From positions 62,001 to 126,000 of the forward strand of contig JAKAQL010000002.1 in NCBI GenBank assembly GCA_021822605.1: a stretch of 64,000 nt of DNA, read 5' to 3'. Below, piece after piece: positions 1 through 64,000 of this stretch (positions within the stretch are counted from its first letter, which is position 1; each line of letters begins with the position of its first letter). The notes under the pieces are model-generated. The model was given only the letters and a program-made list of their open reading frames with translations, did not search any database and was not told the DNA's origin. Origin of the DNA: Actinomycetes bacterium (GTDB lineage Bacteria > Actinomycetota > Acidimicrobiia > Acidimicrobiales > Acidimicrobiaceae). The position numbers and the translations under genes are program-made.

Positions 1-1371
1 GAGACTGCTACCAAAGGGCGGTCCGCAAACCCAAATGTCATAATGGCTGGAGCTCCGAAGGCCATGATCGCTAAGGCTATCGATGTGGCGGAACGCAGCG
101 GCCTACGTGTCGATTGGGTCGATGTCGGCCCGTTAGCAGCAGCTCGTGCTGTGAGTGCACTTTCACGGACTGAGGGCGATGGTTACTACCTAGTAGTGGT
201 GGGTGCAACCACCACTACCATCGAGGTGGTCGTTGGCGATCAGCCGCAGCTCGTTCGCTCCATCAGGATGGGCGGCGAACTGATTACGCAGGAGATCGCG
301 CGACGTCTGGAGGTCGCCTACGAGGCGGCAGAGGGTCTCAAGCGAGTGGTCGCCCTCCGAGTACCTGAGGAGAGCGACCAGCTGGATGGCTTCGTGACGG
401 CGGATGGCATCGTCGCCGATGGCGTGCGTTCCATCGTTCAAGAGGTTGCCTCCTCGATCGATTACTTTGCTATTCAACGGGGCTACACCGATATCGACCG
501 ACTGGTCCTCGTTGGTGGATCGTCGGCAGTCGAACAACTTGGCGTGGAGTTGGGTGACAAGCTCCAGCTCAAAGTAGAGCGACCGGGACCGCGTCAGGTG
601 TTGCGACTCATCGAGGCTGACTCCTTTGTCGAGGACTCAACCAGTAACTGGGTCGAGATGACCGGCGCTGTGATGCGTGCACGCACCCACGAGAAGGGTG
701 CCAAGCTCGTCAATCTTTTGCCTGCGCGGGTGCGGGCACGCCGTCAACGGCGACGTCAGTTCGCATTCCTGGGCGCGCTGGGTGCGGTGTTAGTGGGTGC
801 GGGCGCACTGCTCACACTGCAGCGTTACCAACAGCTCCACCAGGCGCAGGAGGCACAAGCGTCGCTTGGGACCCAGCTCGGGGTGTTGACGGGGCAGATG
901 TCTCGCTACGCACCGTATGGGACCCTTGCTGAGGGGGTTGCCACAGCGAGAGCGACACTCGCTCAACAGCTCAAGTCGTCGATTGATTTTCCACAACTGC
1001 TGGCGCAGATCGCTGGAGCTACTCCATCCGACTCGTGGCTGACGAGTCTGAGCATTCAGGCTCCGACAACCTCGACGGGGGGTACTTCGGGGCTAGCTGT
1101 CAGCTTTAGTCTTGAGGGCTGCTCGCAGCTCGCTCCTGCTCACTGGCTCAGCTCGATGAGTAGGCTCGATTTCTTAGCGAATCTCTGGGTCTCGTCATCA
1201 ACCCTTACTCCCTCGGGAAGCGGCGGGTCTTCGTCCTGTGGGGTCGGTGTACCCTCAGCCGAGATGGTTGAAGCTGGGATGACAACCTACCAGGGATCGG
1301 CCGTCATTTCGAATGACTTCGCCCAGTACCGTAGCACGTCCTACCTGCGGCAGCTGGGGGTGTCCTCGTGA
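1..1371 (+). CDS. pilM: PilM-PilN fusion, type IV pilus assembly (5' partial)
   Basis: The frame is open through base 1, so the true start lies upstream and about 150 residues are missing. The first part is the actin-like ATPase fold of PilM (phosphate-loop-like VVGATTTTIEV, later LVLVGGSS). At visible residues 238-241 comes NLLP, the motif with which PilN normally docks into PilM, then an Arg-rich stretch, one membrane segment (FLGALGAVLVGAGALL) and a PilN-like periplasmic domain. PilM and PilN are therefore one polypeptide here. It should form the inner-membrane platform of a type IV pilus with the next two genes. The stop overlaps the next start by 4 bases (GTGA). The family call is from motifs; the fusion is seen directly as one uninterrupted frame. 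Confidence 0.82.
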   Translation, partial: ETATKGRSANPNVIMAGAPKAMIAKAIDVAERSGLRVDWVDVGPLAAARAVSALSRTEGDGYYLVVVGATTTTIEVVVGDQPQLVRSIRMGGELITQEIARRLEVAYEAAEGLKRVVALRVPEESDQLDGFVTADGIVADGVRSIVQEVASSIDYFAIQRGYTDIDRLVLVGGSSAVEQLGVELGDKLQLKVERPGPRQVLRLIEADSFVEDSTSNWVEMTGAVMRARTHEKGAKLVNLLPARVRARRQRRRQFAFLGALGAVLVGAGALLTLQRYQQLHQAQEAQASLGTQLGVLTGQMSRYAPYGTLAEGVATARATLAQQLKSSIDFPQLLAQIAGATPSDSWLTSLSIQAPTTSTGGTSGLAVSFSLEGCSQLAPAHWLSSMSRLDFLANLWVSSSTLTPSGSGGSSSCGVGVPSAEMVEAGMTTYQGSAVISNDFAQYRSTSYLRQLGVSS

Positions 1372-1943
1372 AGTTCACTCGGTCAACGATCACGACGGTC
1401 CTAGCCAGTGTGCTGGTCATCGTCGTTGGCGCAGGGTGGTACTTTGGTCTCTACTCGCCACTGACAGCTCATATTGCCAGCACTCAGGCCCAGGTGGGCG
1501 TGGATCAGACGCAACTCGCCAATGATCGCGTGCAGCTGGCGCAGCTTGTCGATGACAAACGCAGTGCGGCCCTCTTGCGCGCACAGCTTGAAGCCCTCAC
1601 CTCTGCCTTGCCGACGACATTCTCACTCGCGAGTTTCATCAGTCAGGCGGACGCAACCGCGAGTAAGGCCGGTGTCCCGTTGCTCCAAATCACCCCATCG
1701 CAGCCAGGTGCTGCGCCTAGTACCGTGACTAGCTCCGCAAACGTGCCAGGGGTCAGCTCGGTCGCTTTTACTGCGGAGGCGACGGGTACGTTTGTCGAGC
1801 TGATGCATTTTCTCCACGATCTCGATCATCTTGGGGAGTTGCTCAATATCTCGACCATCCAGCTCTCCGCGATCTCTGGTGGTGCGAGTGCGAACCCGAA
1901 GATCGATCTTTCCTTTACCGGCGCCGTTTACTACCGCAGTTAG
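1368..1943 (+). CDS. PilO-like type IV pilus inner-membrane protein
   Basis: A 191-residue protein with a short positively charged N-terminus, one membrane segment (about residues 8-26), a Gln/Asp/Leu-rich helical stretch likely to form a coiled coil (about 35-80), and a C-terminal alpha/beta domain (FVELMHFLHDLDHLGELLNI) typical of PilO. In known systems PilO pairs with PilN to form the periplasmic alignment complex. It starts at GTG, overlapping the preceding stop by 4 bases, so translation is probably coupled. Sequence identity with PilO is low, as usual for the family; the call leans on size, topology and position after PilM-PilN. Confidence 0.72.
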   Translation: MKFTRSTITTVLASVLVIVVGAGWYFGLYSPLTAHIASTQAQVGVDQTQLANDRVQLAQLVDDKRSAALLRAQLEALTSALPTTFSLASFISQADATASKAGVPLLQITPSQPGAAPSTVTSSANVPGVSSVAFTAEATGTFVELMHFLHDLDHLGELLNISTIQLSAISGGASANPKIDLSFTGAVYYRS

Positions 1944-1954
1944 GAGATGTGAAG

Positions 1955-2323
1955 ATGACCAGCATGGAGATTGCATCACTCCTGGAAGAGCCGGAGATCC
2001 CAGGGTTCGACCAGGAGGGAGATGCCCCTCGGCGGTCACGCCTGTTCATAGTGGCGGTGGGGGTGGCCCTGCTTCTAGGGTTGGGTCTAGGTGCGTACTT
2101 TCTGGTGAGTTCTCACTCATCGTCCGCCAGTGGCTCGTCGCCTGGCATCCAGCAAACGACGGTTCCCCAACCTGCGACGGCCCGAACGGCCCCAGCACCC
2201 ATCGTGGTCCACACTGGGGGCGGAGCTCCTGTCCCAAGCAGTGGCTACTTCACCGTCAAGAATCCCTTTGCGCCCAAGATCATCCAGTCCGGTCCGGCAT
2301 CGTCTCCGCTGCCGAGCGGCTAA
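1955..2323 (+). CDS. PilP-like membrane-anchored protein of the pilus operon
   Basis: Start taken at ATG 1955 because GGAG (1943-1946) sits 8 bases upstream; GTG 1949 is too close to it. The product is 122 residues: an acidic cytoplasmic N-terminus, one membrane segment (FIVAVGVALLLGLGLGAYFL), a Ser/Thr/Pro/Ala linker, and a short tail with FTVKNPFAPK. That tail resembles the RDPF element of PilP lipoproteins, although there is no lipobox. By topology and place it could link PilN/PilO to an outer structure. This is an inference; the protein could equally be an unrelated small bitopic protein. Confidence 0.5.
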   Translation: MTSMEIASLLEEPEIPGFDQEGDAPRRSRLFIVAVGVALLLGLGLGAYFLVSSHSSSASGSSPGIQQTTVPQPATARTAPAPIVVHTGGGAPVPSSGYFTVKNPFAPKIIQSGPASSPLPSG

Positions 2324-2366
2324 TGCTTCCGAGGTGATCTTGGCGGTGGGCTGCTAATCTCTAGCC

Positions 2367-3593
2367 ATGCTTAGGTATCTCACGGCTGGTGAATCACACG
2401 GCCAATCGTTGGTAGTGATTGTCGAGGGGCTCCCGGCTGGTCTGAGTGTGACTGTCGAGCAGGTTGGTGCCGAGCTGGCACGGCGACGACTTGGTTATGG
2501 CCGTGGCCCGCGAATGCGCTTTGAGGCTGACGAACTTGTGCTGCTCGCTGGCGTGCGCCATGGGCGCACGCTGGGTTCGCCAGTCGCGATTGAGATCAAG
2601 AACTCGGAGTGGGAGCGCAAGTGGACCACAGAGATGTCGCCTGCGCCAGGTTATCCGGCAAAGAAGCTGACCAAGCCACGGCCTGGCCATGCTGATCTCG
2701 CTGGGATGCTGAAGTATGGTTTTGATGATGCTAGAGATGTGTTGGAGCGTGCCTCTGCGCGAGAGACTGCGGCGCGAGTAGTCGCTGGCGCGCTAGCCAA
2801 GGCGTTGTTGTCTGAGATTGGCATTCATGTCCTCTCTCATGTGGTCCAGATCGGAGAGGTCAGGGCAGAGCGAAGCACCATTCCGTCCCCGCAAGATCTA
2901 GAGCGCATCGATAGCTCGGAGGTTCGTTGTCTTGAACCTGAAGTCGAGGAACGCATGATCGCCGCGATCAAGGCTGCAGCAAAGGTTGGGGACTCCTTAG
3001 GTGGCTCGGTTGAAGTCGTGGCTCATGGCGTCCCTGTGGGTCTAGGTAGTCATGTGCATTGGGATCGAAAACTGGATAGTCAACTCGCTGGCGCGCTCAT
3101 GTCGATCCAGGCTGTGAAAGCAGTCAGCATCGGTGCGGGCATCGAAGTGGCCAGGCGACATGGATCCGATGCGCACGACGTGATTCAGTTCGATCCGGTA
3201 ACCGGCCACTACCTACGCCCAACCTGGCTCTCCGGTGGAATCGAGGGCGGCATCTCAAATGGCTCTCCCGTTGTCGCCGAGGTATGGATGAAACCACTTG
3301 CCACATTGAATCGACCGGTGCTCGAGACCGTAGACACAGCGACGAAAGAGTCGGCACTGTCCTTTAAGGAGCGCACGGATGTAGTCGCGGTGCCGGCGAT
3401 GGGAGTCGTCGCCGAGGCGATGGTTGCCCTAGTGCTTGCGAACGAGGCAACGCGAAAATTTGGTGGCGATTCGATAGCCGAGCTGATCCGGAATTGGGAG
3501 GGGTTCCTTGGGCATCTCTCGGAGACACCATCGGCTGTATCCGAGAGCGAGGAACATGGAGCACCCGAGACTGGATCCGTTGTCGATGTCTGA
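2367..3593 (+). CDS. aroC: chorismate synthase
   Basis: Catalyses the last common step of aromatic biosynthesis, EPSP to chorismate, with reduced FMN. The 408-residue product shows the family signatures: GESHG at the N-terminus, RRLGYGRGPRM, RASARETAARV, GGIEGGISNG and KERTDVVAVP near the C-terminus. Length is normal for actinobacterial enzymes, with a short acidic tail after the fold. It lies 43 bases after the pilus gene, as in many actinobacteria, and heads aroC-aroB-aroQ. A shikimate kinase gene (aroK), often between aroC and aroB, is absent here. Confidence 0.97.
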   Translation: MLRYLTAGESHGQSLVVIVEGLPAGLSVTVEQVGAELARRRLGYGRGPRMRFEADELVLLAGVRHGRTLGSPVAIEIKNSEWERKWTTEMSPAPGYPAKKLTKPRPGHADLAGMLKYGFDDARDVLERASARETAARVVAGALAKALLSEIGIHVLSHVVQIGEVRAERSTIPSPQDLERIDSSEVRCLEPEVEERMIAAIKAAAKVGDSLGGSVEVVAHGVPVGLGSHVHWDRKLDSQLAGALMSIQAVKAVSIGAGIEVARRHGSDAHDVIQFDPVTGHYLRPTWLSGGIEGGISNGSPVVAEVWMKPLATLNRPVLETVDTATKESALSFKERTDVVAVPAMGVVAEAMVALVLANEATRKFGGDSIAELIRNWEGFLGHLSETPSAVSESEEHGAPETGSVVDV

Positions 3594-4695
3594 ACGCGGG
3601 TCGCTGCCGTCCTTTGTGAACTCTGCAGATTTAGACGGAGAACGAGAGCCGGTGCGACGTTATGGTCTGGTGGTGGGGGGAACCGAGACCCCAGTGCTTC
3701 TCGGTGCCCATGCATGGGACTCCTTGGCCGAGCTGATCCCTGCCCATTGGTCTCGCATCGTGCTGGTTACCCAAAGTGCAATCCCTGGAACCTTTGCCCT
3801 CTCGTTCGAGGCGACATGGGTCCTCATCCCAGCTGGTGAAGAGGCTAAAAAGGCCTCTGTAGCCGAAGGGCTGGCACAGAGCTTGGCCGAACTCGGGTTG
3901 GATCGCCGATCGGGACTTATCGCCGTAGGTGGCGGAGTCGTCACTGATCTCGTCGGCTTTGTCGCCTCGACCTACATGAGGGGTATCGAGTACCTGAACG
4001 TGGCTACGACACTACTTGGTATGGTGGACGCTGCGGTTGGTGGCAAGACAGCGGTCAACCTTGCAGGAGGAAAGAATCTCTACGGCACGTTCTGGCAACC
4101 GACCGCCCTGCTTTGCGATCTTGCCTTCTTAGCCACGCTGCCATCACGGGAGTGGAGGAGCGGAGCGGGTGAGCTCGCGAAATACAGCTTCTTGACATCG
4201 GATCCAATCGCGGGTTTGGGGTTGGCCCAGCAGATCTACGCCGCTCAGCGATTAAAGGAGTCCTATGTCGCTGGCGATGAGCGTGAGGCTGGGCGCCGTA
4301 GCATTCTCAACTATGGGCACACTCTGGGGCACGCCATCGAGGGAGTCATGCTCGCCAGGGGATTACATGCTGACATCTCCCATGGCGAGGCGGTGGCCAT
4401 TGGTCTTGTCTTTGCGGCAATGGTCGCCCAGCGTCTCGGGCGAATCGACGAGGAAAGAGTACTTCTGCATCGTCGGGTGGTCGAGGGGTATGGCCTTGAG
4501 CTGTCACTCCCAGCAGGGCTCAGGACCGAGGAGCTGGTCGACTTTATGCGCCGCGACAAGAAGAACTACGGTGGGTTTAGCTTCGTTCTCGATGGTCCAC
4601 ACGGACTTGAGCTCGTCCATGATATCGATGAGTCACTCATCCGTTCCACACTTGAGGAGTATCTACGAATGGATGTGAAGCGTGGAAAGGACTGA
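3586..4695 (+). CDS. aroB: 3-dehydroquinate synthase
   Basis: Converts DAHP to 3-dehydroquinate using NAD and zinc. Key elements: GGGVVTDLVGFVAS (NAD-binding), TTLLGMVDAAVGGKTAVN, GAGELAKY (zinc Glu), LNYGHTLGHAIE and HGEAVAIG (zinc histidines). The frame is open further upstream, but the fold begins at RRYGLVVGG, so ATG 3586, overlapping the aroC stop by 8 bases, is preferred (369 residues, normal). ATG 3556 is an alternative. The overlap with aroC and with aroQ indicates one transcript. Confidence 0.95.
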   Translation: MSERGSLPSFVNSADLDGEREPVRRYGLVVGGTETPVLLGAHAWDSLAELIPAHWSRIVLVTQSAIPGTFALSFEATWVLIPAGEEAKKASVAEGLAQSLAELGLDRRSGLIAVGGGVVTDLVGFVASTYMRGIEYLNVATTLLGMVDAAVGGKTAVNLAGGKNLYGTFWQPTALLCDLAFLATLPSREWRSGAGELAKYSFLTSDPIAGLGLAQQIYAAQRLKESYVAGDEREAGRRSILNYGHTLGHAIEGVMLARGLHADISHGEAVAIGLVFAAMVAQRLGRIDEERVLLHRRVVEGYGLELSLPAGLRTEELVDFMRRDKKNYGGFSFVLDGPHGLELVHDIDESLIRSTLEEYLRMDVKRGKD

Positions 4696-5197
4696 GGCGG
4701 CGTTGGCGCCGCCCATTGAGCCGTCGCGTTCGATCGCACTGGTGCATGGGCCTAACCTGAACCTCCTAGGCCAGCGGCAGCCAGAGATCTACGGCGCCAC
4801 GACGCTGGATGAACTCACACAGCTGGCGCAACGAACGGCGAGCGACCTCGGCTATGGGTTTCGCAGTCTCCAAACCAACAGTGAGGCCGAATTAGTCGAT
4901 GCAATCCATACCCTCGATGCCCAAACGGCAGCACTGATCTTGAATGCGGGCGCCTTTACCCATTATTCCTGGGCGATTGCTGACGCTATCGCCTCGAGGC
5001 GTATCCCTACCATTGAGCTACACATCTCCAATCCGGCGGCTCGCGAGGATTTCCGCACGATCTCCGTGCTCGCTGCCGTGGCGAGTGGATCAATCGCCGG
5101 ATTTGGCTCGATCGGTTATGTGCTCGCCGTGCAGGCAGCAGTACTGCTCGATCAAGGCAACGACAGTCGGCACGGCTGTGGATTCGCTGGGTCTTAG
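4682..5197 (+). CDS. aroQ: type II 3-dehydroquinate dehydratase
   Basis: Dehydrates 3-dehydroquinate to 3-dehydroshikimate. Family hallmarks are VHGPNLNLLGQRQPEIYG (with the catalytic Tyr and the flexible-loop Arg), LNAGAFTHYSWA and ELHISNPAAREDFR (the catalytic His and substrate-binding residues). GTG start 4682 overlaps aroB by 14 bases. The 171 residues are slightly longer than usual because of about 15 extra residues at each end. NAGAFTHYS replaces the more common NPGAYTHTS, a conservative variation. Confidence 0.94.
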   Translation: MERTEAALAPPIEPSRSIALVHGPNLNLLGQRQPEIYGATTLDELTQLAQRTASDLGYGFRSLQTNSEAELVDAIHTLDAQTAALILNAGAFTHYSWAIADAIASRRIPTIELHISNPAAREDFRTISVLAAVASGSIAGFGSIGYVLAVQAAVLLDQGNDSRHGCGFAGS

Positions 5198-5355
5198 GCT
5201 TGTGTATCCAGATAGCGTTGGCAGCGGCATTAGTATCGACTAAGTAATCCCTGGCTTATTGTGGGTTCTTAGGTCCATCTGATAGCTAACGCTGTGATAT
5301 TGGTCGTGGACATTACTAGCGAACCCGACTGGCCGGGGCATGGAGAAGGAGCATT

Positions 5356-6012
5356 GTGTCGCCGAGACCGCGTAATAGAGCTGACTACACCCTCGCGGAG
5401 GAGACTCCGAAGAGACGACGACGACGGCTTCTCTGGGTGGTGGCGGTCGTCGCAGTGGCGGTCATTGTGGAGTTGTTGATCGTCTATCCCAATAAGATCA
5501 CCAAGGTACAGCAACAGGCTGACTTCAAGGGTTTTGTCGTCTCGATGCGGAGCGACGTGCTTGGCTGTCAGGTCGCCCTGCAGGATGGTTACCACGCTCT
5601 TGCCCGGATCCACGGTGGGGATACTAAGCAGCTGAGTGTAGCCAACACGATTCTTCAGCAGGACGAGGCCTACTGCACTCTTGCGGTGAACTCGGACCTG
5701 TACAATCTGGCCACGCTTTCCCCGCCCAACGACCTGAATCAGTTCAACTTGACTCCAGTCGCACACAATCTTTACGCCTGGGCCTATCCGGGCGCGGCCG
5801 GTATTCTGGCGGACTCTGAGACGCTGCTCACCCAGCCGGATAACCACGGAGCGATCCAGAACCTCCGCACTCGTCTTCACAACATGGATATGTTGCTTAA
5901 CTCCGTCAACGATGAGTTGAGCAAGGTCTCGGCTGAACTGCACCTCACGCCACAGACCGTGAAATTGAATCCGCTCACGGATATGCCGTCTTTTGTGCGT
6001 ACGCAACTCTAG
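5356..6012 (+). CDS. single-pass membrane protein of unknown function
   Basis: GTG start with AAGGAG 4 bases upstream. The 218-residue product has a cytoplasmic RPRNR/KRRRRR basic patch, one membrane helix (about residues 24-43, LLWVVAVVAVAVIVELLIVY), then an extracytoplasmic, helical, Cys-containing domain (one Cys in GCQVALQ, one in AYCTLAV, which could form a disulfide). No enzyme motif is recognised. It lies between aroQ and the converging nusB and may be an independent unit. Codon use matches its neighbours. Confidence 0.75.
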   Translation: MSPRPRNRADYTLAEETPKRRRRRLLWVVAVVAVAVIVELLIVYPNKITKVQQQADFKGFVVSMRSDVLGCQVALQDGYHALARIHGGDTKQLSVANTILQQDEAYCTLAVNSDLYNLATLSPPNDLNQFNLTPVAHNLYAWAYPGAAGILADSETLLTQPDNHGAIQNLRTRLHNMDMLLNSVNDELSKVSAELHLTPQTVKLNPLTDMPSFVRTQL

Positions 6013-6166
6013 CCGGCTGGATGAGTTATTGCGAACAAAGCCGCAGCAAGTCGGTGTTGTGGATCAGCACGGGGTGGGTTGGCATTGCGAGGCAGAGCAC
6101 CGTGTGTCGCGGTCATGAGTGATGTCTGCGCGAGCGGCTGGCGTTGACAGAGGAGTCGTGAGCCGT

Positions 6167-6619
6167 CTATGGGCTAGCCCTTTCGGGCGATACCGGAGGC
6201 GCGGTACGATACTGACTGGCGACGGCCGCGAGAACGCCGTTGAGGAATTTGGGCGAGTCCTCAGTGGAGAGGAGGTCGGCCAACCTCAGCGCCTCTGCGA
6301 TGACCACTGAGGTCGGTATCTCGGGTTTGAAGCGCAATTCCCAGACACCAAGGGTCAGGATTGAACGATCGACAGGGTTGAGGCGACCGAGGCTCCAGTC
6401 GTAGAGGTGATCGGTGATGGTGGCTTCGATGGTAGCCTGCTCGCGGTCGATGGCGGCAATTCGTTCAGTCACAAACGGGGGATAGGCGCGAGCCTTGTCG
6501 CCTAGGACTGCCATCGGTGACAGCTGGCGCAGCAAGGATTCGTAGAGAATACTGACCACTTGTTCTCTGAGTACGCGAGAGTGGTCAATGGCATCCGCGT
6601 GTGAGTGGTGCTGGGTCAT
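6167..6619 (-). CDS. nusB: transcription antitermination factor NusB
   Basis: All-helical RNA-binding factor that joins NusE (S10) at boxA in rRNA leaders. Recognised by HSRVLREQVVSILYE at the N-terminus, LGRLNPVDRSILTLGVWEL and the C-terminal VVIAEALRLADLLSTEDSPKFLNGVLAAV. 150 residues, normal size. It begins 3 bases after the efp stop, so the two are co-transcribed. A GCCCGAAAGGGC hairpin covers the extreme 3' end and could help stop transcription toward the converging gene. Confidence 0.95.
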   Translation of the reverse strand: MTQHHSHADAIDHSRVLREQVVSILYESLLRQLSPMAVLGDKARAYPPFVTERIAAIDREQATIEATITDHLYDWSLGRLNPVDRSILTLGVWELRFKPEIPTSVVIAEALRLADLLSTEDSPKFLNGVLAAVASQYRTAPPVSPERASP

Positions 6620-6622
6620 AAC

Positions 6623-7189
6623 CTAGGCACGGGTTAGGTACTCACCACTTCTGGTGTCAACCTTGATGCGATCTCCCTGGTTCACAAAGAGAGGGACCTG
6701 GACGATATACCCGGTTTCCACTGTCGCTGGCTTACGGGCGCCTGAAACACGATCCCCCTGAAGCCCAGGTTCGGTCGCGGTGATGGTCAGCTCGACAGCC
6801 GCAGGGAGCTCCACTCCAACGATCGTCCCCTCGTAGGTGGAGATCGTTGCCATTGCGTTCTCGATCAAAAAGTTTTTAGCCGTTCCAAGGGAAGCCTCTG
6901 AGACGCTGAGCTGCTCGTAGGTTTGGGAGTCCATAAAGATGTAGTCGACCCCGTCGTTGTAGAGATACTGCATCTCGCGCTTGTCGATGATCGCTTGCTC
7001 GATCTTCTCGTCGGCACGGTAGGTTCGGTCAATCACCGCTCCAGTGCGGAGGTTTTTGAGTTTGGTCCGGACGAAGGCGCCCCCTTTGCCCGGCTTGACG
7101 TGCTGGAATTCGACGACGGTGAAGAGACCATCAGAGATCTCCAACGTCATTCCATTCTTCAGGTCGTTCGTGGTGGTTGAGACCGACAT
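6623..7189 (-). CDS. efp: elongation factor P
   Basis: Relieves ribosome stalling at polyproline. ATG 7189 is preferred over a longer frame because GAGGAG lies about 7 bases upstream and the product (188 residues, MSVSTTTNDLKNGM) starts like other EF-P. Domain I carries the tip loop HVKPGKGGAFVR with Lys35, the residue modified in some bacteria. The C-terminal domain ends with the VNQGDRIKVDTRSGEYLTRA signature. It is followed at 3 bases by nusB, the usual pairing. Confidence 0.97.
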   Translation of the reverse strand: MSVSTTTNDLKNGMTLEISDGLFTVVEFQHVKPGKGGAFVRTKLKNLRTGAVIDRTYRADEKIEQAIIDKREMQYLYNDGVDYIFMDSQTYEQLSVSEASLGTAKNFLIENAMATISTYEGTIVGVELPAAVELTITATEPGLQGDRVSGARKPATVETGYIVQVPLFVNQGDRIKVDTRSGEYLTRA

Positions 7190-7291
7190 CGATTTCTCCT
7201 CGTAGTAATTGACTGGGCATTGGTGAACGTAAGTTTTTGATAGACGGCAGGACCTGCCTCGTGTCCCCATTCTACCTGCCAGGTCGCTGAT

Positions 7292-8461
7292 TCAGTCGAA
7301 GGTGACCCCGAGCTCCGATGAGTGGGAGAGCGAAATGGGTGCACTTTCTGTGGTGAGATAGAGATCCTCCAGTCGAATGCCGAAGTCTTCGGCGTAATAA
7401 AGCCCTGGCTCTACCGTGATGCACATTGTGGGTTCGACGGCTACATCAACCGCTGTCGAGGTGAAGGGAAACTCATGAATCTCCAGGCCGACGCCGTGGC
7501 CGACCCCGTGGAGGAGATGCTCTTCGACGCCTTGTTCACGGAGATACCCACGAGTTGCTACCTCAACTGCGTTGACACGGTTGCCAGTTCGCAGCTGTGC
7601 CACACCGGCAGCCTTGGCTGCGGTGACGATCTCGTAGGCACGGCGATAGCGATCGGGAGGAGTGCCAAGATAAAACGAGCGGGTTGAGTCCGAGCAGTAA
7701 CCGTCGACCATCGCACCGAAGTCGATGACGACCGGCGTAGGGGCCTCGATGCGTTGACGCGTTGGCTGGGCGTGGGGGAGTGATGTACGTGGTCCGGATG
7801 CCACGATCGTTGGGAACGATACCCCTTCGCCTCCACATTCACGCACGTAGTATTCGAACCAGCCGGCGAGTTCGAGTTCGGTAGGTGCGTTGGCCAGGTG
7901 TGACAGTGTCTTGACGATCGCTCGGTCGGCGATCTCGGCGGCTTCACTGATGGCGGCAATCTCACTCGGTTCCTTCTTCGCTCGCATCGTTGCGAGCGAA
8001 GCTGAGACATCGGCGAGTTCGTAACCGGAACGCTGGAGTGAAAGATAGTTCGTGAGACGCAGGGATTGCAGGTCCACCGCGACCGACGACGGTATTCCAA
8101 GCGTTATAAGTACCCCATCAGGACCAAGAAGAGGCTGCGAGTCAATGAGGAGATCGGCACCGTGGGTTTTTGCCTGAAAGGCAGCCTGTTCGAGGTAACG
8201 CCCATCTGTACACAGATAGATCGCGGGCTCCGGGTGACGTCGTACCAGGAGGGTTCCGTTGGAGCCGCGGAAGCCGGTCAGGTAGTGGATGAACTCTAAA
8301 TGGTCGCTGAACAGGAAGTTTGCGCCGCTGACATCCAGTAGGTGCGTGATTTTCGCGAGGCGGGTTACGCCGCTGGTGCCCCTAGGGACTTCTGAGTGCT
8401 TGCTGTGATTCGGCAGGGAATTGGAGGTTTGCGTATGCAAATAATTTGATCGCATTGTCAT
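7292..8461 (-). CDS. M24 family Xaa-Pro aminopeptidase
   Basis: Dinuclear-metal pita-bread peptidase that removes N-terminal residues before proline. N-terminal creatinase-like domain (HYLTGFRGSNGTLLV), then the catalytic domain with the ligand motifs VIDFGAMVDGYCSDSTRSF (two Asp), HGVGHGVGLEIHE (His), ITVEPGLYY (Glu) and GIRLEDLYL (Glu). Heads the minus-strand set peptidase-efp-nusB, typical of Gram-positive genomes. The first 30 residues are poorly conserved and no clear ribosome site is seen, so the start (8461 or 8455) is uncertain. Confidence 0.93.
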   Translation of the reverse strand: MTMRSNYLHTQTSNSLPNHSKHSEVPRGTSGVTRLAKITHLLDVSGANFLFSDHLEFIHYLTGFRGSNGTLLVRRHPEPAIYLCTDGRYLEQAAFQAKTHGADLLIDSQPLLGPDGVLITLGIPSSVAVDLQSLRLTNYLSLQRSGYELADVSASLATMRAKKEPSEIAAISEAAEIADRAIVKTLSHLANAPTELELAGWFEYYVRECGGEGVSFPTIVASGPRTSLPHAQPTRQRIEAPTPVVIDFGAMVDGYCSDSTRSFYLGTPPDRYRRAYEIVTAAKAAGVAQLRTGNRVNAVEVATRGYLREQGVEEHLLHGVGHGVGLEIHEFPFTSTAVDVAVEPTMCITVEPGLYYAEDFGIRLEDLYLTTESAPISLSHSSELGVTFD

Positions 8462-8497
8462 TTAGGCTCGCTCTCTGTGCTAGATTGGTCTCCATTG

Positions 8498-8510
8498 GTA
8501 GAGACTCTAC
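8498..8510. promoter_or_regulatory. perfect 6-bp inverted repeat between divergent genes
   Basis: GTAGAG-A-CTCTAC lies in the 141-bp space between the divergently read peptidase and heme O synthase genes. It could be an operator for either. No known consensus was matched, so this may be chance. Confidence 0.25.
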
Positions 8511-8602
8511 TGTGTGCTGATGGAGTTCCACGAGTGCATCGGTAGCGTATCGCGTGTGTGCAGGGGCTGTGTGTGTTGAATCGCGTAGAGGATGAGGTAT
8601 AG

Positions 8603-9508
8603 ATGAGAACCTTGCCGTTGTCTGAGGGCAGTTGGGACTGGACCAAGACCGTAAAGGGTTATGTCGGTCTTACCAAGCCACGTATTATCGAGCTGCTTCT
8701 GATCACGACAGTTCCGGCGATGGTGGTTGCCAAACATGACCTTCCCTCAATTTGGTCAATTGTCATCACCGTGGCCGGAGGGACGCTGGCTGCCGGTGGC
8801 GCCAATGCGGTGAATATGTGGTACGACCGCGATATCGATGCCCTCATGAAGCGGACGAAGAATCGGCCGCTGGTGACCGGTGCTGTCTCACCAACTGGGG
8901 CGCTCATCTTTGCGATAGCCTTGGAGGTTGTCGCCTTTGCGATGCTCTCCTTCGGTGATAACGTCCTCTCTGCATCGCTCGCCCTCTCGGCCGCACTCTT
9001 CTATGTTTTTATCTATACGATGTGGTTGAAGCGCTCCACTTCACAGAACATCGTGATTGGCGGTGCTGCTGGAGCAGTTCCTGTTCTCGTCGGCTGGGCC
9101 GCGGTTACCGATTCGCTCTCCCTTGCGGCATGGTTGATGTTCCTCGTCATCTTCATCTGGACACCACCACACTTTTGGGGCCTGGCCTTTCGTTACTCTG
9201 ACGACTACAGCGCGGCGGGGGTGCCGATGCTCCCGTCCGTCTCCACCCGGAAGCGTTCGGCACGCGATATCTTGATCTACACCTTCGTCTTGGCTGCGAC
9301 CACCGGGGCGCTCGGTTTCGCCGCTCATCTTGGCTGGGTCTACGCCGTTGCTGCGGTCGCACTCAATGCGGGCTTCATCGGGTACGCCATCAAGCTGTAC
9401 CGGGATCTCACCCCCAAAGTAGCGATGCGAATGTTCTCCTACTCCATCACGTATCTTTCATTGCTGTTCATCGGGATGGCGGTCGATGTGGCGGTGCGGG
9501 GTCACTGA
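8603..9508 (+). CDS. ctaB: protoheme IX farnesyltransferase (heme O synthase)
   Basis: Adds farnesyl to heme B to make heme O, the precursor of heme A for the oxidase. The 301-residue polytopic protein carries the prenyltransferase Asp motif NMWYDRDID (N71, D75, D79) and the second motif YSDDYSAAGVPMLP, with KNRPLVTG after the first. About nine hydrophobic segments are visible. It begins the oxidase cluster and its stop overlaps the next start (TGATG), so coupling with the thioredoxin gene is likely. Confidence 0.95.
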   Translation: MRTLPLSEGSWDWTKTVKGYVGLTKPRIIELLLITTVPAMVVAKHDLPSIWSIVITVAGGTLAAGGANAVNMWYDRDIDALMKRTKNRPLVTGAVSPTGALIFAIALEVVAFAMLSFGDNVLSASLALSAALFYVFIYTMWLKRSTSQNIVIGGAAGAVPVLVGWAAVTDSLSLAAWLMFLVIFIWTPPHFWGLAFRYSDDYSAAGVPMLPSVSTRKRSARDILIYTFVLAATTGALGFAAHLGWVYAVAAVALNAGFIGYAIKLYRDLTPKVAMRMFSYSITYLSLLFIGMAVDVAVRGH

Positions 9509-10128
9509 TGACGGTGCACGAGCCACTTGAGCGGCCACGGGTCTCTCGTTTCGGACCTCGAGTGTGGATCTTTTTGCTCGCGGTATCTGCGATCATTGTC
9601 GTTGCGTATGCGGTCTATGCCGCGTCACTCTCCGGGGGAAGCTCAGCGACGGCATCTGCCTCGTTAGGGTCGATCTCACAGTCCTCCTCTGGTAAGTCAC
9701 CGCTCGTCGGTAAGCCGGTGCCAAGCTTTTCGCTACCGGAGCTGACGGCTGACGCGAAGCCAGCCTCTGGCTCATTGTCTCCTGGAGATTTCTTGGGCCA
9801 TCCCCTCGTGATCAACTTCTTCGCTTCGTGGTGTACAGCTTGCCAGGCAGAGACACCGATGGTTGCCACTGTTGCTCAAGGTTTGGGCCAGAAGGTCGAC
9901 TTTCTTGGTATCGATGAGAACGATACTCCCTCTAAGGCCGAGGCGTTTGTCGCCAAGGATCATGTTGACTACCCTGTCGTCACCGATCACGCCTCGCTTC
10001 AGGGCAAGTATCTCCTGATAGGTTTGCCGACCACTGTCTTTGTTGCGGCGAGTGGCAAGGTCGTTGCGGTGGTGCAGGGTCAGATGACGAAAGGGATTCT
10101 GGAACATTGGGTCTCTCGGATTGAATGA
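9508..10128 (+). CDS. membrane-anchored TlpA/ResA-like thioredoxin
   Basis: 206 residues: a signal anchor (about residues 20-40), a Ser/Gly linker, then a thioredoxin domain with WCTACQ (C109, C112) and the cis-proline loop GLPTTVF. Family members act outside the membrane, reducing disulfides in cytochrome c or in the CuA site of CoxB. Its place between ctaB and the oxidase subunits suggests a role in CuA-site maturation here. Start overlaps the ctaB stop. Confidence 0.88.
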   Translation: MTVHEPLERPRVSRFGPRVWIFLLAVSAIIVVAYAVYAASLSGGSSATASASLGSISQSSSGKSPLVGKPVPSFSLPELTADAKPASGSLSPGDFLGHPLVINFFASWCTACQAETPMVATVAQGLGQKVDFLGIDENDTPSKAEAFVAKDHVDYPVVTDHASLQGKYLLIGLPTTVFVAASGKVVAVVQGQMTKGILEHWVSRIE

Positions 10129-10138
10129 CACAAGTCTT

Positions 10139-10154
10139 CGGTGAGTGATCACCG
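10139..10154 (+). other. short hairpin after the thioredoxin gene
   Basis: CGGTGA-GTGA-TCACCG, a 6-bp perfect stem 10 bases after the stop codon. There is no T-run behind it, so it is at most an attenuator or RNA-stability element. Confidence 0.3.
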
Positions 10155-10251
10155 GAACCGGCCAGTGGATCGATGAGGTCGTTGGTCGCAACCCTAGTGA
10201 GGGGTGTCGGGTTGGATATGGGAAATTTGGGATTGAGAAAGGGGGTGAAGG

Positions 10252-10932
10252 TTGAATAAGGGTGCAAGAATTTCGATTGTTCTTGTCTCTGCCGCAGTCG
10301 CCGTTGGATTGATTTTGTTTGGTATCTTTGGGTATCTACGAACCTATCCGCCGACGGTTGTGTTTACGCCTTCTCCTACGCAACCACATACGGTTGATGT
10401 GACGTTACAGGTTGAGGGAGCAGTTGGAACAGGGCCTCACCCAAACTGGGTGGGCTGGTACGCAAAGGATGCACAGGGTAAGTGGGTTCGTACGACCCTC
10501 TATCAGGTGCCTGAGAAGACCTATGTGCACGTGACGGTGTACGAGTATGATTCGGGCGGTCCGCTTCGCAATCCATACTGGGGCAAGATCACGGGCACGG
10601 TTGGAAACGATGCTGTCTTGAACGGCAAGAAGGTAAGTGTGCTTGATGCTGCCGAGGGAAATGGCATTGGTCATACGATGGTCGCTCCTGCGTTGAACCT
10701 GTCGGTCCCCATGTGGGGGCTGTCCGGCACCGAGAAGACCTTCTGCCAGTCAGGGCCTTGTACGTTGGCGAACGCGCACAATACGGAGACCTTTACCTTC
10801 TACACCGGCAACCATCCGCATAACTATCGTTGGCAGTGCTTCATTCCGTGTGGCGCTGGCTTCCTGAATGGGAACGGTGGCCCGATGGCGGAGACCGGCT
10901 ACATGGCAGGCTTCTGGAAGGTGGTGGCCTGA
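10252..10932 (+). CDS. COX2-like cupredoxin with an incomplete CuA-type site
   Basis: TTG start (AAAGGGGG just upstream), 226 residues. One N-terminal membrane anchor (about 7-28), then a beta-rich domain. Its end resembles the CoxB cupredoxin fold: H141 in GHTMVAP, then C196 and C200 in CFIPCG, and M212. The C-x3-C spacing is that of CuA, but the second ligand histidine (C-x3-H in CoxB) is replaced by Phe, and the Met is displaced by a Gly/Asn loop. An extra pair, C165/C170, may form a disulfide. The stop overlaps the coxB start by one base, so it is probably an accessory subunit or electron donor of the same complex. Its metal content is unknown. Confidence 0.7.
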   Translation: MNKGARISIVLVSAAVAVGLILFGIFGYLRTYPPTVVFTPSPTQPHTVDVTLQVEGAVGTGPHPNWVGWYAKDAQGKWVRTTLYQVPEKTYVHVTVYEYDSGGPLRNPYWGKITGTVGNDAVLNGKKVSVLDAAEGNGIGHTMVAPALNLSVPMWGLSGTEKTFCQSGPCTLANAHNTETFTFYTGNHPHNYRWQCFIPCGAGFLNGNGGPMAETGYMAGFWKVVA

Positions 10933-11849
10933 TGGCGGTGACCCAAGAGGACATGAACGAGCGCAAGGCCTACGCAAAGAAGGCCGGTTGGCGGATCTTT
11001 GCGATCTGGCTCGTGCTGTCGCTTATCGGTGTAGCGCTGGTACTCTATGTTTGGGGACCACATATGCCTCCAGGCGATATGACTACCTCTGCTGCCAGTC
11101 AGCAGTTCGACTTCAAGGTTCTGACCGCGATGGTGGTCCCGGTGCTGTTGATGGTCTGGGTCTATGGGGCTTGGTCGTTGATCAACTTCCATGCGACTAA
11201 GGATGATCGTGGTGATGGGATTCCATTGCGTGGAAATCGCAAGGTTCAGGGTATCTGGTACGTTGGCTCTGCAGTGCTGGTGCTATTCCTTGCGGGCTTT
11301 GGTACCTATGAGTTGATCAACGGAAACGGTGTTGGCTCTGGTGAAGGTCCCTCTCCGATCTGGAAGCCGACGGCGAAGCACATGTTGGTGGTTCAGGTCA
11401 TCGCCCAACAGTGGCGCTTTACCTACCGCTGGCCTCAGTTTGGTGGGATGGAGACGACCTCCATCGATCTGCCGACCGACACGACGATCCAGTTTGACGT
11501 GACGTCGCTCGATGTGATTCACGACTTTTGGGCGTATCAGCTCGGTGTGAAGGCTGACGCGAACCCTGATGTCAATAACGTTGCGTACACGACCACCTCA
11601 AACCAACAGGGACGTTTCACGGTCCGCTGTGACGAGCTCTGTGGTATCTGGCACGGTGCGATGTATAACTATGGACATGTGGTGTCGAAATCAGCGTTCT
11701 ATTCATGGGCGTCAAGTATGGAGACGCAGAATGCTTCGGTAACGAAGCTTCTGCCTCCCTTCGCGACTACCTATACTCCTTCGTACTCCGGTGCGGGTGG
11801 AGGTTATTATCCGTCGTATGACCCTAACGGTCATGCGGTTACGTACTAG
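10932..11849 (+). CDS. ctaC: cytochrome c oxidase subunit II
   Basis: Carries CuA, the entry point for electrons from the donor. ATG 10932 overlaps the preceding stop; a longer in-frame extension lacks support. The product is 305 residues with hydrophobic segments at about 21-41, 63-84 and 107-127, then the cupredoxin domain. All CuA ligands are present: H197 in HDFWAYQLG, then C233, E235, C237, H241 and M244 in CDELCGIWHGAM. WRFTYRWP fits the aromatic patch that accepts electrons. The Tyr/Gly/Pro-rich tail is unusual. Next comes coxA. Confidence 0.95.
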   Translation: MAVTQEDMNERKAYAKKAGWRIFAIWLVLSLIGVALVLYVWGPHMPPGDMTTSAASQQFDFKVLTAMVVPVLLMVWVYGAWSLINFHATKDDRGDGIPLRGNRKVQGIWYVGSAVLVLFLAGFGTYELINGNGVGSGEGPSPIWKPTAKHMLVVQVIAQQWRFTYRWPQFGGMETTSIDLPTDTTIQFDVTSLDVIHDFWAYQLGVKADANPDVNNVAYTTTSNQQGRFTVRCDELCGIWHGAMYNYGHVVSKSAFYSWASSMETQNASVTKLLPPFATTYTPSYSGAGGGYYPSYDPNGHAVTY

Positions 11850-11862
11850 AAGGAGCTTGTAA

Positions 11863-13812
11863 ATGGCAATTGACATGACGCCAGCTGCCGGGGTGGGTTC
11901 TCCAACCGATCTCGAAGCTAGGGGCCTCAAAGCCGCCAAGCCTTGGTTCACTGGCAATATGCTCACAGCCTTCATAGGTGGGGCGATCGGCTACGCCTTT
12001 GGACACTGGCTCGGTAACGCCATTGCTTCGAACTATTCCGTGGTTGCCGATGGGGCTGGCAATGAGGTAGCGATCTACCTCTCACTCATCATCGGTTGTC
12101 TCGGGTGGTTCGTGGGGCTTGGTGCGCTGAACTATCCGATCCAAAAGCTTTTGGGTCTAGAGCCGATCGATCCGCCGAAGAGTGAGAAGCGGTCGTTCTG
12201 GGAACACTTCACCTATTCGACCGATCACAAGGTCGTCGGCGTGCAGTATCTGTTCGGCATGTTGCTCTACTTCCTCGTTGCAGGACTCTTGGCGCTTGGT
12301 ATTCGTACCGAGCTGCTCTCTCCGGTGAACCACATCTGGGCTCCGGATACCTACATCGAGATCGTAGGCGAGCACGGCACCATGATGATGATGATGATGA
12401 CCTCTGTCATTATGGGTCCATTCGGTAACTACCTGATTCCGCTCATGATTGGGTCGAAGAAGATGGCGTTCCCGCGCCTTGAGGCTACGTCTTTCTGGTT
12501 CACGGTTCCGTCTTTCTTCATTCTGCTCTCTGCTCTATGGCAGGGTGGTTTCCAGTCTGGTTGGACGGGGTATGCGCCGCTGTCGATTCAAGGAGGTCCG
12601 GGTCAGAGCGACTATGATGTCGCCTTCGCCTTGATGGCACTGTCGATGGTGGCGGCGTCGATTAATATGACAGCAACCATCATTAACTACCGTGCTCCGG
12701 GTATGCGTTGGTCACGTATGCCAATCTTGGCATGGGGTATGATCACTGTGGCCTTCACAATGCTCCTCTCCGTGCCGGTCCTCTTCGATGGACTGTACGT
12801 GATGAGCCTCGATCGAGGTGTGCGCACCGCAATGCTCTATGCTGGTCACGGCGGTAGTTCGTTCCTTTGGGAGAACTTGTTCTGGTTCTTTGGGCACCCG
12901 GAGGTGTATCTGCTCGCGTTGCCTGGCTTTGCACTCACGGTCGAGTTGTTGCCGGTCTTTGCGCGCAAACCTATCTTCGCGTTGAAGACATCGACGGCTG
13001 GTCTCATCGGGGTCGCCGTGTTGAGCTTCTTTGTCTGGCAGCACCACCTGTTCATGTCGGGGATGAATCCGGATATGCGCCCGTTGTTCATGTTGACCAC
13101 CGAGTTGATCTCCATCCCTACTGGATTCCTCTATCTGGTGGCGATGGGTACCGTGTGGCGTGGCAAGATCCGCTTCGAGGTGCCGATGTTGTTCCTCTTG
13201 GCGGTGTTCTGGAACTTCCTCTGGGGTGGCGTCACAGGCGTCTACAACTCGGACGTTCCGGTCGATGCGCTCGTTCATGGAAGCTTCTTCGTGATGGCGC
13301 ACTTCCACTTCACCATTATGGGGCAGCTCATCTTCGCGGTCTTTGCGGGTGTCTACTACTACGTCCCGTTGATCTTTGGTATCAGATTGAATGACAAGCT
13401 TGGAAAGATCAGTTTCTGGATCATCTTTGTGGCCTTTAACTCGACCTTCCTCCCGTTGTTCATGATCGGCCTGTTGGGTCAACCGCGGCGTGTCTTTGAG
13501 TATGCCCTCCGTTTGCAGCACCTGAACCAGTGGGTTTCGGTCTCTTCCTATGTGTTGGGCTTTGGTATTTTGCTGTACGTGATCAACCTCATCTGGTCGC
13601 TCGCGGTCACCAGAACGCCTGCTGGCCCCAACCCGTGGGAGTCTCGAGGTCTCGAGTGGCAGGTTGGGTATCCGGTGCCTCGTGATAACTTCGAGAAGGT
13701 ACCAGTTGTCCTTCGGGATCCCTACGGTTATGGAACCGGTGATGACACACCGGTGGCGGACCTGAATCCTGTTGGTGATATGGCAGCTGTGGTGACAGGA
13801 GGTGATGCATAA
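11863..13812 (+). CDS. ctaD: heme-copper oxidase subunit I, divergent proton channels
   Basis: Catalytic subunit reducing oxygen to water. Redox-site ligands are intact: H171 (EHGTMM) and H482 (HFHF) for the low-spin heme, H480 for the high-spin heme, and H345 with Y349 (HPEVY) plus H394/H395 for CuB. E347 of the A-type HPEVY motif is kept. Two usual channel residues are not: the D-channel aspartate (GAPDMAFPR in the family) is Lys200 (GSKKMAFPR), and the K-channel lysine (PTGVKVF) is Leu423 (PTGFLYL). A roughly 110-residue N-terminal extension with two membrane helices precedes the canonical STDHKVVG start. 649 residues. Lies 13 bases after coxB and overlaps coxC by one base. Confidence 0.95.
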   Translation: MAIDMTPAAGVGSPTDLEARGLKAAKPWFTGNMLTAFIGGAIGYAFGHWLGNAIASNYSVVADGAGNEVAIYLSLIIGCLGWFVGLGALNYPIQKLLGLEPIDPPKSEKRSFWEHFTYSTDHKVVGVQYLFGMLLYFLVAGLLALGIRTELLSPVNHIWAPDTYIEIVGEHGTMMMMMMTSVIMGPFGNYLIPLMIGSKKMAFPRLEATSFWFTVPSFFILLSALWQGGFQSGWTGYAPLSIQGGPGQSDYDVAFALMALSMVAASINMTATIINYRAPGMRWSRMPILAWGMITVAFTMLLSVPVLFDGLYVMSLDRGVRTAMLYAGHGGSSFLWENLFWFFGHPEVYLLALPGFALTVELLPVFARKPIFALKTSTAGLIGVAVLSFFVWQHHLFMSGMNPDMRPLFMLTTELISIPTGFLYLVAMGTVWRGKIRFEVPMLFLLAVFWNFLWGGVTGVYNSDVPVDALVHGSFFVMAHFHFTIMGQLIFAVFAGVYYYVPLIFGIRLNDKLGKISFWIIFVAFNSTFLPLFMIGLLGQPRRVFEYALRLQHLNQWVSVSSYVLGFGILLYVINLIWSLAVTRTPAGPNPWESRGLEWQVGYPVPRDNFEKVPVVLRDPYGYGTGDDTPVADLNPVGDMAAVVTGGDA

Positions 13813-14471
13813 TGGCGACTGATGTTCAGTCTTCTGATGCACAGCCGGTCATTGACGAGGAGCAGTACTATCATGATGCCCAGTTGGGCGCGCTTTGGAC
13901 TGCTTCCCGTACCCTGATTCCGGTCGTTGCAGCGACATTCGGTGGCATCTATTTCGCCTACTTCTACCTGCGATCGCTGAACTCGAACGGGTTGTGGGAT
14001 CCACATGGGGCAACGGCGTCGAAGATCATCGGGTTGTCGGTGCTGCTGCTTGTCCTCGCTGGTACTGCATTCCAGCTGATGGCTGGGCGGCGTTTACGCC
14101 GAGGCTTTAGTACCGACTTCATCGTGGGTACGGCTTCGAACGTGTTATTCCTGGTACTTGCCACCGGGCTGCAGATCTGGGAGCTCACGCGGCTCCCATT
14201 TCCGCCAGCTGCCAGTGGTTATGCAGGGGTCTTTATCGCGTTCGCCCCGATTGATGCTCTCGTCATTGGACTGAGTGCATACTGGGCCTTCACGCTCATG
14301 ATGCGGGCGATTCGTAGCTATAGCTTCTATCGGGCAGATGGTGGTATTGGGGTCTCGGCCCATCGTGCCGCAGAGAACTTCAGGGCGAATCTTGATGGTT
14401 TCGGAGCGTACAGTATCTTCTTTGCGCTGATGTCGGTGCTGTCTTGGTATCTGTTCTACGTTCTGCATTAG
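13812..14471 (+). CDS. ctaE: cytochrome c oxidase subunit III
   Basis: 219 residues with about five membrane helices. FGGIYFAYFYLRSL matches the family's FSYFYLR region, and the C-terminal FGAYSIFFALMSVLSWYLFYV fits the last helix. Subunit III stabilises subunit I during turnover. It is shorter than the seven-helix forms, as in many actinobacterial and archaeal oxidases. ATG overlaps the coxA stop (TAATG). Confidence 0.85.
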   Translation: MATDVQSSDAQPVIDEEQYYHDAQLGALWTASRTLIPVVAATFGGIYFAYFYLRSLNSNGLWDPHGATASKIIGLSVLLLVLAGTAFQLMAGRRLRRGFSTDFIVGTASNVLFLVLATGLQIWELTRLPFPPAASGYAGVFIAFAPIDALVIGLSAYWAFTLMMRAIRSYSFYRADGGIGVSAHRAAENFRANLDGFGAYSIFFALMSVLSWYLFYVLH

Positions 14472-14551
14472 TCGGTTGAGCGGTTGTTGGTAGTGACGAG
14501 GAGGAGCCAGGGAGTGTTGTTCACAACAGCGAGTGAAGGGATTGGTGCATA

Positions 14552-15352
14552 ATGATGTCGTTCGTTGTCGATACCCTTCTCTCACTGTTGTGTGTGCTCG
14601 GTGGTCTGTATGTGGTTCGGCGTGCAGGTGGCGTGCGCGGCATGGGAGGACGACTGGGGGTAGCGGTGCTTGCACTGGGAGTCCTCATGAATCCGTTCTC
14701 GGTCGCCTACGCTACTCACTCCCTCTGGTTCCACTCGTTGCTTCTCGTAATTGTCTCGCTGTGGCTCATATTGGTTGTCCTCTCCAAGGAGGTCATCCGC
14801 GGGATCGACCGTATCAGGGATCGAGGTCGTTGGGCCGTCGTCGGTCTCCGGTGGGTCTGGGGGCTCGTCGCACTCCAGGATGTACTCCTTTGGGTGGGCT
14901 TTCAGGATGGTTTTGAACATGCCGCGACGAGTGACCCACTGCTCCTGGCACTGTTGACCTACGTTGAGGTTTTCGTTACTGGGGTGGTGGTGTATCTGCT
15001 CTCTGGTGATGGCCGACCTCAGGTGACCCACGTCCGCCAAGTGATCATCGCTTGGTCCTCGGCCATGGTGACCATGGCCCTAGGGGTTTCGTTGGGGCTT
15101 TCTGGTCCTTGGTTTGGTTTCGTCTCGGCCTCCGCCGCGGCGCTCCACCAGGAGGCGGAGCAGCAGATCGCTGCGGTGATCTTCGTTATCCTTGGAGGTG
15201 CTCCTTGGTTTCTTATTGGCACCCAGAAGATGCGCCTTTGGCTTGAGTCAGAGGAGCGTGAATCGGTGGTTAGTTTTGTCTCGCCCGTGCATCGCTTTGG
15301 GCGCTCGGTAAAGGTTAATCAGGTGAGGCGGGGGCGCGTTGAAGGGAGGTGA
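14552..15352 (+). CDS. CtaG-like cytochrome oxidase assembly membrane protein
   Basis: 266 residues, six to seven membrane helices. The C-terminal HQEAEQQIAAVIFVILGGAP matches the DQQxAGxxMWxPG element of the caa3-type CtaG family, and a His in the early helix SLWFHSLLL fits the conserved membrane His. Family members help insert copper into oxidase. Follows coxC by 80 bases. The DQ of the motif reads EQ here, so the assignment is reasonable but not certain. ATG 14552 or 14555. Confidence 0.68.
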   Translation: MMSFVVDTLLSLLCVLGGLYVVRRAGGVRGMGGRLGVAVLALGVLMNPFSVAYATHSLWFHSLLLVIVSLWLILVVLSKEVIRGIDRIRDRGRWAVVGLRWVWGLVALQDVLLWVGFQDGFEHAATSDPLLLALLTYVEVFVTGVVVYLLSGDGRPQVTHVRQVIIAWSSAMVTMALGVSLGLSGPWFGFVSASAAALHQEAEQQIAAVIFVILGGAPWFLIGTQKMRLWLESEERESVVSFVSPVHRFGRSVKVNQVRRGRVEGR

Positions 15353-15481
15353 ATGATGTTCGGAAGTGTGACTGGGTATACAGCTGGTGCTGATATGACT
15401 TTTGCCATCCCGATTGGTATCTTTGCTCTGTCGGTGCTCTATGGCTTCTTTGCAAGGAAGAAGTTATCTAAGCGTCGATAG
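15353..15481 (+). CDS. 42-residue membrane peptide closing the oxidase operon
   Basis: ATG 15353 overlaps the base after the CtaG-like stop, with GGGAGG at 15344-15349 just upstream. It encodes 42 residues: MMFGSVTGYTAGADM, one membrane helix (FAIPIGIFALSVLYGFFA) and a basic end RKKLSKRR. The stop lies 10 bases before a strong terminator. Small single-helix subunits are common in heme-copper oxidases, so this may be one. There is no sequence signature; the call rests on position, ribosome site, helix and the positive-inside tail. Confidence 0.7.
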   Translation: MMFGSVTGYTAGADMTFAIPIGIFALSVLYGFFARKKLSKRR

Positions 15482-15491
15482 GTTGAAGGCT

Positions 15492-15533
15492 GACGAAGAG
15501 CTCCGGTGTTTCCGGAGCTCTTCGTCGTTTTCG
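15492..15533 (+). terminator. strong intrinsic terminator of the oxidase operon
   Basis: A perfect 15-bp stem (15492-15506 with 15512-15526; core AAGAGCTCCGG) around a 5-base loop, followed by GTTTTCGT. This ends the ctaB-to-small-peptide unit and isolates pyrR. Confidence 0.88.
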
Positions 15534-15579
15534 TCCCCTTGATCCGGGGAGTCGATGCAACGTGTCCGGCGGCGTCGGT

Positions 15580-15615
15580 ACTCCTGGTGTTCGTATACGG
15601 GATCGTACCAGGAGT
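15580..15615 (+). promoter_or_regulatory. 9-bp inverted repeat upstream of pyrR
   Basis: ACTCCTGGT (15580-15588) pairs perfectly with ACCAGGAGT (15607-15615) around 18 bases. It lies 35 bases before the PyrR loop. It may be a leader hairpin or an operator. There is no U-run after it, so not a standard attenuator. Confidence 0.4.
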
Positions 15616-15649
15616 GAGGTGATGCGATTAGGATCGTATGGACCGTTAA

Positions 15650-15669
15650 CTGAGTCCAGTGAGGCTCAG
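15650..15669 (+). promoter_or_regulatory. PyrR-binding RNA loop in the pyr leader
   Basis: CTGAG stem, loop containing AGTCCAGTGAGGCT, CTCAG stem. The 14-base core (15653-15666) fits every position of the known PyrR target ARUCCNGNGAGGYU. The hairpin ends 5 bases before the AAGGAG ribosome site of pyrR, so PyrR binding should block translation initiation, as described for mycobacteria, rather than cause termination. UMP-bound PyrR would then repress the operon. Confidence 0.85.
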
Positions 15670-15683
15670 ACGGAAGGAGATGC

Positions 15684-16214
15684 ATGGCACGGAGTTCGGT
15701 ACTTTTAGACGCGGTGGATGTCGAGCGTGCAGTCGCCCGGATGGCTCATGAGATCATTGAGCGGTTGCATCTATCGCCCGCTACGCCGCGATCATCGTTA
15801 TCGGTGGTGGGTGTGCGCTCGGGTGGGGTCTGGCTTGGCCAGATGTTGTCTGATCGGTTGATGGAGTATGCCAAGCTGGAGATCGCCTTCTCGGAGATCA
15901 ACATTGCGTCATTCCGTGATGATCGACCTCGCACCGCGGTTGTTGATGCCGTTGGGGTTGACCAACGGCTACCCGCAGAGGGTGGAACGGTCATCCTCGT
16001 TGATGATGTGATCCAGAGTGGGAGGACGGCGCGGGCGGCGCTGGAGGCGATCCTCTCGAACTATCGGCCCGCCTTGATTCAGCTGGCGGTGCTGGTTGAC
16101 CGAGGACACCGTGAGCTTCCGATCTGCCCTGATTATGTGGGCAAAAACCTTCCCTCGGCGCTCTCAGAGTACATAGCGGTAACACCTGAGGGTGTCACCA
16201 TCCATCGAGCGTAA
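15684..16214 (+). CDS. pyrR: PyrR, pyrimidine operon regulator / uracil phosphoribosyltransferase
   Basis: 176 residues. The phosphoribosyltransferase PRPP loop is VILVDDVIQSGRTARAAL (about residues 103-120). The C-terminal VDRGHRELPICPDYVGKNLP is characteristic of PyrR and not of plain UPRTs. It binds UMP and then the leader RNA loop located 15 bases before its own start. AAGGAG precedes the ATG by 4 bases. First gene of the pyr operon. The usual following gene, pyrB, is missing; pyrC follows. Confidence 0.96.
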   Translation: MARSSVLLDAVDVERAVARMAHEIIERLHLSPATPRSSLSVVGVRSGGVWLGQMLSDRLMEYAKLEIAFSEINIASFRDDRPRTAVVDAVGVDQRLPAEGGTVILVDDVIQSGRTARAALEAILSNYRPALIQLAVLVDRGHRELPICPDYVGKNLPSALSEYIAVTPEGVTIHRA

Positions 16215-16226
16215 GGAGGGTTTGGA

Positions 16227-17561
16227 TTGCGGACACTCTTTGTGGGTGGAGTTGTCTTCACCGGTCGCGAATTTCGATCGACTGATCTGCTGGTGGTGGA
16301 TGATCGTATCGTTGAGATATGGGCGGGTTCACGCCGTTCCGACGTGGATAGAGTGGTGGATTGTCGCTTTCGAGTAATCGCGCCTTCCTTCATTGACCTC
16401 CACGCTCATCTTCGTTTTCCCGGGGTTGATGAGGTCGATGATCCTGCGAGTATTGTCGCTGCTGGGCTTACTGGTGGCTTCGGTGTGATCGTCGCCATGG
16501 CGAACACCGTCCCCCCCATCGATCGCCTGTCGCGATGGGAGGCGGCGCGAGCGGCATATGAGGGTCTCCCAATTGAGGTCATCCAGGCCGCTACCGTTAC
16601 GATGGGTCGGGAGGGCCAGGAGCTCGTGGACTTCACCGTGCTGGTGGAGGCTGGGGCCCAAGTTTTCAGTGATGATGGTTCTGGTATTCAACGAAGCGAT
16701 GTGATGCGTGATGCTCTGCTGGCCTCCGCGTTCTACGATGTGCTGATCGCCCAGCACAGCGAGGATGCGTTCCTGGCTGGGGACGGGGTCGCGAACGAGG
16801 GTCCCTTGGCAGAGACGTTGGGGCTACACGCGATACCGGAGGTCGCCGAGTCGGTGATGGTTGCTAGGGATATCGAGTTACTGAAGGTGATCCCAGGACG
16901 ACTGCACCTTCAGCATGTGACCTCGCGTGAGTCGTTGAATCTGTTCCGACAGGCAAAGCGTGAGGGCCTACGCATCTCCGGGGAGGTCACCCCCCATCAC
17001 CTATTGCTCACCGACCAGTTGGTGGCTGCTGGTGACTCGAATTTCAAGGTGAACCCACCCCTGCGTTCCCTCTCCACCCAGATGGCGTTGGTGCAGGGGG
17101 TCTTGGATGGGACTTTTGACGTGATCGCCACGGACCATGCTCCTCATCCGCCCTCGCGCAAGGATCTCCCCTTTGCCCAAGCCGCCTTTGGGCTGCTTGG
17201 GCTTGCTGAGGCGATGCCGGTCGCCTGGACGGCGCTTGGACGCAGATTACCGAGTGGGTGGAATGGGTTATCCTTCGATCAGGAGCTGTCGGGCCCGGAG
17301 TGGAGCGCGCTTGGTCATCTGCTGGGTGCGCTCACGACTGGACCAGCTGCCATTCTGGGCCGATCGAGTCGATTGACGCCCGGTGCTCAGGCGGATCTGG
17401 TGGTCCTTGATCCCAATGAGGGGCCGAGAGAGGTCCCGAGCCGTTGGTATCGTTCGAGTAACTCCCCTTACCGCCAAGAGAAACTCGTAGGGCGAGTCGA
17501 TTCGGTTTGGCTTGCGGGGCGCCAAATGGTTGAGGAGGGCGAGGTGGTCACGCGTGTCTGA
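16227..17561 (+). CDS. pyrC: dihydroorotase
   Basis: Cyclises carbamoyl-aspartate to dihydroorotate. A class I enzyme: D57-L-H59-A-H61 in DLHAHLRFPG (zinc ligands), VFSDDGSGI, LHLQHVTS and GEVTPHH (histidines), and ATDHAPHP (catalytic Asp). 444 residues from TTG 16227 with AAGGAGG upstream. Located 12 bases after pyrR; aspartate transcarbamylase, which makes its substrate, is not in the operon. Confidence 0.95.
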   Translation: MRTLFVGGVVFTGREFRSTDLLVVDDRIVEIWAGSRRSDVDRVVDCRFRVIAPSFIDLHAHLRFPGVDEVDDPASIVAAGLTGGFGVIVAMANTVPPIDRLSRWEAARAAYEGLPIEVIQAATVTMGREGQELVDFTVLVEAGAQVFSDDGSGIQRSDVMRDALLASAFYDVLIAQHSEDAFLAGDGVANEGPLAETLGLHAIPEVAESVMVARDIELLKVIPGRLHLQHVTSRESLNLFRQAKREGLRISGEVTPHHLLLTDQLVAAGDSNFKVNPPLRSLSTQMALVQGVLDGTFDVIATDHAPHPPSRKDLPFAQAAFGLLGLAEAMPVAWTALGRRLPSGWNGLSFDQELSGPEWSALGHLLGALTTGPAAILGRSSRLTPGAQADLVVLDPNEGPREVPSRWYRSSNSPYRQEKLVGRVDSVWLAGRQMVEEGEVVTRV

Positions 17562-18837
17562 AGATAGGCGAGACAGCGCTGATCGGGCGGCCGAGACGGC
17601 CGGTTCTCCGACGCGGATGCGGGGAGGCAATGAGGATGGACGGAGTCAGACGACCGTCGATCTGGGGTCCAGGCGACGGCATGGTTGGGTGGGCGACGAG
17701 GATCTCGCCACGACGCCAGGTTGGTTGGTTCTCAAGGATGGTTCTCGTTTCTCTGGGGATTTCGTACACACCCGCCAGTCGAAGGTGTCTGAGCCAGTCA
17801 TGGCTGAGGTTGTCTTCAACACGGCGATGAGTGGGTATCAGGAGGTGATCAGTGATCCCTCCTACTACGGCCAGTTGGTCTGTTTCACGACCGCGCAGCT
17901 CGGTAACTACGGAATCACCGAGGCTGATTTCCAGAGCAGCAAAGTATGGGTCGGGGCGGTGCTTGCACCGCGTTATACGACGCGCGTCTCGAACTTTGCA
18001 GCCGAGCGCTCACTTCTCGAGGTACTCGAGCTCGCCGGTGTGCCGCTCTTTGTGAACTTCGATGCACGTGCACTGGTGCGTCATCTCCGGGATGTCGGGG
18101 CCATCCCGGGCCGATTGACGACAGAGGATCCTGAGGAGGCGTTGGTGCAGGTGCGCGGGGCGGTGGGCACCGACGGCAAGAATCTGGTGGATGAGGTATC
18201 GACAACCTCTGGATATACCATCGCGCCAATTGGTGAATCCCACAGTGGGTCAGGATCTAGGCTGGTGGTGATCGATTACGGGATCAAGCGTGCCATGCTC
18301 GCGAGCCTTACGGGTCCGTGGGAGATCATGGTCGTGAATGCAGGTCTTGGAGCTGCCGAGATTCGAGCCCTTGATCCATCGGCAGTCTTTCTCTCCAATG
18401 GACCTGGCGATCCGGGGGCGCTTGGTGAGAAGGTTGCCACGATCGCGGCACTGCTCGGAGAGGTGCCGATCGCTGGCATCTGCCTTGGTCACCAGCTGCT
18501 GGGTCTCGCCCTCGGTGCTGCGACCTATAAGCTCAGGTTTGGTCATCACGGATCCAACCATCCAGTGGCTCGGCTAGATGATCGCAGCGTCGCAATCACG
18601 GCACAGAATCACAACTACGCAGTCGATGAGGCCTCCCTTGCGGATTTGCCGGTGCGAGTCCAGATCACTCACCGCAACCTCTTTGATGGAGTCATCGAGG
18701 GTTTTCGATGCCCCGAGTTGCGGGCACTCAGTGTCCAGTATCATCCGGAGGCGGCCCCTGGTCCGCTTGAGGAGCGCCGCTTTATGGCGTCCGCGATCGC
18801 TGACCTTATCGATGAGCGAGGCAACGGGGATGCCTAG
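17554..18837 (+). CDS. carA: carbamoyl-phosphate synthase small subunit
   Basis: Glutaminase subunit that supplies ammonia to CarB. GTG 17554 overlaps pyrC by 8 bases and follows GAGGTGG, so it is preferred, giving 427 residues. The first 55 or so residues (polar, Arg/Asp-rich) precede the fold at [13 protein letters not shown] and are longer than usual, so a later start is possible. The glutaminase triad is visible: Cys in [12 protein letters not shown], His and Glu in [17 protein letters not shown] and AQNHNYAV are also typical. Confidence 0.96.
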
Positions 18838-21800
18838 AACGACTGGAATCGGATCGGTATTGGTGATCGGGTCGGGACCCATCGTGATTGGGCAGGCCAG
18901 CGAGTTTGACTACTCAGGAGTGCAGGCCTGTCGAGTGCTTCGTGAGGAGGGGATTCGAGTCATCCTCGCCAACTCCAACCCTGCAACGATCATGACCGAT
19001 CCTGAGTTCGCCGATGCAACCTATCTCGAACCTCTCACCTTAGATGTCATGATCAAGATCATCGACAGAGAGCGGCCAGATGCACTGCTTCCAACGCTGG
19101 GTGGCCAGACTGCCTTGAACCTCGCCATGGAGCTCGACGCCAGCGGAACCCTTGCGCACTATGGAGTGAGGATGATCGGAGCCAAACCTGAGGCGATTCA
19201 GGTCGCTGAGAGCCGTGAGGACTTCAAGCAACTCCTGATCTCGATGGGTTACGAGCAGGCAACCATCAAAGGTGGTACTGCCCACTCGATGGAGGAGGCC
19301 AGAGGTATCGTCGATACTCTTGGTTTCCCAGTGATGTTGCGTCCCTCCTTCATCCTGGGCGGAGCAGGAACGGGTATCGCACACTCAGAGGAGGAGTTCC
19401 ATCTGATGATGGAGGCTGGGCTGCAGGCCTCTCCGGTCAACGAGGTGCTGATCGAGGAGTCCATCGCCGGCTGGAAGGAGTTCGAACTCGAGGTGATGCG
19501 CGATGCAAACGACAACTGTGTCGTTGTCTGCTCGATCGAGAACTTCGACCCGATGGGTGTCCATACCGGGGACTCCATCACGGTAGCGCCCATCCAGACG
19601 CTCACCGATACGCAGTACCAGGAGATGCGGTCGCTCTCCTTTGCGGTGCTTCGGGGTGTGGGTGTCGAGACCGGTGGATCGAATGTCCAGTTCGCGGTTG
19701 ACCCCGCCACTGGTCGGATGGTCGTGGTTGAGATGAACCCTCGAGTATCGCGCTCCTCGGCCTTGGCATCGAAGGCCACTGGCTTCCCGATCGCTAAGAT
19801 AGCGACCAAGCTCGCGCTCGGTTACACGTTGGATGAGATCCGTAACGATATCACGGTGGTGACACCCGCAAGTTTTGAGCCAGCGCTCGACTATGTAGTC
19901 GTGAAGATTCCCCGCTGGGTGTTTGAGAAGTTTGAGGGGGTCCCTGAGGTCCTCTCCACATCGATGCAGTCGGTTGGTGAGGCGATGGCGATCGGTCGCA
20001 GCTTCGCCGAGGCACTCCAGAAGGCGCTGCGTTCGATTGAGCGTTCGCGTGATGGCCTCAACGGTGATGAGGGTGAACAGGTCTTTCGACAGTTGAGCGA
20101 TGAAGAGCTCCTCAGGGAGTTGGCCATCGCCTCTCCGAGTCGGATCTTCCTGGTCGCGGAGGCGCTGTACCGCGGTATTGGGCTCGATACAGTGCACGCG
20201 AGTACGCGCATTGATCGATGGTTCCTAGGCGAGATCGACCGAATCGTTCGGACTCGGCGGTGGTTGGAGGGTTTGTCAGGAGACCTCGCAAATCTGGGGT
20301 ATCGTGAGATGCTCGTTGCACGGCGGGCAGGCTTCGGCGATGCGCAGTTGGGGTATCTCTTCGGGATAGATCCTTCACAGGTGAGAGCACGGCGCCTCGC
20401 CCTCGGGCTAGCGACGACGTACCAGTCCGTTGACACCTGTGCTGGAGAGTTCGAGGCCCACACCCCCTATTTCTACTCCTCCAACGAAGAGTCGACTGAG
20501 GTCACTGGCTTCGATGCCCCGACGGTGATCATACTTGGTTCGGGTCCAAATCGGATTGGACAGGGGATCGAGTTTGACTACTGTTGCGTGCACGCGAGTT
20601 TCGCGCTCCAGGAGATGGGGTACCGTACGGTGATGGTCAACTCGAATCCTGAGACGGTCTCGACCGACTACGACACCTCCTCCCGGCTCTACATGGAGCC
20701 CCTGGCACTCGAACATGTGTTAGACGTCATCGAGACTGAACGGGCGCAGTCGAATCTGCGGGGTGTGTTTGTCGCCTTCGGCGGTCAAACGCCGTTGAAA
20801 CTCGCACGTCATCTCGATCCGACACTCATCCTCGGAACCTCTGGCGCTGCGATCGACCGAGCAGAGGATCGCAACCTATGGTCGGCGCTGTGTGAGTCGT
20901 TGGGTATTCTACAACCGCCGGGAGCCACGGTGACGACCCTCGATGAGGCACTCGAGGCGGCGGCCAAGGTTGGCTATCCGGTGCTGATACGCCCCTCGTA
21001 TGTGCTCGGTGGTCGTGCCATGGAGATCGTGGCCAATGAGAGGGATCTGCGCCATAGCTTCGCTCGGCTCGCCTCTCTCGCCGATGAGGGTCAGATCTCG
21101 CAGTCACGCCCGGTGCTCATCGATCGGTTCCTCGAGGACGCCATCGAGGTCGATGTCGATGCCGTGCGCGATAGGACAGGGGAGGTTCTCATTGGGGGCA
21201 TCATGGAGCACGTGGAGGAGGCAGGTGTCCATTCAGGTGATTCTGCCTGTGTGTTGCCACCGGTGACACTTGGTCCCCCGGTGTTGGCGCGGGTCGAGGA
21301 GATCATTCGGGCCGTCGCGAATGAGCTCGATGTCGTTGGACTGATCAACATGCAGTTTGGTATCCAGAATGAGACGGTCTATGTGATTGAGGCAAACCCG
21401 CGAGCCTCACGAACGGTGCCCTTCGTCGCCAAGGCGACCGGCATCCCGTTGGCAAAGATCGCGGCTCGACTGATGGTGGGAGAGACCCTCGCTGAACTGC
21501 GAGCCGCAGGGGTCACGACCAGCCGACGTGGTTCGCATTACTCGGTGAAAGAGGCGGTCCTTCCCTTCCATCGGTTCCCAGGGGCTGACTCCTTGCTCGG
21601 TCCCGAGATGCGCTCTACTGGCGAGGTGATGGGTGTTGACTCGACCTTCGAGCTGGCTTTTGCAAAGTCACAGATCGCTGCCGGCACGGTGTTACCCCAT
21701 GAAGGTATGGTCTTTCTGTCCCTTGCGAATCGAGACAAGGCGAGTGGCCTGGCCCTTGCACGACAACTCGTCGAACTTGGTTTTCAACTCGCGGCGACCT

Positions 21801-22132
21801 ACGGTACGGCAGGCTATCTTCGGAGTAATCAGGTACCGATCGAGGTGCTGGTTGACAAGGTCCATGAGGAGCAGGTCAAGGATATTGGCACAGCTCGTGA
21901 CGGATCCGTCGATGCGGTTTGGTTGTTGAACTCCAGGCAGGTCGTGTTGGTCATCAACACGCCAGAGGGTTCGGGGCCGAGAGTTGATGGCCAGCGGATA
22001 CGGGCGAGCGCCCAACGTCTTCGTGTTCCTTGTATCACGACCATGTCGGCGGCGCTAGCAGCGGTCGGTGGGATTCGTGCGCTGCGGGCATCGGGGTACA
22101 GCGTCGCTCCGATCCAGGAGTATCACGGGTGA
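18830..22132 (+). CDS. carB: carbamoyl-phosphate synthase large subunit
   Basis: Makes carbamoyl phosphate from bicarbonate, ammonia and two ATP. 1100 residues from ATG 18830 (8-base overlap with carA), matching the usual N-terminus [22 protein letters not shown]. Two ATP-grasp halves are seen: the first with GGQTALN and [20 protein letters not shown], the second with [10 protein letters not shown] and [18 protein letters not shown]. The C-terminal MGS-like allosteric domain ([20 protein letters not shown]) is complete. It serves both pyrimidine and arginine synthesis. Ends with a 4-base overlap into pyrD. Confidence 0.98.
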
Positions 22133-23055
22133 CCGATGGGGTAGATCTTGGGGTAGATCTGGGTGGAGTGCACTTAAAGAACCCTATTATGACGGCGGCG
22201 GGTACCGCCGGCTATGGGACCGAGTTCGCCAATGTCATCGACCTCGGCGCGCTCGGAGCCCATGTGGTCAAGTCGCTGGCCATCTTTGCTCACGAGGGCA
22301 ATCCTCGGCCACGACTCGCACCCCTCCCAGGTGGCATGCTGAACGCTGTCGGCCTGCCGGGTCCTGGCATTCAGGCTTGGTTGCGAGATCATTATCCGTC
22401 GTTGGTGCGCTCTGGTGCGACCCTCGGGGTCAGTATCTGGGGTAGGACGGTTGACGACTATGGGGAGGCTGTCGAAGTACTCGTTGCGGGCGCACCAGAG
22501 GTAGCCTTCATCGAAATCAACATCTCCTGCCCCAACACCGAAGCGGGCAATCGGCTTTTCGCCCATGATGTTCGCGCAACCAGGGCCATCGTTCGTCGGT
22601 GTCGCCAGGTTTGTTCCCAGGATCTCTTCGTCAAGCTCTCTCCAAACACCGAGCAGGTGATCGAGGTGGCACAGGCGGCACTTGAGGCAGGTGCTAATGG
22701 CCTGGTCGCCATCAACACCGTCTTTGGGCAGTGGTTGCAAGATGGAGTGCCTGCGCTAGGTACTGCTCGAGGTGGTGGGCTTTCCGGTCCCCAAATCCAT
22801 GGGATCGCCTTGCGTATTGTCGCTGACTTACGATCTCACTTTCCCGATATTCCTATCGTTGGAGTGGGTGGTATTAGTTCTGTTCACAGTGTTATTAGTA
22901 TGCTCCTGGCCGGAGCGGATGCGGTTCAAATTGGGACCGCCAACTTCGTCGATCCGCGGCGATCACAATTGCTTGTTGAGCAGCTAACTGCTAGAATAAG
23001 AGGGGTTGGTAAAGCTTCTCTTCGAGAATATTTGGCTAGTTACTCTGCCCCATAG
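22129..23055 (+). CDS. pyrD: dihydroorotate dehydrogenase, class 1 (1B-like)
   Basis: Oxidises dihydroorotate to orotate with FMN. GTG 22129 overlaps the carB stop (GTGA) and follows CCAGGAG, giving 308 residues. The catalytic cysteine is in [12 protein letters not shown], the class 1 residue (class 2 has Ser). Other class features are [28 protein letters not shown] and [11 protein letters not shown]. Class 1B normally needs the FAD/2Fe-2S subunit PyrK, which is not in this operon. The 3' end is slightly more AT-rich than the start. Confidence 0.93.
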
Positions 23056-23192
23056 CATCGTTGGTTGGCCCGCTGACCCACATCGGAGACGCTGGCACGC
23101 CTTTGGGTCCGGTGCTTGGCAGGAACGTGCGTTCTGCTGGAGAGATCAAAGGAACAGAAAACGCAGCCGGGAAGTGCGAAAGGCGATATCTA

Positions 23193-23230
23193 TCGATCCA
23201 TGGAAGGGTCGATCCATGGAGGGGTCGATT
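23193..23230. repeat. 16-bp tandem repeat between pyrD and pyrF
   Basis: TCGATCCATGGAAGGG (23193-23208), TCGATCCATGGAGGGG (23209-23224), then a partial third copy TCGATT. It lies in a 269-base spacer (23056-23324) in which I see no gene. The spacer interrupts an operon that is otherwise overlapping, so pyrF may have its own signals here. Confidence 0.7.
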
Positions 23231-23324
23231 CAGGTCGGACCCGAGGCAGATGGAGGATCATGCAACAAAGAGGGGACCGCGTCGCTGATCGGCATGGTCA
23301 CAACAGGAAGTGGTGAAAAGACCC

Positions 23325-24005
23325 ATGTATACACCAATGCGAGAACATTTTGTGCTAGCGCTGGATCGTGATGATAGTGTCGCAGCTCTTCGACTGGCGA
23401 GTAGTCTTCGTGAGTACTTTGCGATCGTCAAGGTCGGACTGGAACTGTTTGTTGCCGCTGGCCCCTCCGTTGTGTTCTCATTGAGAGAGGCGGGGTTTCG
23501 GGTCTTTATCGATCTCAAGCTCCACGATATTCCGACGACGGTGTATCGCAGCGCGCGTGTACTAGGAGCGCTCGGTCCCGCCTTTGTGACCATGCATGCC
23601 GCTGGCGGCGTCGAGATGTTGCGGTTGGGCGTGCAAGGATTGATGGAGGGCGCAGCTGAGGTGGGGGAGGACATGCCGATTGCCCTGGCAGTCACCGTGT
23701 TGACCTCTGAGCCCGCAGCGGAGGAGGGTCTGCTCGAGACTCGCATCTCAACAGCGCTTGCGGCTGGGGTACAGGGGTATGTCGCGGGCGCCCCGGACCT
23801 GAGCGTGACGAAGATGGTAGCGCCGAGGATGATCTCGATGGTTCCTGGCATTCGAGCGACAGGTGCCCCCACCGATGATCAGGCGCGTTCGGCTACGGTC
23901 AAGGAGGCACTAGCGGCGGGGGCTGATTATCTCGTGATTGGGAGGATGCTCACGGAGGCGGCGGACCCCATCGCAGTCGCTGACGCCCTGCTGTCGGACG
24001 TTTAA
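23325..24005 (+). CDS. pyrF: orotidine 5'-phosphate decarboxylase
   Basis: Last step to UMP. The diagnostic active-site motif is DLKLHDIPTTV (the Asp-x-Lys-x2-Asp array). The N-terminal FVLALDRDD supplies the first Asp, AIVKVGLELF the substrate Lys, and the C-terminal PGIRATGAPTDDQ and ADYLVIGRMLT the phosphate loop. About 226 residues, the short microbial form. Start is uncertain among GTG 23310, ATG 23325 and ATG 23337; AGGAAG lies at 23305-23310. Confidence 0.94.
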   Translation: MYTPMREHFVLALDRDDSVAALRLASSLREYFAIVKVGLELFVAAGPSVVFSLREAGFRVFIDLKLHDIPTTVYRSARVLGALGPAFVTMHAAGGVEMLRLGVQGLMEGAAEVGEDMPIALAVTVLTSEPAAEEGLLETRISTALAAGVQGYVAGAPDLSVTKMVAPRMISMVPGIRATGAPTDDQARSATVKEALAAGADYLVIGRMLTEAADPIAVADALLSDV

Positions 24006-24007
24006 GG

Positions 24008-24034
24008 GTAAAAAACTGGGTTTTTACTGTTTTC
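24008..24034 (+). terminator. AT-rich hairpin after pyrF, weak terminator
   Basis: GTAAAAA (24008-24014) pairs with TTTTTAC (24021-24027), followed by TGTTTTC. The stem is weak, but it has a T-rich tail and lies directly after the pyrF stop, separating pyr genes from mihF. Confidence 0.5.
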
Positions 24035-24064
24035 TTGTCAAAACGGTCCCCTTGAGCTCTGGCG

Positions 24065-24081
24065 TCTGCTAATTTGCGCTT
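24065..24081 (+). promoter_or_regulatory. extended -10-like element close to mihF start
   Basis: TCTGCTAAT (24065-24073) resembles a TGnTANNNT extended -10. The mihF ATG follows 8 bases later with no ribosome-binding site in between, so the transcript could be leaderless or nearly so. No good -35 is seen. Confidence 0.4.
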
Positions 24082-24417
24082 ATGCCATTGCCACCACAGT
24101 TGACACCAGAACAGAGGGCCGCAGCACTTGCAAAGGGTGCTGAGGTGAGAAGAGCCCGTGCCGAGGTGAAGGAACGCCTCAAGATAGGGAGTTTGCCGCT
24201 TGCCGACTTGCTTGCCGATGCCGAAAACGATGAGATCATCGGAAGAATGAAGGTGCTCTCGGTGCTCGAGTCACTTCCCGGGATCGGAAAAGTGAAGGCT
24301 CGCAGGATTATGGAGGAGATCGGCATCGCCGAGACTCGACGAGTCCAAGGGCTTGGAGCAGTGCAACGCAAGCGTCTCATCGAGGAGACCAAACGCAAGC
24401 CTCCGGTCGAGGGGTAG
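24082..24417 (+). CDS. mihF: actinobacterial integration host factor
   Basis: 111 residues, nucleoid-associated DNA-binding protein of the mIHF family. Recognised by the basic N-terminal helix (LTPEQRAAALAKGAEVRRARAEVKE, in two parts), LLADAENDEIIGRMKVLSVLESLPGIGK, and the helix-two-turn-helix KARRIMEEIGIAETRRVQGLG. mIHF is found essentially only in actinobacteria and is normally followed by gmk, as here. No Shine-Dalgarno is visible before the ATG. Confidence 0.95.
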   Translation: MPLPPQLTPEQRAAALAKGAEVRRARAEVKERLKIGSLPLADLLADAENDEIIGRMKVLSVLESLPGIGKVKARRIMEEIGIAETRRVQGLGAVQRKRLIEETKRKPPVEG

Positions 24418-24434
24418 GAGGAGTAGGGCCACCG

Positions 24435-24974
24435 ATCGTCGTTCTCTGCGGACCCGGTGGGGTCGGGAAGGGGACGGTAGCGGGAGAGGTCGTCAAGCGG
24501 CTTCCGGGGTTGTCGCTCTCTCGGTCGTGGACGACCAGGGGGGTCAGGCCCGGTGAGGCCGTCGACGCGTACACGTTCGTGAGCCGTGACCAGTTTTTGG
24601 CGGCTGCCGATGCAGGGTTCTTCTTAGAGTGGGAGGAGTTTAACGGAAACCTCTATGGGACTCCACTGAGTTCCGTTGAGTCCGGAAGGGTTCTTCTCTT
24701 GGAGATCGACGCGAAGGGGGCTCGCACGGTGCGGGGAATCTCTCCCACTGCGTTGATCATCGCCCTTGAGCCGCCTTCGCTGGCGACGCTGGGTGAACGG
24801 ATGACACAACGTGGAGATGATCCCAGTCAAATTGAGCGTCGACTCGCTATCGCTGCTGATGAGATGGTACTAGCGCGAGAGGTCGCCGATTTCCTGCTAG
24901 TCAACACCGAACTCCACCACACCGTTGACATGGTGGTCTCTATGATAGAGGATTGGTTGACGTTGAGAATCTGA
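24435..24974 (+). CDS. gmk: guanylate kinase, apparently ATC-initiated
   Basis: Phosphorylates GMP to GDP. Walker A is GPGGVGKGT, followed by SRSWTTRGVRPGE (GMP binding), EWEEFNGNLYGTP and the lid MTQRGDDPSQIERRL. The conserved N-terminus IVVLCGPGG begins at ATC 24435. Reading back to the mihF stop and beyond, no ATG, GTG or TTG occurs in this frame, and the first TTG (24510) would delete the P-loop. GGAGGAG (24417-24423) lies 11 bases before ATC. So initiation at ATC, or a base error in the assembly, must be assumed. 179 residues, slightly short but complete in motifs. Confidence 0.88.
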   Translation: MVVLCGPGGVGKGTVAGEVVKRLPGLSLSRSWTTRGVRPGEAVDAYTFVSRDQFLAAADAGFFLEWEEFNGNLYGTPLSSVESGRVLLLEIDAKGARTVRGISPTALIIALEPPSLATLGERMTQRGDDPSQIERRLAIAADEMVLAREVADFLLVNTELHHTVDMVVSMIEDWLTLRI

Positions 24975-25843
24975 GGGGAGTGAGGGGGTGGCGTCTTGGC
25001 GGGTTGATCCTGGATCGGGCTGAGGTTAGCACTTTTCGTCTTGGTGATCCAGCGATCCAAGGCATGGAAGATATCCAGTGCCTGCGTTGCTTCTCCGGAT
25101 AGAACTCGGTAGCACGATGCTGCATTCGCGTGTGTTGATCAGCTCGAGTTGGTGAGGTCGAGTCCGAAGAGTGGTACAGACACTGGTAAGCTGAGCGCCG
25201 GCTGTGTCTGCGTTTGGAACCGACCCCGCATGCAGCGGTGCGTACGTCCCAGGGTGATTTCGTCAGTGATGGCCAGATGAGCGCTCTTGACATGGCGAGG
25301 TGCTGTGTGGAGGTGTGCTCCTGTGGAGGCGCCTAGTCCGAATATGTTCGTTCTTGGAGATGGTGATGATTCCCCAATCGTCAGGGGAGTCTGGGTCGGC
25401 AAGGGCGGACTGTCGGACGGTGAGAGCCGGCGGCCTGGCATCTGCGAATCCTTGTGCGTCTAGTCGTTGGTTCCGGGGTTCTCGCCAGGAGCCCGAGGAG
25501 GTACAGTGTCGGGGGTTCTCGCCAGGAGCCCGAGGAGGTACAGTGTCGGGGTCTTTGCTTGAACGCCCGGGCCACCAGATGAGGGACGGGCGAACACGGT
25601 ACAGCGGTCGAGGAGTGACATCGCCGGTCTTGGTGGAGCCACGAAGTTACAGCAGGGCCGCCAGGGTCTCTGCGAGGTTCTCGTGCAGGATAGGGCCGTT
25701 AGTCCTGAGGTGCACGGGTCAAGATGCCACTCTGTGATGGGCGGAATGGAAGAAGTTAGTTGGCGGTCGAGCGTATCCAGGGGAGGTAACCTTGCGGTGG
25801 CTATCGTCAAAAGGGACGCGATCGTCAGGAATGGAGTTGGGCT
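24975..25843. other. 869-bp region without a convincing gene
   Basis: Frames here have poor codon use and no recognisable domains. The region contains the 37-bp tandem repeat at 25475-25548 and leads into pntAA. In related genomes rpoZ would be expected here; instead this is the left edge of a block that separates gmk from rpoZ. Confidence 0.6.
25475..25548. repeat. two perfect 37-bp tandem copies
   Basis: Unit starts GGGGTTCTCGCCAGGAGCCC and continues to 25511; the second copy is 25512-25548, followed by a degenerate start of a third (GGGGTCTTTGC). There is no spacer between copies, so this is a minisatellite and not a CRISPR. Confidence 0.9.
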
Positions 25844-26950
25844 GTGAAAATAGTGACCCCGAAGGAGAGTGCGGACGGCGAGACGCGGGTGGCCTGCGTT
25901 CCGGACACCGCCGCCAAAATGACCACGGCCGGTCTCGAAGTTTGGATGCAGGCAGACGCTGGCACGGGGGCCAATCTTGGGGATTCTCAGTATGCCGAGG
26001 CGGGTGCTCAGATCTCCCCAGAGATTGTAGATCTGTATCGCGGTGCTGATGTGGTTCTGCGAGTGCAGCCGCCTACCGCGAGTGAAGTCGCTGTCCTGCC
26101 GTCAGGGGTTGTGCTTATCTCGATGTTGCAGGTCGCACGCAATGCGGAGCTGCTCCGATCGCTAGCTGCAGCCGGTGTGACCGCCTTTGCGATGGAGCTA
26201 CTTCCGCGAATCTCGCGAGCCCAGTCGATGGATGTCCTGTCGTCCCAGGCGTCTATCGCAGGGTACAAGGCCGCATTGATGGGCGCTGACTACCTCGACA
26301 AGATTCTCCCAATGCAGATGACGGCGGCCGGCACGATGGCGCCAGCTCGGTTCTTCGTGCTCGGGGCTGGCGTCGCTGGCCTCCAGGCGATCGCGACTGC
26401 ACGACGCCTAGGTGCAGTGGTTGAGGCATTTGATGTCCGGTCTGCTGTCCGTGAGGAGGTACAGAGTCTTGGAGCAAAGTTCGTGAACGTCGAGGTTGCC
26501 GATGCAGAAGGATCCGGTGGTTACGCGAAAGAGCAGTCGGATGAGCAGCTCGAACGTCAACGATCGCTCCTTGCGGAGCGAGTCGCCGCAGCTGACGTCG
26601 TCGTGACTACCGCTTCGATCCCAGGTCGAAGTGCTCCAATACTGATCACGACCGACATGGTCCGTGCGATGAGACCGGGGTCGGTCATCGTGGACGTAGC
26701 GGCAGACAGTGGAGGCAACTGCGAGTGCACCGTGCCCGGCGAGGTGGCGAAATTCGAAGGGGTCACCATCGTTGGCGTCAAGGACCTCGCGCGGACGGTC
26801 CCTTACCACGCCAGTCTGACGTATGCGAGAAACCTTTCGAACTTGGTGCTCTCTCTCGTACACGAGAATGAGCTCGCGATAGATCTCGACGATGAGATAG
26901 TCAATGCCATCTGTGTCACCCACAAAGGAGAGCTGCGTCATGGGAAGTAG
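25844..26950 (+). CDS. pntAA: NAD(P) transhydrogenase subunit alpha, part 1
   Basis: Soluble NAD(H)-binding domain I of the proton-translocating transhydrogenase. 368 residues from GTG 25844. It begins KIVTPKESADGETRVACVPDT like alanine dehydrogenase/PntA, has the Rossmann glycine motif VLGAGVAGLQA (about residue 168), FDVRSAVREEVQSLGA and the mobile-loop region VVTTASIPGRSAP. The split of PntA in two polypeptides, with pntAB and pntB following, is the arrangement known from Rhodospirillum and many actinobacteria. Confidence 0.95.
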   Translation: MKIVTPKESADGETRVACVPDTAAKMTTAGLEVWMQADAGTGANLGDSQYAEAGAQISPEIVDLYRGADVVLRVQPPTASEVAVLPSGVVLISMLQVARNAELLRSLAAAGVTAFAMELLPRISRAQSMDVLSSQASIAGYKAALMGADYLDKILPMQMTAAGTMAPARFFVLGAGVAGLQAIATARRLGAVVEAFDVRSAVREEVQSLGAKFVNVEVADAEGSGGYAKEQSDEQLERQRSLLAERVAAADVVVTTASIPGRSAPILITTDMVRAMRPGSVIVDVAADSGGNCECTVPGEVAKFEGVTIVGVKDLARTVPYHASLTYARNLSNLVLSLVHENELAIDLDDEIVNAICVTHKGELRHGK

Positions 26951-27007
26951 GTATAGGAGTCAGTTCGGTGGAAGGGTCGCCGATGTCGTCGTGTTGGGAG
27001 GTGTCCG

Positions 27008-27322
27008 ATGAGCAATGAACTCATTGGTTACCTCACCACCTTTGTCCTCGCTGCCTTTGTGGGTTTTGAGGTGATCTCCAAGGTGCCGACGATTCTGCAC
27101 ACGCCGTTGATGTCTGGGTCCAACGCGATCCATGGGATCATACTCGTCGGGGCGATCGCTATCGCGATGCGTGCAACCGGCCCGCTGCAGCTCACGGTCG
27201 GCTTCCTGGCGGTGCTGCTCGCGACGATTAACGTCGTCGGTGGGTTTGTCGTGACCGATCGCATGTTGGAGATGTTCAAACCGCGCCAGCAGCAGAACAA
27301 GCCGGGAGAGAGCGCCCAATGA
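27008..27322 (+). CDS. pntAB: NAD(P) transhydrogenase subunit alpha, part 2
   Basis: 104-residue membrane part of the alpha subunit, with three to four helices. LTTFVLAAFVGFEVISKVP and TPLMSGSNAIHGIILVGA are strongly conserved in this family. It forms part of the proton channel with PntB. Overlaps the pntB start by 4 bases. Confidence 0.95.
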   Translation: MSNELIGYLTTFVLAAFVGFEVISKVPTILHTPLMSGSNAIHGIILVGAIAIAMRATGPLQLTVGFLAVLLATINVVGGFVVTDRMLEMFKPRQQQNKPGESAQ

Positions 27323-28755
27323 CCGCGCATGTCTTTCTAATGGCTACCGCAGGGATCACGCTTCAACAGGGGGTTGATCTCGCCTACCTCCTCGCATCAA
27401 TCGGCTTCATCCTTGGTCTCAAGCAGCTGAGCTCGCCCCGGAGTGCCCGGAAGGGCAACTCGACAGCTGCCGTTGGCATGGCGATCGCCTTGATCGCCTC
27501 TCTTTTTGTTCTTCACCCCACCAATACCAAGATCGTGATTGTGGTCGTTGCGGTGGCGATCGGCGGCGTGGTGGGTCTGGTCTCAGCCCGCAAGGTAAAA
27601 ATGACGGCGATACCGCAGATGGTGGCGGCCTTCAACGGGGTAGGCGGCGGAGCTGCGGCACTCGTCTCGATCGACGAATACATGCACGTTTCTCTTGCTG
27701 CTCCCGGGATCGTGTCGATTGTCGCGGTGATCTTTTCCGTGGTGGTTGGCTCGGTCAGCTTCGCCGGGTCGATCATCGCCTTTCTCAAACTCCAGGAGAT
27801 GATGTCGGGGGTGCCGATCACCTATCCAGGTCAGCGTATCGTTAATGGGGGTCTCGTCGTGGTGATCCTCGGACTCGTGGTCTACCTCATCGGAGTCCAT
27901 GCGAGCGTGGCTGCTCTCGCGATCATGCTCGTGGTCTCGATCCTGCTCGGTCTCGGTTTCGTTCTCCCTATCGGTGGGGCTGACATGCCGGTCGTCATCT
28001 CTATGCTCAACGCCTTTACCGGGGTTGCGGTTGCAGCGAGCGGTTTTGCCATCGGTAACACTGGGTTGATCGTCGGAGGAACGCTCGTCGGGGCCTCTGG
28101 AACGCTGCTCACCAAGATGATGTCTGACTCGATGGGCCGTAGCCTCACTAACGTCCTCTTTGCTGCGGTTGGAAAGCCGGTCGCGAGCGAAGGAGGCGGA
28201 GCCGGTGACGCTGGTGAGGTGAAGAGCTACCGCTCCGGTAATCCAGAGGATATCGGTGTCCTGCTTGCCTACTCCCAGAAGGTGATCATCGTTCCCGGAT
28301 ACGGTCTTGCCGTGGCCCAGGCCCAGCACGTCGCAAAGGAGCTCGCCACGACCTTGGAGGCGCGTGGAGTTGAGGTAACCTACGCAATTCATCCCGTAGC
28401 CGGAAGAATGCCGGGCCACATGAACGTGCTCCTTGCGGAGGCGGACGTCCCCTATGACCAGCTCAAAGAGATGGATCTGGTCAACGATGACTTCCAATCG
28501 ACCGATGTTGTCCTGGTCGTGGGTGCAAACGATGTAGTGAACCCTGCGGCGAGAGAGGTGAAGGACTCCCCGATCTACGGGATGCCGATTCTCAACGCAG
28601 ATCAAGCCAAGAATATCGTCTTCTTGAAGCGATCGATGCGCCCTGGGTTTGCTGGGATCGATAATCCACTGATGTATGATCCAAAGACGATCATGCTCTT
28701 CGGAGACGCAAAGGACTCGCTCACCAAGCTCGTCGCGGCGGTAAAGGGCGCTTAA
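27319..28755 (+). CDS. pntB: NAD(P) transhydrogenase subunit beta
   Basis: 478 residues. The N-terminal half has about nine membrane helices (including AFNGVGGGAAALVSIDEY and GGADMPVVISMLNAFTG). The C-terminal NADP-binding domain III is marked by VIIVPGYGLAVAQAQH, YAIHPVAGRMPGHMNVLLAEA, VLVVGANDVVNPAA and GFAGIDNPL. With pntAA and pntAB it uses the proton-motive force to make NADPH from NADH, which can feed the ferredoxin-linked genes downstream. Confidence 0.97.
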   Translation: MTAHVFLMATAGITLQQGVDLAYLLASIGFILGLKQLSSPRSARKGNSTAAVGMAIALIASLFVLHPTNTKIVIVVVAVAIGGVVGLVSARKVKMTAIPQMVAAFNGVGGGAAALVSIDEYMHVSLAAPGIVSIVAVIFSVVVGSVSFAGSIIAFLKLQEMMSGVPITYPGQRIVNGGLVVVILGLVVYLIGVHASVAALAIMLVVSILLGLGFVLPIGGADMPVVISMLNAFTGVAVAASGFAIGNTGLIVGGTLVGASGTLLTKMMSDSMGRSLTNVLFAAVGKPVASEGGGAGDAGEVKSYRSGNPEDIGVLLAYSQKVIIVPGYGLAVAQAQHVAKELATTLEARGVEVTYAIHPVAGRMPGHMNVLLAEADVPYDQLKEMDLVNDDFQSTDVVLVVGANDVVNPAAREVKDSPIYGMPILNADQAKNIVFLKRSMRPGFAGIDNPLMYDPKTIMLFGDAKDSLTKLVAAVKGA

Positions 28756-29201
28756 GGCCTGGGTGAGGAGGCGGTGGCGGTCTATTGGGCGCTTGTCTCG
28801 CGCACCCGACAACCGTGGCGGGCAGACACAACACCGGGCCGATCAGCTGGGCCGATCATCTGAGAGAGGCTCTCGCTGTGTTCACGAGTGCCAGAAACGG
28901 TTCTCATGCTGTACGGCTCTCATGTATCATCGCTCCATTCGGTGAGGCTAGCTTGGGAATCTCTGTGTGTTCACCGGCGATCCACAGTTAATTTCGTAGG
29001 ATCTGCTTGTTTCGGTAGTATTGGGGGTAACGCGGCACAAGGCAGCACGTAAGAAAGGTAGACCATGGGTTATATCGACGGAGTTGGGCAGGGACAACAC
29101 CGAGGATTCACTAGGGGATCATGGTCTCGGCGAGCGCCTGCGGGCCGACGTATGATCGCCAAAACGTTCGGATGCTGCCCTCTTCAGGAGCCAAGACAGC
29201 G
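28756..29201. other. 446-bp spacer before the ferredoxin-linked operon
   Basis: No gene with family support. TTCTCA (28901) and TATCAT (28925) are 18 bases apart and could be a promoter for the next operon. A 46-codon frame from ATG 29065 has a fair GAAAGGT upstream but no recognisable content, so it is not called. Confidence 0.45.
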
Positions 29202-30830
29202 ATGACCTTACCTGACGTCACCCCGCTCCCTGATTTGTCGCGTGGACGATCGCTCACCGGACCAAGCCGTTCGAGGAGACCGATCTATCTCGATCTGTTA
29301 CCCCCGTGCAATGTCGCCTGCCCTGCCGGAGAGAATATCCAATCGTGGCTCGCCCATATCGACGCTGGTCAGTTTGAACAAGCATGGCGACAGCTCGTGC
29401 TTGATAACCCATTTCCGTCGATCCATGGCAGGGTCTGTTACCACCCCTGTGAGACCAGTTGCAACCGTGCGGAGCTCGACAGCGCGATCTCCATCCATGC
29501 GGTAGAACGATTTCTCGGCGACAGTGCTTTGGAAAATGGTTGGGAGTTTCCGCGTCCTAGTCAGCGCACGGGGAAGCGTGTTCTGATCATTGGCGCTGGA
29601 CCGAGTGGTCTCTCGGCCGCCTACCACCTCGCACGACGCGGCCATGAGGTCGAGATCCATGACGCCGGTGCTGAACCTGGTGGGATGATGCGTTACGGGA
29701 TTCCTGCCTATCGGCTCCCCAGAGCGGTGCTTACCGCGGAGCTAGAACGGATCTCTTCCCTTGGTGTCCGAATCGTCGGAGACCATAAAGTCCTCGACCT
29801 GGAGGAGGAGCGACACGAGGGCGGTTTCGACGCGGTCTTTGTAGCAGTCGGGGCACACCTCTCGAAACGGGTAGATATCCCAGCCCGTGATGCTGGCCGG
29901 ATCCTCGATGCGGTATCGTTCTTGGAGGACGTCGCGACTGGCGAGCCTCCGGTAATAGGCAGAAGAGTTGCCATCTATGGTGCAGGCAATACCGCCATGG
30001 ACGCGGCCCGAACCGCACGGCGGCTCGGTGCGGATGAGGCGATGATCGTCTACCGCCGAACCCGTGCTCAGATGCCCGCTCATGAGGAGGAGGCCAGCGA
30101 TGCCGAACAGGAGGGGGTCCGCATCAACTGGTTGAGGACGATCACCGCCTTTGATGGGCCCGAACTCACGGTCGAGGCGATGGAGATCGACGACCAAGGA
30201 GTTCCACACCCGACCGGACGCTTCGAGCATCTTGCGGCCGACACCCTGATCCTGGCGTTGGGACAGGAGACCGAGAGTGGCTTCTTGCGTTCTATCCCAG
30301 GCGTGGAGTTCAGTAGCGATGGAACCGTGAAGGTCTCCGATTCGATGATGACCGGTCACCCGGGGATATTCGCCGGTGGCGACGCCGTTCCTGCCGAACG
30401 GACGGTGACGGTGGGGGTTGGACATGGCAAGAAGGCAGCTCAACACATCGACGGCTGGCTCGCAAGGCAACAGAAGGAGGACCAACCCAAACAGCGGACC
30501 GCTACTTTTGATACCCTCCATCTCTGGTACTTCGGTGCAACGCAGCGCCGCGCCCAGGCCGAGCTTGCACCGGATGAGCGGGTTACCGATTTCTCCGAGG
30601 TCGTCGCGGGGCTATCGGCAGAGGAGGCGAGCTACGAAGCTGCTCGGTGCCTCTCCTGTGGGAACTGTTTCGAGTGCGATGGCTGCCTCGGGGCATGTCC
30701 AGAGGACGCGGTGATCAAACTGGGGGTGGGTCAGCGCTACCGATTCGACTACGACCGTTGTACCGGCTGTGGAACCTGCTTCGAGCAGTGCCCGGTTCAC
30801 GCTATCGAGATGATTCCAGAGGAGGGCTGA
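29202..30830 (+). CDS. GltD-like NADPH/ferredoxin oxidoreductase with Fe-S domains at both ends
   Basis: Start at ATG 29202 (AGGAG 11 bases upstream); 542 residues. N-terminal Fer4_20 domain with Cys from C36 (CNVACPAGENI ... CYHPCETSCNR), then FAD-binding GAGPSGLSAAYHL (about 127) with PGGMMRYGIP, then NAD(P)H-binding YGAGNTAMDAARTARRLGA (about 255) with VYRRTRAQMPA. The C-terminal two-cluster ferredoxin domain is CLSCGNCFECDGCLGACPED plus CTGCGTCFEQCPVHAI. The family moves electrons between NAD(P)H and ferredoxin or a partner. The 1-base overlap with nifJ suggests it services pyruvate oxidation. Not a true glutamate synthase subunit, since no gltB is present. Confidence 0.88.
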   Translation: MTLPDVTPLPDLSRGRSLTGPSRSRRPIYLDLLPPCNVACPAGENIQSWLAHIDAGQFEQAWRQLVLDNPFPSIHGRVCYHPCETSCNRAELDSAISIHAVERFLGDSALENGWEFPRPSQRTGKRVLIIGAGPSGLSAAYHLARRGHEVEIHDAGAEPGGMMRYGIPAYRLPRAVLTAELERISSLGVRIVGDHKVLDLEEERHEGGFDAVFVAVGAHLSKRVDIPARDAGRILDAVSFLEDVATGEPPVIGRRVAIYGAGNTAMDAARTARRLGADEAMIVYRRTRAQMPAHEEEASDAEQEGVRINWLRTITAFDGPELTVEAMEIDDQGVPHPTGRFEHLAADTLILALGQETESGFLRSIPGVEFSSDGTVKVSDSMMTGHPGIFAGGDAVPAERTVTVGVGHGKKAAQHIDGWLARQQKEDQPKQRTATFDTLHLWYFGATQRRAQAELAPDERVTDFSEVVAGLSAEEASYEAARCLSCGNCFECDGCLGACPEDAVIKLGVGQRYRFDYDRCTGCGTCFEQCPVHAIEMIPEEG

Positions 30831-33800
30831 TGCGAGTAACGGTAGATGGGAACGAGGCTGCGGCCTCTGTAGCCTATCGACTCAACGAGGTCTGCTGCAT
30901 CTACCCGATCACACCGGCCTCACCCATGGCGGAGCTTGCTGATCAGTGGTCGAGTCGAGACGGGATGAATATCTGGGGCAGCGTCCCTACGGTGATCGAG
31001 ATGCAAAGCGAGGCCGGCGCTGCCGGTGCTATGCACGGGGCACTGCAGGGCGGTGCGTTGTCGACGACCTTTACCGCATCACAGGGACTCCTGCTGATGA
31101 TTCCGAACATGTATAAGATCGCTGGAGAGTTGACCTCAACGGTGTTTCACGTTGCTGCACGTTCGCTTGCTGCACAGGCGTTGTCGATCTTTGGTGACCA
31201 CTCCGATGTCATGGCTGCGCGCCAGACTGGCTTTGCCATGCTCGCCTCTGCGTCAGTGCAGGAGGCCCACGATCTGGCGGTCATCGCGCAACGAGCCACA
31301 CTCGAGGCTCGCGTCCCGTTCATCCACTTTTTCGATGGCTTCAGGGTATCTCACGAACTCAATACCATCGAGACGCTCTCGGACGATGATCTTCAGGCTC
31401 TCATTCCCGTAGAGCTCGTCCAAGCGCACAGATCTCGGTCAATGTCGCCCGAGAACCCCTTCATCCGAGGTACGTCGCAGAACCCCGATGTCTACTTCCA
31501 GGCACGTGAGGCGGTGAACCCCTACTACGCCGCAACCCCCGGCATTGTCTCGGAGGCGATGGACCGCTTCGCCGAGAGGACCGGTCGGCGGTATCGCTTG
31601 GTGGAGTACGTGGGGCACCCTGAGGCGGAACGCGTGGTGGTCGCGATGGGTTCGGCGGCGATAACGCTTCGCGAGACGGTGGCCAACCTGAGTGCAAACG
31701 GCGAGCGAGTAGGTGTCCTCATCATTCGTCTCTACCGGCCGTTCCCTGCTGAGGATGTCGTCGAGGCTCTACCAGCGAGCGTTCGCAGCATCGCGGTCCT
31801 TGACAGAACGAAGGAGCCGGGCTCCTTTGGCGAACCGCTCTTCCTCGATCTCCTCGGCGCGATCGCCGAGGCCTACCAGCACGGCGAGGTCGGTGTGATG
31901 CCGTTGATGATCGGCGGGAGATATGGTCTCTCCTCCAAGGAGTTTACCCCGGCGATGGCAGCCGGTATCTTTGCGGAACTCGCCCGCGATCAGCCACGCC
32001 GGCGCTTCACGGTTGGTATCAACGATGACGTCACTGGGACCAGCCTTCCTTACGATACCTCATTTGACATCGAACCGGCCGATACCGTGCGGGCCGTCTT
32101 CTTTGGTCTCGGATCCGACGGAACGGTCGGAGCTAATAAGAATACGATCAAGATTATCGGTGCTGAGGCTGACATGTTTGCCCAGGGCTATTTCGTCTAT
32201 GACTCTAAGAAGTCGGGTTCCGAGACCGTGTCACATCTTCGTTTTGGGAGGCATCCGATCCATGCTCCCTATCTGATCACCGAGGCGAGCTTCGTCGGCT
32301 GCCATCGCTTCGAGTTCCTCTCGCGTGCGGAGGTCCTCGGAACCGCTGGGCATGGCGCGACCCTGTTGCTGAACGCACCCTACCCCGCGGATCAGGTATG
32401 GCAGATGCTCCCTCGACGGGTCCAGGGTCAATTGATCGACAAGCAGATCCAGCTGTTTGTGATCGACGCCGGTGCTATAGCGACAGAGGTAGGGCTCGGA
32501 GGTCGGGTCAACACGGTGTTGCAGACCTGCTTTTTCATGTTGTCCGGCCTGATGGATCAAGAGCGTGCCATCGAGCAGGTCAAGGCCTTCATTCGTAAGA
32601 GCTATGCGCGACGCGGAGAGCGGGTCGTAACGGCCAACCTGGCTGCCGTGGAGCGAGCGCAACAGGAGCTCAGGAGTGTCCAGATCCCCCAGGAGGTGAC
32701 CTCGACCATTGAGGTACCGTCCCTTGTTCCTGCGAGTGCACCGGAGTTCGTGAGGAAGGTCGTTGCGAAGATGATGGCGGGGGACGGCGACGAGTTGCCG
32801 GTGAGTGCGATGCCTGCGGATGGCACCTGGCCAGTCGGCACCACCGCTTTTGAGAAGCGTAACGTCTCTGACATCGTTGCTAGCTGGGATCCCGAGGCCT
32901 GCATTCAGTGTGGGAACTGTAGTTTTGTCTGCCCGCACAGTGTGATTCGATCGAAGTACTACTCGACCTCTCGGCTTGGGGAGGCGCCGGTGGGATTCAA
33001 GTCAGCTCCACTCAGGGCGAAGGGCTTGCCAGGAACCTCGTACACCCTGCAGGTGTACGAGGAGGACTGCACCGGATGTGCGCTCTGCGTCGAGGCCTGC
33101 CCGATCACGGTGCCAGGTGGACAGGGCCGTCGAGCGATCAATCTAGCCCCCAAGGGCGAAGAGATGGATGCGGAGCGGAGTGCGGTGGCGTTTTTTGAGT
33201 CACTTCCTGCCATGAAGCGTTCCAGGATTGACTTCGCTACTGTTCGGGGTACGCAGTTTCTTGAGCCACTCTTCGAGTTCTCTGGAGCCTGCTCAGGCTG
33301 TGGGGAGACACCCTATTTGAAGTTGCTTTCTCAGCTCTTTGGCGAGCGGGCAGTCATCGCCAACGCGACTGGGTGCTCCTCGATCTACGGTGGAAACCTG
33401 CCAACCACACCGTGGACGAAGGACGCCACAGGGCATGGACCAGCCTGGTCAAACTCGCTCTTCGAGGATAACGCCGAGTTTGGGTTGGGTTTTCGCCTGG
33501 CTGCCGACCAGCACGCCAAACTGGCCAGAGAGCGTGTTCAAAGGCTCCGAAGTGAGCTTGGCCCTGATCTGGTGGATGCGATTCTCGGAGCCCCCCAGCG
33601 GACGGAGTCAGAGCTCCAGGATCAGCGCGAGCGCTTAGACGAACTCAAACGTCGTCTCGAAAAGCTCGATAACCCGATTGCCCAGGATCTATCGAGCGTG
33701 GTCGATCATCTCCGACGACGGAGCGTATGGATCGTTGGCGGGGATGGCTGGGCGTACGACATCGGTTCTGGTGGAGTCGACCATATCCTCGCCTCCGGCC

Positions 33801-34402
33801 GGGATGTCAACATACTGGTCCTCGACACGGAGGTCTACTCGAACACCGGCGGGCAGATGTCAAAGGCTACACCCCTCGGAGCGGTAGCGAAGTTTGCAGC
33901 GGCTGGGAAGACGGCAGAGAAGAAGGACCTTGCGTTGCAAGCCATGGCCTATGGAAGTGTGTACGTTGCCCGGGTAGCGATTGGGGCGGATCCCCAACAG
34001 ACACTGCAGGCTTTCCGCGAGGCGGAGGCGTATGAGGGGCCGTCGTTGGTGATCGCCTACAGCCACTGCATCGCGCATGGGATCGATATGCGCAAGGGTT
34101 TGGACCAGCAGTATCGGGCTGTTGCCAGTGGCTACTGGCCCTTGGTGCGTTACGATCCAATGATGCGTGCGATGGGTGAGAATCCATTTCTCCTCGATTC
34201 ACCGCGGCCTCGTTTGGCGTTTGCCGACTACGCGCAGCGAGAGCTGCGCTACTCGATGCTCGCCTCCTCGGATCCGGCGGAAGCGGCTCGACTGGCAGGG
34301 CTGGCCCAAGAGGCGGTCGACCAACGATGGGCTACCTATGAGGAGATGGCAACGCGCCCGGCCCATCGCTTCCCAACGGATGGGCGTAGGGATCGAGTAT
34401 GA
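30830..34402 (+). CDS. nifJ: pyruvate:ferredoxin (flavodoxin) oxidoreductase
   Basis: Single-chain PFOR, 1190 residues. Order of domains: pyrimidine-binding domain (CCIYPITPASPMAELADQWS), transketolase-C-like domain II, gamma-like domain, two 4Fe-4S clusters (CIQCGNCSFVCP from C691, CTGCALCVEACP from C747), then the TPP domain with CSGCGETPYLKL, NATGCSSIYGGNLPTTPW, GGDGWAYDIG (about 970) and YSNTGGQMSKATPLGA. It oxidises pyruvate with CoA to acetyl-CoA and CO2, or runs in reverse for CO2 assimilation. Usually oxygen-sensitive, so its presence beside an aerobic oxidase is notable. Starts in the overlap TGATG. Confidence 0.97.
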   Translation: MRVTVDGNEAAASVAYRLNEVCCIYPITPASPMAELADQWSSRDGMNIWGSVPTVIEMQSEAGAAGAMHGALQGGALSTTFTASQGLLLMIPNMYKIAGELTSTVFHVAARSLAAQALSIFGDHSDVMAARQTGFAMLASASVQEAHDLAVIAQRATLEARVPFIHFFDGFRVSHELNTIETLSDDDLQALIPVELVQAHRSRSMSPENPFIRGTSQNPDVYFQAREAVNPYYAATPGIVSEAMDRFAERTGRRYRLVEYVGHPEAERVVVAMGSAAITLRETVANLSANGERVGVLIIRLYRPFPAEDVVEALPASVRSIAVLDRTKEPGSFGEPLFLDLLGAIAEAYQHGEVGVMPLMIGGRYGLSSKEFTPAMAAGIFAELARDQPRRRFTVGINDDVTGTSLPYDTSFDIEPADTVRAVFFGLGSDGTVGANKNTIKIIGAEADMFAQGYFVYDSKKSGSETVSHLRFGRHPIHAPYLITEASFVGCHRFEFLSRAEVLGTAGHGATLLLNAPYPADQVWQMLPRRVQGQLIDKQIQLFVIDAGAIATEVGLGGRVNTVLQTCFFMLSGLMDQERAIEQVKAFIRKSYARRGERVVTANLAAVERAQQELRSVQIPQEVTSTIEVPSLVPASAPEFVRKVVAKMMAGDGDELPVSAMPADGTWPVGTTAFEKRNVSDIVASWDPEACIQCGNCSFVCPHSVIRSKYYSTSRLGEAPVGFKSAPLRAKGLPGTSYTLQVYEEDCTGCALCVEACPITVPGGQGRRAINLAPKGEEMDAERSAVAFFESLPAMKRSRIDFATVRGTQFLEPLFEFSGACSGCGETPYLKLLSQLFGERAVIANATGCSSIYGGNLPTTPWTKDATGHGPAWSNSLFEDNAEFGLGFRLAADQHAKLARERVQRLRSELGPDLVDAILGAPQRTESELQDQRERLDELKRRLEKLDNPIAQDLSSVVDHLRRRSVWIVGGDGWAYDIGSGGVDHILASGRDVNILVLDTEVYSNTGGQMSKATPLGAVAKFAAAGKTAEKKDLALQAMAYGSVYVARVAIGADPQQTLQAFREAEAYEGPSLVIAYSHCIAHGIDMRKGLDQQYRAVASGYWPLVRYDPMMRAMGENPFLLDSPRPRLAFADYAQRELRYSMLASSDPAEAARLAGLAQEAVDQRWATYEEMATRPAHRFPTDGRRDRV

Positions 34403-35406
34403 ATCTATCGACCAGGTACATGGGTATCGACCTGAAGAACCCCGTTGTCGCTTCCGCATCGTCACAGACCTACACCCTCGAAGGGGTTCGACGCCTCTCG
34501 ATGGGAGGCGTTGGCGCCATCGTGATGCACTCCCTCTTTGAGGAGGAGTTGCTCGCCGATGCGGAGCAGCGAGCGCGGCTCCTGGAGGTTGGGTCCGAGA
34601 GCTTTCCGGAATCGCTGTCGTACTTTCCTGATCCCTTGCCATCCAAGAGGGCTCAGCAGTATCTCGAGTTGCTCGAGCGCGCAGTGGCCACGGCCGAGGT
34701 GCCGGTGATCGCGAGTCTCAACGGCGCCACACCTGGCGGTTGGACAGCACATGCCCGAGAGATGGAGGACGCTGGTGCTGCGGCGATTGAACTCAATATC
34801 CACATGGTGCCTGTTGGCCCAGGTATCGATGGACGCAGGGTCGAGGAGCTCCACGTCGAGATCCTACAGCAGGTGAAGGCTGCAGTGCACGTGCCCGTTG
34901 CGGTCAAGTTAAGCCCCTTCTTTAGCTCCGTTGCCCAGATGGCATCCCGTCTCGATGCGGCTGGTGCCGATGCGGTGGTGCTTTTCAGCCGGTTCCCGCA
35001 TCCTCGTATCGACCCTGAGTCACTTGAGGTGATTCCCGGCGTTGACCTCTCAAGTCCCGTCGAGTCTCGCCTTCCACAGACCTGGGTGGCGCTTCTGCAT
35101 GGACATCTCCAGGCTGCCATCGGAGCGAGTGGCGGGGTGGAGGGGGTTGAGGATGTCGTGAGTTACCTTCTTGCTGGGGCTGATGTGGTGATGACCACCT
35201 CGGCGTTGCTGCGACATGGGCCAGAGTATGCAGGGAGTCTCGCGGAGGGGCTTGCGTTATGGATGAGCCGAAAGGGATTTGATGCACTCGATCAGGTTCG
35301 GGGCCTACTGGCGGTTCCGCAGGGTAACGATGCCGCCACCTGGCAACGGGCGCAGTACGTGGATACCCTTCGCGTCGCCAATGCGAATTGGCAGGGCCCT
35401 TGGTGA
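34399..35406 (+). CDS. dihydroorotate-dehydrogenase-like flavoprotein lacking the catalytic Cys
   Basis: 335 residues, TIM-barrel DHODH fold: MGIDLKNPVVASASSQT at the N-terminus, VIASLNGATPGGW, VPVAVKLSPFFSSV, GVEGVEDVVSYLLAGADVVM at the phosphate site. In true DHODH the active-site strand reads NxSCPN; here it is ELNIHMVPVGP, so the base Cys/Ser is gone and the enzyme is unlikely to oxidise dihydroorotate. Genes of this type are often found next to nifJ in bacteria. Its reaction is not known to me. Overlaps nifJ by 4 bases. Confidence 0.85.
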   Translation: MNLSTRYMGIDLKNPVVASASSQTYTLEGVRRLSMGGVGAIVMHSLFEEELLADAEQRARLLEVGSESFPESLSYFPDPLPSKRAQQYLELLERAVATAEVPVIASLNGATPGGWTAHAREMEDAGAAAIELNIHMVPVGPGIDGRRVEELHVEILQQVKAAVHVPVAVKLSPFFSSVAQMASRLDAAGADAVVLFSRFPHPRIDPESLEVIPGVDLSSPVESRLPQTWVALLHGHLQAAIGASGGVEGVEDVVSYLLAGADVVMTTSALLRHGPEYAGSLAEGLALWMSRKGFDALDQVRGLLAVPQGNDAATWQRAQYVDTLRVANANWQGPW

Positions 35407-35899
35407 CAGGGCCTTGCTCATTGGCCCTTGGTTATGGAAGGGCCTTGGTGACGCCGCTTTCGTGAGCGAGCGGCCTCATTCTTTCACGGGTATGTCGGGT
35501 TGCTGGCCCCCAACAGATATCCACGCCAGCTACCTGGCCCGAAGTTCCCCCCACTGCCCCGATCAATACTACTCTCTACCTGGGTGGTTGTGGTTTTAGC
35601 CCTGCCTGCAGATAGCCAAGACTCGGTGAGACCCGAAAAAGCTCGAAGGCACGTTGTCACAAGGGGGTGGGTTTGGTGATCATAACAAAGGAGTCAAGCT
35701 CGGTGTCTTTGGGGGTAATACGGTTAACCACGATGGTTCCTAGATTCTCCATGAGGGTGCTAAAGCTATTGGACTGGCATCTGAAAGGCGTTGCGCTTGG
35801 CACTGGCCAAGGCAGCACTCCCTGACCGTTAACAGCTGGGGCGACGGGCGAGTCTCGTAGGGCTTTGGAGCTCTCTGGGTTATCGTCTTTGAATAACCC
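35407..35899. other. 493-bp spacer with candidate terminator
   Basis: GGCCCTT (35423-35429) pairs with AAGGGCC (35438-35444), a possible transcript end for the nifJ operon, though without a T-run. AGGGCC(C)TTGGTGAC occurs at 35393-35407 and again at 35439-35452. The rest shows no gene and is visibly less GC-rich than the window average. Confidence 0.45.
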
Positions 35900-36487
35900 T
35901 CAGCAATTTTGGTGATGACTTGTTCTGGCGCATGTTTTTTGCTCAACATGAGCTTCCCTCCCGTAACTATTATGGTCGGTCCTCTCACATTCTGGGTGGT
36001 TTATCTGGGCTGGATCACTCCAGTATGCCTCCTCTAAGGCTGTCATAGCCTCTGCAACGTTGTTGAATCCAGTAAGGGGCCAGAGGGTCTTTAGATCATC
36101 TTCATCGCCTCCGATCCGGCTAGCGAATGCCTTGAGCAAGAATAGGTATCGCGGAGACGCGACTCGAACGGTTAACCATTCACTCTCAAAGAAGACATTA
36201 GCTTCATGGTCATCACCAGGAAGAAACCCCTTGACTCCATCATTGAGCCACGACTCTGGCATGCCACGAGTGTCGGCGATCTCTTTCGCAATTTGGTAGA
36301 CGATTGTCTTTGGTTCAAAGACGGCATCAAGATCGCGTGTCAGCCGTCGCGGTGAATAGCACAAGCTCATGGCCGAGCCTCCCACCAAGAATATCTCCGC
36401 CTTCGTGTTCCGTGCCTCGAGCGCAATCGACAATTCATTGAGTGGTTCCACAACTTGTTCCCGGTCCAAATAGATATCTTCAGACAT
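35900..36487 (-). CDS. DUF6036-like nucleotidyltransferase, toxin-like
   Basis: 195 residues. The nucleotidyltransferase signature is FLVGGSAMSLCYSPRRLTRDLDAVFEP (GGS, then Asp-x-Asp), given here in two parts of one stretch, followed by a helical region FLLKAFASRIGGDEDDLKTLW. This resembles minimal nucleotidyltransferases of AbiEii/MenA/DUF6036 type found in toxin-antitoxin modules. The last 30 or so residues (from WSDPAQ) have no family look and may derive from inserted DNA. It overlaps the upstream gene by 8 bases. Confidence 0.7.
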   Translation of the reverse strand: MSEDIYLDREQVVEPLNELSIALEARNTKAEIFLVGGSAMSLCYSPRRLTRDLDAVFEPKTIVYQIAKEIADTRGMPESWLNDGVKGFLPGDDHEANVFFESEWLTVRVASPRYLFLLKAFASRIGGDEDDLKTLWPLTGFNNVAEAMTALEEAYWSDPAQINHPECERTDHNSYGREAHVEQKTCARTSHHQNC

Positions 36488-36863
36488 GGGCTAGCGCCGA
36501 ACGTGGGAGGAAAACACCCCGACAGGCAAATGCTGCTGGCGTATCGATAAAGCAGAGCGGTCTTAGACTCGGTGTATCGGTCGCAAACCACCACTTGTCG
36601 TCCACCGATCGTTCGGGATTAAGAGCCCAGTGTGGGACTTTCAACCCATGATGGAAGGCAAGATGCTCGGCAAGTCCAGCCAGCATCGCATCGAACGCCC
36701 TACTCCCAGTGCTGCGAGGCTCGATGTCGAGCATTTCATGCCTGACGTGGTCGTTCGCATCCTCAAAGTCGATGCAGAACTGCTTGACGCCACGGACAGC
36801 TTCGGGCCAACCGTACCGATCCAACGCCACTGTGATGGCACCTGCAAGGTCATCCATTGTCAC
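36480..36863 (-). CDS. partner gene of the nucleotidyltransferase, antitoxin-like
   Basis: 127 residues, no membrane segment. Contains FDAMLAGLAEHLAFHHGLKVPHWAL and a C-terminal AAFACRGVFLPRSAL, a pattern I associate with proteins encoded directly before DUF6036 genes. It precedes and overlaps the nucleotidyltransferase, the usual layout of antitoxin then toxin. It is weakly similar in style to small Xre-associated regulators, but no helix-turn-helix is evident. Confidence 0.6.
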   Translation of the reverse strand: MTMDDLAGAITVALDRYGWPEAVRGVKQFCIDFEDANDHVRHEMLDIEPRSTGSRAFDAMLAGLAEHLAFHHGLKVPHWALNPERSVDDKWWFATDTPSLRPLCFIDTPAAFACRGVFLPRSALAHV

Positions 36864-37048
36864 TCCTTCAGTCTACCAGGGGGGCCAAACTCTCTATCTT
36901 CACCTGCAACTGCTGCACAATCCCACCCTCACCGAAGACCTTCTCGCGCTTGGACACCGAAACCCACATTGCCCGCGATGCAAATGTCCAACCGAACCGC
37001 CGGTTGCCCACCATAAGAACAGTAACTCCGCAAACATTACGGGGGAAG

Positions 37049-37353
37049 ATGAAAGTACGGAACACGGTTCGAGGTGGGGCAACTCTAGCCGTTAGTCTTG
37101 GACTCACTAGTGTCGGAACTGGGATGGGGTTGACGGTGAGTCATGGAGTCATGGAGTCATGGAGTCGTCGTATCAGTCCGGCGCTGCTCGTGGATCAGAA
37201 TCGCCGCTCCGATACCCACGGGGTATCGATCGAAGTTTCATGACGAGAGAACAAGCCGCCAAATTGGGTATCCATCCTGGGATGCCAGGGCCCAACGGAA
37301 TCATACCGATTGTTAAACTCAGCACGTTGAGGATCCAACCTGTAGACGCGTAG
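37049..37353 (+). pseudogene. small secreted-like gene split by an 8-bp repeat
   Basis: ATG 37049 opens a frame with a signal-like start (MKVRNTVRGGATLAVSLGL ... VGTGMGLTVSHG) that ends at 37243. In the +1-shifted frame another open stretch runs to 37353 and ends with HPGMPGPNGIIPIVKL. The two frames meet in three copies of GAGTCATG (37138-37161). Removing one copy joins both into a continuous 98-residue protein. It could be decayed or phase-variable. The function is unknown. Confidence 0.4.
37138..37161. repeat. 8-bp tandem repeat, three copies
   Basis: GAGTCATG at 37138, 37146 and 37154, followed by the variant GAGTCGTC. The unit length is not a multiple of three and it lies inside a reading frame, so copy-number change alters the product. 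Confidence 0.9.
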
Positions 37354-37428
37354 GGATGCAATCAATTTGTTTGCATCACTGTCACTGGTCAGGGGCGTTT
37401 CGTTCAAGCGTGGAACACAAAGTCATAG

Positions 37429-37631
37429 TTCGCCAATTACACCGTGACGTTCGCGATCTACTGGCTCAACGGTAAGGTAAGATCGGGGCGACCTATCGTC
37501 GCTTTTGTACCGTTCCGGGAGGCTGGGCCTATGTAGACTTGTCGCCGGAGGAGCACTATCTTAATAATGGTCAGGCGTGCAACACTTGGTTTGCGCACTC
37601 CGGCGAGCCCTGTGAGACAATTTACAGCTAG
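37429..37631 (+). pseudogene. frameshifted remnant of a Cys-containing small protein
   Basis: One frame reads NYTVTFAIYWLNGK and then breaks; the next frame continues GKIGATYRRFCTVPGGWAYV ... QACNTW ... GEPCETIYS and stops at 37631. The break coincides with a doubled GGTAA (37471-37480); with a single copy the frame is continuous. Three cysteines and many aromatic residues suggest an exported domain. No family recognised. Confidence 0.4.
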
Positions 37632-37648
37632 CGAGGGTTGGTATAGAG

Positions 37649-37840
37649 ATGCGGAGCAGGCGTAAACAGAGGAAAGCAGAACGACTCAGGCGGGAAGAGA
37701 GCGATCGGCGAGCAGCGCTCGAGGCTGGCCCTGGGAAACCGGGTCCAAACGGTACTACCCCGAAACGGGTGTTCAACAAGACAGTTCCTCTACGCGAGAG
37801 GGTCATAATGGAAATCTCGCGACGCTGGGGACGGGGCTGA
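37649..37840 (+). CDS. 63-residue basic peptide with PGKPGPNG motif
   Basis: Very Arg/Lys-rich start (MRSRRKQRKAERLRREESD), then AALEAGPGKPGPNGTTPKRV and a basic tail. The motif is shared with the frame at 37249-37353 (AAKLGIHPGMPGPNGIIP), with different third-codon bases, which argues for coding constraint. No Shine-Dalgarno of note. Function unknown. Confidence 0.4.
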   Translation: MRSRRKQRKAERLRREESDRRAALEAGPGKPGPNGTTPKRVFNKTVPLRERVIMEISRRWGRG

Positions 37841-38255
37841 CGGCCAGTCATACCAGCGGGGCCACGCGATCATGTCCCGGAGGCACAAGTGGAGTCGGAC
37901 CAGCAAGTCCAAGTTTGTCAGTGAATCCTAAACTGTAATGCCATCCTGCCTGGGGAGTTGGGACGAAACAACCTAAACTTCCGATGATGTGAACTCTCCT
38001 ACTTGTCGATAACGCTCATGTCAAGACCATGACCCACCAATCTCTACCATTCCTGAGAATGCATGCCTACACCCATGACTACCCAAGGTAAGAAGATGAT
38101 GCTCAAGGCTCAATTTGGGGGTGAGATAAGGCTAATTTGGGTGGATCACTCCAGGGGGACTTCGGCCTAGCTGGTTCGAGTGTGCGAGCGATTCGGGATA
38201 ACGCTGCCTGCGTGTGGGCGAGGGTTGATCTGATGAGGGACGACTAGAATATCGG

Positions 38256-38287
38256 CTGTGGCAGGTCAGTTGACTGGCATGCCACAG
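38256..38287. promoter_or_regulatory. 8-bp inverted repeat before rpoZ
   Basis: CTGTGGCA (38256-38263) and TGCCACAG (38280-38287), separated by 16 bases that contain GTCAGTTGAC. It is 46 bases before the rpoZ start and just after a -10-like TAGAAT (38245), so it would be in the 5' leader or operator. Confidence 0.4.
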
Positions 38288-38333
38288 ATCGTTCGCGCCG
38301 GTTACGGAGTTCTACAACATTGAGGAGCCAACT

Positions 38334-38618
38334 ATGGAACGTTCAAGATCGATGCTTATGCCACCGATCGAGGTCCTTCTTGAGGAGACAGGATCAAAAT
38401 TTATCCTCGTGTCTCTCGCCGCGAAGCGAGCGCGCCAGATCAACGAGTATCGTAGCCGACTTGGCGATGGTCTTGGGACGCTGATCCCGCCGCAGATGGA
38501 GTCGGATGCGGCGAAGTCACTCTCGCTCGCCTTCGACGAGATCGCTGCCGGTAAGATTGTCCCCGAATTTCGTGAGGAAGTAGTCGAGGAGCCGACCGAC
38601 GACGACGAACCAGAGTAA
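38334..38618 (+). CDS. rpoZ: RNA polymerase omega subunit
   Basis: 94 residues. PPIEVLLEETGSKFILVSLAAKRARQINEY is the conserved omega core (assembly with beta-prime), followed by an acidic tail (EEVVEEPTDDDEPE). AGGAG lies about 9 bases before ATG 38334; ATG 38352 is a possible alternative. It restarts the conserved order rpoZ-coaBC-metK-priA. The stop TAA overlaps an out-of-frame ATG. Confidence 0.94.
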   Translation: MERSRSMLMPPIEVLLEETGSKFILVSLAAKRARQINEYRSRLGDGLGTLIPPQMESDAAKSLSLAFDEIAAGKIVPEFREEVVEEPTDDDEPE

Positions 38619-38619
38619 T

Positions 38620-39828
38620 GGTCACCCTCCTCGGGTAGTCGTCATCGTCACCGGAGGAGTCGCAGCGTTCAAGTCGCTGGAAGTTATCCGCACCCTCTGC
38701 GATCTGGGGTATGAGGTCGAGACGGTTCTGACCGAGGCGGCAGAGCAGTTTGTCGGGGTGCAGTCGGTTGCGGCTACAGCTCATGCGTCGCCCTATCGCG
38801 CAATGTTTGGGGCGTCACCCTCTCCGCACACTGAGTTAGCCGAGTGGGCCGATCTTGTGGTCATCGTCCCGGCTACCGCCGATTTCCTCGCCAAAATGGC
38901 CAACGGCTTTGGGGATGACCTGGCTTCGACGTTGATCTTAGCCTTCGATGGACCAGTCGTGGTGGCTCCGGCCATGCACTCGGCGATGTGGGAATCCAGC
39001 TCAACGCAACGCAATATCGCGACGTTAATTGCAGATGGTGTGCATGTCATTGGACCTACCCAGGGTCGACTCGCTGGTGGTGACGTGGGCGTTGGTCGCC
39101 TTGTCGATCCCTCCTGGGTTGTGGAGGCAGTCCGATACTGGCTCGAACCGACTGCAGCGTCGTTAGCGGGTTGGCGGGTGACGGTGTCGGTCGGCGGTAC
39201 TCGTGAGGCGATCGACGCTGTCCGCTTTATCGGCAATCGTTCGAGTGGGCTGCAGGGATATGCACTTGCCCAGGTGGCAGCTGTCGCCGGTGCGACGGTG
39301 CAGTGCGTCGCTACGGTTGATCCACCGATGCCAGCTGATCTCATTGAGGTGGTGCGTGTTGAGAGCGCGGAGGAGATGTTGGTGGCGATGCGCCGTGCGC
39401 AGGCAGACAGTGTGCGCTCGGGCCCACAGGTACTGATTATGAGCGCAGCCGTCGCCGATTTTCGGGTCGCAGAGCCCTTCTCTGGCAAAGTCAAACGGGC
39501 TGACAGGGAGCGACTTGAGCTGTCGCTCATCCCAAACCCTGATATCTTGGCCGAGCTGGTCGCCCATCGCGCCGATGGGCAGCTGATCGTCGGATTCGCG
39601 GCCGAGGTCGAGCACCTTGAGGAGAGTGTAGCCCACAAACTTGCGGTCAAGGGTGTCGACCTGGTGGTCGGCAATAACATCGCGGTACCTGGATCGGAGT
39701 TTGGCTCGACAACGAATGCGGTGTATCTTCTCGATCGCCTGGGACGTGCACAGCACGTTCCCCTCGCTCCAAAGGCGGAGATCGCACGGGCTATCCTTGC
39801 GGCGATTACGGCACTGGCTGAGGTCTAG
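38620..39828 (+). CDS. coaBC: CoaBC, phosphopantothenoylcysteine synthetase/decarboxylase (start not identifiable)
   Basis: Bifunctional CoA enzyme. CoaC half: VTGGVAAFKSLEVIR, catalytic His in SPHTELAEW, APAMHSAMW and QGRLAGGDVGVGRL. CoaB half: VGGTREAIDAVRFIGNRSSG, MSAAVADFR, and VVGNNI with FGSTTNAVYLL. The frame is open from the stop at 38581-38583, but no ATG, GTG or TTG occurs until GTG 38758, which would cut off the flavin-binding N-terminus. The ATG at 38618 is in another frame; one extra C in ACCC (about 38625) would give MVTPPRVVVIVTGG. Either a base is missing in the sequence or initiation is unusual. Confidence 0.9.
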   Translation, partial: GHPPRVVVIVTGGVAAFKSLEVIRTLCDLGYEVETVLTEAAEQFVGVQSVAATAHASPYRAMFGASPSPHTELAEWADLVVIVPATADFLAKMANGFGDDLASTLILAFDGPVVVAPAMHSAMWESSSTQRNIATLIADGVHVIGPTQGRLAGGDVGVGRLVDPSWVVEAVRYWLEPTAASLAGWRVTVSVGGTREAIDAVRFIGNRSSGLQGYALAQVAAVAGATVQCVATVDPPMPADLIEVVRVESAEEMLVAMRRAQADSVRSGPQVLIMSAAVADFRVAEPFSGKVKRADRERLELSLIPNPDILAELVAHRADGQLIVGFAAEVEHLEESVAHKLAVKGVDLVVGNNIAVPGSEFGSTTNAVYLLDRLGRAQHVPLAPKAEIARAILAAITALAEV

Positions 39829-39858
39829 ACTGGTCACAGATCTGTAACTGTTGGGAGC

Positions 39859-41049
39859 ATGATGCGTTCATACCTATTTACTTCGGAGTCCGTGACCGAG
39901 GGTCATCCTGACAAGATGGCCGATCAGATCTCCGACGCTATTCTCGATGAGATACTCGCCCAAGACCCTATGTCTCGCGTCGCTTGTGAGACCCTTCTCA
40001 CCACCGGTCTCGTCGTCGTGGCGGGGGAGATTACCACCGAGGGGTATGTGGACATCCCGAAGATCGTACGTCGCACGATCTGTGACATCGGCTATGACAA
40101 CGAGACCTATGGTTTCGACGGCAACACCTGTGGTGTGGTGGTCTCTCTCGACGAACAGTCGCGAGATATCGCCAACGGTGTGCTGACGGCCTACGAGCGG
40201 CGAGCTGGTCAAGGAGACCCACTCTCGTCACTCGGAGCGGGCGATCAGGGGATGATGTTTGGGTTTGCCTGCGACGAGACCCCTGATCTGATGCCGTTGC
40301 CGATCTGGATTGCCCACCGCCTCGCTCAGCGTCTCACGGAGGTGCGGCGTGCAGGGCTCTTGCCATACCTGCGCCCAGATGGCAAGACGCAGGTCACCGT
40401 CGAGTATGAAGGTTATCGTCCAGTTCGAATCGACAAGGTGCTCATCTCGACGCAACATCAGGCCGGTATTGACTTAGAGACGCTCCTCAAGCCCGACTTG
40501 ACCTCGATTGTGATCGAACCAATGCTTCCTCGTGGCATCGATGTTGAAGGCATGGAGGTGTTGACGAACCCCACTGGCCGCTTCGAGATCGGCGGACCGC
40601 ACGCCGATACTGGCCTGACGGGGCGTAAGATCATCGTCGATACCTATGGTGGTGCCGCAAGGCATGGCGGTGGAGCCTTTTCGGGGAAGGACCCTTCAAA
40701 GGTCGACCGGTCGGCGGCCTATGCAGCTCGTTGGGTCGCTAAGCATGTAGTCGCCTCCGGCGCGGCGAGTCGTTGCGAGGTCCAGATCGCCTACGCTATC
40801 GGTGTCGCTCACCCGGTCTCCATTATGGTCGATACCTTCGGTACCGAGGTCGTCGATCCGGCCAAGATCGAGGCGGCGATCCGCACGATCTTCGATCTTC
40901 GACCTGCCGCCATTATTGAGGCGCTTGATCTTCGCCGTCCCATCTATCGACGTACCGCCGCCTACGGGCACTTTGGTCGGACTTCGGCCGGTTTTACCTG
41001 GGAGGAGACCTCGCGATTGGATGCCTTCAAGGCGGAGCTTGGCCTCTAG
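39859..41049 (+). CDS. metK: S-adenosylmethionine synthetase
   Basis: Makes SAM from ATP and methionine. 396 residues. [21 protein letters not shown] (start), [34 protein letters not shown] and the P-loop-like [19 protein letters not shown] are all intact. GGGAG precedes ATG 39859/39862. Lies 30 bases after coaBC and overlaps priA. Confidence 0.97.
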
Positions 41050-43048
41050 CGTCGTTGAAGTCGTTGTCGAGATTGTCGGGCGGCCGGGACCGTACCGGTA
41101 TCGCTGGCCGGAGGAGCTCGGTGCCCCAGCCCTTGGCGATGAGGTCATTGTTGGGTTACAGGCCCGGCGGATCGCTGCGTGGGTGACGGCGATCACTGTC
41201 GATGACGATACGAGTGAACTCAAGGAGGTCTTGCGACGTCGGCGCCCAGCGGTGAGTCGTCGGGCTTTTGAACTCTCGTTGCTGGCGGCCAGGTGGTATG
41301 TCTGCTCGCCCGTCTATTTTCTACGCAAGACCAGGAGTCGCCGGATACGGGATGCAGCCGCGGTCGCTGTGGCGCTAGGCGAACGCCAAGCCGCTATGGT
41401 CGGGCACGCCGATCCATCACGCCAAGACGGTGCCCATGGCAGCCCAGTCGGTACGAGCCCAGTCGGTACGAGCCCAGCTCTTACTAGCCCAGTCTTGACC
41501 GATAGCGCCTGTGGGCGCAGTACCCGTGGTGGCTCAGATGATCGAGCTGGTGCGAGCGCAGGGACCGGTGCTACGGATCTAGGGCGAGAGCCCATGTCAC
41601 CGTTGTGGTACGGTGACCTCAGGGATGCACTTCCTTGGCCGGTTGCGTTGGCACCGATGGATCTCATCTGGCACGCGATGGGGGCGAGCTCGATTGAGAC
41701 TGCACTCACCTATGTACGGGAACGTTCTGGGGCTAACGGTATCATCGTGTGCCCGACGCAGCGGCAACGCGAACGGATGCTCTTGGCACTGATCAGGGAG
41801 GGACACAAAGCAGGCGACGCGGAGGCCGATTGGTCCAAGGTCGCACTGGGGGAGATCGATGTGGTGGTAGGCAGCCGTTTCGCCGCCTTTGCCCCATTGG
41901 CCGCGGTTGACTACCTTATCGTCCTTGACCCGGTTGATCCTAGTATGCGGGAACAGTCCTCGCCCTACGCTGGCGGCCTTGAGGTTGCTCGCCTGCGAGG
42001 GTCCCTAGAGGGTATTCGGGTGACTGTCATCACGGCTGCTCCCCCCCTTGGAGTGGCAGCAACCGCGAAGGTCTACCGCGAACCTTTTCGGATTGAGGCC
42101 CAACGCTGGCCAAGGTTCGATGTCATTCGGACCGCTGAACTCGATCCAAGTCGGGGCGTGGTCGGTGCGATCCTCGATCGCGGTTTGGGGCGCGACCCGT
42201 CACGGCGGTTGGTGGTGATCGTGCCGAGCGCCGGCTGGCGCGGTTGGCTTCGGTGTCAAAGCTGTCAGACACTGCAGCGCTGTCCAAAGTGCCGGGTTCC
42301 CCTGTCGCCACTACACCTTGAGGTGGAGCGTCCCGGAATGAATGAACGACTCAGACTGATACGCCAAGGCATGGTTGCCGATGCGATGTGGTGCTCAGGC
42401 TGCCGCGAGCGCTTTCCTCTGCGTTGCCTGGAGTGTGGAGGTCACAGAGTGGCATTGAGTTCGCTCTCGGCGGAACGGGTGCGCTCGTTGCTCGCAGGTG
42501 CCACCAGTGCCCCGGTGGAGGTGATCACCGGCGACGATGACCCCTCACCTGACTGGAGGATCGTCGTTGGGGGCTATGGATTGCTCGATCGGATTGACAA
42601 GTGCGATGTGGTGGCGCTCTTGAATGTCGAGTCGTTTCACGGCGTCTCCTCGCTCGAGGGTCTCGCGCTTACACTCTATTATTGCAACCGTGGGGCTGCC
42701 CTGGCCGAGCATGCCCTCCTCTTCACCGATGGTGGCGACGATGATCTCCTCGCCGGTCTTGAGTCACGCCAACTGCGGCCACTCTATCGGAGAGAGCTCG
42801 CATCGCGCCAGCGTCTGGGGTTGCCGCCATCGTACTCTATCGTGCGGATGAGCGGGTTGCGGGCTCGTGCGCTTGTGGATGCACAACCGAGTGAGCTGTT
42901 CGAGGGCGTTGAGGTGATCGTTGAGTCGGACTCGAGCTGTCTCTTCGTTGCTCCAATGGGCATTGACCTGCATGAACGCCTCGAACAGGCCAACTGGCCT
43001 ACCGATAGCCGTAGCTGTCGTTTCTGCTTTGACCCGTTGGAGTTGTGA
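41039..43048 (+). CDS. priA: PriA-like primosomal protein, helicase-defective form
   Basis: TTG 41039 overlapping metK by 11 bases is the likely start (669 residues). The N-terminal 3'-DNA-binding domain ([16 protein letters not shown]) is present, and the zinc region is kept ([21 protein letters not shown]). The helicase motifs are not: the Walker A region reads MGASSIETA instead of GxGKT, and the DEEH box reads LDPVDP. This matches actinobacterial PriA, thought to act in replisome loading without helicase activity. A Ser/Pro/Thr-rich low-complexity insert of four 15-bp repeats lies at about residues 135-155. Confidence 0.85.
41441..41500. repeat. four 15-bp tandem repeats inside priA
   Basis: AGCCCAGTCGGTACG twice exactly (41441, 41456), then AGCCCAGCTCTTACT and AGCCCAGTCTTGACC. 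Each encodes a S-P-V/A-x-T unit. In-frame (multiple of three), so it changes only linker length. Confidence 0.9.
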
Positions 43049-43174
43049 ACAATCTGAAGGATTTCGGTATACAGATAGCGCCATAACGGACGGTGAGGTT
43101 CCTGGTTCACCGGGTGGGTGCGGTAGAATCTGAGGAGTTACGGCTCACGCCGTGTGTGCATAAAGGAGTGAGAG

Positions 43175-44944
43175 ATGCCTGGGATGGGGAATCCGAGCCT
43201 TGGCTCATTTGGGCTAGCGGCTCCGTTCTATCACCGTGTCGCGCTGGAGGCACTGTTGTTGGCGGTGGTCGCCTTCGTCTTGATCGCCGCGCGTTTCCTC
43301 CTCTATGGCACCGCGTTTCGTAGCACCCCAGCACTCGCGGTGAGAGGCGGAGATGAGGCTGGCGTCGCGGTGAAGACCAAAGAACCACGGGCTCGCGCCG
43401 TCTTACGCTACGGTTTTGGTGCCCTCTGGGTTCTCGATGGTCTGCTCCAGCTGCAGAGCGCCATGCCGTCGTCGATGATCTCCCAAGTCATACAGCCGAG
43501 CCAAGCAGGTCAGCCCCATTGGCTGATCACGCTGATGGGGTGGGGTACCGACGCTTGGATTCGTCACCCTATCTGGTCGGCTTCGGGGGTGATCTGGCTT
43601 CAGATTGCGATCGGCCTCTGGCTCCTGTTAGGCCGTGAGGGCTGGTTCTCCCGTCTGGGCTACCTCTTCGCCGCCGCGTGGGGCCTTTTTGTCTGGGTTT
43701 TCGGCGAAGCGATGGGACAGACCTTTGGACATGGTGGCTCCTGGCTCTTTGGTGCGCCAGGAGGGGTGCTATTCTACGTGATTGCCGCACTCATTCTCCT
43801 GGCTCCCTATGCCTGGTGGCAACGTGACAAGCTTCCCCGTTGGGTTCTCGCTGGCATCGGGGTGATGCTGATCGCCTTCGGGATCCAGGAGGCGTTGCCG
43901 GGCCGAGGTTTTTGGAGTTTTCAGATCCCGGATATGGTCAAGTCGATGGCGGCGGTCCCACAGCCTGCCATCATCGCCGGGAGCCTGCGAGGATTCCATC
44001 GCCTTCTCGGTGCTCATGGTAGTGCCGTGATCAACGGTCTTACGGTGGCGATACTCGTGCTGGTCGGCATCTCATTGCTCACTCGACGGGGTCTCCGGGT
44101 GAGCATCCCTGTCTTCGCCGTCTTTTCTGTCTTGGTCTGGTGGTTCATTCAGGATCTTGGCTTCCTTGGGGGTACCGGGACCGATCCCAACTCGATGATT
44201 CCCGAGCTGGTCTTGGTCATCGCGATGGTGATGGGACTCGCCTACGCTGAGGTACCTGAGAGTGCACCGGTACACCTCTGGCCAGAGACTCTGGGTCAGG
44301 CCGGACGACTCTTCGGCGTGTGGGTCGTCGTTCTGGCGGCTGTTGGCTTGGTGCCACTCGGCTTCTCCGCAGCCGATACCAGCTACTCCATTGAGGCAGC
44401 GCTCGCCACCTCCGGCGCGCCGTTCCAGATCGATCGACCAGCGGCTCCGTTTACGCTGCTCGACCAGTCGGGTACTCCCGTCTCCTCGTCGCAGTTCAAG
44501 GGTAAGACGCTGATTGTGACCTTCTTGGACCCGGTCTGTACCGACACCTGCCCACTCATCGCCTCTGAGCTTCGGGAGGCTGATGAGCAGCTCTCCCCAT
44601 CCCAACGAGCCAATACCGACGTCATTGCAGTCGCCACCAACCCGATCTTCCACTCGGTGAGCGCGGTGCATCTTTTCACCGACAGAGAGGGTATGTCATC
44701 CTTGCCCAACTGGTACTTCCTCACCAGCCCTTCGCTGAAGACTCTGGCCGCCGTGTGGCAGAACTATGGTGTCGGGCTCTCGGTACCCCAAAATGGTGTG
44801 ATGATAGTTCACCCCGACCTGGTCTATATTGTCAACTCGGCAGGGGTGGAGCGATGGATGATCCCTGCGGATCCCTCTGACACCAACGCTATCCAGTCGA
44901 GTTTTGCCTCGCTCGTGGATTCGCTCGTGAAGGGAGTGCAGTGA
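43175..44944 (+). CDS. multi-pass membrane protein fused to SCO1/SenC domain
   Basis: 589 residues. Residues 1-420 hold about nine membrane helices; part of them (YGFGALWVLDGLLQLQ, GHGGSWLFGAPGG) is reminiscent of DoxX/DoxD-like proteins. The C-terminal third is an SCO copper-chaperone/thioredoxin fold: FLDPVCTDTCPL with C455 and C459, and the copper His in VHPDLVYIV (H546). SCO proteins deliver copper to the CuA site of CoxB, so this should serve the oxidase encoded at 10.9-14.5 kb. AAGGAG precedes the ATG; TAGAAT (43124) is a possible -10. I do not know this fusion as a standard architecture. Confidence 0.8.
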   Translation: MPGMGNPSLGSFGLAAPFYHRVALEALLLAVVAFVLIAARFLLYGTAFRSTPALAVRGGDEAGVAVKTKEPRARAVLRYGFGALWVLDGLLQLQSAMPSSMISQVIQPSQAGQPHWLITLMGWGTDAWIRHPIWSASGVIWLQIAIGLWLLLGREGWFSRLGYLFAAAWGLFVWVFGEAMGQTFGHGGSWLFGAPGGVLFYVIAALILLAPYAWWQRDKLPRWVLAGIGVMLIAFGIQEALPGRGFWSFQIPDMVKSMAAVPQPAIIAGSLRGFHRLLGAHGSAVINGLTVAILVLVGISLLTRRGLRVSIPVFAVFSVLVWWFIQDLGFLGGTGTDPNSMIPELVLVIAMVMGLAYAEVPESAPVHLWPETLGQAGRLFGVWVVVLAAVGLVPLGFSAADTSYSIEAALATSGAPFQIDRPAAPFTLLDQSGTPVSSSQFKGKTLIVTFLDPVCTDTCPLIASELREADEQLSPSQRANTDVIAVATNPIFHSVSAVHLFTDREGMSSLPNWYFLTSPSLKTLAAVWQNYGVGLSVPQNGVMIVHPDLVYIVNSAGVERWMIPADPSDTNAIQSSFASLVDSLVKGVQ

Positions 44945-45017
44945 ACAAACCCCGATGTCAGGACTTGGTCCGCGTTGCTATCGAACTCGATAGCACATGG
45001 AGCAAGGGCATCGCCTC

Positions 45018-46154
45018 GTGAAGATTCGACGGCTGATGAGCTTGACCCTCTCTCTCGGGGTCGGTAGCCTTGTGTTGGCGGCGTGTGGCGGTGCATCGAG
45101 TGATAGCGCTCATCAGCGGCCTCAATCGCTCGCTGCGAACTACGCGACGGTGCTCGAGTCGCCGTCTGGCAATCTCTACACCGAGGCGCAGGCGTACCAG
45201 CATGGACAGGTCCTCGAGGCCAAGGATGGCGTACTTCGCCTGATGACGCCCGAGGGTGTCTCCACCCGTGGGGGAGTGAGCCTTGCACTGACCCCAGGCG
45301 GGGCGACTAGCTGGGCGGCGGTGATGGCCGAGCTCGAACTCTACGTGAGTCCGATCTACGTCGGCCCGATCGACGACTGGAATGCAGCAGAACTCCCCAC
45401 TGCGGTCGCCCCCTTCCCTGGATCGGTCCTACCAGTTGATGCCAGGAGCGCGGTGGCGATCGTTGGTTCGAAGGCTCATGGGGCCAGCCACCAGGAACTC
45501 GTCAGAATCTCAGCAACGGGTTCGGTGACCCAGATTTTGGCCACCAACCCTACCCTCGAACACCTTGGATCCTCTGCGCACTGTTCAGATCCGACCTACG
45601 AGAGTCTTACCGGGTCCTTCTCGAATCCGATGCTGCTTGCGACGTGTAGCTCAGGATCAGAGGTGGCGTTGGTGTCACCGCTTGCTGGAGATGGCTTCGC
45701 CGATCGCGCGCCAAAGGGATTCAGGTACCTTGGGGTCTCAGCACTGGATGAGCTCACCGGTACCTCCGATGCAGTGGCGGCGGCGGTCGTGGCGCCTGTT
45801 GGGGGCGGAACCGACGAGGTTGAGCTGGTTGGGCTGGGGGCTGGGACCTCGATGGCAAAGCTCCCAGGACGACCTACCCAGTCTCCCTCCTTCGCGGTCT
45901 CATCGAGCGGCGAGTGGGTGCTGGTGCCGTTGGCGGGAGGAAAGAGCCAAGTGATCGAGTTTTCGCGAACCGGGTCTGTCCTCGCTGATCTGGCTGGGCC
46001 GAAGGAGGGGCAAGGGATTGGGGTCTCCAACGGGGGCCATGCCCTCGTCGTCGCCGCGAATCCAAATGACACGACGATCACGCTGTGGCGTGACGGGACA
46101 AGTGGTTTTGTCAAGAGTGGTTCACTCTCGGTCCCAGAGGGTGTGAACGGCTAG
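45018..46154 (+). CDS. putative lipoprotein with beta-propeller-like repeats
   Basis: GTG 45018 gives a classical lipoprotein signal (MKIRRLMSLTLSLGVGSLVL, lipobox LAAC, then GGASS). The mature part, about 350 residues, is rich in Gly, Ser, Val and Thr with repeated short strands such as GEWVLVPLAGGKSQVIEF and GHALVVAANPND, suggesting a beta-propeller. No catalytic motif. It follows the SCO fusion by 73 bases and may be co-transcribed. Function unknown. Confidence 0.75.
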   Translation: MKIRRLMSLTLSLGVGSLVLAACGGASSDSAHQRPQSLAANYATVLESPSGNLYTEAQAYQHGQVLEAKDGVLRLMTPEGVSTRGGVSLALTPGGATSWAAVMAELELYVSPIYVGPIDDWNAAELPTAVAPFPGSVLPVDARSAVAIVGSKAHGASHQELVRISATGSVTQILATNPTLEHLGSSAHCSDPTYESLTGSFSNPMLLATCSSGSEVALVSPLAGDGFADRAPKGFRYLGVSALDELTGTSDAVAAAVVAPVGGGTDEVELVGLGAGTSMAKLPGRPTQSPSFAVSSSGEWVLVPLAGGKSQVIEFSRTGSVLADLAGPKEGQGIGVSNGGHALVVAANPNDTTITLWRDGTSGFVKSGSLSVPEGVNG

Positions 46155-46723
46155 AGTCAATCACTTCGGCCTCACGCTCTTGCTACTAGGTTTGTCCGCT
46201 GGAACGTTCAGCCCCCAGCGGGCCCTAGGCACTGCATAGCCGTTTGCAGTCGACCACGAGCATCGCTGGGTCCTTGGCATCAAGGCAGCTGAACGAAGAG
46301 GGTATGCTGGGGTCGCGATTGAGCGATGTATCGGGGGAGCTCCAAGGGTTGCGCACATGCTGTGGCCATGCCCCTCATCATGCACGACGAGCTGCATCCG
46401 ATGGTCCGTTGCTTCAACGAGCTCAGGGATTCGCGGATCACCGAGCTTTGTGGTCGGAGCCGGTGGCCGGGGTGACGACGTCCTCTTTTGTTCAGGCAAA
46501 GGGGTGTGGCGGTTCTTGAATCGGGGAGACGGTTGGAGTACTCTTTGGGTTCGTGATCTACTGGGGTTGATCGGTCAGGTTTTGGCCAGACCAGCAAGCA
46601 CACGGCTCTCCCTCTGGCCCCCGTCAGGCAAGGAAGAAGCCCAAATCATCCGCTTCGCCCAAGACCTTAGGGAGGGTTTGGTGCAGGTTAGCATGGTACT
46701 GACGGGCGAGAAGGGTGGTAACC
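46155..46723. other. 569-bp spacer, no gene seen
   Basis: Short frames on both strands without conserved features. No terminator or riboswitch recognised. Confidence 0.5.
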
Positions 46724-47617
46724 ATGAATCAGACGTTGGTGCTTCATGATGGGCGGATACTTGAGTACTTTGACTCAGGTCCAACAGATGGAGCGGTGCT
46801 CATCGCACACCATGGTACTCCAGGTTGCGGTGACCCGAACGCGAGAGAACGGCAAGCCGCCTCCCAACTGGGAGTGCGGTTGATCGCACCAAGTCGGCCT
46901 GGGTACGCTGGCTCGTCTCGATCTGTGGGTCGAACCATCGCCAGCATTGCGGGCGATGTGACGGAGCTTCTCGATGCGCTGGAGATCGAGCGGTGCTCCA
47001 CCTATGGAGTCTCCGGCGGAGGTCCCCATGCCCTCGCCTGCGCTGCCCTCCTTCCTGATCGTGTGAACCGCGCAGCCTCGATCGCCGGAGTTGGGCCGTG
47101 GGATCAGGATGACCTTGATTTTCTTGCCGGCATGGGAGAGGATAACCTCGTCGAGTTTGGAGCAGCCGCGAACGACCACGCTGAACTACTCACCCTCCTC
47201 ACCACACAACGCGATGCCATGATGGCAGCTGGACTATCTGAGGTGCCGGAGAGTCTGTCCACGCTGCTGCCCCCGGTTGACGTCACTGCTGCCAAAGAAC
47301 TCGGCAACTACCTGGTCGAGCATTTTCAACGAGCGTTGCAGAGTGGAATCGAAGGCTGGTTCGATGACGATCTTGCCTTCACCCAACACTGGGGCTTTGA
47401 TCTCCAGAGCATCTCTATCCCGGTGAGTATCTGGCAGGGAGGACAAGACCTGATGGTCCCAGGCGCTCACGGGCGATGGCTCGACAAACACATCGCTACC
47501 GGAGAGCTCCACTTCGAGCCAACCGAGGGGCACCTCTCTCTCCCGCTTCACAAGGAGCCTGCGATCTTTACCTGGTTGGTCGGCTCTGATACCGCTCAGT
47601 CGTGGAGGGACGAGTAA
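46724..47617 (+). CDS. alpha/beta-hydrolase fold enzyme
   Basis: 297 residues from ATG 46724 (AAGGGTGG upstream). Features: oxyanion region HHGTPGCGDPN, nucleophile elbow GVSGGGPHA (Ser), a helical lid in the middle (about 130-200), acid in WQGGQDLMVP (Asp) and the His in EPTEGHLSLP. Typical of esterase, epoxide-hydrolase or lactonase relatives; the substrate cannot be read from sequence. It stands alone between long spacers. Confidence 0.88.
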   Translation: MNQTLVLHDGRILEYFDSGPTDGAVLIAHHGTPGCGDPNARERQAASQLGVRLIAPSRPGYAGSSRSVGRTIASIAGDVTELLDALEIERCSTYGVSGGGPHALACAALLPDRVNRAASIAGVGPWDQDDLDFLAGMGEDNLVEFGAAANDHAELLTLLTTQRDAMMAAGLSEVPESLSTLLPPVDVTAAKELGNYLVEHFQRALQSGIEGWFDDDLAFTQHWGFDLQSISIPVSIWQGGQDLMVPGAHGRWLDKHIATGELHFEPTEGHLSLPLHKEPAIFTWLVGSDTAQSWRDE

Positions 47618-48010
47618 CCGAGGGAAGATTGACGCACCCTTGGCGAACCGTTCCTCCGATAGCTCCGACCGCCACCGTCCACCGAAGAGTCAAGGAGCGG
47701 GTGTGCTGCGAACGACCCGGGTGTCAATCCGGTGCGCCTGAACCACCCCCACTCGGAGCGTGGCTTGCGATCACTGTGGGCTCGACTGATGATCTCGCTC
47801 CAACGTGAGGTGCCATTCCTCCAGAGATTGGATGCTCGGTTTCATTCTCCAGCCGCGGGGGCAGGGTGCTAGGTCGAGCCACTGGGCTGCCCTTACCGCC
47901 TTCGAGGGCAAACCTCTCTACCCTCATCGGCACTGCCCAAGGAGCGTCTCCGGCTCAGCCCGGAGTCCCCCTCATCGCAAGGGGACTGTGGTCTTCGTTC
48001 GGACGTGGGA
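47618..48010. other. 393-bp spacer, no gene seen
   Basis: Lies between two converging genes. No clear hairpin with a T-run was found; frames here are short and unrelated to known proteins. Confidence 0.5.
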
Positions 48011-48952
48011 CTAGCCTATGGTTGCGGTCATGAGTCCGATCATGGTGTAGATAATGTGACTGGCTGCGATCGCTGTGATCTCGGCGTGGTCGTAACTCGG
48101 TGAGACCTCGACAAGATCTGCGCCAACGAGGTTGATACCTCGGAGTTGGCGAAGGAGCTTGAGAATGTCGCGGGAGCTCGGGCCACCGGCCTCGGGGGTC
48201 CCGGTGCCTGGGGCGGCGCTTGGATCGAGCACGTCGATATCGATGGAGAGATAGACCGGCGCATCTCCGATGCGCGCTTTGATGCGGGCTCCAAGGTCAG
48301 GGATCGACGCATCGACGAGTTCATCCGAGGTGATGATCTGAAAGCCGAAGCCAGCATCGTCATCGAGATCGCTCTTGCCATAGAGCGGGCCTCGCGTGCC
48401 GACGTGAAAGCTCCTGTCCTCGCGTAAGAGATCCTCCTCGAAGGCACGGCGAAATGGGGTTCCGTGGGTGTAGGGAGCACCGAAGTAGGTGTCCCAGGTG
48501 TCGAGATGGGCATCGAAGTGAATGAGCGCGACCGGTCCATGCCGCCTGGTGACCGCTCGCAACAAGGGGAGAGCGATGGTGTGGTCACCGCCGAGGGTGA
48601 CGAGGCGGTCAACGCAGGTCTGGAGCTCCCCTGCGCGTGCTTCGATGGTGGCGATCGCGTCCTCGATGGAGAAGGGGTTGATCCCCATGTCACCGGCGTC
48701 GGCCACCTGAACCCTGCCAAACGGGAGCAGATCCATCGCTGGATCGTAGGGCCGTAGCAGCTGCGAACCGGTTCGGATCGCGAGTGGGCCAAAGCGAGCA
48801 CCGGGTCGATAGGAGACACCGGCATCGAACGGTGCGCCGACGAGCGCGATGCTGGCAGTACCCACCTCGGCCAGGGTCGGGAGGCGAGCAAAGGTAGTTG
48901 CGTTGGAGAACCGTGGCTCCTGCAGCGAGTTGCGTGGTCCGATGGGTTCCAT
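48011..48952 (-). CDS. speB: agmatinase-family ureohydrolase
   Basis: Mn-dependent hydrolase removing urea from a guanidino compound. Start ATG 48952 with AAGGAGG about 7 bases upstream gives 313 residues; a longer frame is not supported. Metal motifs: [21 protein letters not shown] and [22 protein letters not shown]. Agmatine is the usual substrate, but guanidinobutyrate or related enzymes share these motifs, so the symbol is tentative. Divergent from def; no polyamine genes adjoin. Confidence 0.88.
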
Positions 48953-48987
48953 TGATGCCTCCTTGGATGGTGACCGTTGATGATCTT

Positions 48988-49053
48988 GGCTAGTAACCGT
49001 AACTCGTGACATTGACTGTCGATGTCGGCGAATGACTCCGCTGGCTACTAGCC
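48988..49053. promoter_or_regulatory. inverted repeat between divergent speB and def
   Basis: GGCTAGTA (48988-48995) and its reverse complement TACTAGCC (49046-49053). Each arm holds a -10-like hexamer for the gene it faces, so these may be the two divergent promoters or a shared operator. Confidence 0.35.
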
Positions 49054-49061
49054 TAGAACCC

Positions 49062-49553
49062 GTGGCAATCCTCGCTATCCGAACCATTGGTGACCAGGTT
49101 CTTGCGAACCGGTCGACTGAGATCGACACCTTCGATGCCGCCTTGCAGCGGTTGATCGACGACATGTTTGAGACGATGTATGACGCACCGGGAGTCGGTC
49201 TGGCCGGCCCCCAGGTGGGCGTCGGGAAACGCATCTTCGTCTACGACGCTGGCGATGGTCCAGAGGTCTTTATCAACCCTGAGCTCGTCGTCGCCGACGG
49301 CGAATGGGCCTACGAAGAGGGATGTCTCTCAGTGCCTAACTACTGGTGGGAGATCCATCGCCCAGGACACGTCGTGATGCGTGGTCTTGATCGCGATGGC
49401 AAGCCACAGGAGGTCGAGGGAGAGGGTCTCCTCGGACGAGTGCTTCAGCACGAGTACGATCACCTCGAAGGCAAGCTGCTGATCACGCGATTGACGGACG
49501 AGGAGCGCAAAGCCTTTCACCGCACCATGCGAGAGAAGCTGATCGACTCCTAA
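49062..49553 (+). CDS. def: peptide deformylase
   Basis: Removes the formyl group from nascent proteins. All three motifs are present: [18 protein letters not shown] (metal Cys) and QHEYDHLEG (two His and catalytic Glu). GTG 49062 gives [14 protein letters not shown], the typical start, and 163 residues; ATG 49032 is possible. No ribosome site before GTG, and TAGCCT lies 10 bases upstream, so a leaderless message is conceivable. Two bases separate it from fmt. Confidence 0.94.
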
Positions 49554-49555
49554 GC

Positions 49556-50431
49556 GTGCGTATCGTCTTCTTCGGAACCGGTGCAGTCTCGACTGCCTAT
49601 CTCGCGACCCTGTTGGATGGCGGTTTCGATGTGGTTGCGGTGGTGACAAAGCCGCCCAAGCGGCGTGCTAGGAACGGCCCACTGGAACCGACGCCGGTTG
49701 CTCAGATCGGCGTACAGGCTGGCCTAACTGTCGTGACGGCGCTCGACGAGCTCGGCGATCTCGCCTTCGATCTGGGTGTTGTCGTCTCCTATGGTCGGAT
49801 ACTGCCCGCGGCGTTGGTAGAGGCGCACCCGCTGCTCAATGTCCATTACTCGCTCCTCCCGTTCTTTCGAGGAGCTGCCCCGGTCGAGCGCTCAGTACTC
49901 GCTGGCGGGTTGGCCAGTGGGGTAACCTTGATGCGTCTTGTCCAAGAGATGGATGCGGGACCGGTCTATGCCCGTGAACCGGTCGAGATCGATGGTCGTA
50001 GCGTGAGCGAAGCCTATGAACTGCTCACCACGATGGGATGTCAACTGATGAGCGATTGGCTCACTCGTCGTGATCATTGGCTCGAGGAGGCGGCCCAACC
50101 CCAGGTGGGCACCGTGACCTACGCGCCAAAAATCACTGATGGTGACCTTCTCGTCAGGAGTTATGAGTCAGCGCTGCAGGGCTATCGTCGCCATCTGCTT
50201 GAGCGAGCCTACTTCTACGCTGGCCCCAAGCGAATACGACTCATCAAGGCCCACGTCGAGGAGGGGGAGACGGGTTCTTCACTAGGCACTATCGCCGAGG
50301 GAAAAATCCAGACGGCCAAGGGGCTATTGGTCCCAGAGCTTGTGCGACCCGAAGGTCGATCGACGATGAGCTTTGCCGATTTTCTTCGAGGTAGCTCGGC
50401 CGAGCGCATCAGCACACACCCTGAGCAGTAG
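49556..50431 (+). CDS. fmt: methionyl-tRNA formyltransferase
   Basis: Formylates initiator Met-tRNA. 291 residues, GTG start. Active-site LNVHYSLLPFFRGAAPVERS (Asn, His), GVTLMRLVQEMDAGPV (Asp) and the N-terminal VFFGTGAVS. The C-terminal OB-like domain (about 200-291) is shorter than in E. coli. Coupled to def as in most bacteria. In related genomes the sun/rsmB gene often follows; here a gene-free spacer does. Confidence 0.94.
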   Translation: MRIVFFGTGAVSTAYLATLLDGGFDVVAVVTKPPKRRARNGPLEPTPVAQIGVQAGLTVVTALDELGDLAFDLGVVVSYGRILPAALVEAHPLLNVHYSLLPFFRGAAPVERSVLAGGLASGVTLMRLVQEMDAGPVYAREPVEIDGRSVSEAYELLTTMGCQLMSDWLTRRDHWLEEAAQPQVGTVTYAPKITDGDLLVRSYESALQGYRRHLLERAYFYAGPKRIRLIKAHVEEGETGSSLGTIAEGKIQTAKGLLVPELVRPEGRSTMSFADFLRGSSAERISTHPEQ

Positions 50432-50997
50432 TGGTACCGCTGGGGCGGAGCGCCGCAGTCGCGCCGATGAGGGCACTACCCGTTCGACGTTCGCGGCCGG
50501 CTCAGATGGGGATAGTATCGCGAGGAAGCAACCACGGAGAAGGTTGATCTGTTCGACGAAGGTCGGGAACCCGAGACCCTTGGTTCCCTGGAACTGAGGG
50601 ACGCAGCTCACTTTTTCGCTGTCTTTGCAAGTGAGCCACGCTCGGGTGGCTGTCTCGGGAAACGAGGAACAGCGCAGGGTCGTCCCCCCAACCTCTGTTG
50701 GATTGGCTCCTCTCGGACCGACCAACGACAGAGGTGGGATCATTCTGAGGATGGTGGGTGATCGAGTGACCCCGGGCAATCGGCGACGAGGCTGAGTAAC
50801 TTGACGCACGGGTGCTTTGTCATCAGGGTCACCTGTGCGCCAAGGTGTGAAAGACAGAGGGCACAGGACCAGGGATGACGCCAGGACAGTCCCACCACGA
50901 GCACACACGAAGACACGAGAGCACGGCGACAAAGAGTGTACTGTGGTAAAGGTGAGGCACGGCAGTGAGGTCGTGCCAGTATTGGAGGATAGCGTCG
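50432..50997. other. 566-bp spacer between fmt and mog
   Basis: No protein with support. I looked for an FMN riboswitch ahead of the rib genes and did not find its conserved blocks here. Confidence 0.5.
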
Positions 50998-51480
50998 ATG
51001 CCAGCGGCCAAGATAGTGACAGTCTCTGATGGAGTGATCGCCGGAACACGCGAGGATCGCTCCGGCCAGGCACTCCAAGAGCGCCTCAGTGGTCTTGGGT
51101 ACGAGATCGCGGACCGAATAGCCGTCGCGGATGGCGCCGAGAATGTCGCCTCGACGCTACGGAGCGCAGCTGCTGGATTTACCGGACTGATCGTGACCAC
51201 AGGAGGTACTGGATTTGGTCCCCGTGATCTCACTCCGGAGGGTACACGGGAGGTGCTCGATCGGCTTGCCCCCGGTCTTGGGGAACAGATGCGTGCGGTG
51301 AGTCCGTTGGGTGGGCTTTCACGCGGGGTTGCCGGTACCTTGGGGTCCTGCTTGATTTTGAATCTACCTGGCTCTCCACGCGGGGCGATCGAGTCACTCG
51401 ATGCTCTCGTACCCCTGTTGGAGCACGCTCTTGGGCTCGTTGCGGGGGGCGATACTGAACATCCTGCCTCCAGCCGATGA
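50998..51480 (+). CDS. mog: molybdopterin adenylyltransferase (MogA/MoaB family)
   Basis: 160 residues from ATG 50998 (GGAGG 9 bases upstream). MoCF fold with TTGGTGFGPRDLTPE and the C-terminal LPGSPRGAIESL, with IVTVSDGVIAGTREDRSG at the start. Activates molybdopterin with ATP before molybdenum insertion, or is its MoaB equivalent. Overlaps ribD by 4 bases, an association with riboflavin genes that looks accidental in function but firm in transcription. No other molybdenum-cofactor gene is near. Confidence 0.9.
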   Translation: MPAAKIVTVSDGVIAGTREDRSGQALQERLSGLGYEIADRIAVADGAENVASTLRSAAAGFTGLIVTTGGTGFGPRDLTPEGTREVLDRLAPGLGEQMRAVSPLGGLSRGVAGTLGSCLILNLPGSPRGAIESLDALVPLLEHALGLVAGGDTEHPASSR

Positions 51481-52556
51481 ACGATACGGACTTGATGCGC
51501 CATGCCCTCGCCTTGGGTCGGCGTGCACGTCACGGATCGCCGCCAAACCCTTGGGTTGGCGCGGTCATCGTCGCCGATGGAGCGGTTGTTGGGGAGGGTT
51601 GGACCCAACCCCTCGGCGGCCCCCATGCTGAGGTTGTCGCGCTGGGTGAGGCGGGTGAGCGGGCTAAAGGCGCGACGATGTACGTGACCTTAGAGCCCTG
51701 TTCTCATCACGGGCGGACACCGCCGTGTGTTGATGCGATCGTCGCTGCTGGCATCCGTCGGGTGGTCGCCTCCATCGTCGACCCTGATCCACGGGTGGCG
51801 GGGCGTGGCTTTCTTGCCCTGCGAAGAGCGGGCGTGGAGGTTGAGGTGGGGGTGGAGTCCACCGAGGGCGTGCAAGAACTCATCCCCTATCTCGTGCAGC
51901 GACGCATGAGAAGACCTTGGGTTCGAGCCAAGGTGGCGATGACCCTTGATGGGAGGGTGGCCGATCGAAGGGGTGCCTCACAATGGATTACCTCTCCCGC
52001 GGCCAGAGATCGCGGACATCAGCTTCGCGCGGAGTCCCAGGCGATCGTCGTGGGAGCCGAAACGATGGAGGCAGATCATCCACTCCTGACCGCTCGGCCT
52101 GGAGGTGTCGAAACCACCACGCAGCCAGAGCGCTGGGTCTTTGCTCGTCGGAGCCTCTCGTACTGCACCCCAGGTGTCCAGGTGACCGCAGCGGCACCCC
52201 AGGAGTTCCTCGATGATCTGGGTTCGCGTGGGGTGTTGAGTGTCCTCATCGAGGGTGGACCGATGCTCCAAGGCTCCTTCTTTGCAGAGGGCCTTGTTGA
52301 TGAGGTCTATGTCTATCTCGCTCCGATGGTCTTTGGCGATGATGAGGCAAAGCCTGCCTTCCATCTCCCTGTCGGAAGACTCCTTGTGGATCCGATGCAG
52401 CTCATACTTATGGGTATGCAATCGGTGGGTTCGGATATCGAATTGCGCCTCTGGAGCGAGCGAGCAGGGCAAGTGGCCCAAGTGCTCGACACCGATCTCC
52501 GACGTGAGAGCGTCTCTGGCGCGGACCAGGCCTTTGTTCCAGATGGCAAGGGGTGA
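51477..52556 (+). CDS. ribD: riboflavin biosynthesis deaminase/reductase
   Basis: 359 residues. N-terminal deaminase with zinc ligands in GGPHAEVVAL and PCSHHGRTPPC, then reductase domain (VRAKVAMTLDGRVADRRG, IVVGAETMEADHP, VLIEGGPMLQGSFF). Carries out the second and third steps of riboflavin synthesis. ATGA overlap with mog. The stop codon lies inside a perfect hairpin (52552-52567). Confidence 0.95.
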   Translation: MNDTDLMRHALALGRRARHGSPPNPWVGAVIVADGAVVGEGWTQPLGGPHAEVVALGEAGERAKGATMYVTLEPCSHHGRTPPCVDAIVAAGIRRVVASIVDPDPRVAGRGFLALRRAGVEVEVGVESTEGVQELIPYLVQRRMRRPWVRAKVAMTLDGRVADRRGASQWITSPAARDRGHQLRAESQAIVVGAETMEADHPLLTARPGGVETTTQPERWVFARRSLSYCTPGVQVTAAAPQEFLDDLGSRGVLSVLIEGGPMLQGSFFAEGLVDEVYVYLAPMVFGDDEAKPAFHLPVGRLLVDPMQLILMGMQSVGSDIELRLWSERAGQVAQVLDTDLRRESVSGADQAFVPDGKG

Positions 52557-52567
52557 GCAAGCTCACC
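52552..52567 (+). other. hairpin at the end of ribD
   Basis: GGTGAGC-AA-GCTCACC; a 7-bp palindromic arm pair covering the ribD stop, followed by GGTTTGTTC. It may be a weak terminator or processing site. The 340-base spacer after it (52557-52896) shows no gene and no FMN riboswitch blocks. Confidence 0.4.
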
Positions 52568-52896
52568 GGTTTGTTCATTGGGCGACGATCGCTCAAACGA
52601 TGCGGCTGGGGGTGATGACCGTTGAGGAGTGACATGTCGTAAGTCGGTACGGTCGCCACCACAGAGTGGGCGTGCAGGCAGGCTCAGCCCTTGGCCAAGG
52701 ATCGGGGGGTCATGTTGGTGTCGTGCGTCCCTGGCACGGAGTATGTTCGTCAGGGAATCTCACCGTTGCTGGCGCCCTTGCAATCCTCTGTTCGGCGACT
52801 CTGAGCTGGGTGAATCGTGTTCGGCTGTGTTGGTCGAGTCTTGGCGTCCGAGACAAACTAGGCTGGAGTAGCTGGAGAGCCGAAGGGATGGAATCG

Positions 52897-53484
52897 ATGT
52901 TCTCAGGGATTGTCGCCACGACAGTCACCTATCTTGGTCAGGGTGACGATGGCGTGCATCGTTTTGCGCTCGGTGAGTGGAGGCCCACCATAGAGCTAGG
53001 CTCCTCGATCTCCTGTAACGGCGTCTGTTTGACGGTCGTTGCGGTGACCGAAGACTCCTTCGGGGTAGAGATCATCGAGGAGACCATGCACCGCAGCACG
53101 TTTTCGAGCCTTGAGGTAGGCGCACGGGTCAACGTTGAGCAGAGTATCACCGCTGCCACGCTGCTCGATGGGGGCATCGTGCAGGGGCACGTCGATTGCG
53201 TTGGTCGCATCACCCAGGGAGGGCCAGATCTAGGGGTTGCGTTTGACCGTCGCTTTGATGCGCTCGTGGTGGAAAAAGGAGGCATCGTATTGAACGGTGT
53301 CAGTCTGACGGTGACGGCGATCGGGGAGGGAAGCGCCAGCGTTGCATTGATCCCTGAGACCCTGCGCCGCACCAATCTCGGCGATCTCGGTGTCGGAGAT
53401 CCGCTCAATATCGAGTTCGATATTATTGGGAAGTACCTCGTGCGCCAACGTTCGCTCGAGCAACGGGAGGCGTGGAGTCAATGA
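52897..53484 (+). CDS. ribE: riboflavin synthase alpha chain
   Basis: 195 residues from ATG 52897 ([14 protein letters not shown]). Two repeated lumazine-binding barrels: first with [13 protein letters not shown] and VNVEQSI, second with [16 protein letters not shown] and [11 protein letters not shown]. Dismutates dimethylribityllumazine to riboflavin. ATG 52888 is an in-frame alternative. Its stop overlaps the ribBA start (ATGA). Confidence 0.94.
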
Positions 53485-54695
53485 GTTTTCATCCTATAGA
53501 AGAGGCGATCGCCGCGATTGGCCGAGGCGAGATCGTACTGGTGGTCGACGACGAGAATCGAGAGAATGAAGGCGACCTGATCATGGGCGCTGAGTTTGTC
53601 GATGCCGAGAAGATCTCCTTCTACCTGGCCCATACCTCCGGTCTGATCTGTGTGCCGCTCACTGGAGAACGGCTTGACGAACTCGACATCCCGCTCATGG
53701 TGGAGAACAACACCGAGTCTCACTCCACCGCTTTTACGGTGTCGGTGGATGCAAAGCGTGCGGTCACCACCGGGATCTCGGCCTACGACCGGGCGAGCAC
53801 CATTCGTGCCCTTGTCGACCCATCCACCAAGCCATCGGATTTGACGAGGCCCGGCCACGTCTTCCCGCTTCGCGCCCGTGATGGGGGGGTGCTACGCAGA
53901 GGTGGACATACCGAGGCCGCCGTTGATCTCGCACGCCTCGCTGGCATCACCCCCGCCGGAGTGATCTGTGAAGTGGTGACTGAGGACAAGCAGAATATGG
54001 CACGGCTTGATGAGCTCACCAAGTTCGCTGAGACCCACGGGCTCGTACTCATCTCCATCGCCGATCTCATCCGCTATCGCGCGGCCAACGATACGCTGGT
54101 CAAGCGGGTTGATGGTGCCGCCGCCCGCATCCCGACGGCTTACGGGGAGTTCACCGGCATCGCCTACCAGTCGATCCTCGATGGGGAACAACACGTGGCG
54201 CTTGTCTTGGGTGACATCGCCAACGGCGAGCCTGTGCTGGTTCGGGTGCACTCGGAGTGTTTGACCGGCGATGCTTTTGGTTCGCTGCGCTGTGACTGTG
54301 GTCCCCAACTCCATCGATCCATGGAGATTATCACGCAAGAGGGCAGGGGGGTCATCGTCTATCTGCGTGGCCATGAGGGTCGTGGTATTGGGTTAGCTCA
54401 CAAGCTGCGAGCCTACCAACTCCAAGAGCAGGGTCTTGATACGGTTGAGGCCAACGAGGCGCTTGGCCTGCCGGTGGACTCACGAGATTACGGGATCGGC
54501 TCGCAGATCCTCGTCGACCTCGGGGTTGCCAAGATGCGCCTCCTGACCAACAACCCGACCAAGTATGGAGGTCTCTCTGGTTTTGGGCTTGAGATCACTG
54601 AGCGCGTTCCGCTCATCATCGAACCGCAGGCGGAGAATGCCAAGTATCTCCAGACGAAGGCGACCAAGATGGGACACCTCCTTGACCTTGGGTGA
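53481..54695 (+). CDS. ribBA: DHBP synthase / GTP cyclohydrolase II fusion
   Basis: 404 residues. First domain makes dihydroxybutanone phosphate ([46 protein letters not shown]). The second opens GTP ([20 protein letters not shown] with zinc cysteines, [12 protein letters not shown]). The two-domain form supplies both riboflavin precursors. ATG 53481 with GGAGG at 53466. Confidence 0.97.
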
Positions 54696-54757
54696 GGGGG
54701 TGTCGTATTGACCATATTGAGAGGTGATCGACCCAGACACAGGGCTATCGATGCCCT

Positions 54758-54791
54758 GCGTTGGGTAAGGCAAACACACCTCACCCAACGC
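54758..54791 (+). promoter_or_regulatory. long hairpin between ribBA and ribH
   Basis: GCGTTGGGT pairs with ACCCAACGC (9 bp), and AGG/CCT inside extends the stem past one mismatch, leaving a CAAACACA loop. It sits in the 310-base spacer 54696-55005, where I see no gene. It could attenuate or protect the message. No U-run follows. Confidence 0.5.
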
Positions 54792-55005
54792 GAGACCTCT
54801 TCTGTGACGACTCGGATACGATGATGAGGGGTCCAAAGAGGTGTTCGACCGGTATAGCGCTCACCAGGCAACAGGGCGAGGCACCAGGAACAGGGGACAG
54901 AGATTGGTGGGCTGGTGCACGGATTGGGTTCACAGGGGATGTGCCAGAGCAGAGTGAACGTGCAGGCTTTGACATCGGGTAGCAGAACTCGAAGAGGGAA
55001 TTGAG

Positions 55006-55524
55006 ATGGCAGGATATCAAGAACAGGACCGTAGCGGCGCTCGAGGACGGTACGAGGAGTTGACCGGTCAGCTGGGCTACCAACGCGGTGACCGTTTCGG
55101 AATCGTCGCCTCCGAGTTCAACAGGGTGATCGTCGATCCGCTCGTAGCAGGAGCTCGAGCAGGCTTTCATACGGTCGGAGCTGACGATACAGCGCTGACG
55201 GTGGTATGGGTTCCTGGCGCCCTTGAGATCGTGGGTGCCATCCGTCAGCTCCTCGTGAGCCGATCGCTCGCTGGTATCATCGCCGTGGGTGCGGTTGTTC
55301 GGGGTGAGACCAGTCATTATGACGTGGTGGTCACCCAGAGTGCCGGTCAGCTGATGGCGCTTGCCGCGGGTGCTGAGGTCCCGATCGTGAATGCGATCCT
55401 GACGGTGGAGAACATCGAACAGGGTCTGAACAGGGCCGGAGGCAAGGATGGGAACAAGGGTTTCGATGGCGCGCTCTCGTTGGTTCGCCTCGTCGATCTC
55501 TACCGTCGACTCGCAAAGGAGTAA
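55006..55524 (+). CDS. ribH: 6,7-dimethyl-8-ribityllumazine synthase
   Basis: 172 residues. FGIVASEFNRVI, VVWVPGALEIVGAIRQL, GAVVRGETSHYDVV (catalytic His) and LTVENIEQGLNRAG are all typical. The N-terminus is about 25 residues longer than the core. It forms capsid-like or pentameric assemblies elsewhere. Followed after 6 bases by hisG. Confidence 0.96.
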   Translation: MAGYQEQDRSGARGRYEELTGQLGYQRGDRFGIVASEFNRVIVDPLVAGARAGFHTVGADDTALTVVWVPGALEIVGAIRQLLVSRSLAGIIAVGAVVRGETSHYDVVVTQSAGQLMALAAGAEVPIVNAILTVENIEQGLNRAGGKDGNKGFDGALSLVRLVDLYRRLAKE

Positions 55525-55530
55525 TGGTCA

Positions 55531-56406
55531 GTGCTGAGGATTGTCGTTCCCAAGGGAAGTCTTGAGCGAGCTACTTTTACGTTGTTTGCGGAGGCAGATC
55601 TGCCGATCGAGCGCAGCAGCGAGGTCGACTACCGGGCGACGATCGATGACCCACGAGTGCGTGAGGTGCGGGTACTGCGTCCCCAGGAGATCCCTACCTA
55701 CGTGGCGGAGGGGCTCTTTGATCTCGGTATCACCGGTCGCGATTGGATCAATGAGACCCAAGCTGAGGTGGTCTCGCTCGGTGAACTCCGCTACTCGAAG
55801 GTGACCTCCCGACCGATCCGGGTGGTGCTGGCGGTGGCTGCTGACAGCGAGGTCCAAGGCGTCGGTGACCTCCACGATGGTGTTCGGGTGGCCACCGAGT
55901 ACCCAGAGCTCACCCGTCGATTCTTTCGAGAGCACGGCGTTGAGCCTGTGATCCTGCTCTCCTACGGCGCCACTGAGGCCAAAATACCAGAGATCGCCGA
56001 CGCCGTCGTTGAGATCACCGAGACAGGTCGGGCGTTGCGCGCGGCCGGTTTGAGGATCATCGACACCGTTCTTGTCTCCTACACCGAGCTCATCGCGAAC
56101 CCGACCAGTGCCGGGGATCCTGAAAAACGCCATGCGATGGAGCAACTGCAGACGCTGTTGTTGGGGGCCTTGACCGCTCGCGATCGAGTGCTTGTCAAGC
56201 TTAACGTCGGTGGCGATCAGCTCACCGATATCATCAAGGCGCTACCAGCGATGAAGTCACCGACGGTCTCACAGCTCTATCAGGAGAGCGGGTTTGCGGT
56301 GGAGGCGGTAGTGCCTCGCTCCGCGATCAACCTGCTGATCCCTCTACTCAAGGACCGGGGTGCTACCGATATTCTCGAGCTCCCGCTCTCCAAGGTGGTA
56401 CCGTAG
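55531..56406 (+). CDS. hisG: ATP phosphoribosyltransferase, long form
   Basis: First step of histidine synthesis. 291 residues from GTG 55531. The N-terminal RIVVPKGSLERATFTLF and VAEGLFDLGITGRDW and the PRPP loop region (DAVVEITETGRALRAAGL) define HisG. The C-terminal 75 residues (VLVKLNVGGDQLTDIIKALP) form the ACT-like histidine-binding domain of the long form, so it needs no HisZ. Found apart from other his genes, behind ribH. Confidence 0.94.
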   Translation: MLRIVVPKGSLERATFTLFAEADLPIERSSEVDYRATIDDPRVREVRVLRPQEIPTYVAEGLFDLGITGRDWINETQAEVVSLGELRYSKVTSRPIRVVLAVAADSEVQGVGDLHDGVRVATEYPELTRRFFREHGVEPVILLSYGATEAKIPEIADAVVEITETGRALRAAGLRIIDTVLVSYTELIANPTSAGDPEKRHAMEQLQTLLLGALTARDRVLVKLNVGGDQLTDIIKALPAMKSPTVSQLYQESGFAVEAVVPRSAINLLIPLLKDRGATDILELPLSKVVP

Positions 56407-56721
56407 ATGGGATGGTTTGCCCGACGACTTGGTCGTGGTGACTCAGCGGTTGCGGGTGCCGACGGACGGCCCCGGGCGCCGTTCCCGACCGTCCTCTTTG
56501 ATCAGAATCAGGTGTTTGACGGTGAGGTGGTCAGCTTTGATCCCCATGTCGGGCTCGGGATGGTGCGACTCGATGCGAAACCACCGTGCGAGGTGCGTTT
56601 TCACTGCATCACGATCGATGACGGGTCGCGGGCTATCGGCATTGGTCGGCGGGTGACGGTGCGTCTCAAGCCCTCCTTTGGTGGCGAACTCGAGGTCGCG
56701 TCGCTGCACAAGGTGGGGTGA
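56407..56721 (+). CDS. cold-shock-domain-like small protein
   Basis: 104 residues directly after the hisG stop. After a basic N-terminus comes a single OB-like domain: GEVVSFDPHVGLGMVRLD, EVRFHCITIDDGSR and VGRRVTVRLKPSFGGELEV. The spacing resembles CspA-type domains, but RNP1 (KGFGFI) is not kept. It may bind nucleic acid. Function unproven. Confidence 0.65.
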   Translation: MGWFARRLGRGDSAVAGADGRPRAPFPTVLFDQNQVFDGEVVSFDPHVGLGMVRLDAKPPCEVRFHCITIDDGSRAIGIGRRVTVRLKPSFGGELEVASLHKVG

Positions 56722-57393
56722 GTGCCCCTGTCTTGTCGAACACACCGGTCTCGCCTGGCACCACCTTCACGGTGACTACCCCGGTCCCGTTGAACGGCTC
56801 GGACAGAGTGGTTGCGAGTCCCGAGTTCATCGCAGCTACTGTCTGAATGTCCTCGATACGACATGAAACCGTGAGGGGCGGGTGGCACTGCATCACGGAT
56901 GATCTCTTCGCATTGATGGAGCACCATCCAGGCGAGGCCAAAGAATCTGAGGGTTGCTCTGGCGGGTTCGAGCCTCGTTTGGTGAGAGGTAGGGGGATCT
57001 GGCCGATCTCAAGAATGCGCGCGGCCGCGCTCCTCGCATGTCAGGAGGTGGGTCGTCGCGGATGTGAGCCATGAAGAAGCGGTGCCTTCGGAAACAAGGA
57101 ATGTTGCGCCGTGGTGGGTCCACCGCTCCTTGATCGACGATGCGCCCCTTCGACGATGCGCCCAGCCAACGATGCATGTCGTGCGGTGTGTGGTCGGTGT
57201 GCCCTGCAGGTATTTCGCGCAGCGGCACCGACCTCATCTTGGCACACCAGTGCTGGCGTTCCATGGGGACGGACCCATGCTGGCAGAGTTCAAGCCGTGG
57301 GCAACGTTTGGTACTCTTCTCCTGGAGGAGGTGGCCGAGACTGCTACGTTGGCGCCATCGAACTGGCCGCCGTTGGCTTTGGTGGCCGGGTGG
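56722..57393. other. 672-bp spacer, no gene seen
   Basis: Frames on both strands are short and compositionally odd. It lies at the convergent end of the cold-shock-like gene and the DUF1844 gene. Confidence 0.5.
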
Positions 57394-57720
57394 TCAAGCC
57401 TCGGTTGTCGGTGGAGCGGAAGGGGGAGTGCGCACCGGCTCGTGGTCGAGCTTGGCAACCTGGATGAAGGCAGCTTGGAGCTGGCGAAGACCATCCTGGA
57501 GGGGCTGGCCCACCTCGCCGAGGCGATCCTCAACGGCACTAAGCATTCCCGCGAAGGCGTCGATCGCGAGGCTCGCGTCGGTGAGCCGAGGAGGTGTCGC
57601 ACCCAGATAGATGCTGGCGAGCTCAAAGAGCCCATAGGCGTGGTTGGCCACAATGGTTGCTGGATCGGCGCTCAGCAGCTCCTGCTGTAGCTGCATCATG
57701 TGTTCTTCCTCTTGTGACAT
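57394..57720 (-). CDS. DUF1844 family protein
   Basis: 108 residues, almost wholly helical, with a flexible Pro/Thr tail. HAYGLFELASIYLG and the later LAIDAFAGMLSAVEDRLGE match the short DUF1844 proteins that lie upstream of infC in actinobacteria. Here it is divergent from infC. The function of the family is not known. A longer frame on the plus strand covering it is an antisense shadow. Confidence 0.75.
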   Translation of the reverse strand: MSQEEEHMMQLQQELLSADPATIVANHAYGLFELASIYLGATPPRLTDASLAIDAFAGMLSAVEDRLGEVGQPLQDGLRQLQAAFIQVAKLDHEPVRTPPSAPPTTEA

Positions 57721-57915
57721 GGAGAGGTGGACCGCCCTTTCATCTCGGGTGAACAGGAGTTGGTAAGGTAGGGAAGCAGTCTCCTGACTGCTAGAGTAAT
57801 TCTAGAAGGCTAAGCGGAGTTCTGTCTCCCCCCTACTGTCTCGTCGAAGAGCAGCTGGGTTCGGATAGAGTAATGCTGCCTGCCGTGAAGTTCACAGATT
57901 GGAAGGAGTAGCTCT

Positions 57916-58758
57916 ATCGCCTCAGCACCAGACCCCGATGCACGGATCAATGATCAAATCCGTGTCCGTGAGGTTCGCCTCGTTGGACCTGATGGAAATC
58001 AGCTTGGTATCAAGCCAATTCAGGAGGCACTGACGATGTCACGTGCGCTTGATATGGATCTTGTGGAGGTGGCGCCCATGGCACGGCCTCCGGTTGCCAA
58101 GATTATGGACTATGGTAAGTTCAAGTTCGATCAGGCACAACGCACCAAAGAGTCCAAGCGCAAAGCATCAGCCACGCAGATCAAGGAGATGAAGTACCGT
58201 CCCAAGATCGGGGTCGGAGATTTCGATACCAAGACACGCCAAGTTGGTAAGTTTCTCGCCGAGGGCCATAAGGTCAAGGTGACCATTATGTTCCGAGGTA
58301 GGGAGATCTTCCACCCGGAACTCGGCCAGGAGATCCTGGAACGGGTTATCGAAGGGGTCAAAGACGTTGGGAAGGTTGAGACCTTTCCCAAGCTCGATGG
58401 TCGCAATATGCTGATGGTACTGGTGCCAGAGAAGCGCCCGGTTCCAAAGGGTCAGAGCGGTGGTTCGCACAGTTCTCATTCGAGTAGTTCCCACCCGAAC
58501 GGTGACCAGTTGCATGGCGCGGGTTCAAACGGTGTTCGTTCCGATACGGTTGCATCTGCTCGCACTGGATCTACAGACGACGGGTCAACTGTTCGTGGGC
58601 CCAACAGCGCAGCGACCGACGTTTCAGTCGATGGTGGTGCCTCTGCGCGTGCGACCAATGGTGGCACTGATGGGACTCCGAGCACTGAGGCAGGTGCGGT
58701 GTCGACAACGGCGCTTGTTCCGGATGCGAACGCAGTGGATGAGGCCGCCACTCCTTAG
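57916..58758 (+). CDS. infC: translation initiation factor IF-3 with long C-terminal tail, ATC start
   Basis: The IF3 core (INDQIRVREVRLVGPDG, KIMDYGKFKFDQ, KIGVGDFDTKTRQ, VMFRGREIFHPELG) is complete only if translation begins before ATG 58036. AAGGAG (57902-57907) lies 8 bases before ATC 57916, a rare start codon well known for infC, where IF3 represses its own synthesis by rejecting such starts. About 280 residues: after the usual 180, a 100-residue Ser/Gly/Thr/Ala low-complexity tail follows (SGGSHSSHSSSSHPNG and on). Heads infC-rpmI-rplT. Confidence 0.94.
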   Translation: MASAPDPDARINDQIRVREVRLVGPDGNQLGIKPIQEALTMSRALDMDLVEVAPMARPPVAKIMDYGKFKFDQAQRTKESKRKASATQIKEMKYRPKIGVGDFDTKTRQVGKFLAEGHKVKVTIMFRGREIFHPELGQEILERVIEGVKDVGKVETFPKLDGRNMLMVLVPEKRPVPKGQSGGSHSSHSSSSHPNGDQLHGAGSNGVRSDTVASARTGSTDDGSTVRGPNSAATDVSVDGGASARATNGGTDGTPSTEAGAVSTTALVPDANAVDEAATP

Positions 58759-59187
58759 GTGCTGGTAAGCGGTATCCGTACCGGCGAGGCTGCCTGAGGT
58801 TGGTCTAGGATCGGTCGCCACGGGTAGTGGCCGTCGGCGGTTGGTTCACTCGGACCGATGAAGGTGTCGGCGTTGTGCAGGCGGGATGGCTCTGCGGTGG
58901 CGTGAGGCTGGTTGGGATGGATACGTGAAGCCTAGGAGTCTGGGCCAGGGCAAGGAACGGTATGAAGTGAGAGTTGCGTAGTTGCGCATCCATAGAGAAG
59001 GTGGACCACGAGAGGTTGATCGTCACGATGTGAAGTGGCACGGCTAGGGACATAGCCCCGAGCGTTGCGCGGACGCATGACAGAATTTTTCGGTGGTGAG
59101 CCACGATCCGCCGTCACAGGCGGCAACGGGCAACGAGGAAGCCCAAGGCACCGGTAGGTGCTTGGAGGGTAGAAAGGTGAGAGAGAA
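58759..59187 (+). promoter_or_regulatory. 429-base leader between infC and rpmI
   Basis: Unusually long for infC-rpmI, which are normally adjacent. No gene seen. CAAGGCACC (59144-59152) pairs with GGTGCTTG (59157-59164, one bulge) directly before the rpmI ribosome-binding region, so it is a candidate for ribosomal-protein L20 autocontrol. Confidence 0.45.
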
Positions 59188-59382
59188 ATGCCGAAGATGA
59201 AGACTGACAAGGGAGCGAAGGCTCGATTCAAGGTGACGGGTACTGGCAAGTTGCGACGCCAGCATGCGTTCACATCGCATCTGTTGGAGAAGAAGTCGTC
59301 GCGTCGCATGCGCCACCTCCATCAGGACGTGGAGGTCTCGAGCGGTGACGCTCGGCGCGTGAGGAAGTTGTTGGGGCGTTAG
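59188..59382 (+). CDS. rpmI: 50S ribosomal protein L35
   Basis: 64 residues, very basic. PKMKTDKGAKARFKVTGTGK and the central HAFTSHLLEKKSSRRMRHL are diagnostic. Followed by rplT after 34 bases. Confidence 0.97.
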   Translation: MPKMKTDKGAKARFKVTGTGKLRRQHAFTSHLLEKKSSRRMRHLHQDVEVSSGDARRVRKLLGR

Positions 59383-59416
59383 TTAAGCCGGTCGGGAAAG
59401 GTTCAAAGGAGAAAAC

Positions 59417-59767
59417 ATGGCACGGGTTAAACGATCCATCAATTCAAAGAAGCATCGTCGCAAGATACTTGAGCTTGCGAGTGGTTATTACGGAAACAAG
59501 AGTCGCAGCTATCGTGCCGCTCACGAGCAGGTCATGCACTCGTTGCAGTACGCCTACCGTGACCGCCGCGCACGCAAAGGCGAGTTCCGCCGTCTGTGGA
59601 TTCAGCGTATCAACGCTGCTGCAAGGATGAACGGGACGAGTTATTCACGCCTCATGTTCCAGATGAAGGAGGCTGGGGTCGAGGTCGATCGCAAGATCTT
59701 GGCCGACCTCGCGGTCACTGATCCAAGTGCCTTTGCACGTCTGGTGAGTTCAGTCTCTGGTCGCTAA
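59417..59767 (+). CDS. rplT: 50S ribosomal protein L20
   Basis: 116 residues: [40 protein letters not shown] and the globular end IDxK-like [17 protein letters not shown]. It binds 23S rRNA and, in known systems, represses rpmI-rplT. AAAGGAG precedes the ATG. Confidence 0.97.
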
Positions 59768-59801
59768 CGCTTCACAGGCTGAACTGGCTCATCTTCGTGA
59801 G

Positions 59802-60542
59802 TTGCTTCGCTCTCGCGCTGGACGCCGAGCTTCGCGTACCTATGTACTCGAAGGTCGGCGTTCTCTCGATCAGGCCATCGAGATTGGGGAGGCTATCGGG
59901 ACGGTTTTTGTCACCGAGGAGCGGCTGGAGGAGTATCTCCAGTTGGGTGACCAGATCCGAGTTGTTCCCGAGCGTCGTCTCGCCCACGTCTCTTCGCTGA
60001 CGAATACCGATGGTGTCATCGGCCTGGCTCCGATGCAACTGGCGAGCTTCGCGCTCCTCGCTGCGCAGGAGTGTATCCTGTTCCCAGTGGGGCTCCAAGA
60101 CCCGGGTAACCTTGGCACGCTGATCCGTTCAGCACTCGCATTCTTCTCTCGAGTGGGGCTCGTTGTCGGGCCAAAGACCGTTGATCCATTCTCGCCAAAG
60201 GTCGTGCGCGCCACGACGGGATTGATCTCATTGGTGGCAGTGAGCGAGGTGGATTCCTATGAGCAGAGTCTTCTTGAGCTCGGCAAGGCGGGGGTGAGCC
60301 GGCTCGCCTTGGTCCCTCACGAGGCGGGTAACCTTATGGAGTTGCGATCAGCGGCTCCGGTGGCATTGCTCGTGGGGTCCGAGGCACATGGCATCGAAGA
60401 GGCACTCCTTGCGCACTGTGACGGGGTGATCTCGATTCCCCAACGCACACAAGTGGAGTCGCTGAACGCTGGTGTTGCTGGGTCGATCGCTCTCTTTCAT
60501 CTCGCACAGACAAGAGATTCGTCGACATCCCCGCAGGAATGA
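59802..60542 (+). CDS. SpoU/TrmH family RNA 2'-O-methyltransferase
   Basis: 246 residues from TTG 59802; the frame extends back to CTG 59757 or 59784, and the conserved N-terminus (RASRTYVLEGRRSLDQAI) supports a start near here. SPOUT motifs: LQDPGNLGTLIRSA, VVRATTGLISLV, LLVGSEAHGIEEALL and VESLNAGVAGSIALF (knotted SAM site). Usually methylates rRNA; the target is not decidable. Its place behind rplT is conserved. Confidence 0.92.
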   Translation: MLRSRAGRRASRTYVLEGRRSLDQAIEIGEAIGTVFVTEERLEEYLQLGDQIRVVPERRLAHVSSLTNTDGVIGLAPMQLASFALLAAQECILFPVGLQDPGNLGTLIRSALAFFSRVGLVVGPKTVDPFSPKVVRATTGLISLVAVSEVDSYEQSLLELGKAGVSRLALVPHEAGNLMELRSAAPVALLVGSEAHGIEEALLAHCDGVISIPQRTQVESLNAGVAGSIALFHLAQTRDSSTSPQE

Positions 60543-61963
60543 TCGCAAATGGCTAGGGGCACGCAGGCTGTGTTCGCTCGACCCGTTGCCAGTTGCTTAC
60601 TTTCAGCCCTCCCGGTCATAGCTCCCAGTGACCGCATTGCGTCGCCAGGGATCGACCGGGCTCAGAGGGGCAATGGCGGGTCCGTGGCTCGGAGGGGTAC
60701 CGACAGATCGCGTGTCGATCGGCCCCGACGGTGCCAAGTGGCGTACTGGTGGTTGAGGGAGTTGCCCCGTCTTTCAGGTTGACCAGGCCAGGTTCACCAA
60801 TCCAGGCTCGCTGTCAATGGAGAGCCCTAAGTCGGGAATTGGTCGTTGATCGAGGGGTGTCGTGTGCCTCGGGCACGCTGGCTCATCAGGGGCGAGGCCA
60901 GCCGGGTTGGTGATAATGAAGATCCGAAGCCAGGCGGGTCAATTGACAAAGGGGGTTCGTGCTGGTATAGGTTAGCCAATTCGCCTTCGAGTGGGGTGGT
61001 GCTTCGACGCCAGTGTCGTCGGACTTGGTCCCGACTGAACAACGAGAGTTGTTGTCAACCCAGAGATAGTGCCAGCCAAGTGATACTGCCAATCCTGAGA
61101 TGATGCCAGGCCAGTGTAATGTCCGATTATCACCGGCGCCATGCTGACCAAGCGGGTCAAACAAGCTGGCCGCCTGGCCCTCGAGACTCGAGCGAGCTGG
61201 GTTGGTGTAAGGCGTAGCTCGGCCGGTCTAGCTCGAAGAGGCGCAGCGGAAGGCCGTGACGAGGTTGAGTTTGGAGGGCTATGTGTGCCTGGAGTGAGGG
61301 ATCTTGTCGGCGTCACTCGTTATCTACAACGGCCCTGGAGGTCTGCGTCTTTGCAACAACAGGCCAAGGGAGGTGGAGGGGATGTCGATTCCTGGGAGTG
61401 GCGTGGAGTTAGCTGGTCGCCACCAGGACAAAAGACCCTCCTCGTCTGGGAGGGGACCTGAGCTGGTGGGACGTACCCGAATGCACTTCCTGGGGGGGTG
61501 AAACCGGCACCGGCTCGATCACGCATGTTGGCGCACCGACCAGGAGGTGAGGTCCTCTTGCTCAGGACTGCTTGCTTCTGATGCCGAGGTGAGCCGTTCC
61601 TGCCCGACCAACCCTCCCAGTTCGACCAGGAGGTCGAGGTGGTCCGACCGAGAGCGCACACACAGGGGTGATGGCTCGCGATGCAGGTGCATCATCGTCG
61701 TGGCCCGAATCCTTGGTGGCTGAACGCGAACTCCGCAGACCGTGAACTCCGCTGTCCTCCAACTCCGCCGACCGTGTACTCCGCAGACCGTGAACTCGCA
61801 AGTGTGGCGCCCCATTCTCGGCCTGTCTTGCCACGCGTCAGCCGACCCTCCCATGGGTCGATCTCTACCGCGTCTTTGCGAATCCAGTGATGTGCACTAT
61901 CATCACACGCACCCATCAGCGTTTATCCTGGTTAGCAACGCCGAAGAGAAAGGTAACCTCCGC
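60543..61963. other. 1.4-kb region without a convincing gene before pheS
   Basis: No domain on either strand. It contains the 16-bp repeats at 61726-61800. I looked for a T-box (AGGGTGG...ACCGCG) in front of pheS and for tRNA cloverleaves and found none. Confidence 0.5.
61726..61800. repeat. 16-bp degenerate tandem repeat upstream of pheS
   Basis: About 4.7 copies of CGTGAACTCCGCAGAC: starts at 61726, 61741, 61757, 61773 and 61789, with substitutions in each. It ends 164 bases before pheS. Confidence 0.8.
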
Positions 61964-63034
61964 ATGGCCGAGATTGATGTGACATTGGCGGAGCTCACAG
62001 GCTTCTGTGATGAGAGCGTGGGGAAGTTGAACGCGGTGATGACCAACGCTGAGTTGCTCGCGGTAAAAGAGGCGGTCCATGCGCCGAGCACACCGCTCGC
62101 GACGCTTCAACGGGCGATGAGGAGTATCGCTCCGGAGGATCGTCCGCGGATCGGTGCTGCCGTGCACGAGGTACGGTCGCGACTCGAGGAAGCGATCGAT
62201 GTCAACGAGCGTCGTGTGAACGAAGTTGAACTCGCTGGGCGGCTTCGAGCTGAGCAGGACGATATCGCCGCCTACTTACACCCCGGACGATTACGCGGTA
62301 CGGGCGCACTCCATCTTCTCACGCAGACGCGGATGATGCTCGAGGACCTCTTTATTGGGATGGGTTTCGTGGTAGCAGAGGGTCCAGAGGTCGAGACCGA
62401 ATGGCACAACTTTGAGGCGCTCAACATCCCCAAGTTTCACCCAGCACGAGCGAACCAGGACAGCTTTTATCTGAATTATGGCGAGCCGGAGTCGACGTTG
62501 CTGCGCACTCATACCTCACCGGTGCAGATCAGATTGATGCAGGCGAGTGAGCTCCCTATCTATGCCATCGTACCGGGCCGTGTCTATCGGCGAGACACCC
62601 CCGATGCTCGCCATACGCCAGCTTTTCACCAGCTCGAAGCCCTCGTGGTGGACAAGGGGATCACCTTTGCGAATCTCAAGGCGACGATCGAGGCGTTCAC
62701 TTCTGCCTATTTTGGTCCAGATATCCAGGCACGACTTCGGCCGGCCTACTTTCCCTTCACCGAACCTTCGGCAGAGTTCGAGATCACCTGCACGGTCTGC
62801 AAGGGGCTGGGATGTCGCACCTGTTCAGGGACGGGTTGGATTGAGCTTGGCGGGTCTGGGATGGTACATCCGAACGTCTTTGCCCATGTCGGGATCGATC
62901 CCGAGGTTTATAGTGGTTTCGCCTTTGGCTTTGGGATCGATCGGTTGGTGCAGATGAAGGTTGCCTTGGGCGACATGCGTATTCTGCCGGAGAACGATCT
63001 CCGTGTACTTGCACAGATGAGGGGAGTGTTGTGA
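61964..63034 (+). CDS. pheS: phenylalanine-tRNA ligase alpha subunit
   Basis: ATG 61964 with AAAGG upstream gives 356 residues. N-terminal coiled-coil arm, then class II motif 2 and 3 regions: HPARANQDSFYL, LLRTHTSPVQIR, GRVYRRDTPDARHTPAFHQLE, and FAFGFGIDRLVQMKVALGDMR in two overlapping parts. CTVCKGLGCRTCSGTGW is the known Cys-containing segment. Overlaps pheT by 4 bases (GTGA). Confidence 0.97.
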   Translation: MAEIDVTLAELTGFCDESVGKLNAVMTNAELLAVKEAVHAPSTPLATLQRAMRSIAPEDRPRIGAAVHEVRSRLEEAIDVNERRVNEVELAGRLRAEQDDIAAYLHPGRLRGTGALHLLTQTRMMLEDLFIGMGFVVAEGPEVETEWHNFEALNIPKFHPARANQDSFYLNYGEPESTLLRTHTSPVQIRLMQASELPIYAIVPGRVYRRDTPDARHTPAFHQLEALVVDKGITFANLKATIEAFTSAYFGPDIQARLRPAYFPFTEPSAEFEITCTVCKGLGCRTCSGTGWIELGGSGMVHPNVFAHVGIDPEVYSGFAFGFGIDRLVQMKVALGDMRILPENDLRVLAQMRGVL

Positions 63035-64000
63035 AGATCACCCTGACGTGGTTGGCTGAGTTTCTCGATCTGGGTGTTCTCTTCGAGGTCGACGAGGCGG
63101 TTCGCACTGGGCCGAGCCATCCGGGCGTGCGACAGCTCGTGGACGCGATGAATGAGCTCGGAATGGTGGTCGAGGGAGTCGAGCATGCACCCGCCTCGCT
63201 CGATGGGGTCGTGGTGGCCGAGGTTGTCTCGCTTGAGCCGATCCCTGGAGCAGACAAGATTCGCGCCACCCTCGTCAACGACGGCGAGGGGGAGCCCAAG
63301 TCGGTCGTCTGCGGAGCTTGGAACTTTAAGGTGGGGGACAAGGTGCCCTGGGCCCGTCCAGGGGTGACCCTACCCACGGGCATGACGCTGACCGAACGTA
63401 AGATGCGCGGGGTCGTTTCGCTCGGCATGCTCTGCTCGCCGGTGGAGGTGGGAGTCTCCTCCGAGGCCGGTGGTCTCCTGATCCTCGACCCGCTGACACC
63501 ACCTGGGGTTGACTTTGGGGCCCACTTCGGTCTTTCGGACGACATCGTCTTTGACCTTGCGATCGAGGCGAACCGACCCGATGCGAACTGCGTACTCGGG
63601 GTGGCTCGCGATCTCGCGGCCTGGCTTCGCATCGATTTCTGGTCACCAGAGGCTCCATACTCTCTCGAGATCATCGACGATCCAAAGCCCAGTATCGATC
63701 CAGAGGCCACAGATCGTCTGTTGATCGCCTCACTTGGTGGTATCGAGACGGCGACCTTCCCGCTCCGACTGGGTCGGCGCCTCCAGCTTGGGGGCATGCG
63801 TTCCATCTCCCCAGTGGTTGATGCCAGCAACTATGTGATGCTTGAGATTGGTCAACCAACCCATCCTTATGACGCGACATCGCTCGGAGGAGGCACCATC
63901 GCGGCTCGCTTCGCTCGTGCTGGCGAGGAGGTCGTGACGTTGGATGGGTCGACCCGAGCGCTGGAGAGCTCTGATATCGTCATCGTCGACGGCAACGACC
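63031..64000 (+). CDS. pheT: phenylalanine-tRNA ligase beta subunit (3' partial)
   Basis: GTG 63031 overlaps the pheS stop. About 323 residues are visible before the window ends. The N-terminal WLAEFLDLG is followed by the EMAP-like tRNA-binding domain (VVVAEVVSLEPIPGADKI, CGAWNFKVGDKVPWA, GMLCSPVEVGV). Next comes the start of the B3/B4 editing region, with AIEANRPDANCVLGVARDLA and the VVDASNYVMLEIGQPTHPYD segment. The rest lies outside. Confidence 0.95.
   Translation, partial: MKITLTWLAEFLDLGVLFEVDEAVRTGPSHPGVRQLVDAMNELGMVVEGVEHAPASLDGVVVAEVVSLEPIPGADKIRATLVNDGEGEPKSVVCGAWNFKVGDKVPWARPGVTLPTGMTLTERKMRGVVSLGMLCSPVEVGVSSEAGGLLILDPLTPPGVDFGAHFGLSDDIVFDLAIEANRPDANCVLGVARDLAAWLRIDFWSPEAPYSLEIIDDPKPSIDPEATDRLLIASLGGIETATFPLRLGRRLQLGGMRSISPVVDASNYVMLEIGQPTHPYDATSLGGGTIAARFARAGEEVVTLDGSTRALESSDIVIVDGND

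Follow-up and report, generated by a model that had tools for sequence, protein, structure and literature searches.

A family of A-type cytochrome c oxidases with altered proton-input residues in subunits I and II

How does a cytochrome c oxidase take up protons when residues that mark both of its input paths have been replaced? The question is raised by coxA in a stretch of 64,000 nucleotides (the window) from an actinobacterial genome of 2.8 Mb in 120 contigs; among named organisms, this genome is closest to Ferrimicrobium and other Acidimicrobiia. The initial annotation had read Lys at the D-channel entrance, Glu at the neighbouring Asn and Leu in place of the K-channel lysine, and had proposed that proton uptake must use other residues, perhaps as an adaptation to an acidic outside. 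In enzymes of type A1, protons for the reductive half of the cycle come through the K path, and the D path brings in the remaining chemical protons together with every proton that is pumped (PMC8361435).

The oxidase genes and their relatives

The gene belongs to a cluster in the order ctaB, TlpA-like thioredoxin, cupredoxin, coxB, coxA, coxC:

8603..9508, + strand: ctaB, heme O synthase (NF003349, E 1.3e-117, exceeding the cut-off)
9508..10128, + strand: TlpA/ResA-like thioredoxin, a probable copper or disulfide assembly factor (Redoxin, E 1.6e-15)
10252..10932, + strand: AcoP-like membrane-anchored cupredoxin, 226 aa (weak AcoP match and rusticyanin-like model)
10932..11849, + strand: coxB, subunit II, CuA motif CDELCGIWHGAM (CoxB and COX2 profile matches)
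11863..13812, + strand: coxA, subunit I, 649 aa (intact frame without internal stop)
13812..14471, + strand: coxC-like subunit III, 219 aa, divergent (YFAYFY segment; position after coxA)

CoxA matches Pfam COX1 with E 4.4e-115 (385.5 bits, cut-off 34.8) and the NCBIfam CtaD_CoxA equivalog TIGR02891 with 508.5 bits, below the curated cut-off of 670.75. Its architecture is the 12-helix COX1 fold with two additional N-terminal transmembrane helices, which in the AlphaFold model span 33-55 and 68-86 and precede the 12 core helices; compared with R. sphaeroides CcO in VIA, the model gives Z 45.1 and rmsd 2.0 over 484 aligned residues. The COX1 fold and the six histidine metal ligands (H171, H345, H394, H395, H480 and H482) place the protein in the heme-copper oxidase superfamily, and the A1 signature GHPEVY identifies it as a type A cytochrome c oxidase. 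All six histidines are invariant in the 84 rows of the family alignment, as are Glu278 (E347) and Tyr280 (Y349), which bears out the earlier statement that the redox ligands and HPEVY are intact. Residues are numbered here as in Paracoccus subunit I (Pd) unless given in one-letter code. The 84 rows comprise 80 relatives from a genome scan, the window CoxA and three further loci; the relatives come from Ferrimicrobium, Ferrithrix, Acidithrix, Acidiferrimicrobium and Trebonia, from many metagenome-assembled genomes (MAGs) and from many Acidimicrobiia, and the scanned loci are mainly actinobacterial, besides L065 (titled Acidobacteriota) and L057 (uncultured).

Residue equivalences were taken from a MAFFT alignment of CoxA with canonical A-type oxidases, namely plasmid-borne Paracoccus, Bacillus-type and cyo-type proteins and a paralog from the same genome; 17 canonical rows were tallied. 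This paralog, a second COX1 on contig C78, is a canonical CoxA (GAPDMAFPRLNN, PTGIKVF) whose subunit II has the K-channel mouth Glu. The alignment puts K200 at Asp124, E207 at Asn131 and L423 at Lys354, exactly as had been annotated. From the histidine pair to PTG we counted 28 residues directly on the translation, a distance that we take to equal the bovine one; the same stretch is two residues shorter in the C78 paralog. This equal spacing, the match in VIA and the presence of a canonical paralog lead us to reject chance or misalignment, and the alignment is as firm as first claimed. A base error at the three codons is likewise excluded, because the changed residues are conserved across more than 80 genomes, with Lys or Arg at 124 in 83/84 family rows, Glu at 131 in 84/84 and an aliphatic residue at 354 in 83/84.

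The cupredoxin gene is present in 77 of the 80 relatives; in those whose coordinates were checked, it immediately precedes coxB. Its product has no Pfam or NCBIfam match; among solved structures its top sequence match is AcoP of Acidithiobacillus ferrooxidans (weak, E 0.005), the top Foldseek match of its model is rusticyanin (E 3.9e-4), and in VIA rusticyanin, with Z 9, is tied with nitrosocyanin and CupA. The invariant residues are H141, C165, C170, C196, C200 and M212. The ligand set of AcoP (His, Cys, His, Met, in C-x6-H-x4-M) is not found, the window protein having C196-x3-C200-x11-M212 and, unlike A. ferrooxidans AcoP, no loop His to bind copper; its copper site may therefore be unusual. 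AcoP binds the CcO of A. ferrooxidans, an iron oxidiser whose CcO is of the a type, and its gene is found in acidophile CcO clusters (PMC4059628). The window cluster is similar in having an AcoP-type gene, which, beside coxB, links it to the oxidases of acidophilic iron oxidisers. The search of the source genome for a rusticyanin gene found none; its heme A synthase gene lies elsewhere in that genome.

On the other side of coxA, a coxC-like gene follows in 74/80 relatives; the window's coxC-like protein itself has no Pfam match. Behind it, 14552-15352 encodes a 266-aa membrane protein, possibly a CtaG-like assembly factor, with no Pfam match above threshold and a counterpart in 4/80 related loci. 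Farther downstream, 15684-17561 holds pyrR and a dihydroorotase-like gene; pyrR-like DNA is found near the oxidase cluster in 24/80 relatives.

Residues of the K and D paths

The positions that bear on proton input and exit are these (all + strand; counts are family rows unless noted):

11247..11249, + strand: subunit II Gln in place of the Glu at the K-channel mouth (yeast Glu82, Pd E78)
12427..12429, + strand: N189 at Asn113, D-channel residue retained (79/84)
12460..12462, + strand: K200, codon AAG, at Asp124, the D-channel entrance (R 71, K 12, G 1 of 84)
12481..12483, + strand: E207, codon GAG, at Asn131, the Asn gate of the D channel (Glu 84/84)
12664..12666, + strand: N268 at Asn199, D-channel residue retained (84/84)
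12901..12903, + strand: E347 at Glu278, the inner end of the D channel, retained (84/84)
12940..12942, + strand: V360 at Ser291, K-channel serine gone (family: A, G, S, T, M, L, others)
13102..13104, + strand: E414 at 345, a new invariant Glu in helix VIII (84/84; never Glu in Lys354 enzymes)
13111..13113, + strand: S417 at 348, a new invariant Ser in helix VIII (84/84; Ala in 16/17 canonical rows)
13129..13131, + strand: L423, codon CTC, at Lys354, K-channel lysine gone (I 69, L 12, V 2, T 1 of 84)
13279..13281, + strand: G473 at Asp404, in the Mg-site region near the exit side (Gly 84/84)

Sousa (2011) lists as type A1 channel residues Asp124, Asn199, Asn113, Asn131, Tyr35, Ser134, Ser193 and Glu278 for the D path and Lys354, Thr351, Ser291 and Tyr280 for the K path, and reports that only 4/1216 sequences lack the residues of their type, all of them near type B (PMC3084760). 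The window CoxA misses five of these twelve. On the K side, Lys354 and Ser291 are absent, and Thr351 (T420) and Tyr280 are present in 84/84 rows; position 291, which is Ser in 16 of the 17 canonical rows and Thr in the other, is under no constraint in the family. The mouth site in subunit II is Gln in 72 of 82 family sequences, Ser in 5, Ala in 1 and Val in 1, with the Glu still present in 3/82. Because the mouth Glu has gone as well, the K path is, to judge by these residues, dismantled in both subunits, which is more thorough than the initial annotation saw.

The loss is accompanied by a gain in helix VIII. Glu345 stands nine residues N-terminal of position 354 and three N-terminal of Ser348, at a site where canonical enzymes have a non-acidic residue. 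From helix phase and alignment, Glu345 and Ser348 would lie two to three helix turns from the lost lysine in the direction of the active site, adjoining Thr351.

The D path gives another picture. Tyr35 (Y129, in 83/84 rows, the remaining row being a gap), Asn113, Ser134 (S210, 74/84), Asn199 and Glu278 are all in place, and Asp124, Asn131 and Ser193 are absent, the last replaced by M262 (Met in 71/84 rows). The path thus looks retained and altered at its mouth, the carboxylate having shifted from 124 to 131, seven residues onward. The need for other residues in proton uptake is supported; loss of the whole D channel is unsupported, because only the entrance Asp and Ser193 are gone and a Glu is invariant at the Asn131 site. 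On the exit side, Arg473, Arg474 and Trp164 are invariant in the 84 rows. Asp404, which is Gly in the family, adjoins the Mg-site residue His403; Gly is also found there in three of the intermediates without Lys354 that are described below.

Compared with the A1 aa3 oxidases of Paracoccus, Rhodobacter and mitochondria, the enzyme shares the fold, the metal ligands, GHPEVY, most D-path residues, the exit-side Arg pair and a CuA-bearing subunit II, and differs by lacking Asp124, Asn131, Ser193, Ser291, Lys354 and the subunit II mouth Glu and by having Glu131, Glu345, Ser348, Gly404 and the two extra N-terminal helices. B-type (ba3) oxidases also lack Lys at 354 and have Thr at 351, but the ba3 protein compared by hhalign has Thr at the Lys position and Leu at 345, and type B oxidases have no D path (PMC3084760); the alternative K channel of that type (Thr, Ser, Tyr) is not seen here, L423 occupying position 354 and V360 position 291. 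Lys354 is equally absent from C-type (cbb3) oxidases, but these are without CuA and carry their tyrosine on a different helix. A cbb3-like K path was rejected as the source of Glu345, since CcoN has Met or Val at 345 in the two proteins compared.

For the channel residues of oxidases from acidophiles, our search of the open literature gave a single match. In its main text, this work describes a 2TM COX1 clade that has two extra N-terminal helices and includes acidophilic iron oxidisers, and reports K- and D-channel variants in family A, with repeated K-channel loss (Degli Esposti 2021, PMC8239418). The window enzyme is like that clade in helices 33-55 and 68-86, in its acidophile carriers and in the loss of its K channel. 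Loss of the K lysine is thus already known. The Glu345/Ser348 pair, the corresponding change in subunit II and the shift from Asp124 to Glu131 were not found in the literature covered, main-text passages of PMC8239418 included.

Linkage and order of the changes

To see how the changes travel together, we added 40 further actinobacterial loci from other lineages to the co-occurrence survey. Among the actinobacterial Lys354 enzymes with a readable subunit II, the mouth Glu is present in 43/43 and Glu345 in 0/43. Conversely, all seven enzymes outside the family that lack Lys354 and have a readable subunit II (L096, L097, L098, L099, L105, L118 and L129) are without the mouth Glu and have both Glu345 and Ser348. 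For L118, the Leu in subunit II was read first, and subunit I afterwards gave Leu354, Glu345 and Ser348. L105 and L118 form a separate second A1 lineage, with Leu354, Glu345, Ser348 and no mouth Glu in subunit II, and with canonical Asp124 and Asn131.

In a phylogeny from which the trait columns had been left out, positions 354 and 345 each change on two branches, which are the same for both, and positions 124 and 131 change once, on one branch within the first clade lacking the lysine. The hypothesis that Glu345 arose only once is rejected (p-AU 0.00095), for a group that was chosen after viewing a first tree. The link between Lys354 loss and Glu345 gain is supported by only two independent origins, and the pattern is consistent with it rather than statistically strong. 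In enzymes such as L098, L100, L101 and L129 the K path is lost and the D entrance is canonical; they are living intermediates, and the order of change on the tree is K path first and D entrance second. A different combination is found in L090, on a Bradyrhizobium plasmid (NZ_CP082163.1), whose CoxA has Asn at 124, Val at 113, Glu at 199 and Gln at 354, without Glu345; the subunit II of that cluster bears a cytochrome c domain.

How protons may reach the active site

Leu423, Val360 and the subunit II Gln close the K path, and therefore the D path is the sole recognisable input that remains. With about equal weight for and against, we propose an aa3-type oxidase in which the modified D path is this one input and Glu345 and Ser348 serve a stub of the K path by the active site. 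All cytoplasmic protons would then enter by the modified D path and pass through Glu278 to the active site, and Glu345 and Ser348 would donate protons locally or balance charge for the active-site Tyr280 in the reductive half cycle, the part of the cycle usually served by Lys354. The pumping ratio, as far as can be told from residues, may be lowered. We advance more tentatively the reading of a natural single-input A-type oxidase that has lost the K path in both subunits, with Glu345 and Ser348 taking over its job and the D carboxylate moved from 124 to 131; on that same tentative reading, evolution would here have produced the equivalent of an engineered double mutant. In Rhodobacter, the D132N/N139D double mutant of Branden et al. 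(2006), a study cited by PMC8361435 and PMC4550891, reportedly regained the pumping lost in N139D alone, and by analogy the family resembles this pattern, with Lys or Arg and a Glu instead.

These readings have to be weighed against others. The enzyme could be a naturally decoupled oxidase, in which Glu131 acts like the Asp of the N131D/N139D mutants and turnover proceeds without pumping, which we regard as unlikely, if still worth serious thought. Decoupling would suit iron oxidation with an energy span too small for pumping: the pathway is termed poorly energetic (PMC4059628), and by our own estimate the span from Fe(II) to O2 at pH 2 is about 0.34 V, against about 0.5 V for two charges per electron. 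Single-residue changes near the D entrance lower or uncouple pumping (PMC8361435), and the title of PDB 3ehb names a decoupling mutant of the D pathway. However, the N131D/N139D mutants retain the entrance Asp where the family has Lys or Arg and, therefore, a less negative net charge, and the invariance of the exit-side Arg473, Arg474 and Trp164 also speaks against decoupling. Going by the D132N/N139D double mutant, a less negative charge reportedly favours coupling. Moreover, the family is also present in Trebonia and in peat MAGs, organisms that are not known as iron oxidisers.

A more radical proposal, which we find improbable, is that an unrecognised input path replaces both channels, for example at the interface of subunits I and II with Glu345 and the conserved Thr or Ser of subunit II helix 2. 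Glu345 does lie within its helix and is invariant, and position 141 of the subunit II alignment is Thr in 73/82 family sequences and Pro in 18/24 other enzymes, but such a path leaves the conservation of Asn113, Ser134, Asn199 and Glu278 unexplained. We also regard it as very improbable that the acidic outside supplies the protons used to form water, on the pattern of cytochrome c-dependent nitric oxide reductase, Glu345 then corresponding to the helix VIII Glu of that enzyme. Such uptake would be energetically easy at pH 2, and the helix VIII Glu is close to the active site in sequence; yet the D path is conserved, the chemistry's energy would go unconserved, hhalign with NorB left the helix VIII region unaligned, and neither reductase motif, H-X-(Arom)-X-E or HHX(Arom)(Arom)X17E (PMC3084760), is found in CoxA, which has HPEVY and HHLFM and whose Glu414 stands two residues nearer to HH than the motif's Glu. 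As for an inactive enzyme or pseudogene-like remnant, the absence of two textbook channel residues could suggest it, but we give it next to no credence, with an open frame, metal ligands, Tyr280 and Glu278 invariant throughout the family, and the genes for subunits I, II and III and the cupredoxin staying together in relatives.

The suggested adaptation to an acidic outside would agree with where the named carriers live and with the AcoP-like gene next to coxB; the D entrance, however, faces the near-neutral cytoplasm. Fe(II)-respiring Ferrimicrobium cells show a-type cytochromes (PMC5143472).

Whether A-type oxidases need both inputs, and what controls their pumping ratio, has been studied mainly in engineered mutants. 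The family described here is a set of natural enzymes with stepwise changes, whose host cells also have a canonical paralog, and it allows the roles of Lys354, Asn131 and the entrance Asp to be tested in proteins preserved by evolution. It may also reveal how respiration proceeds when the pH difference is very large or the redox span small.
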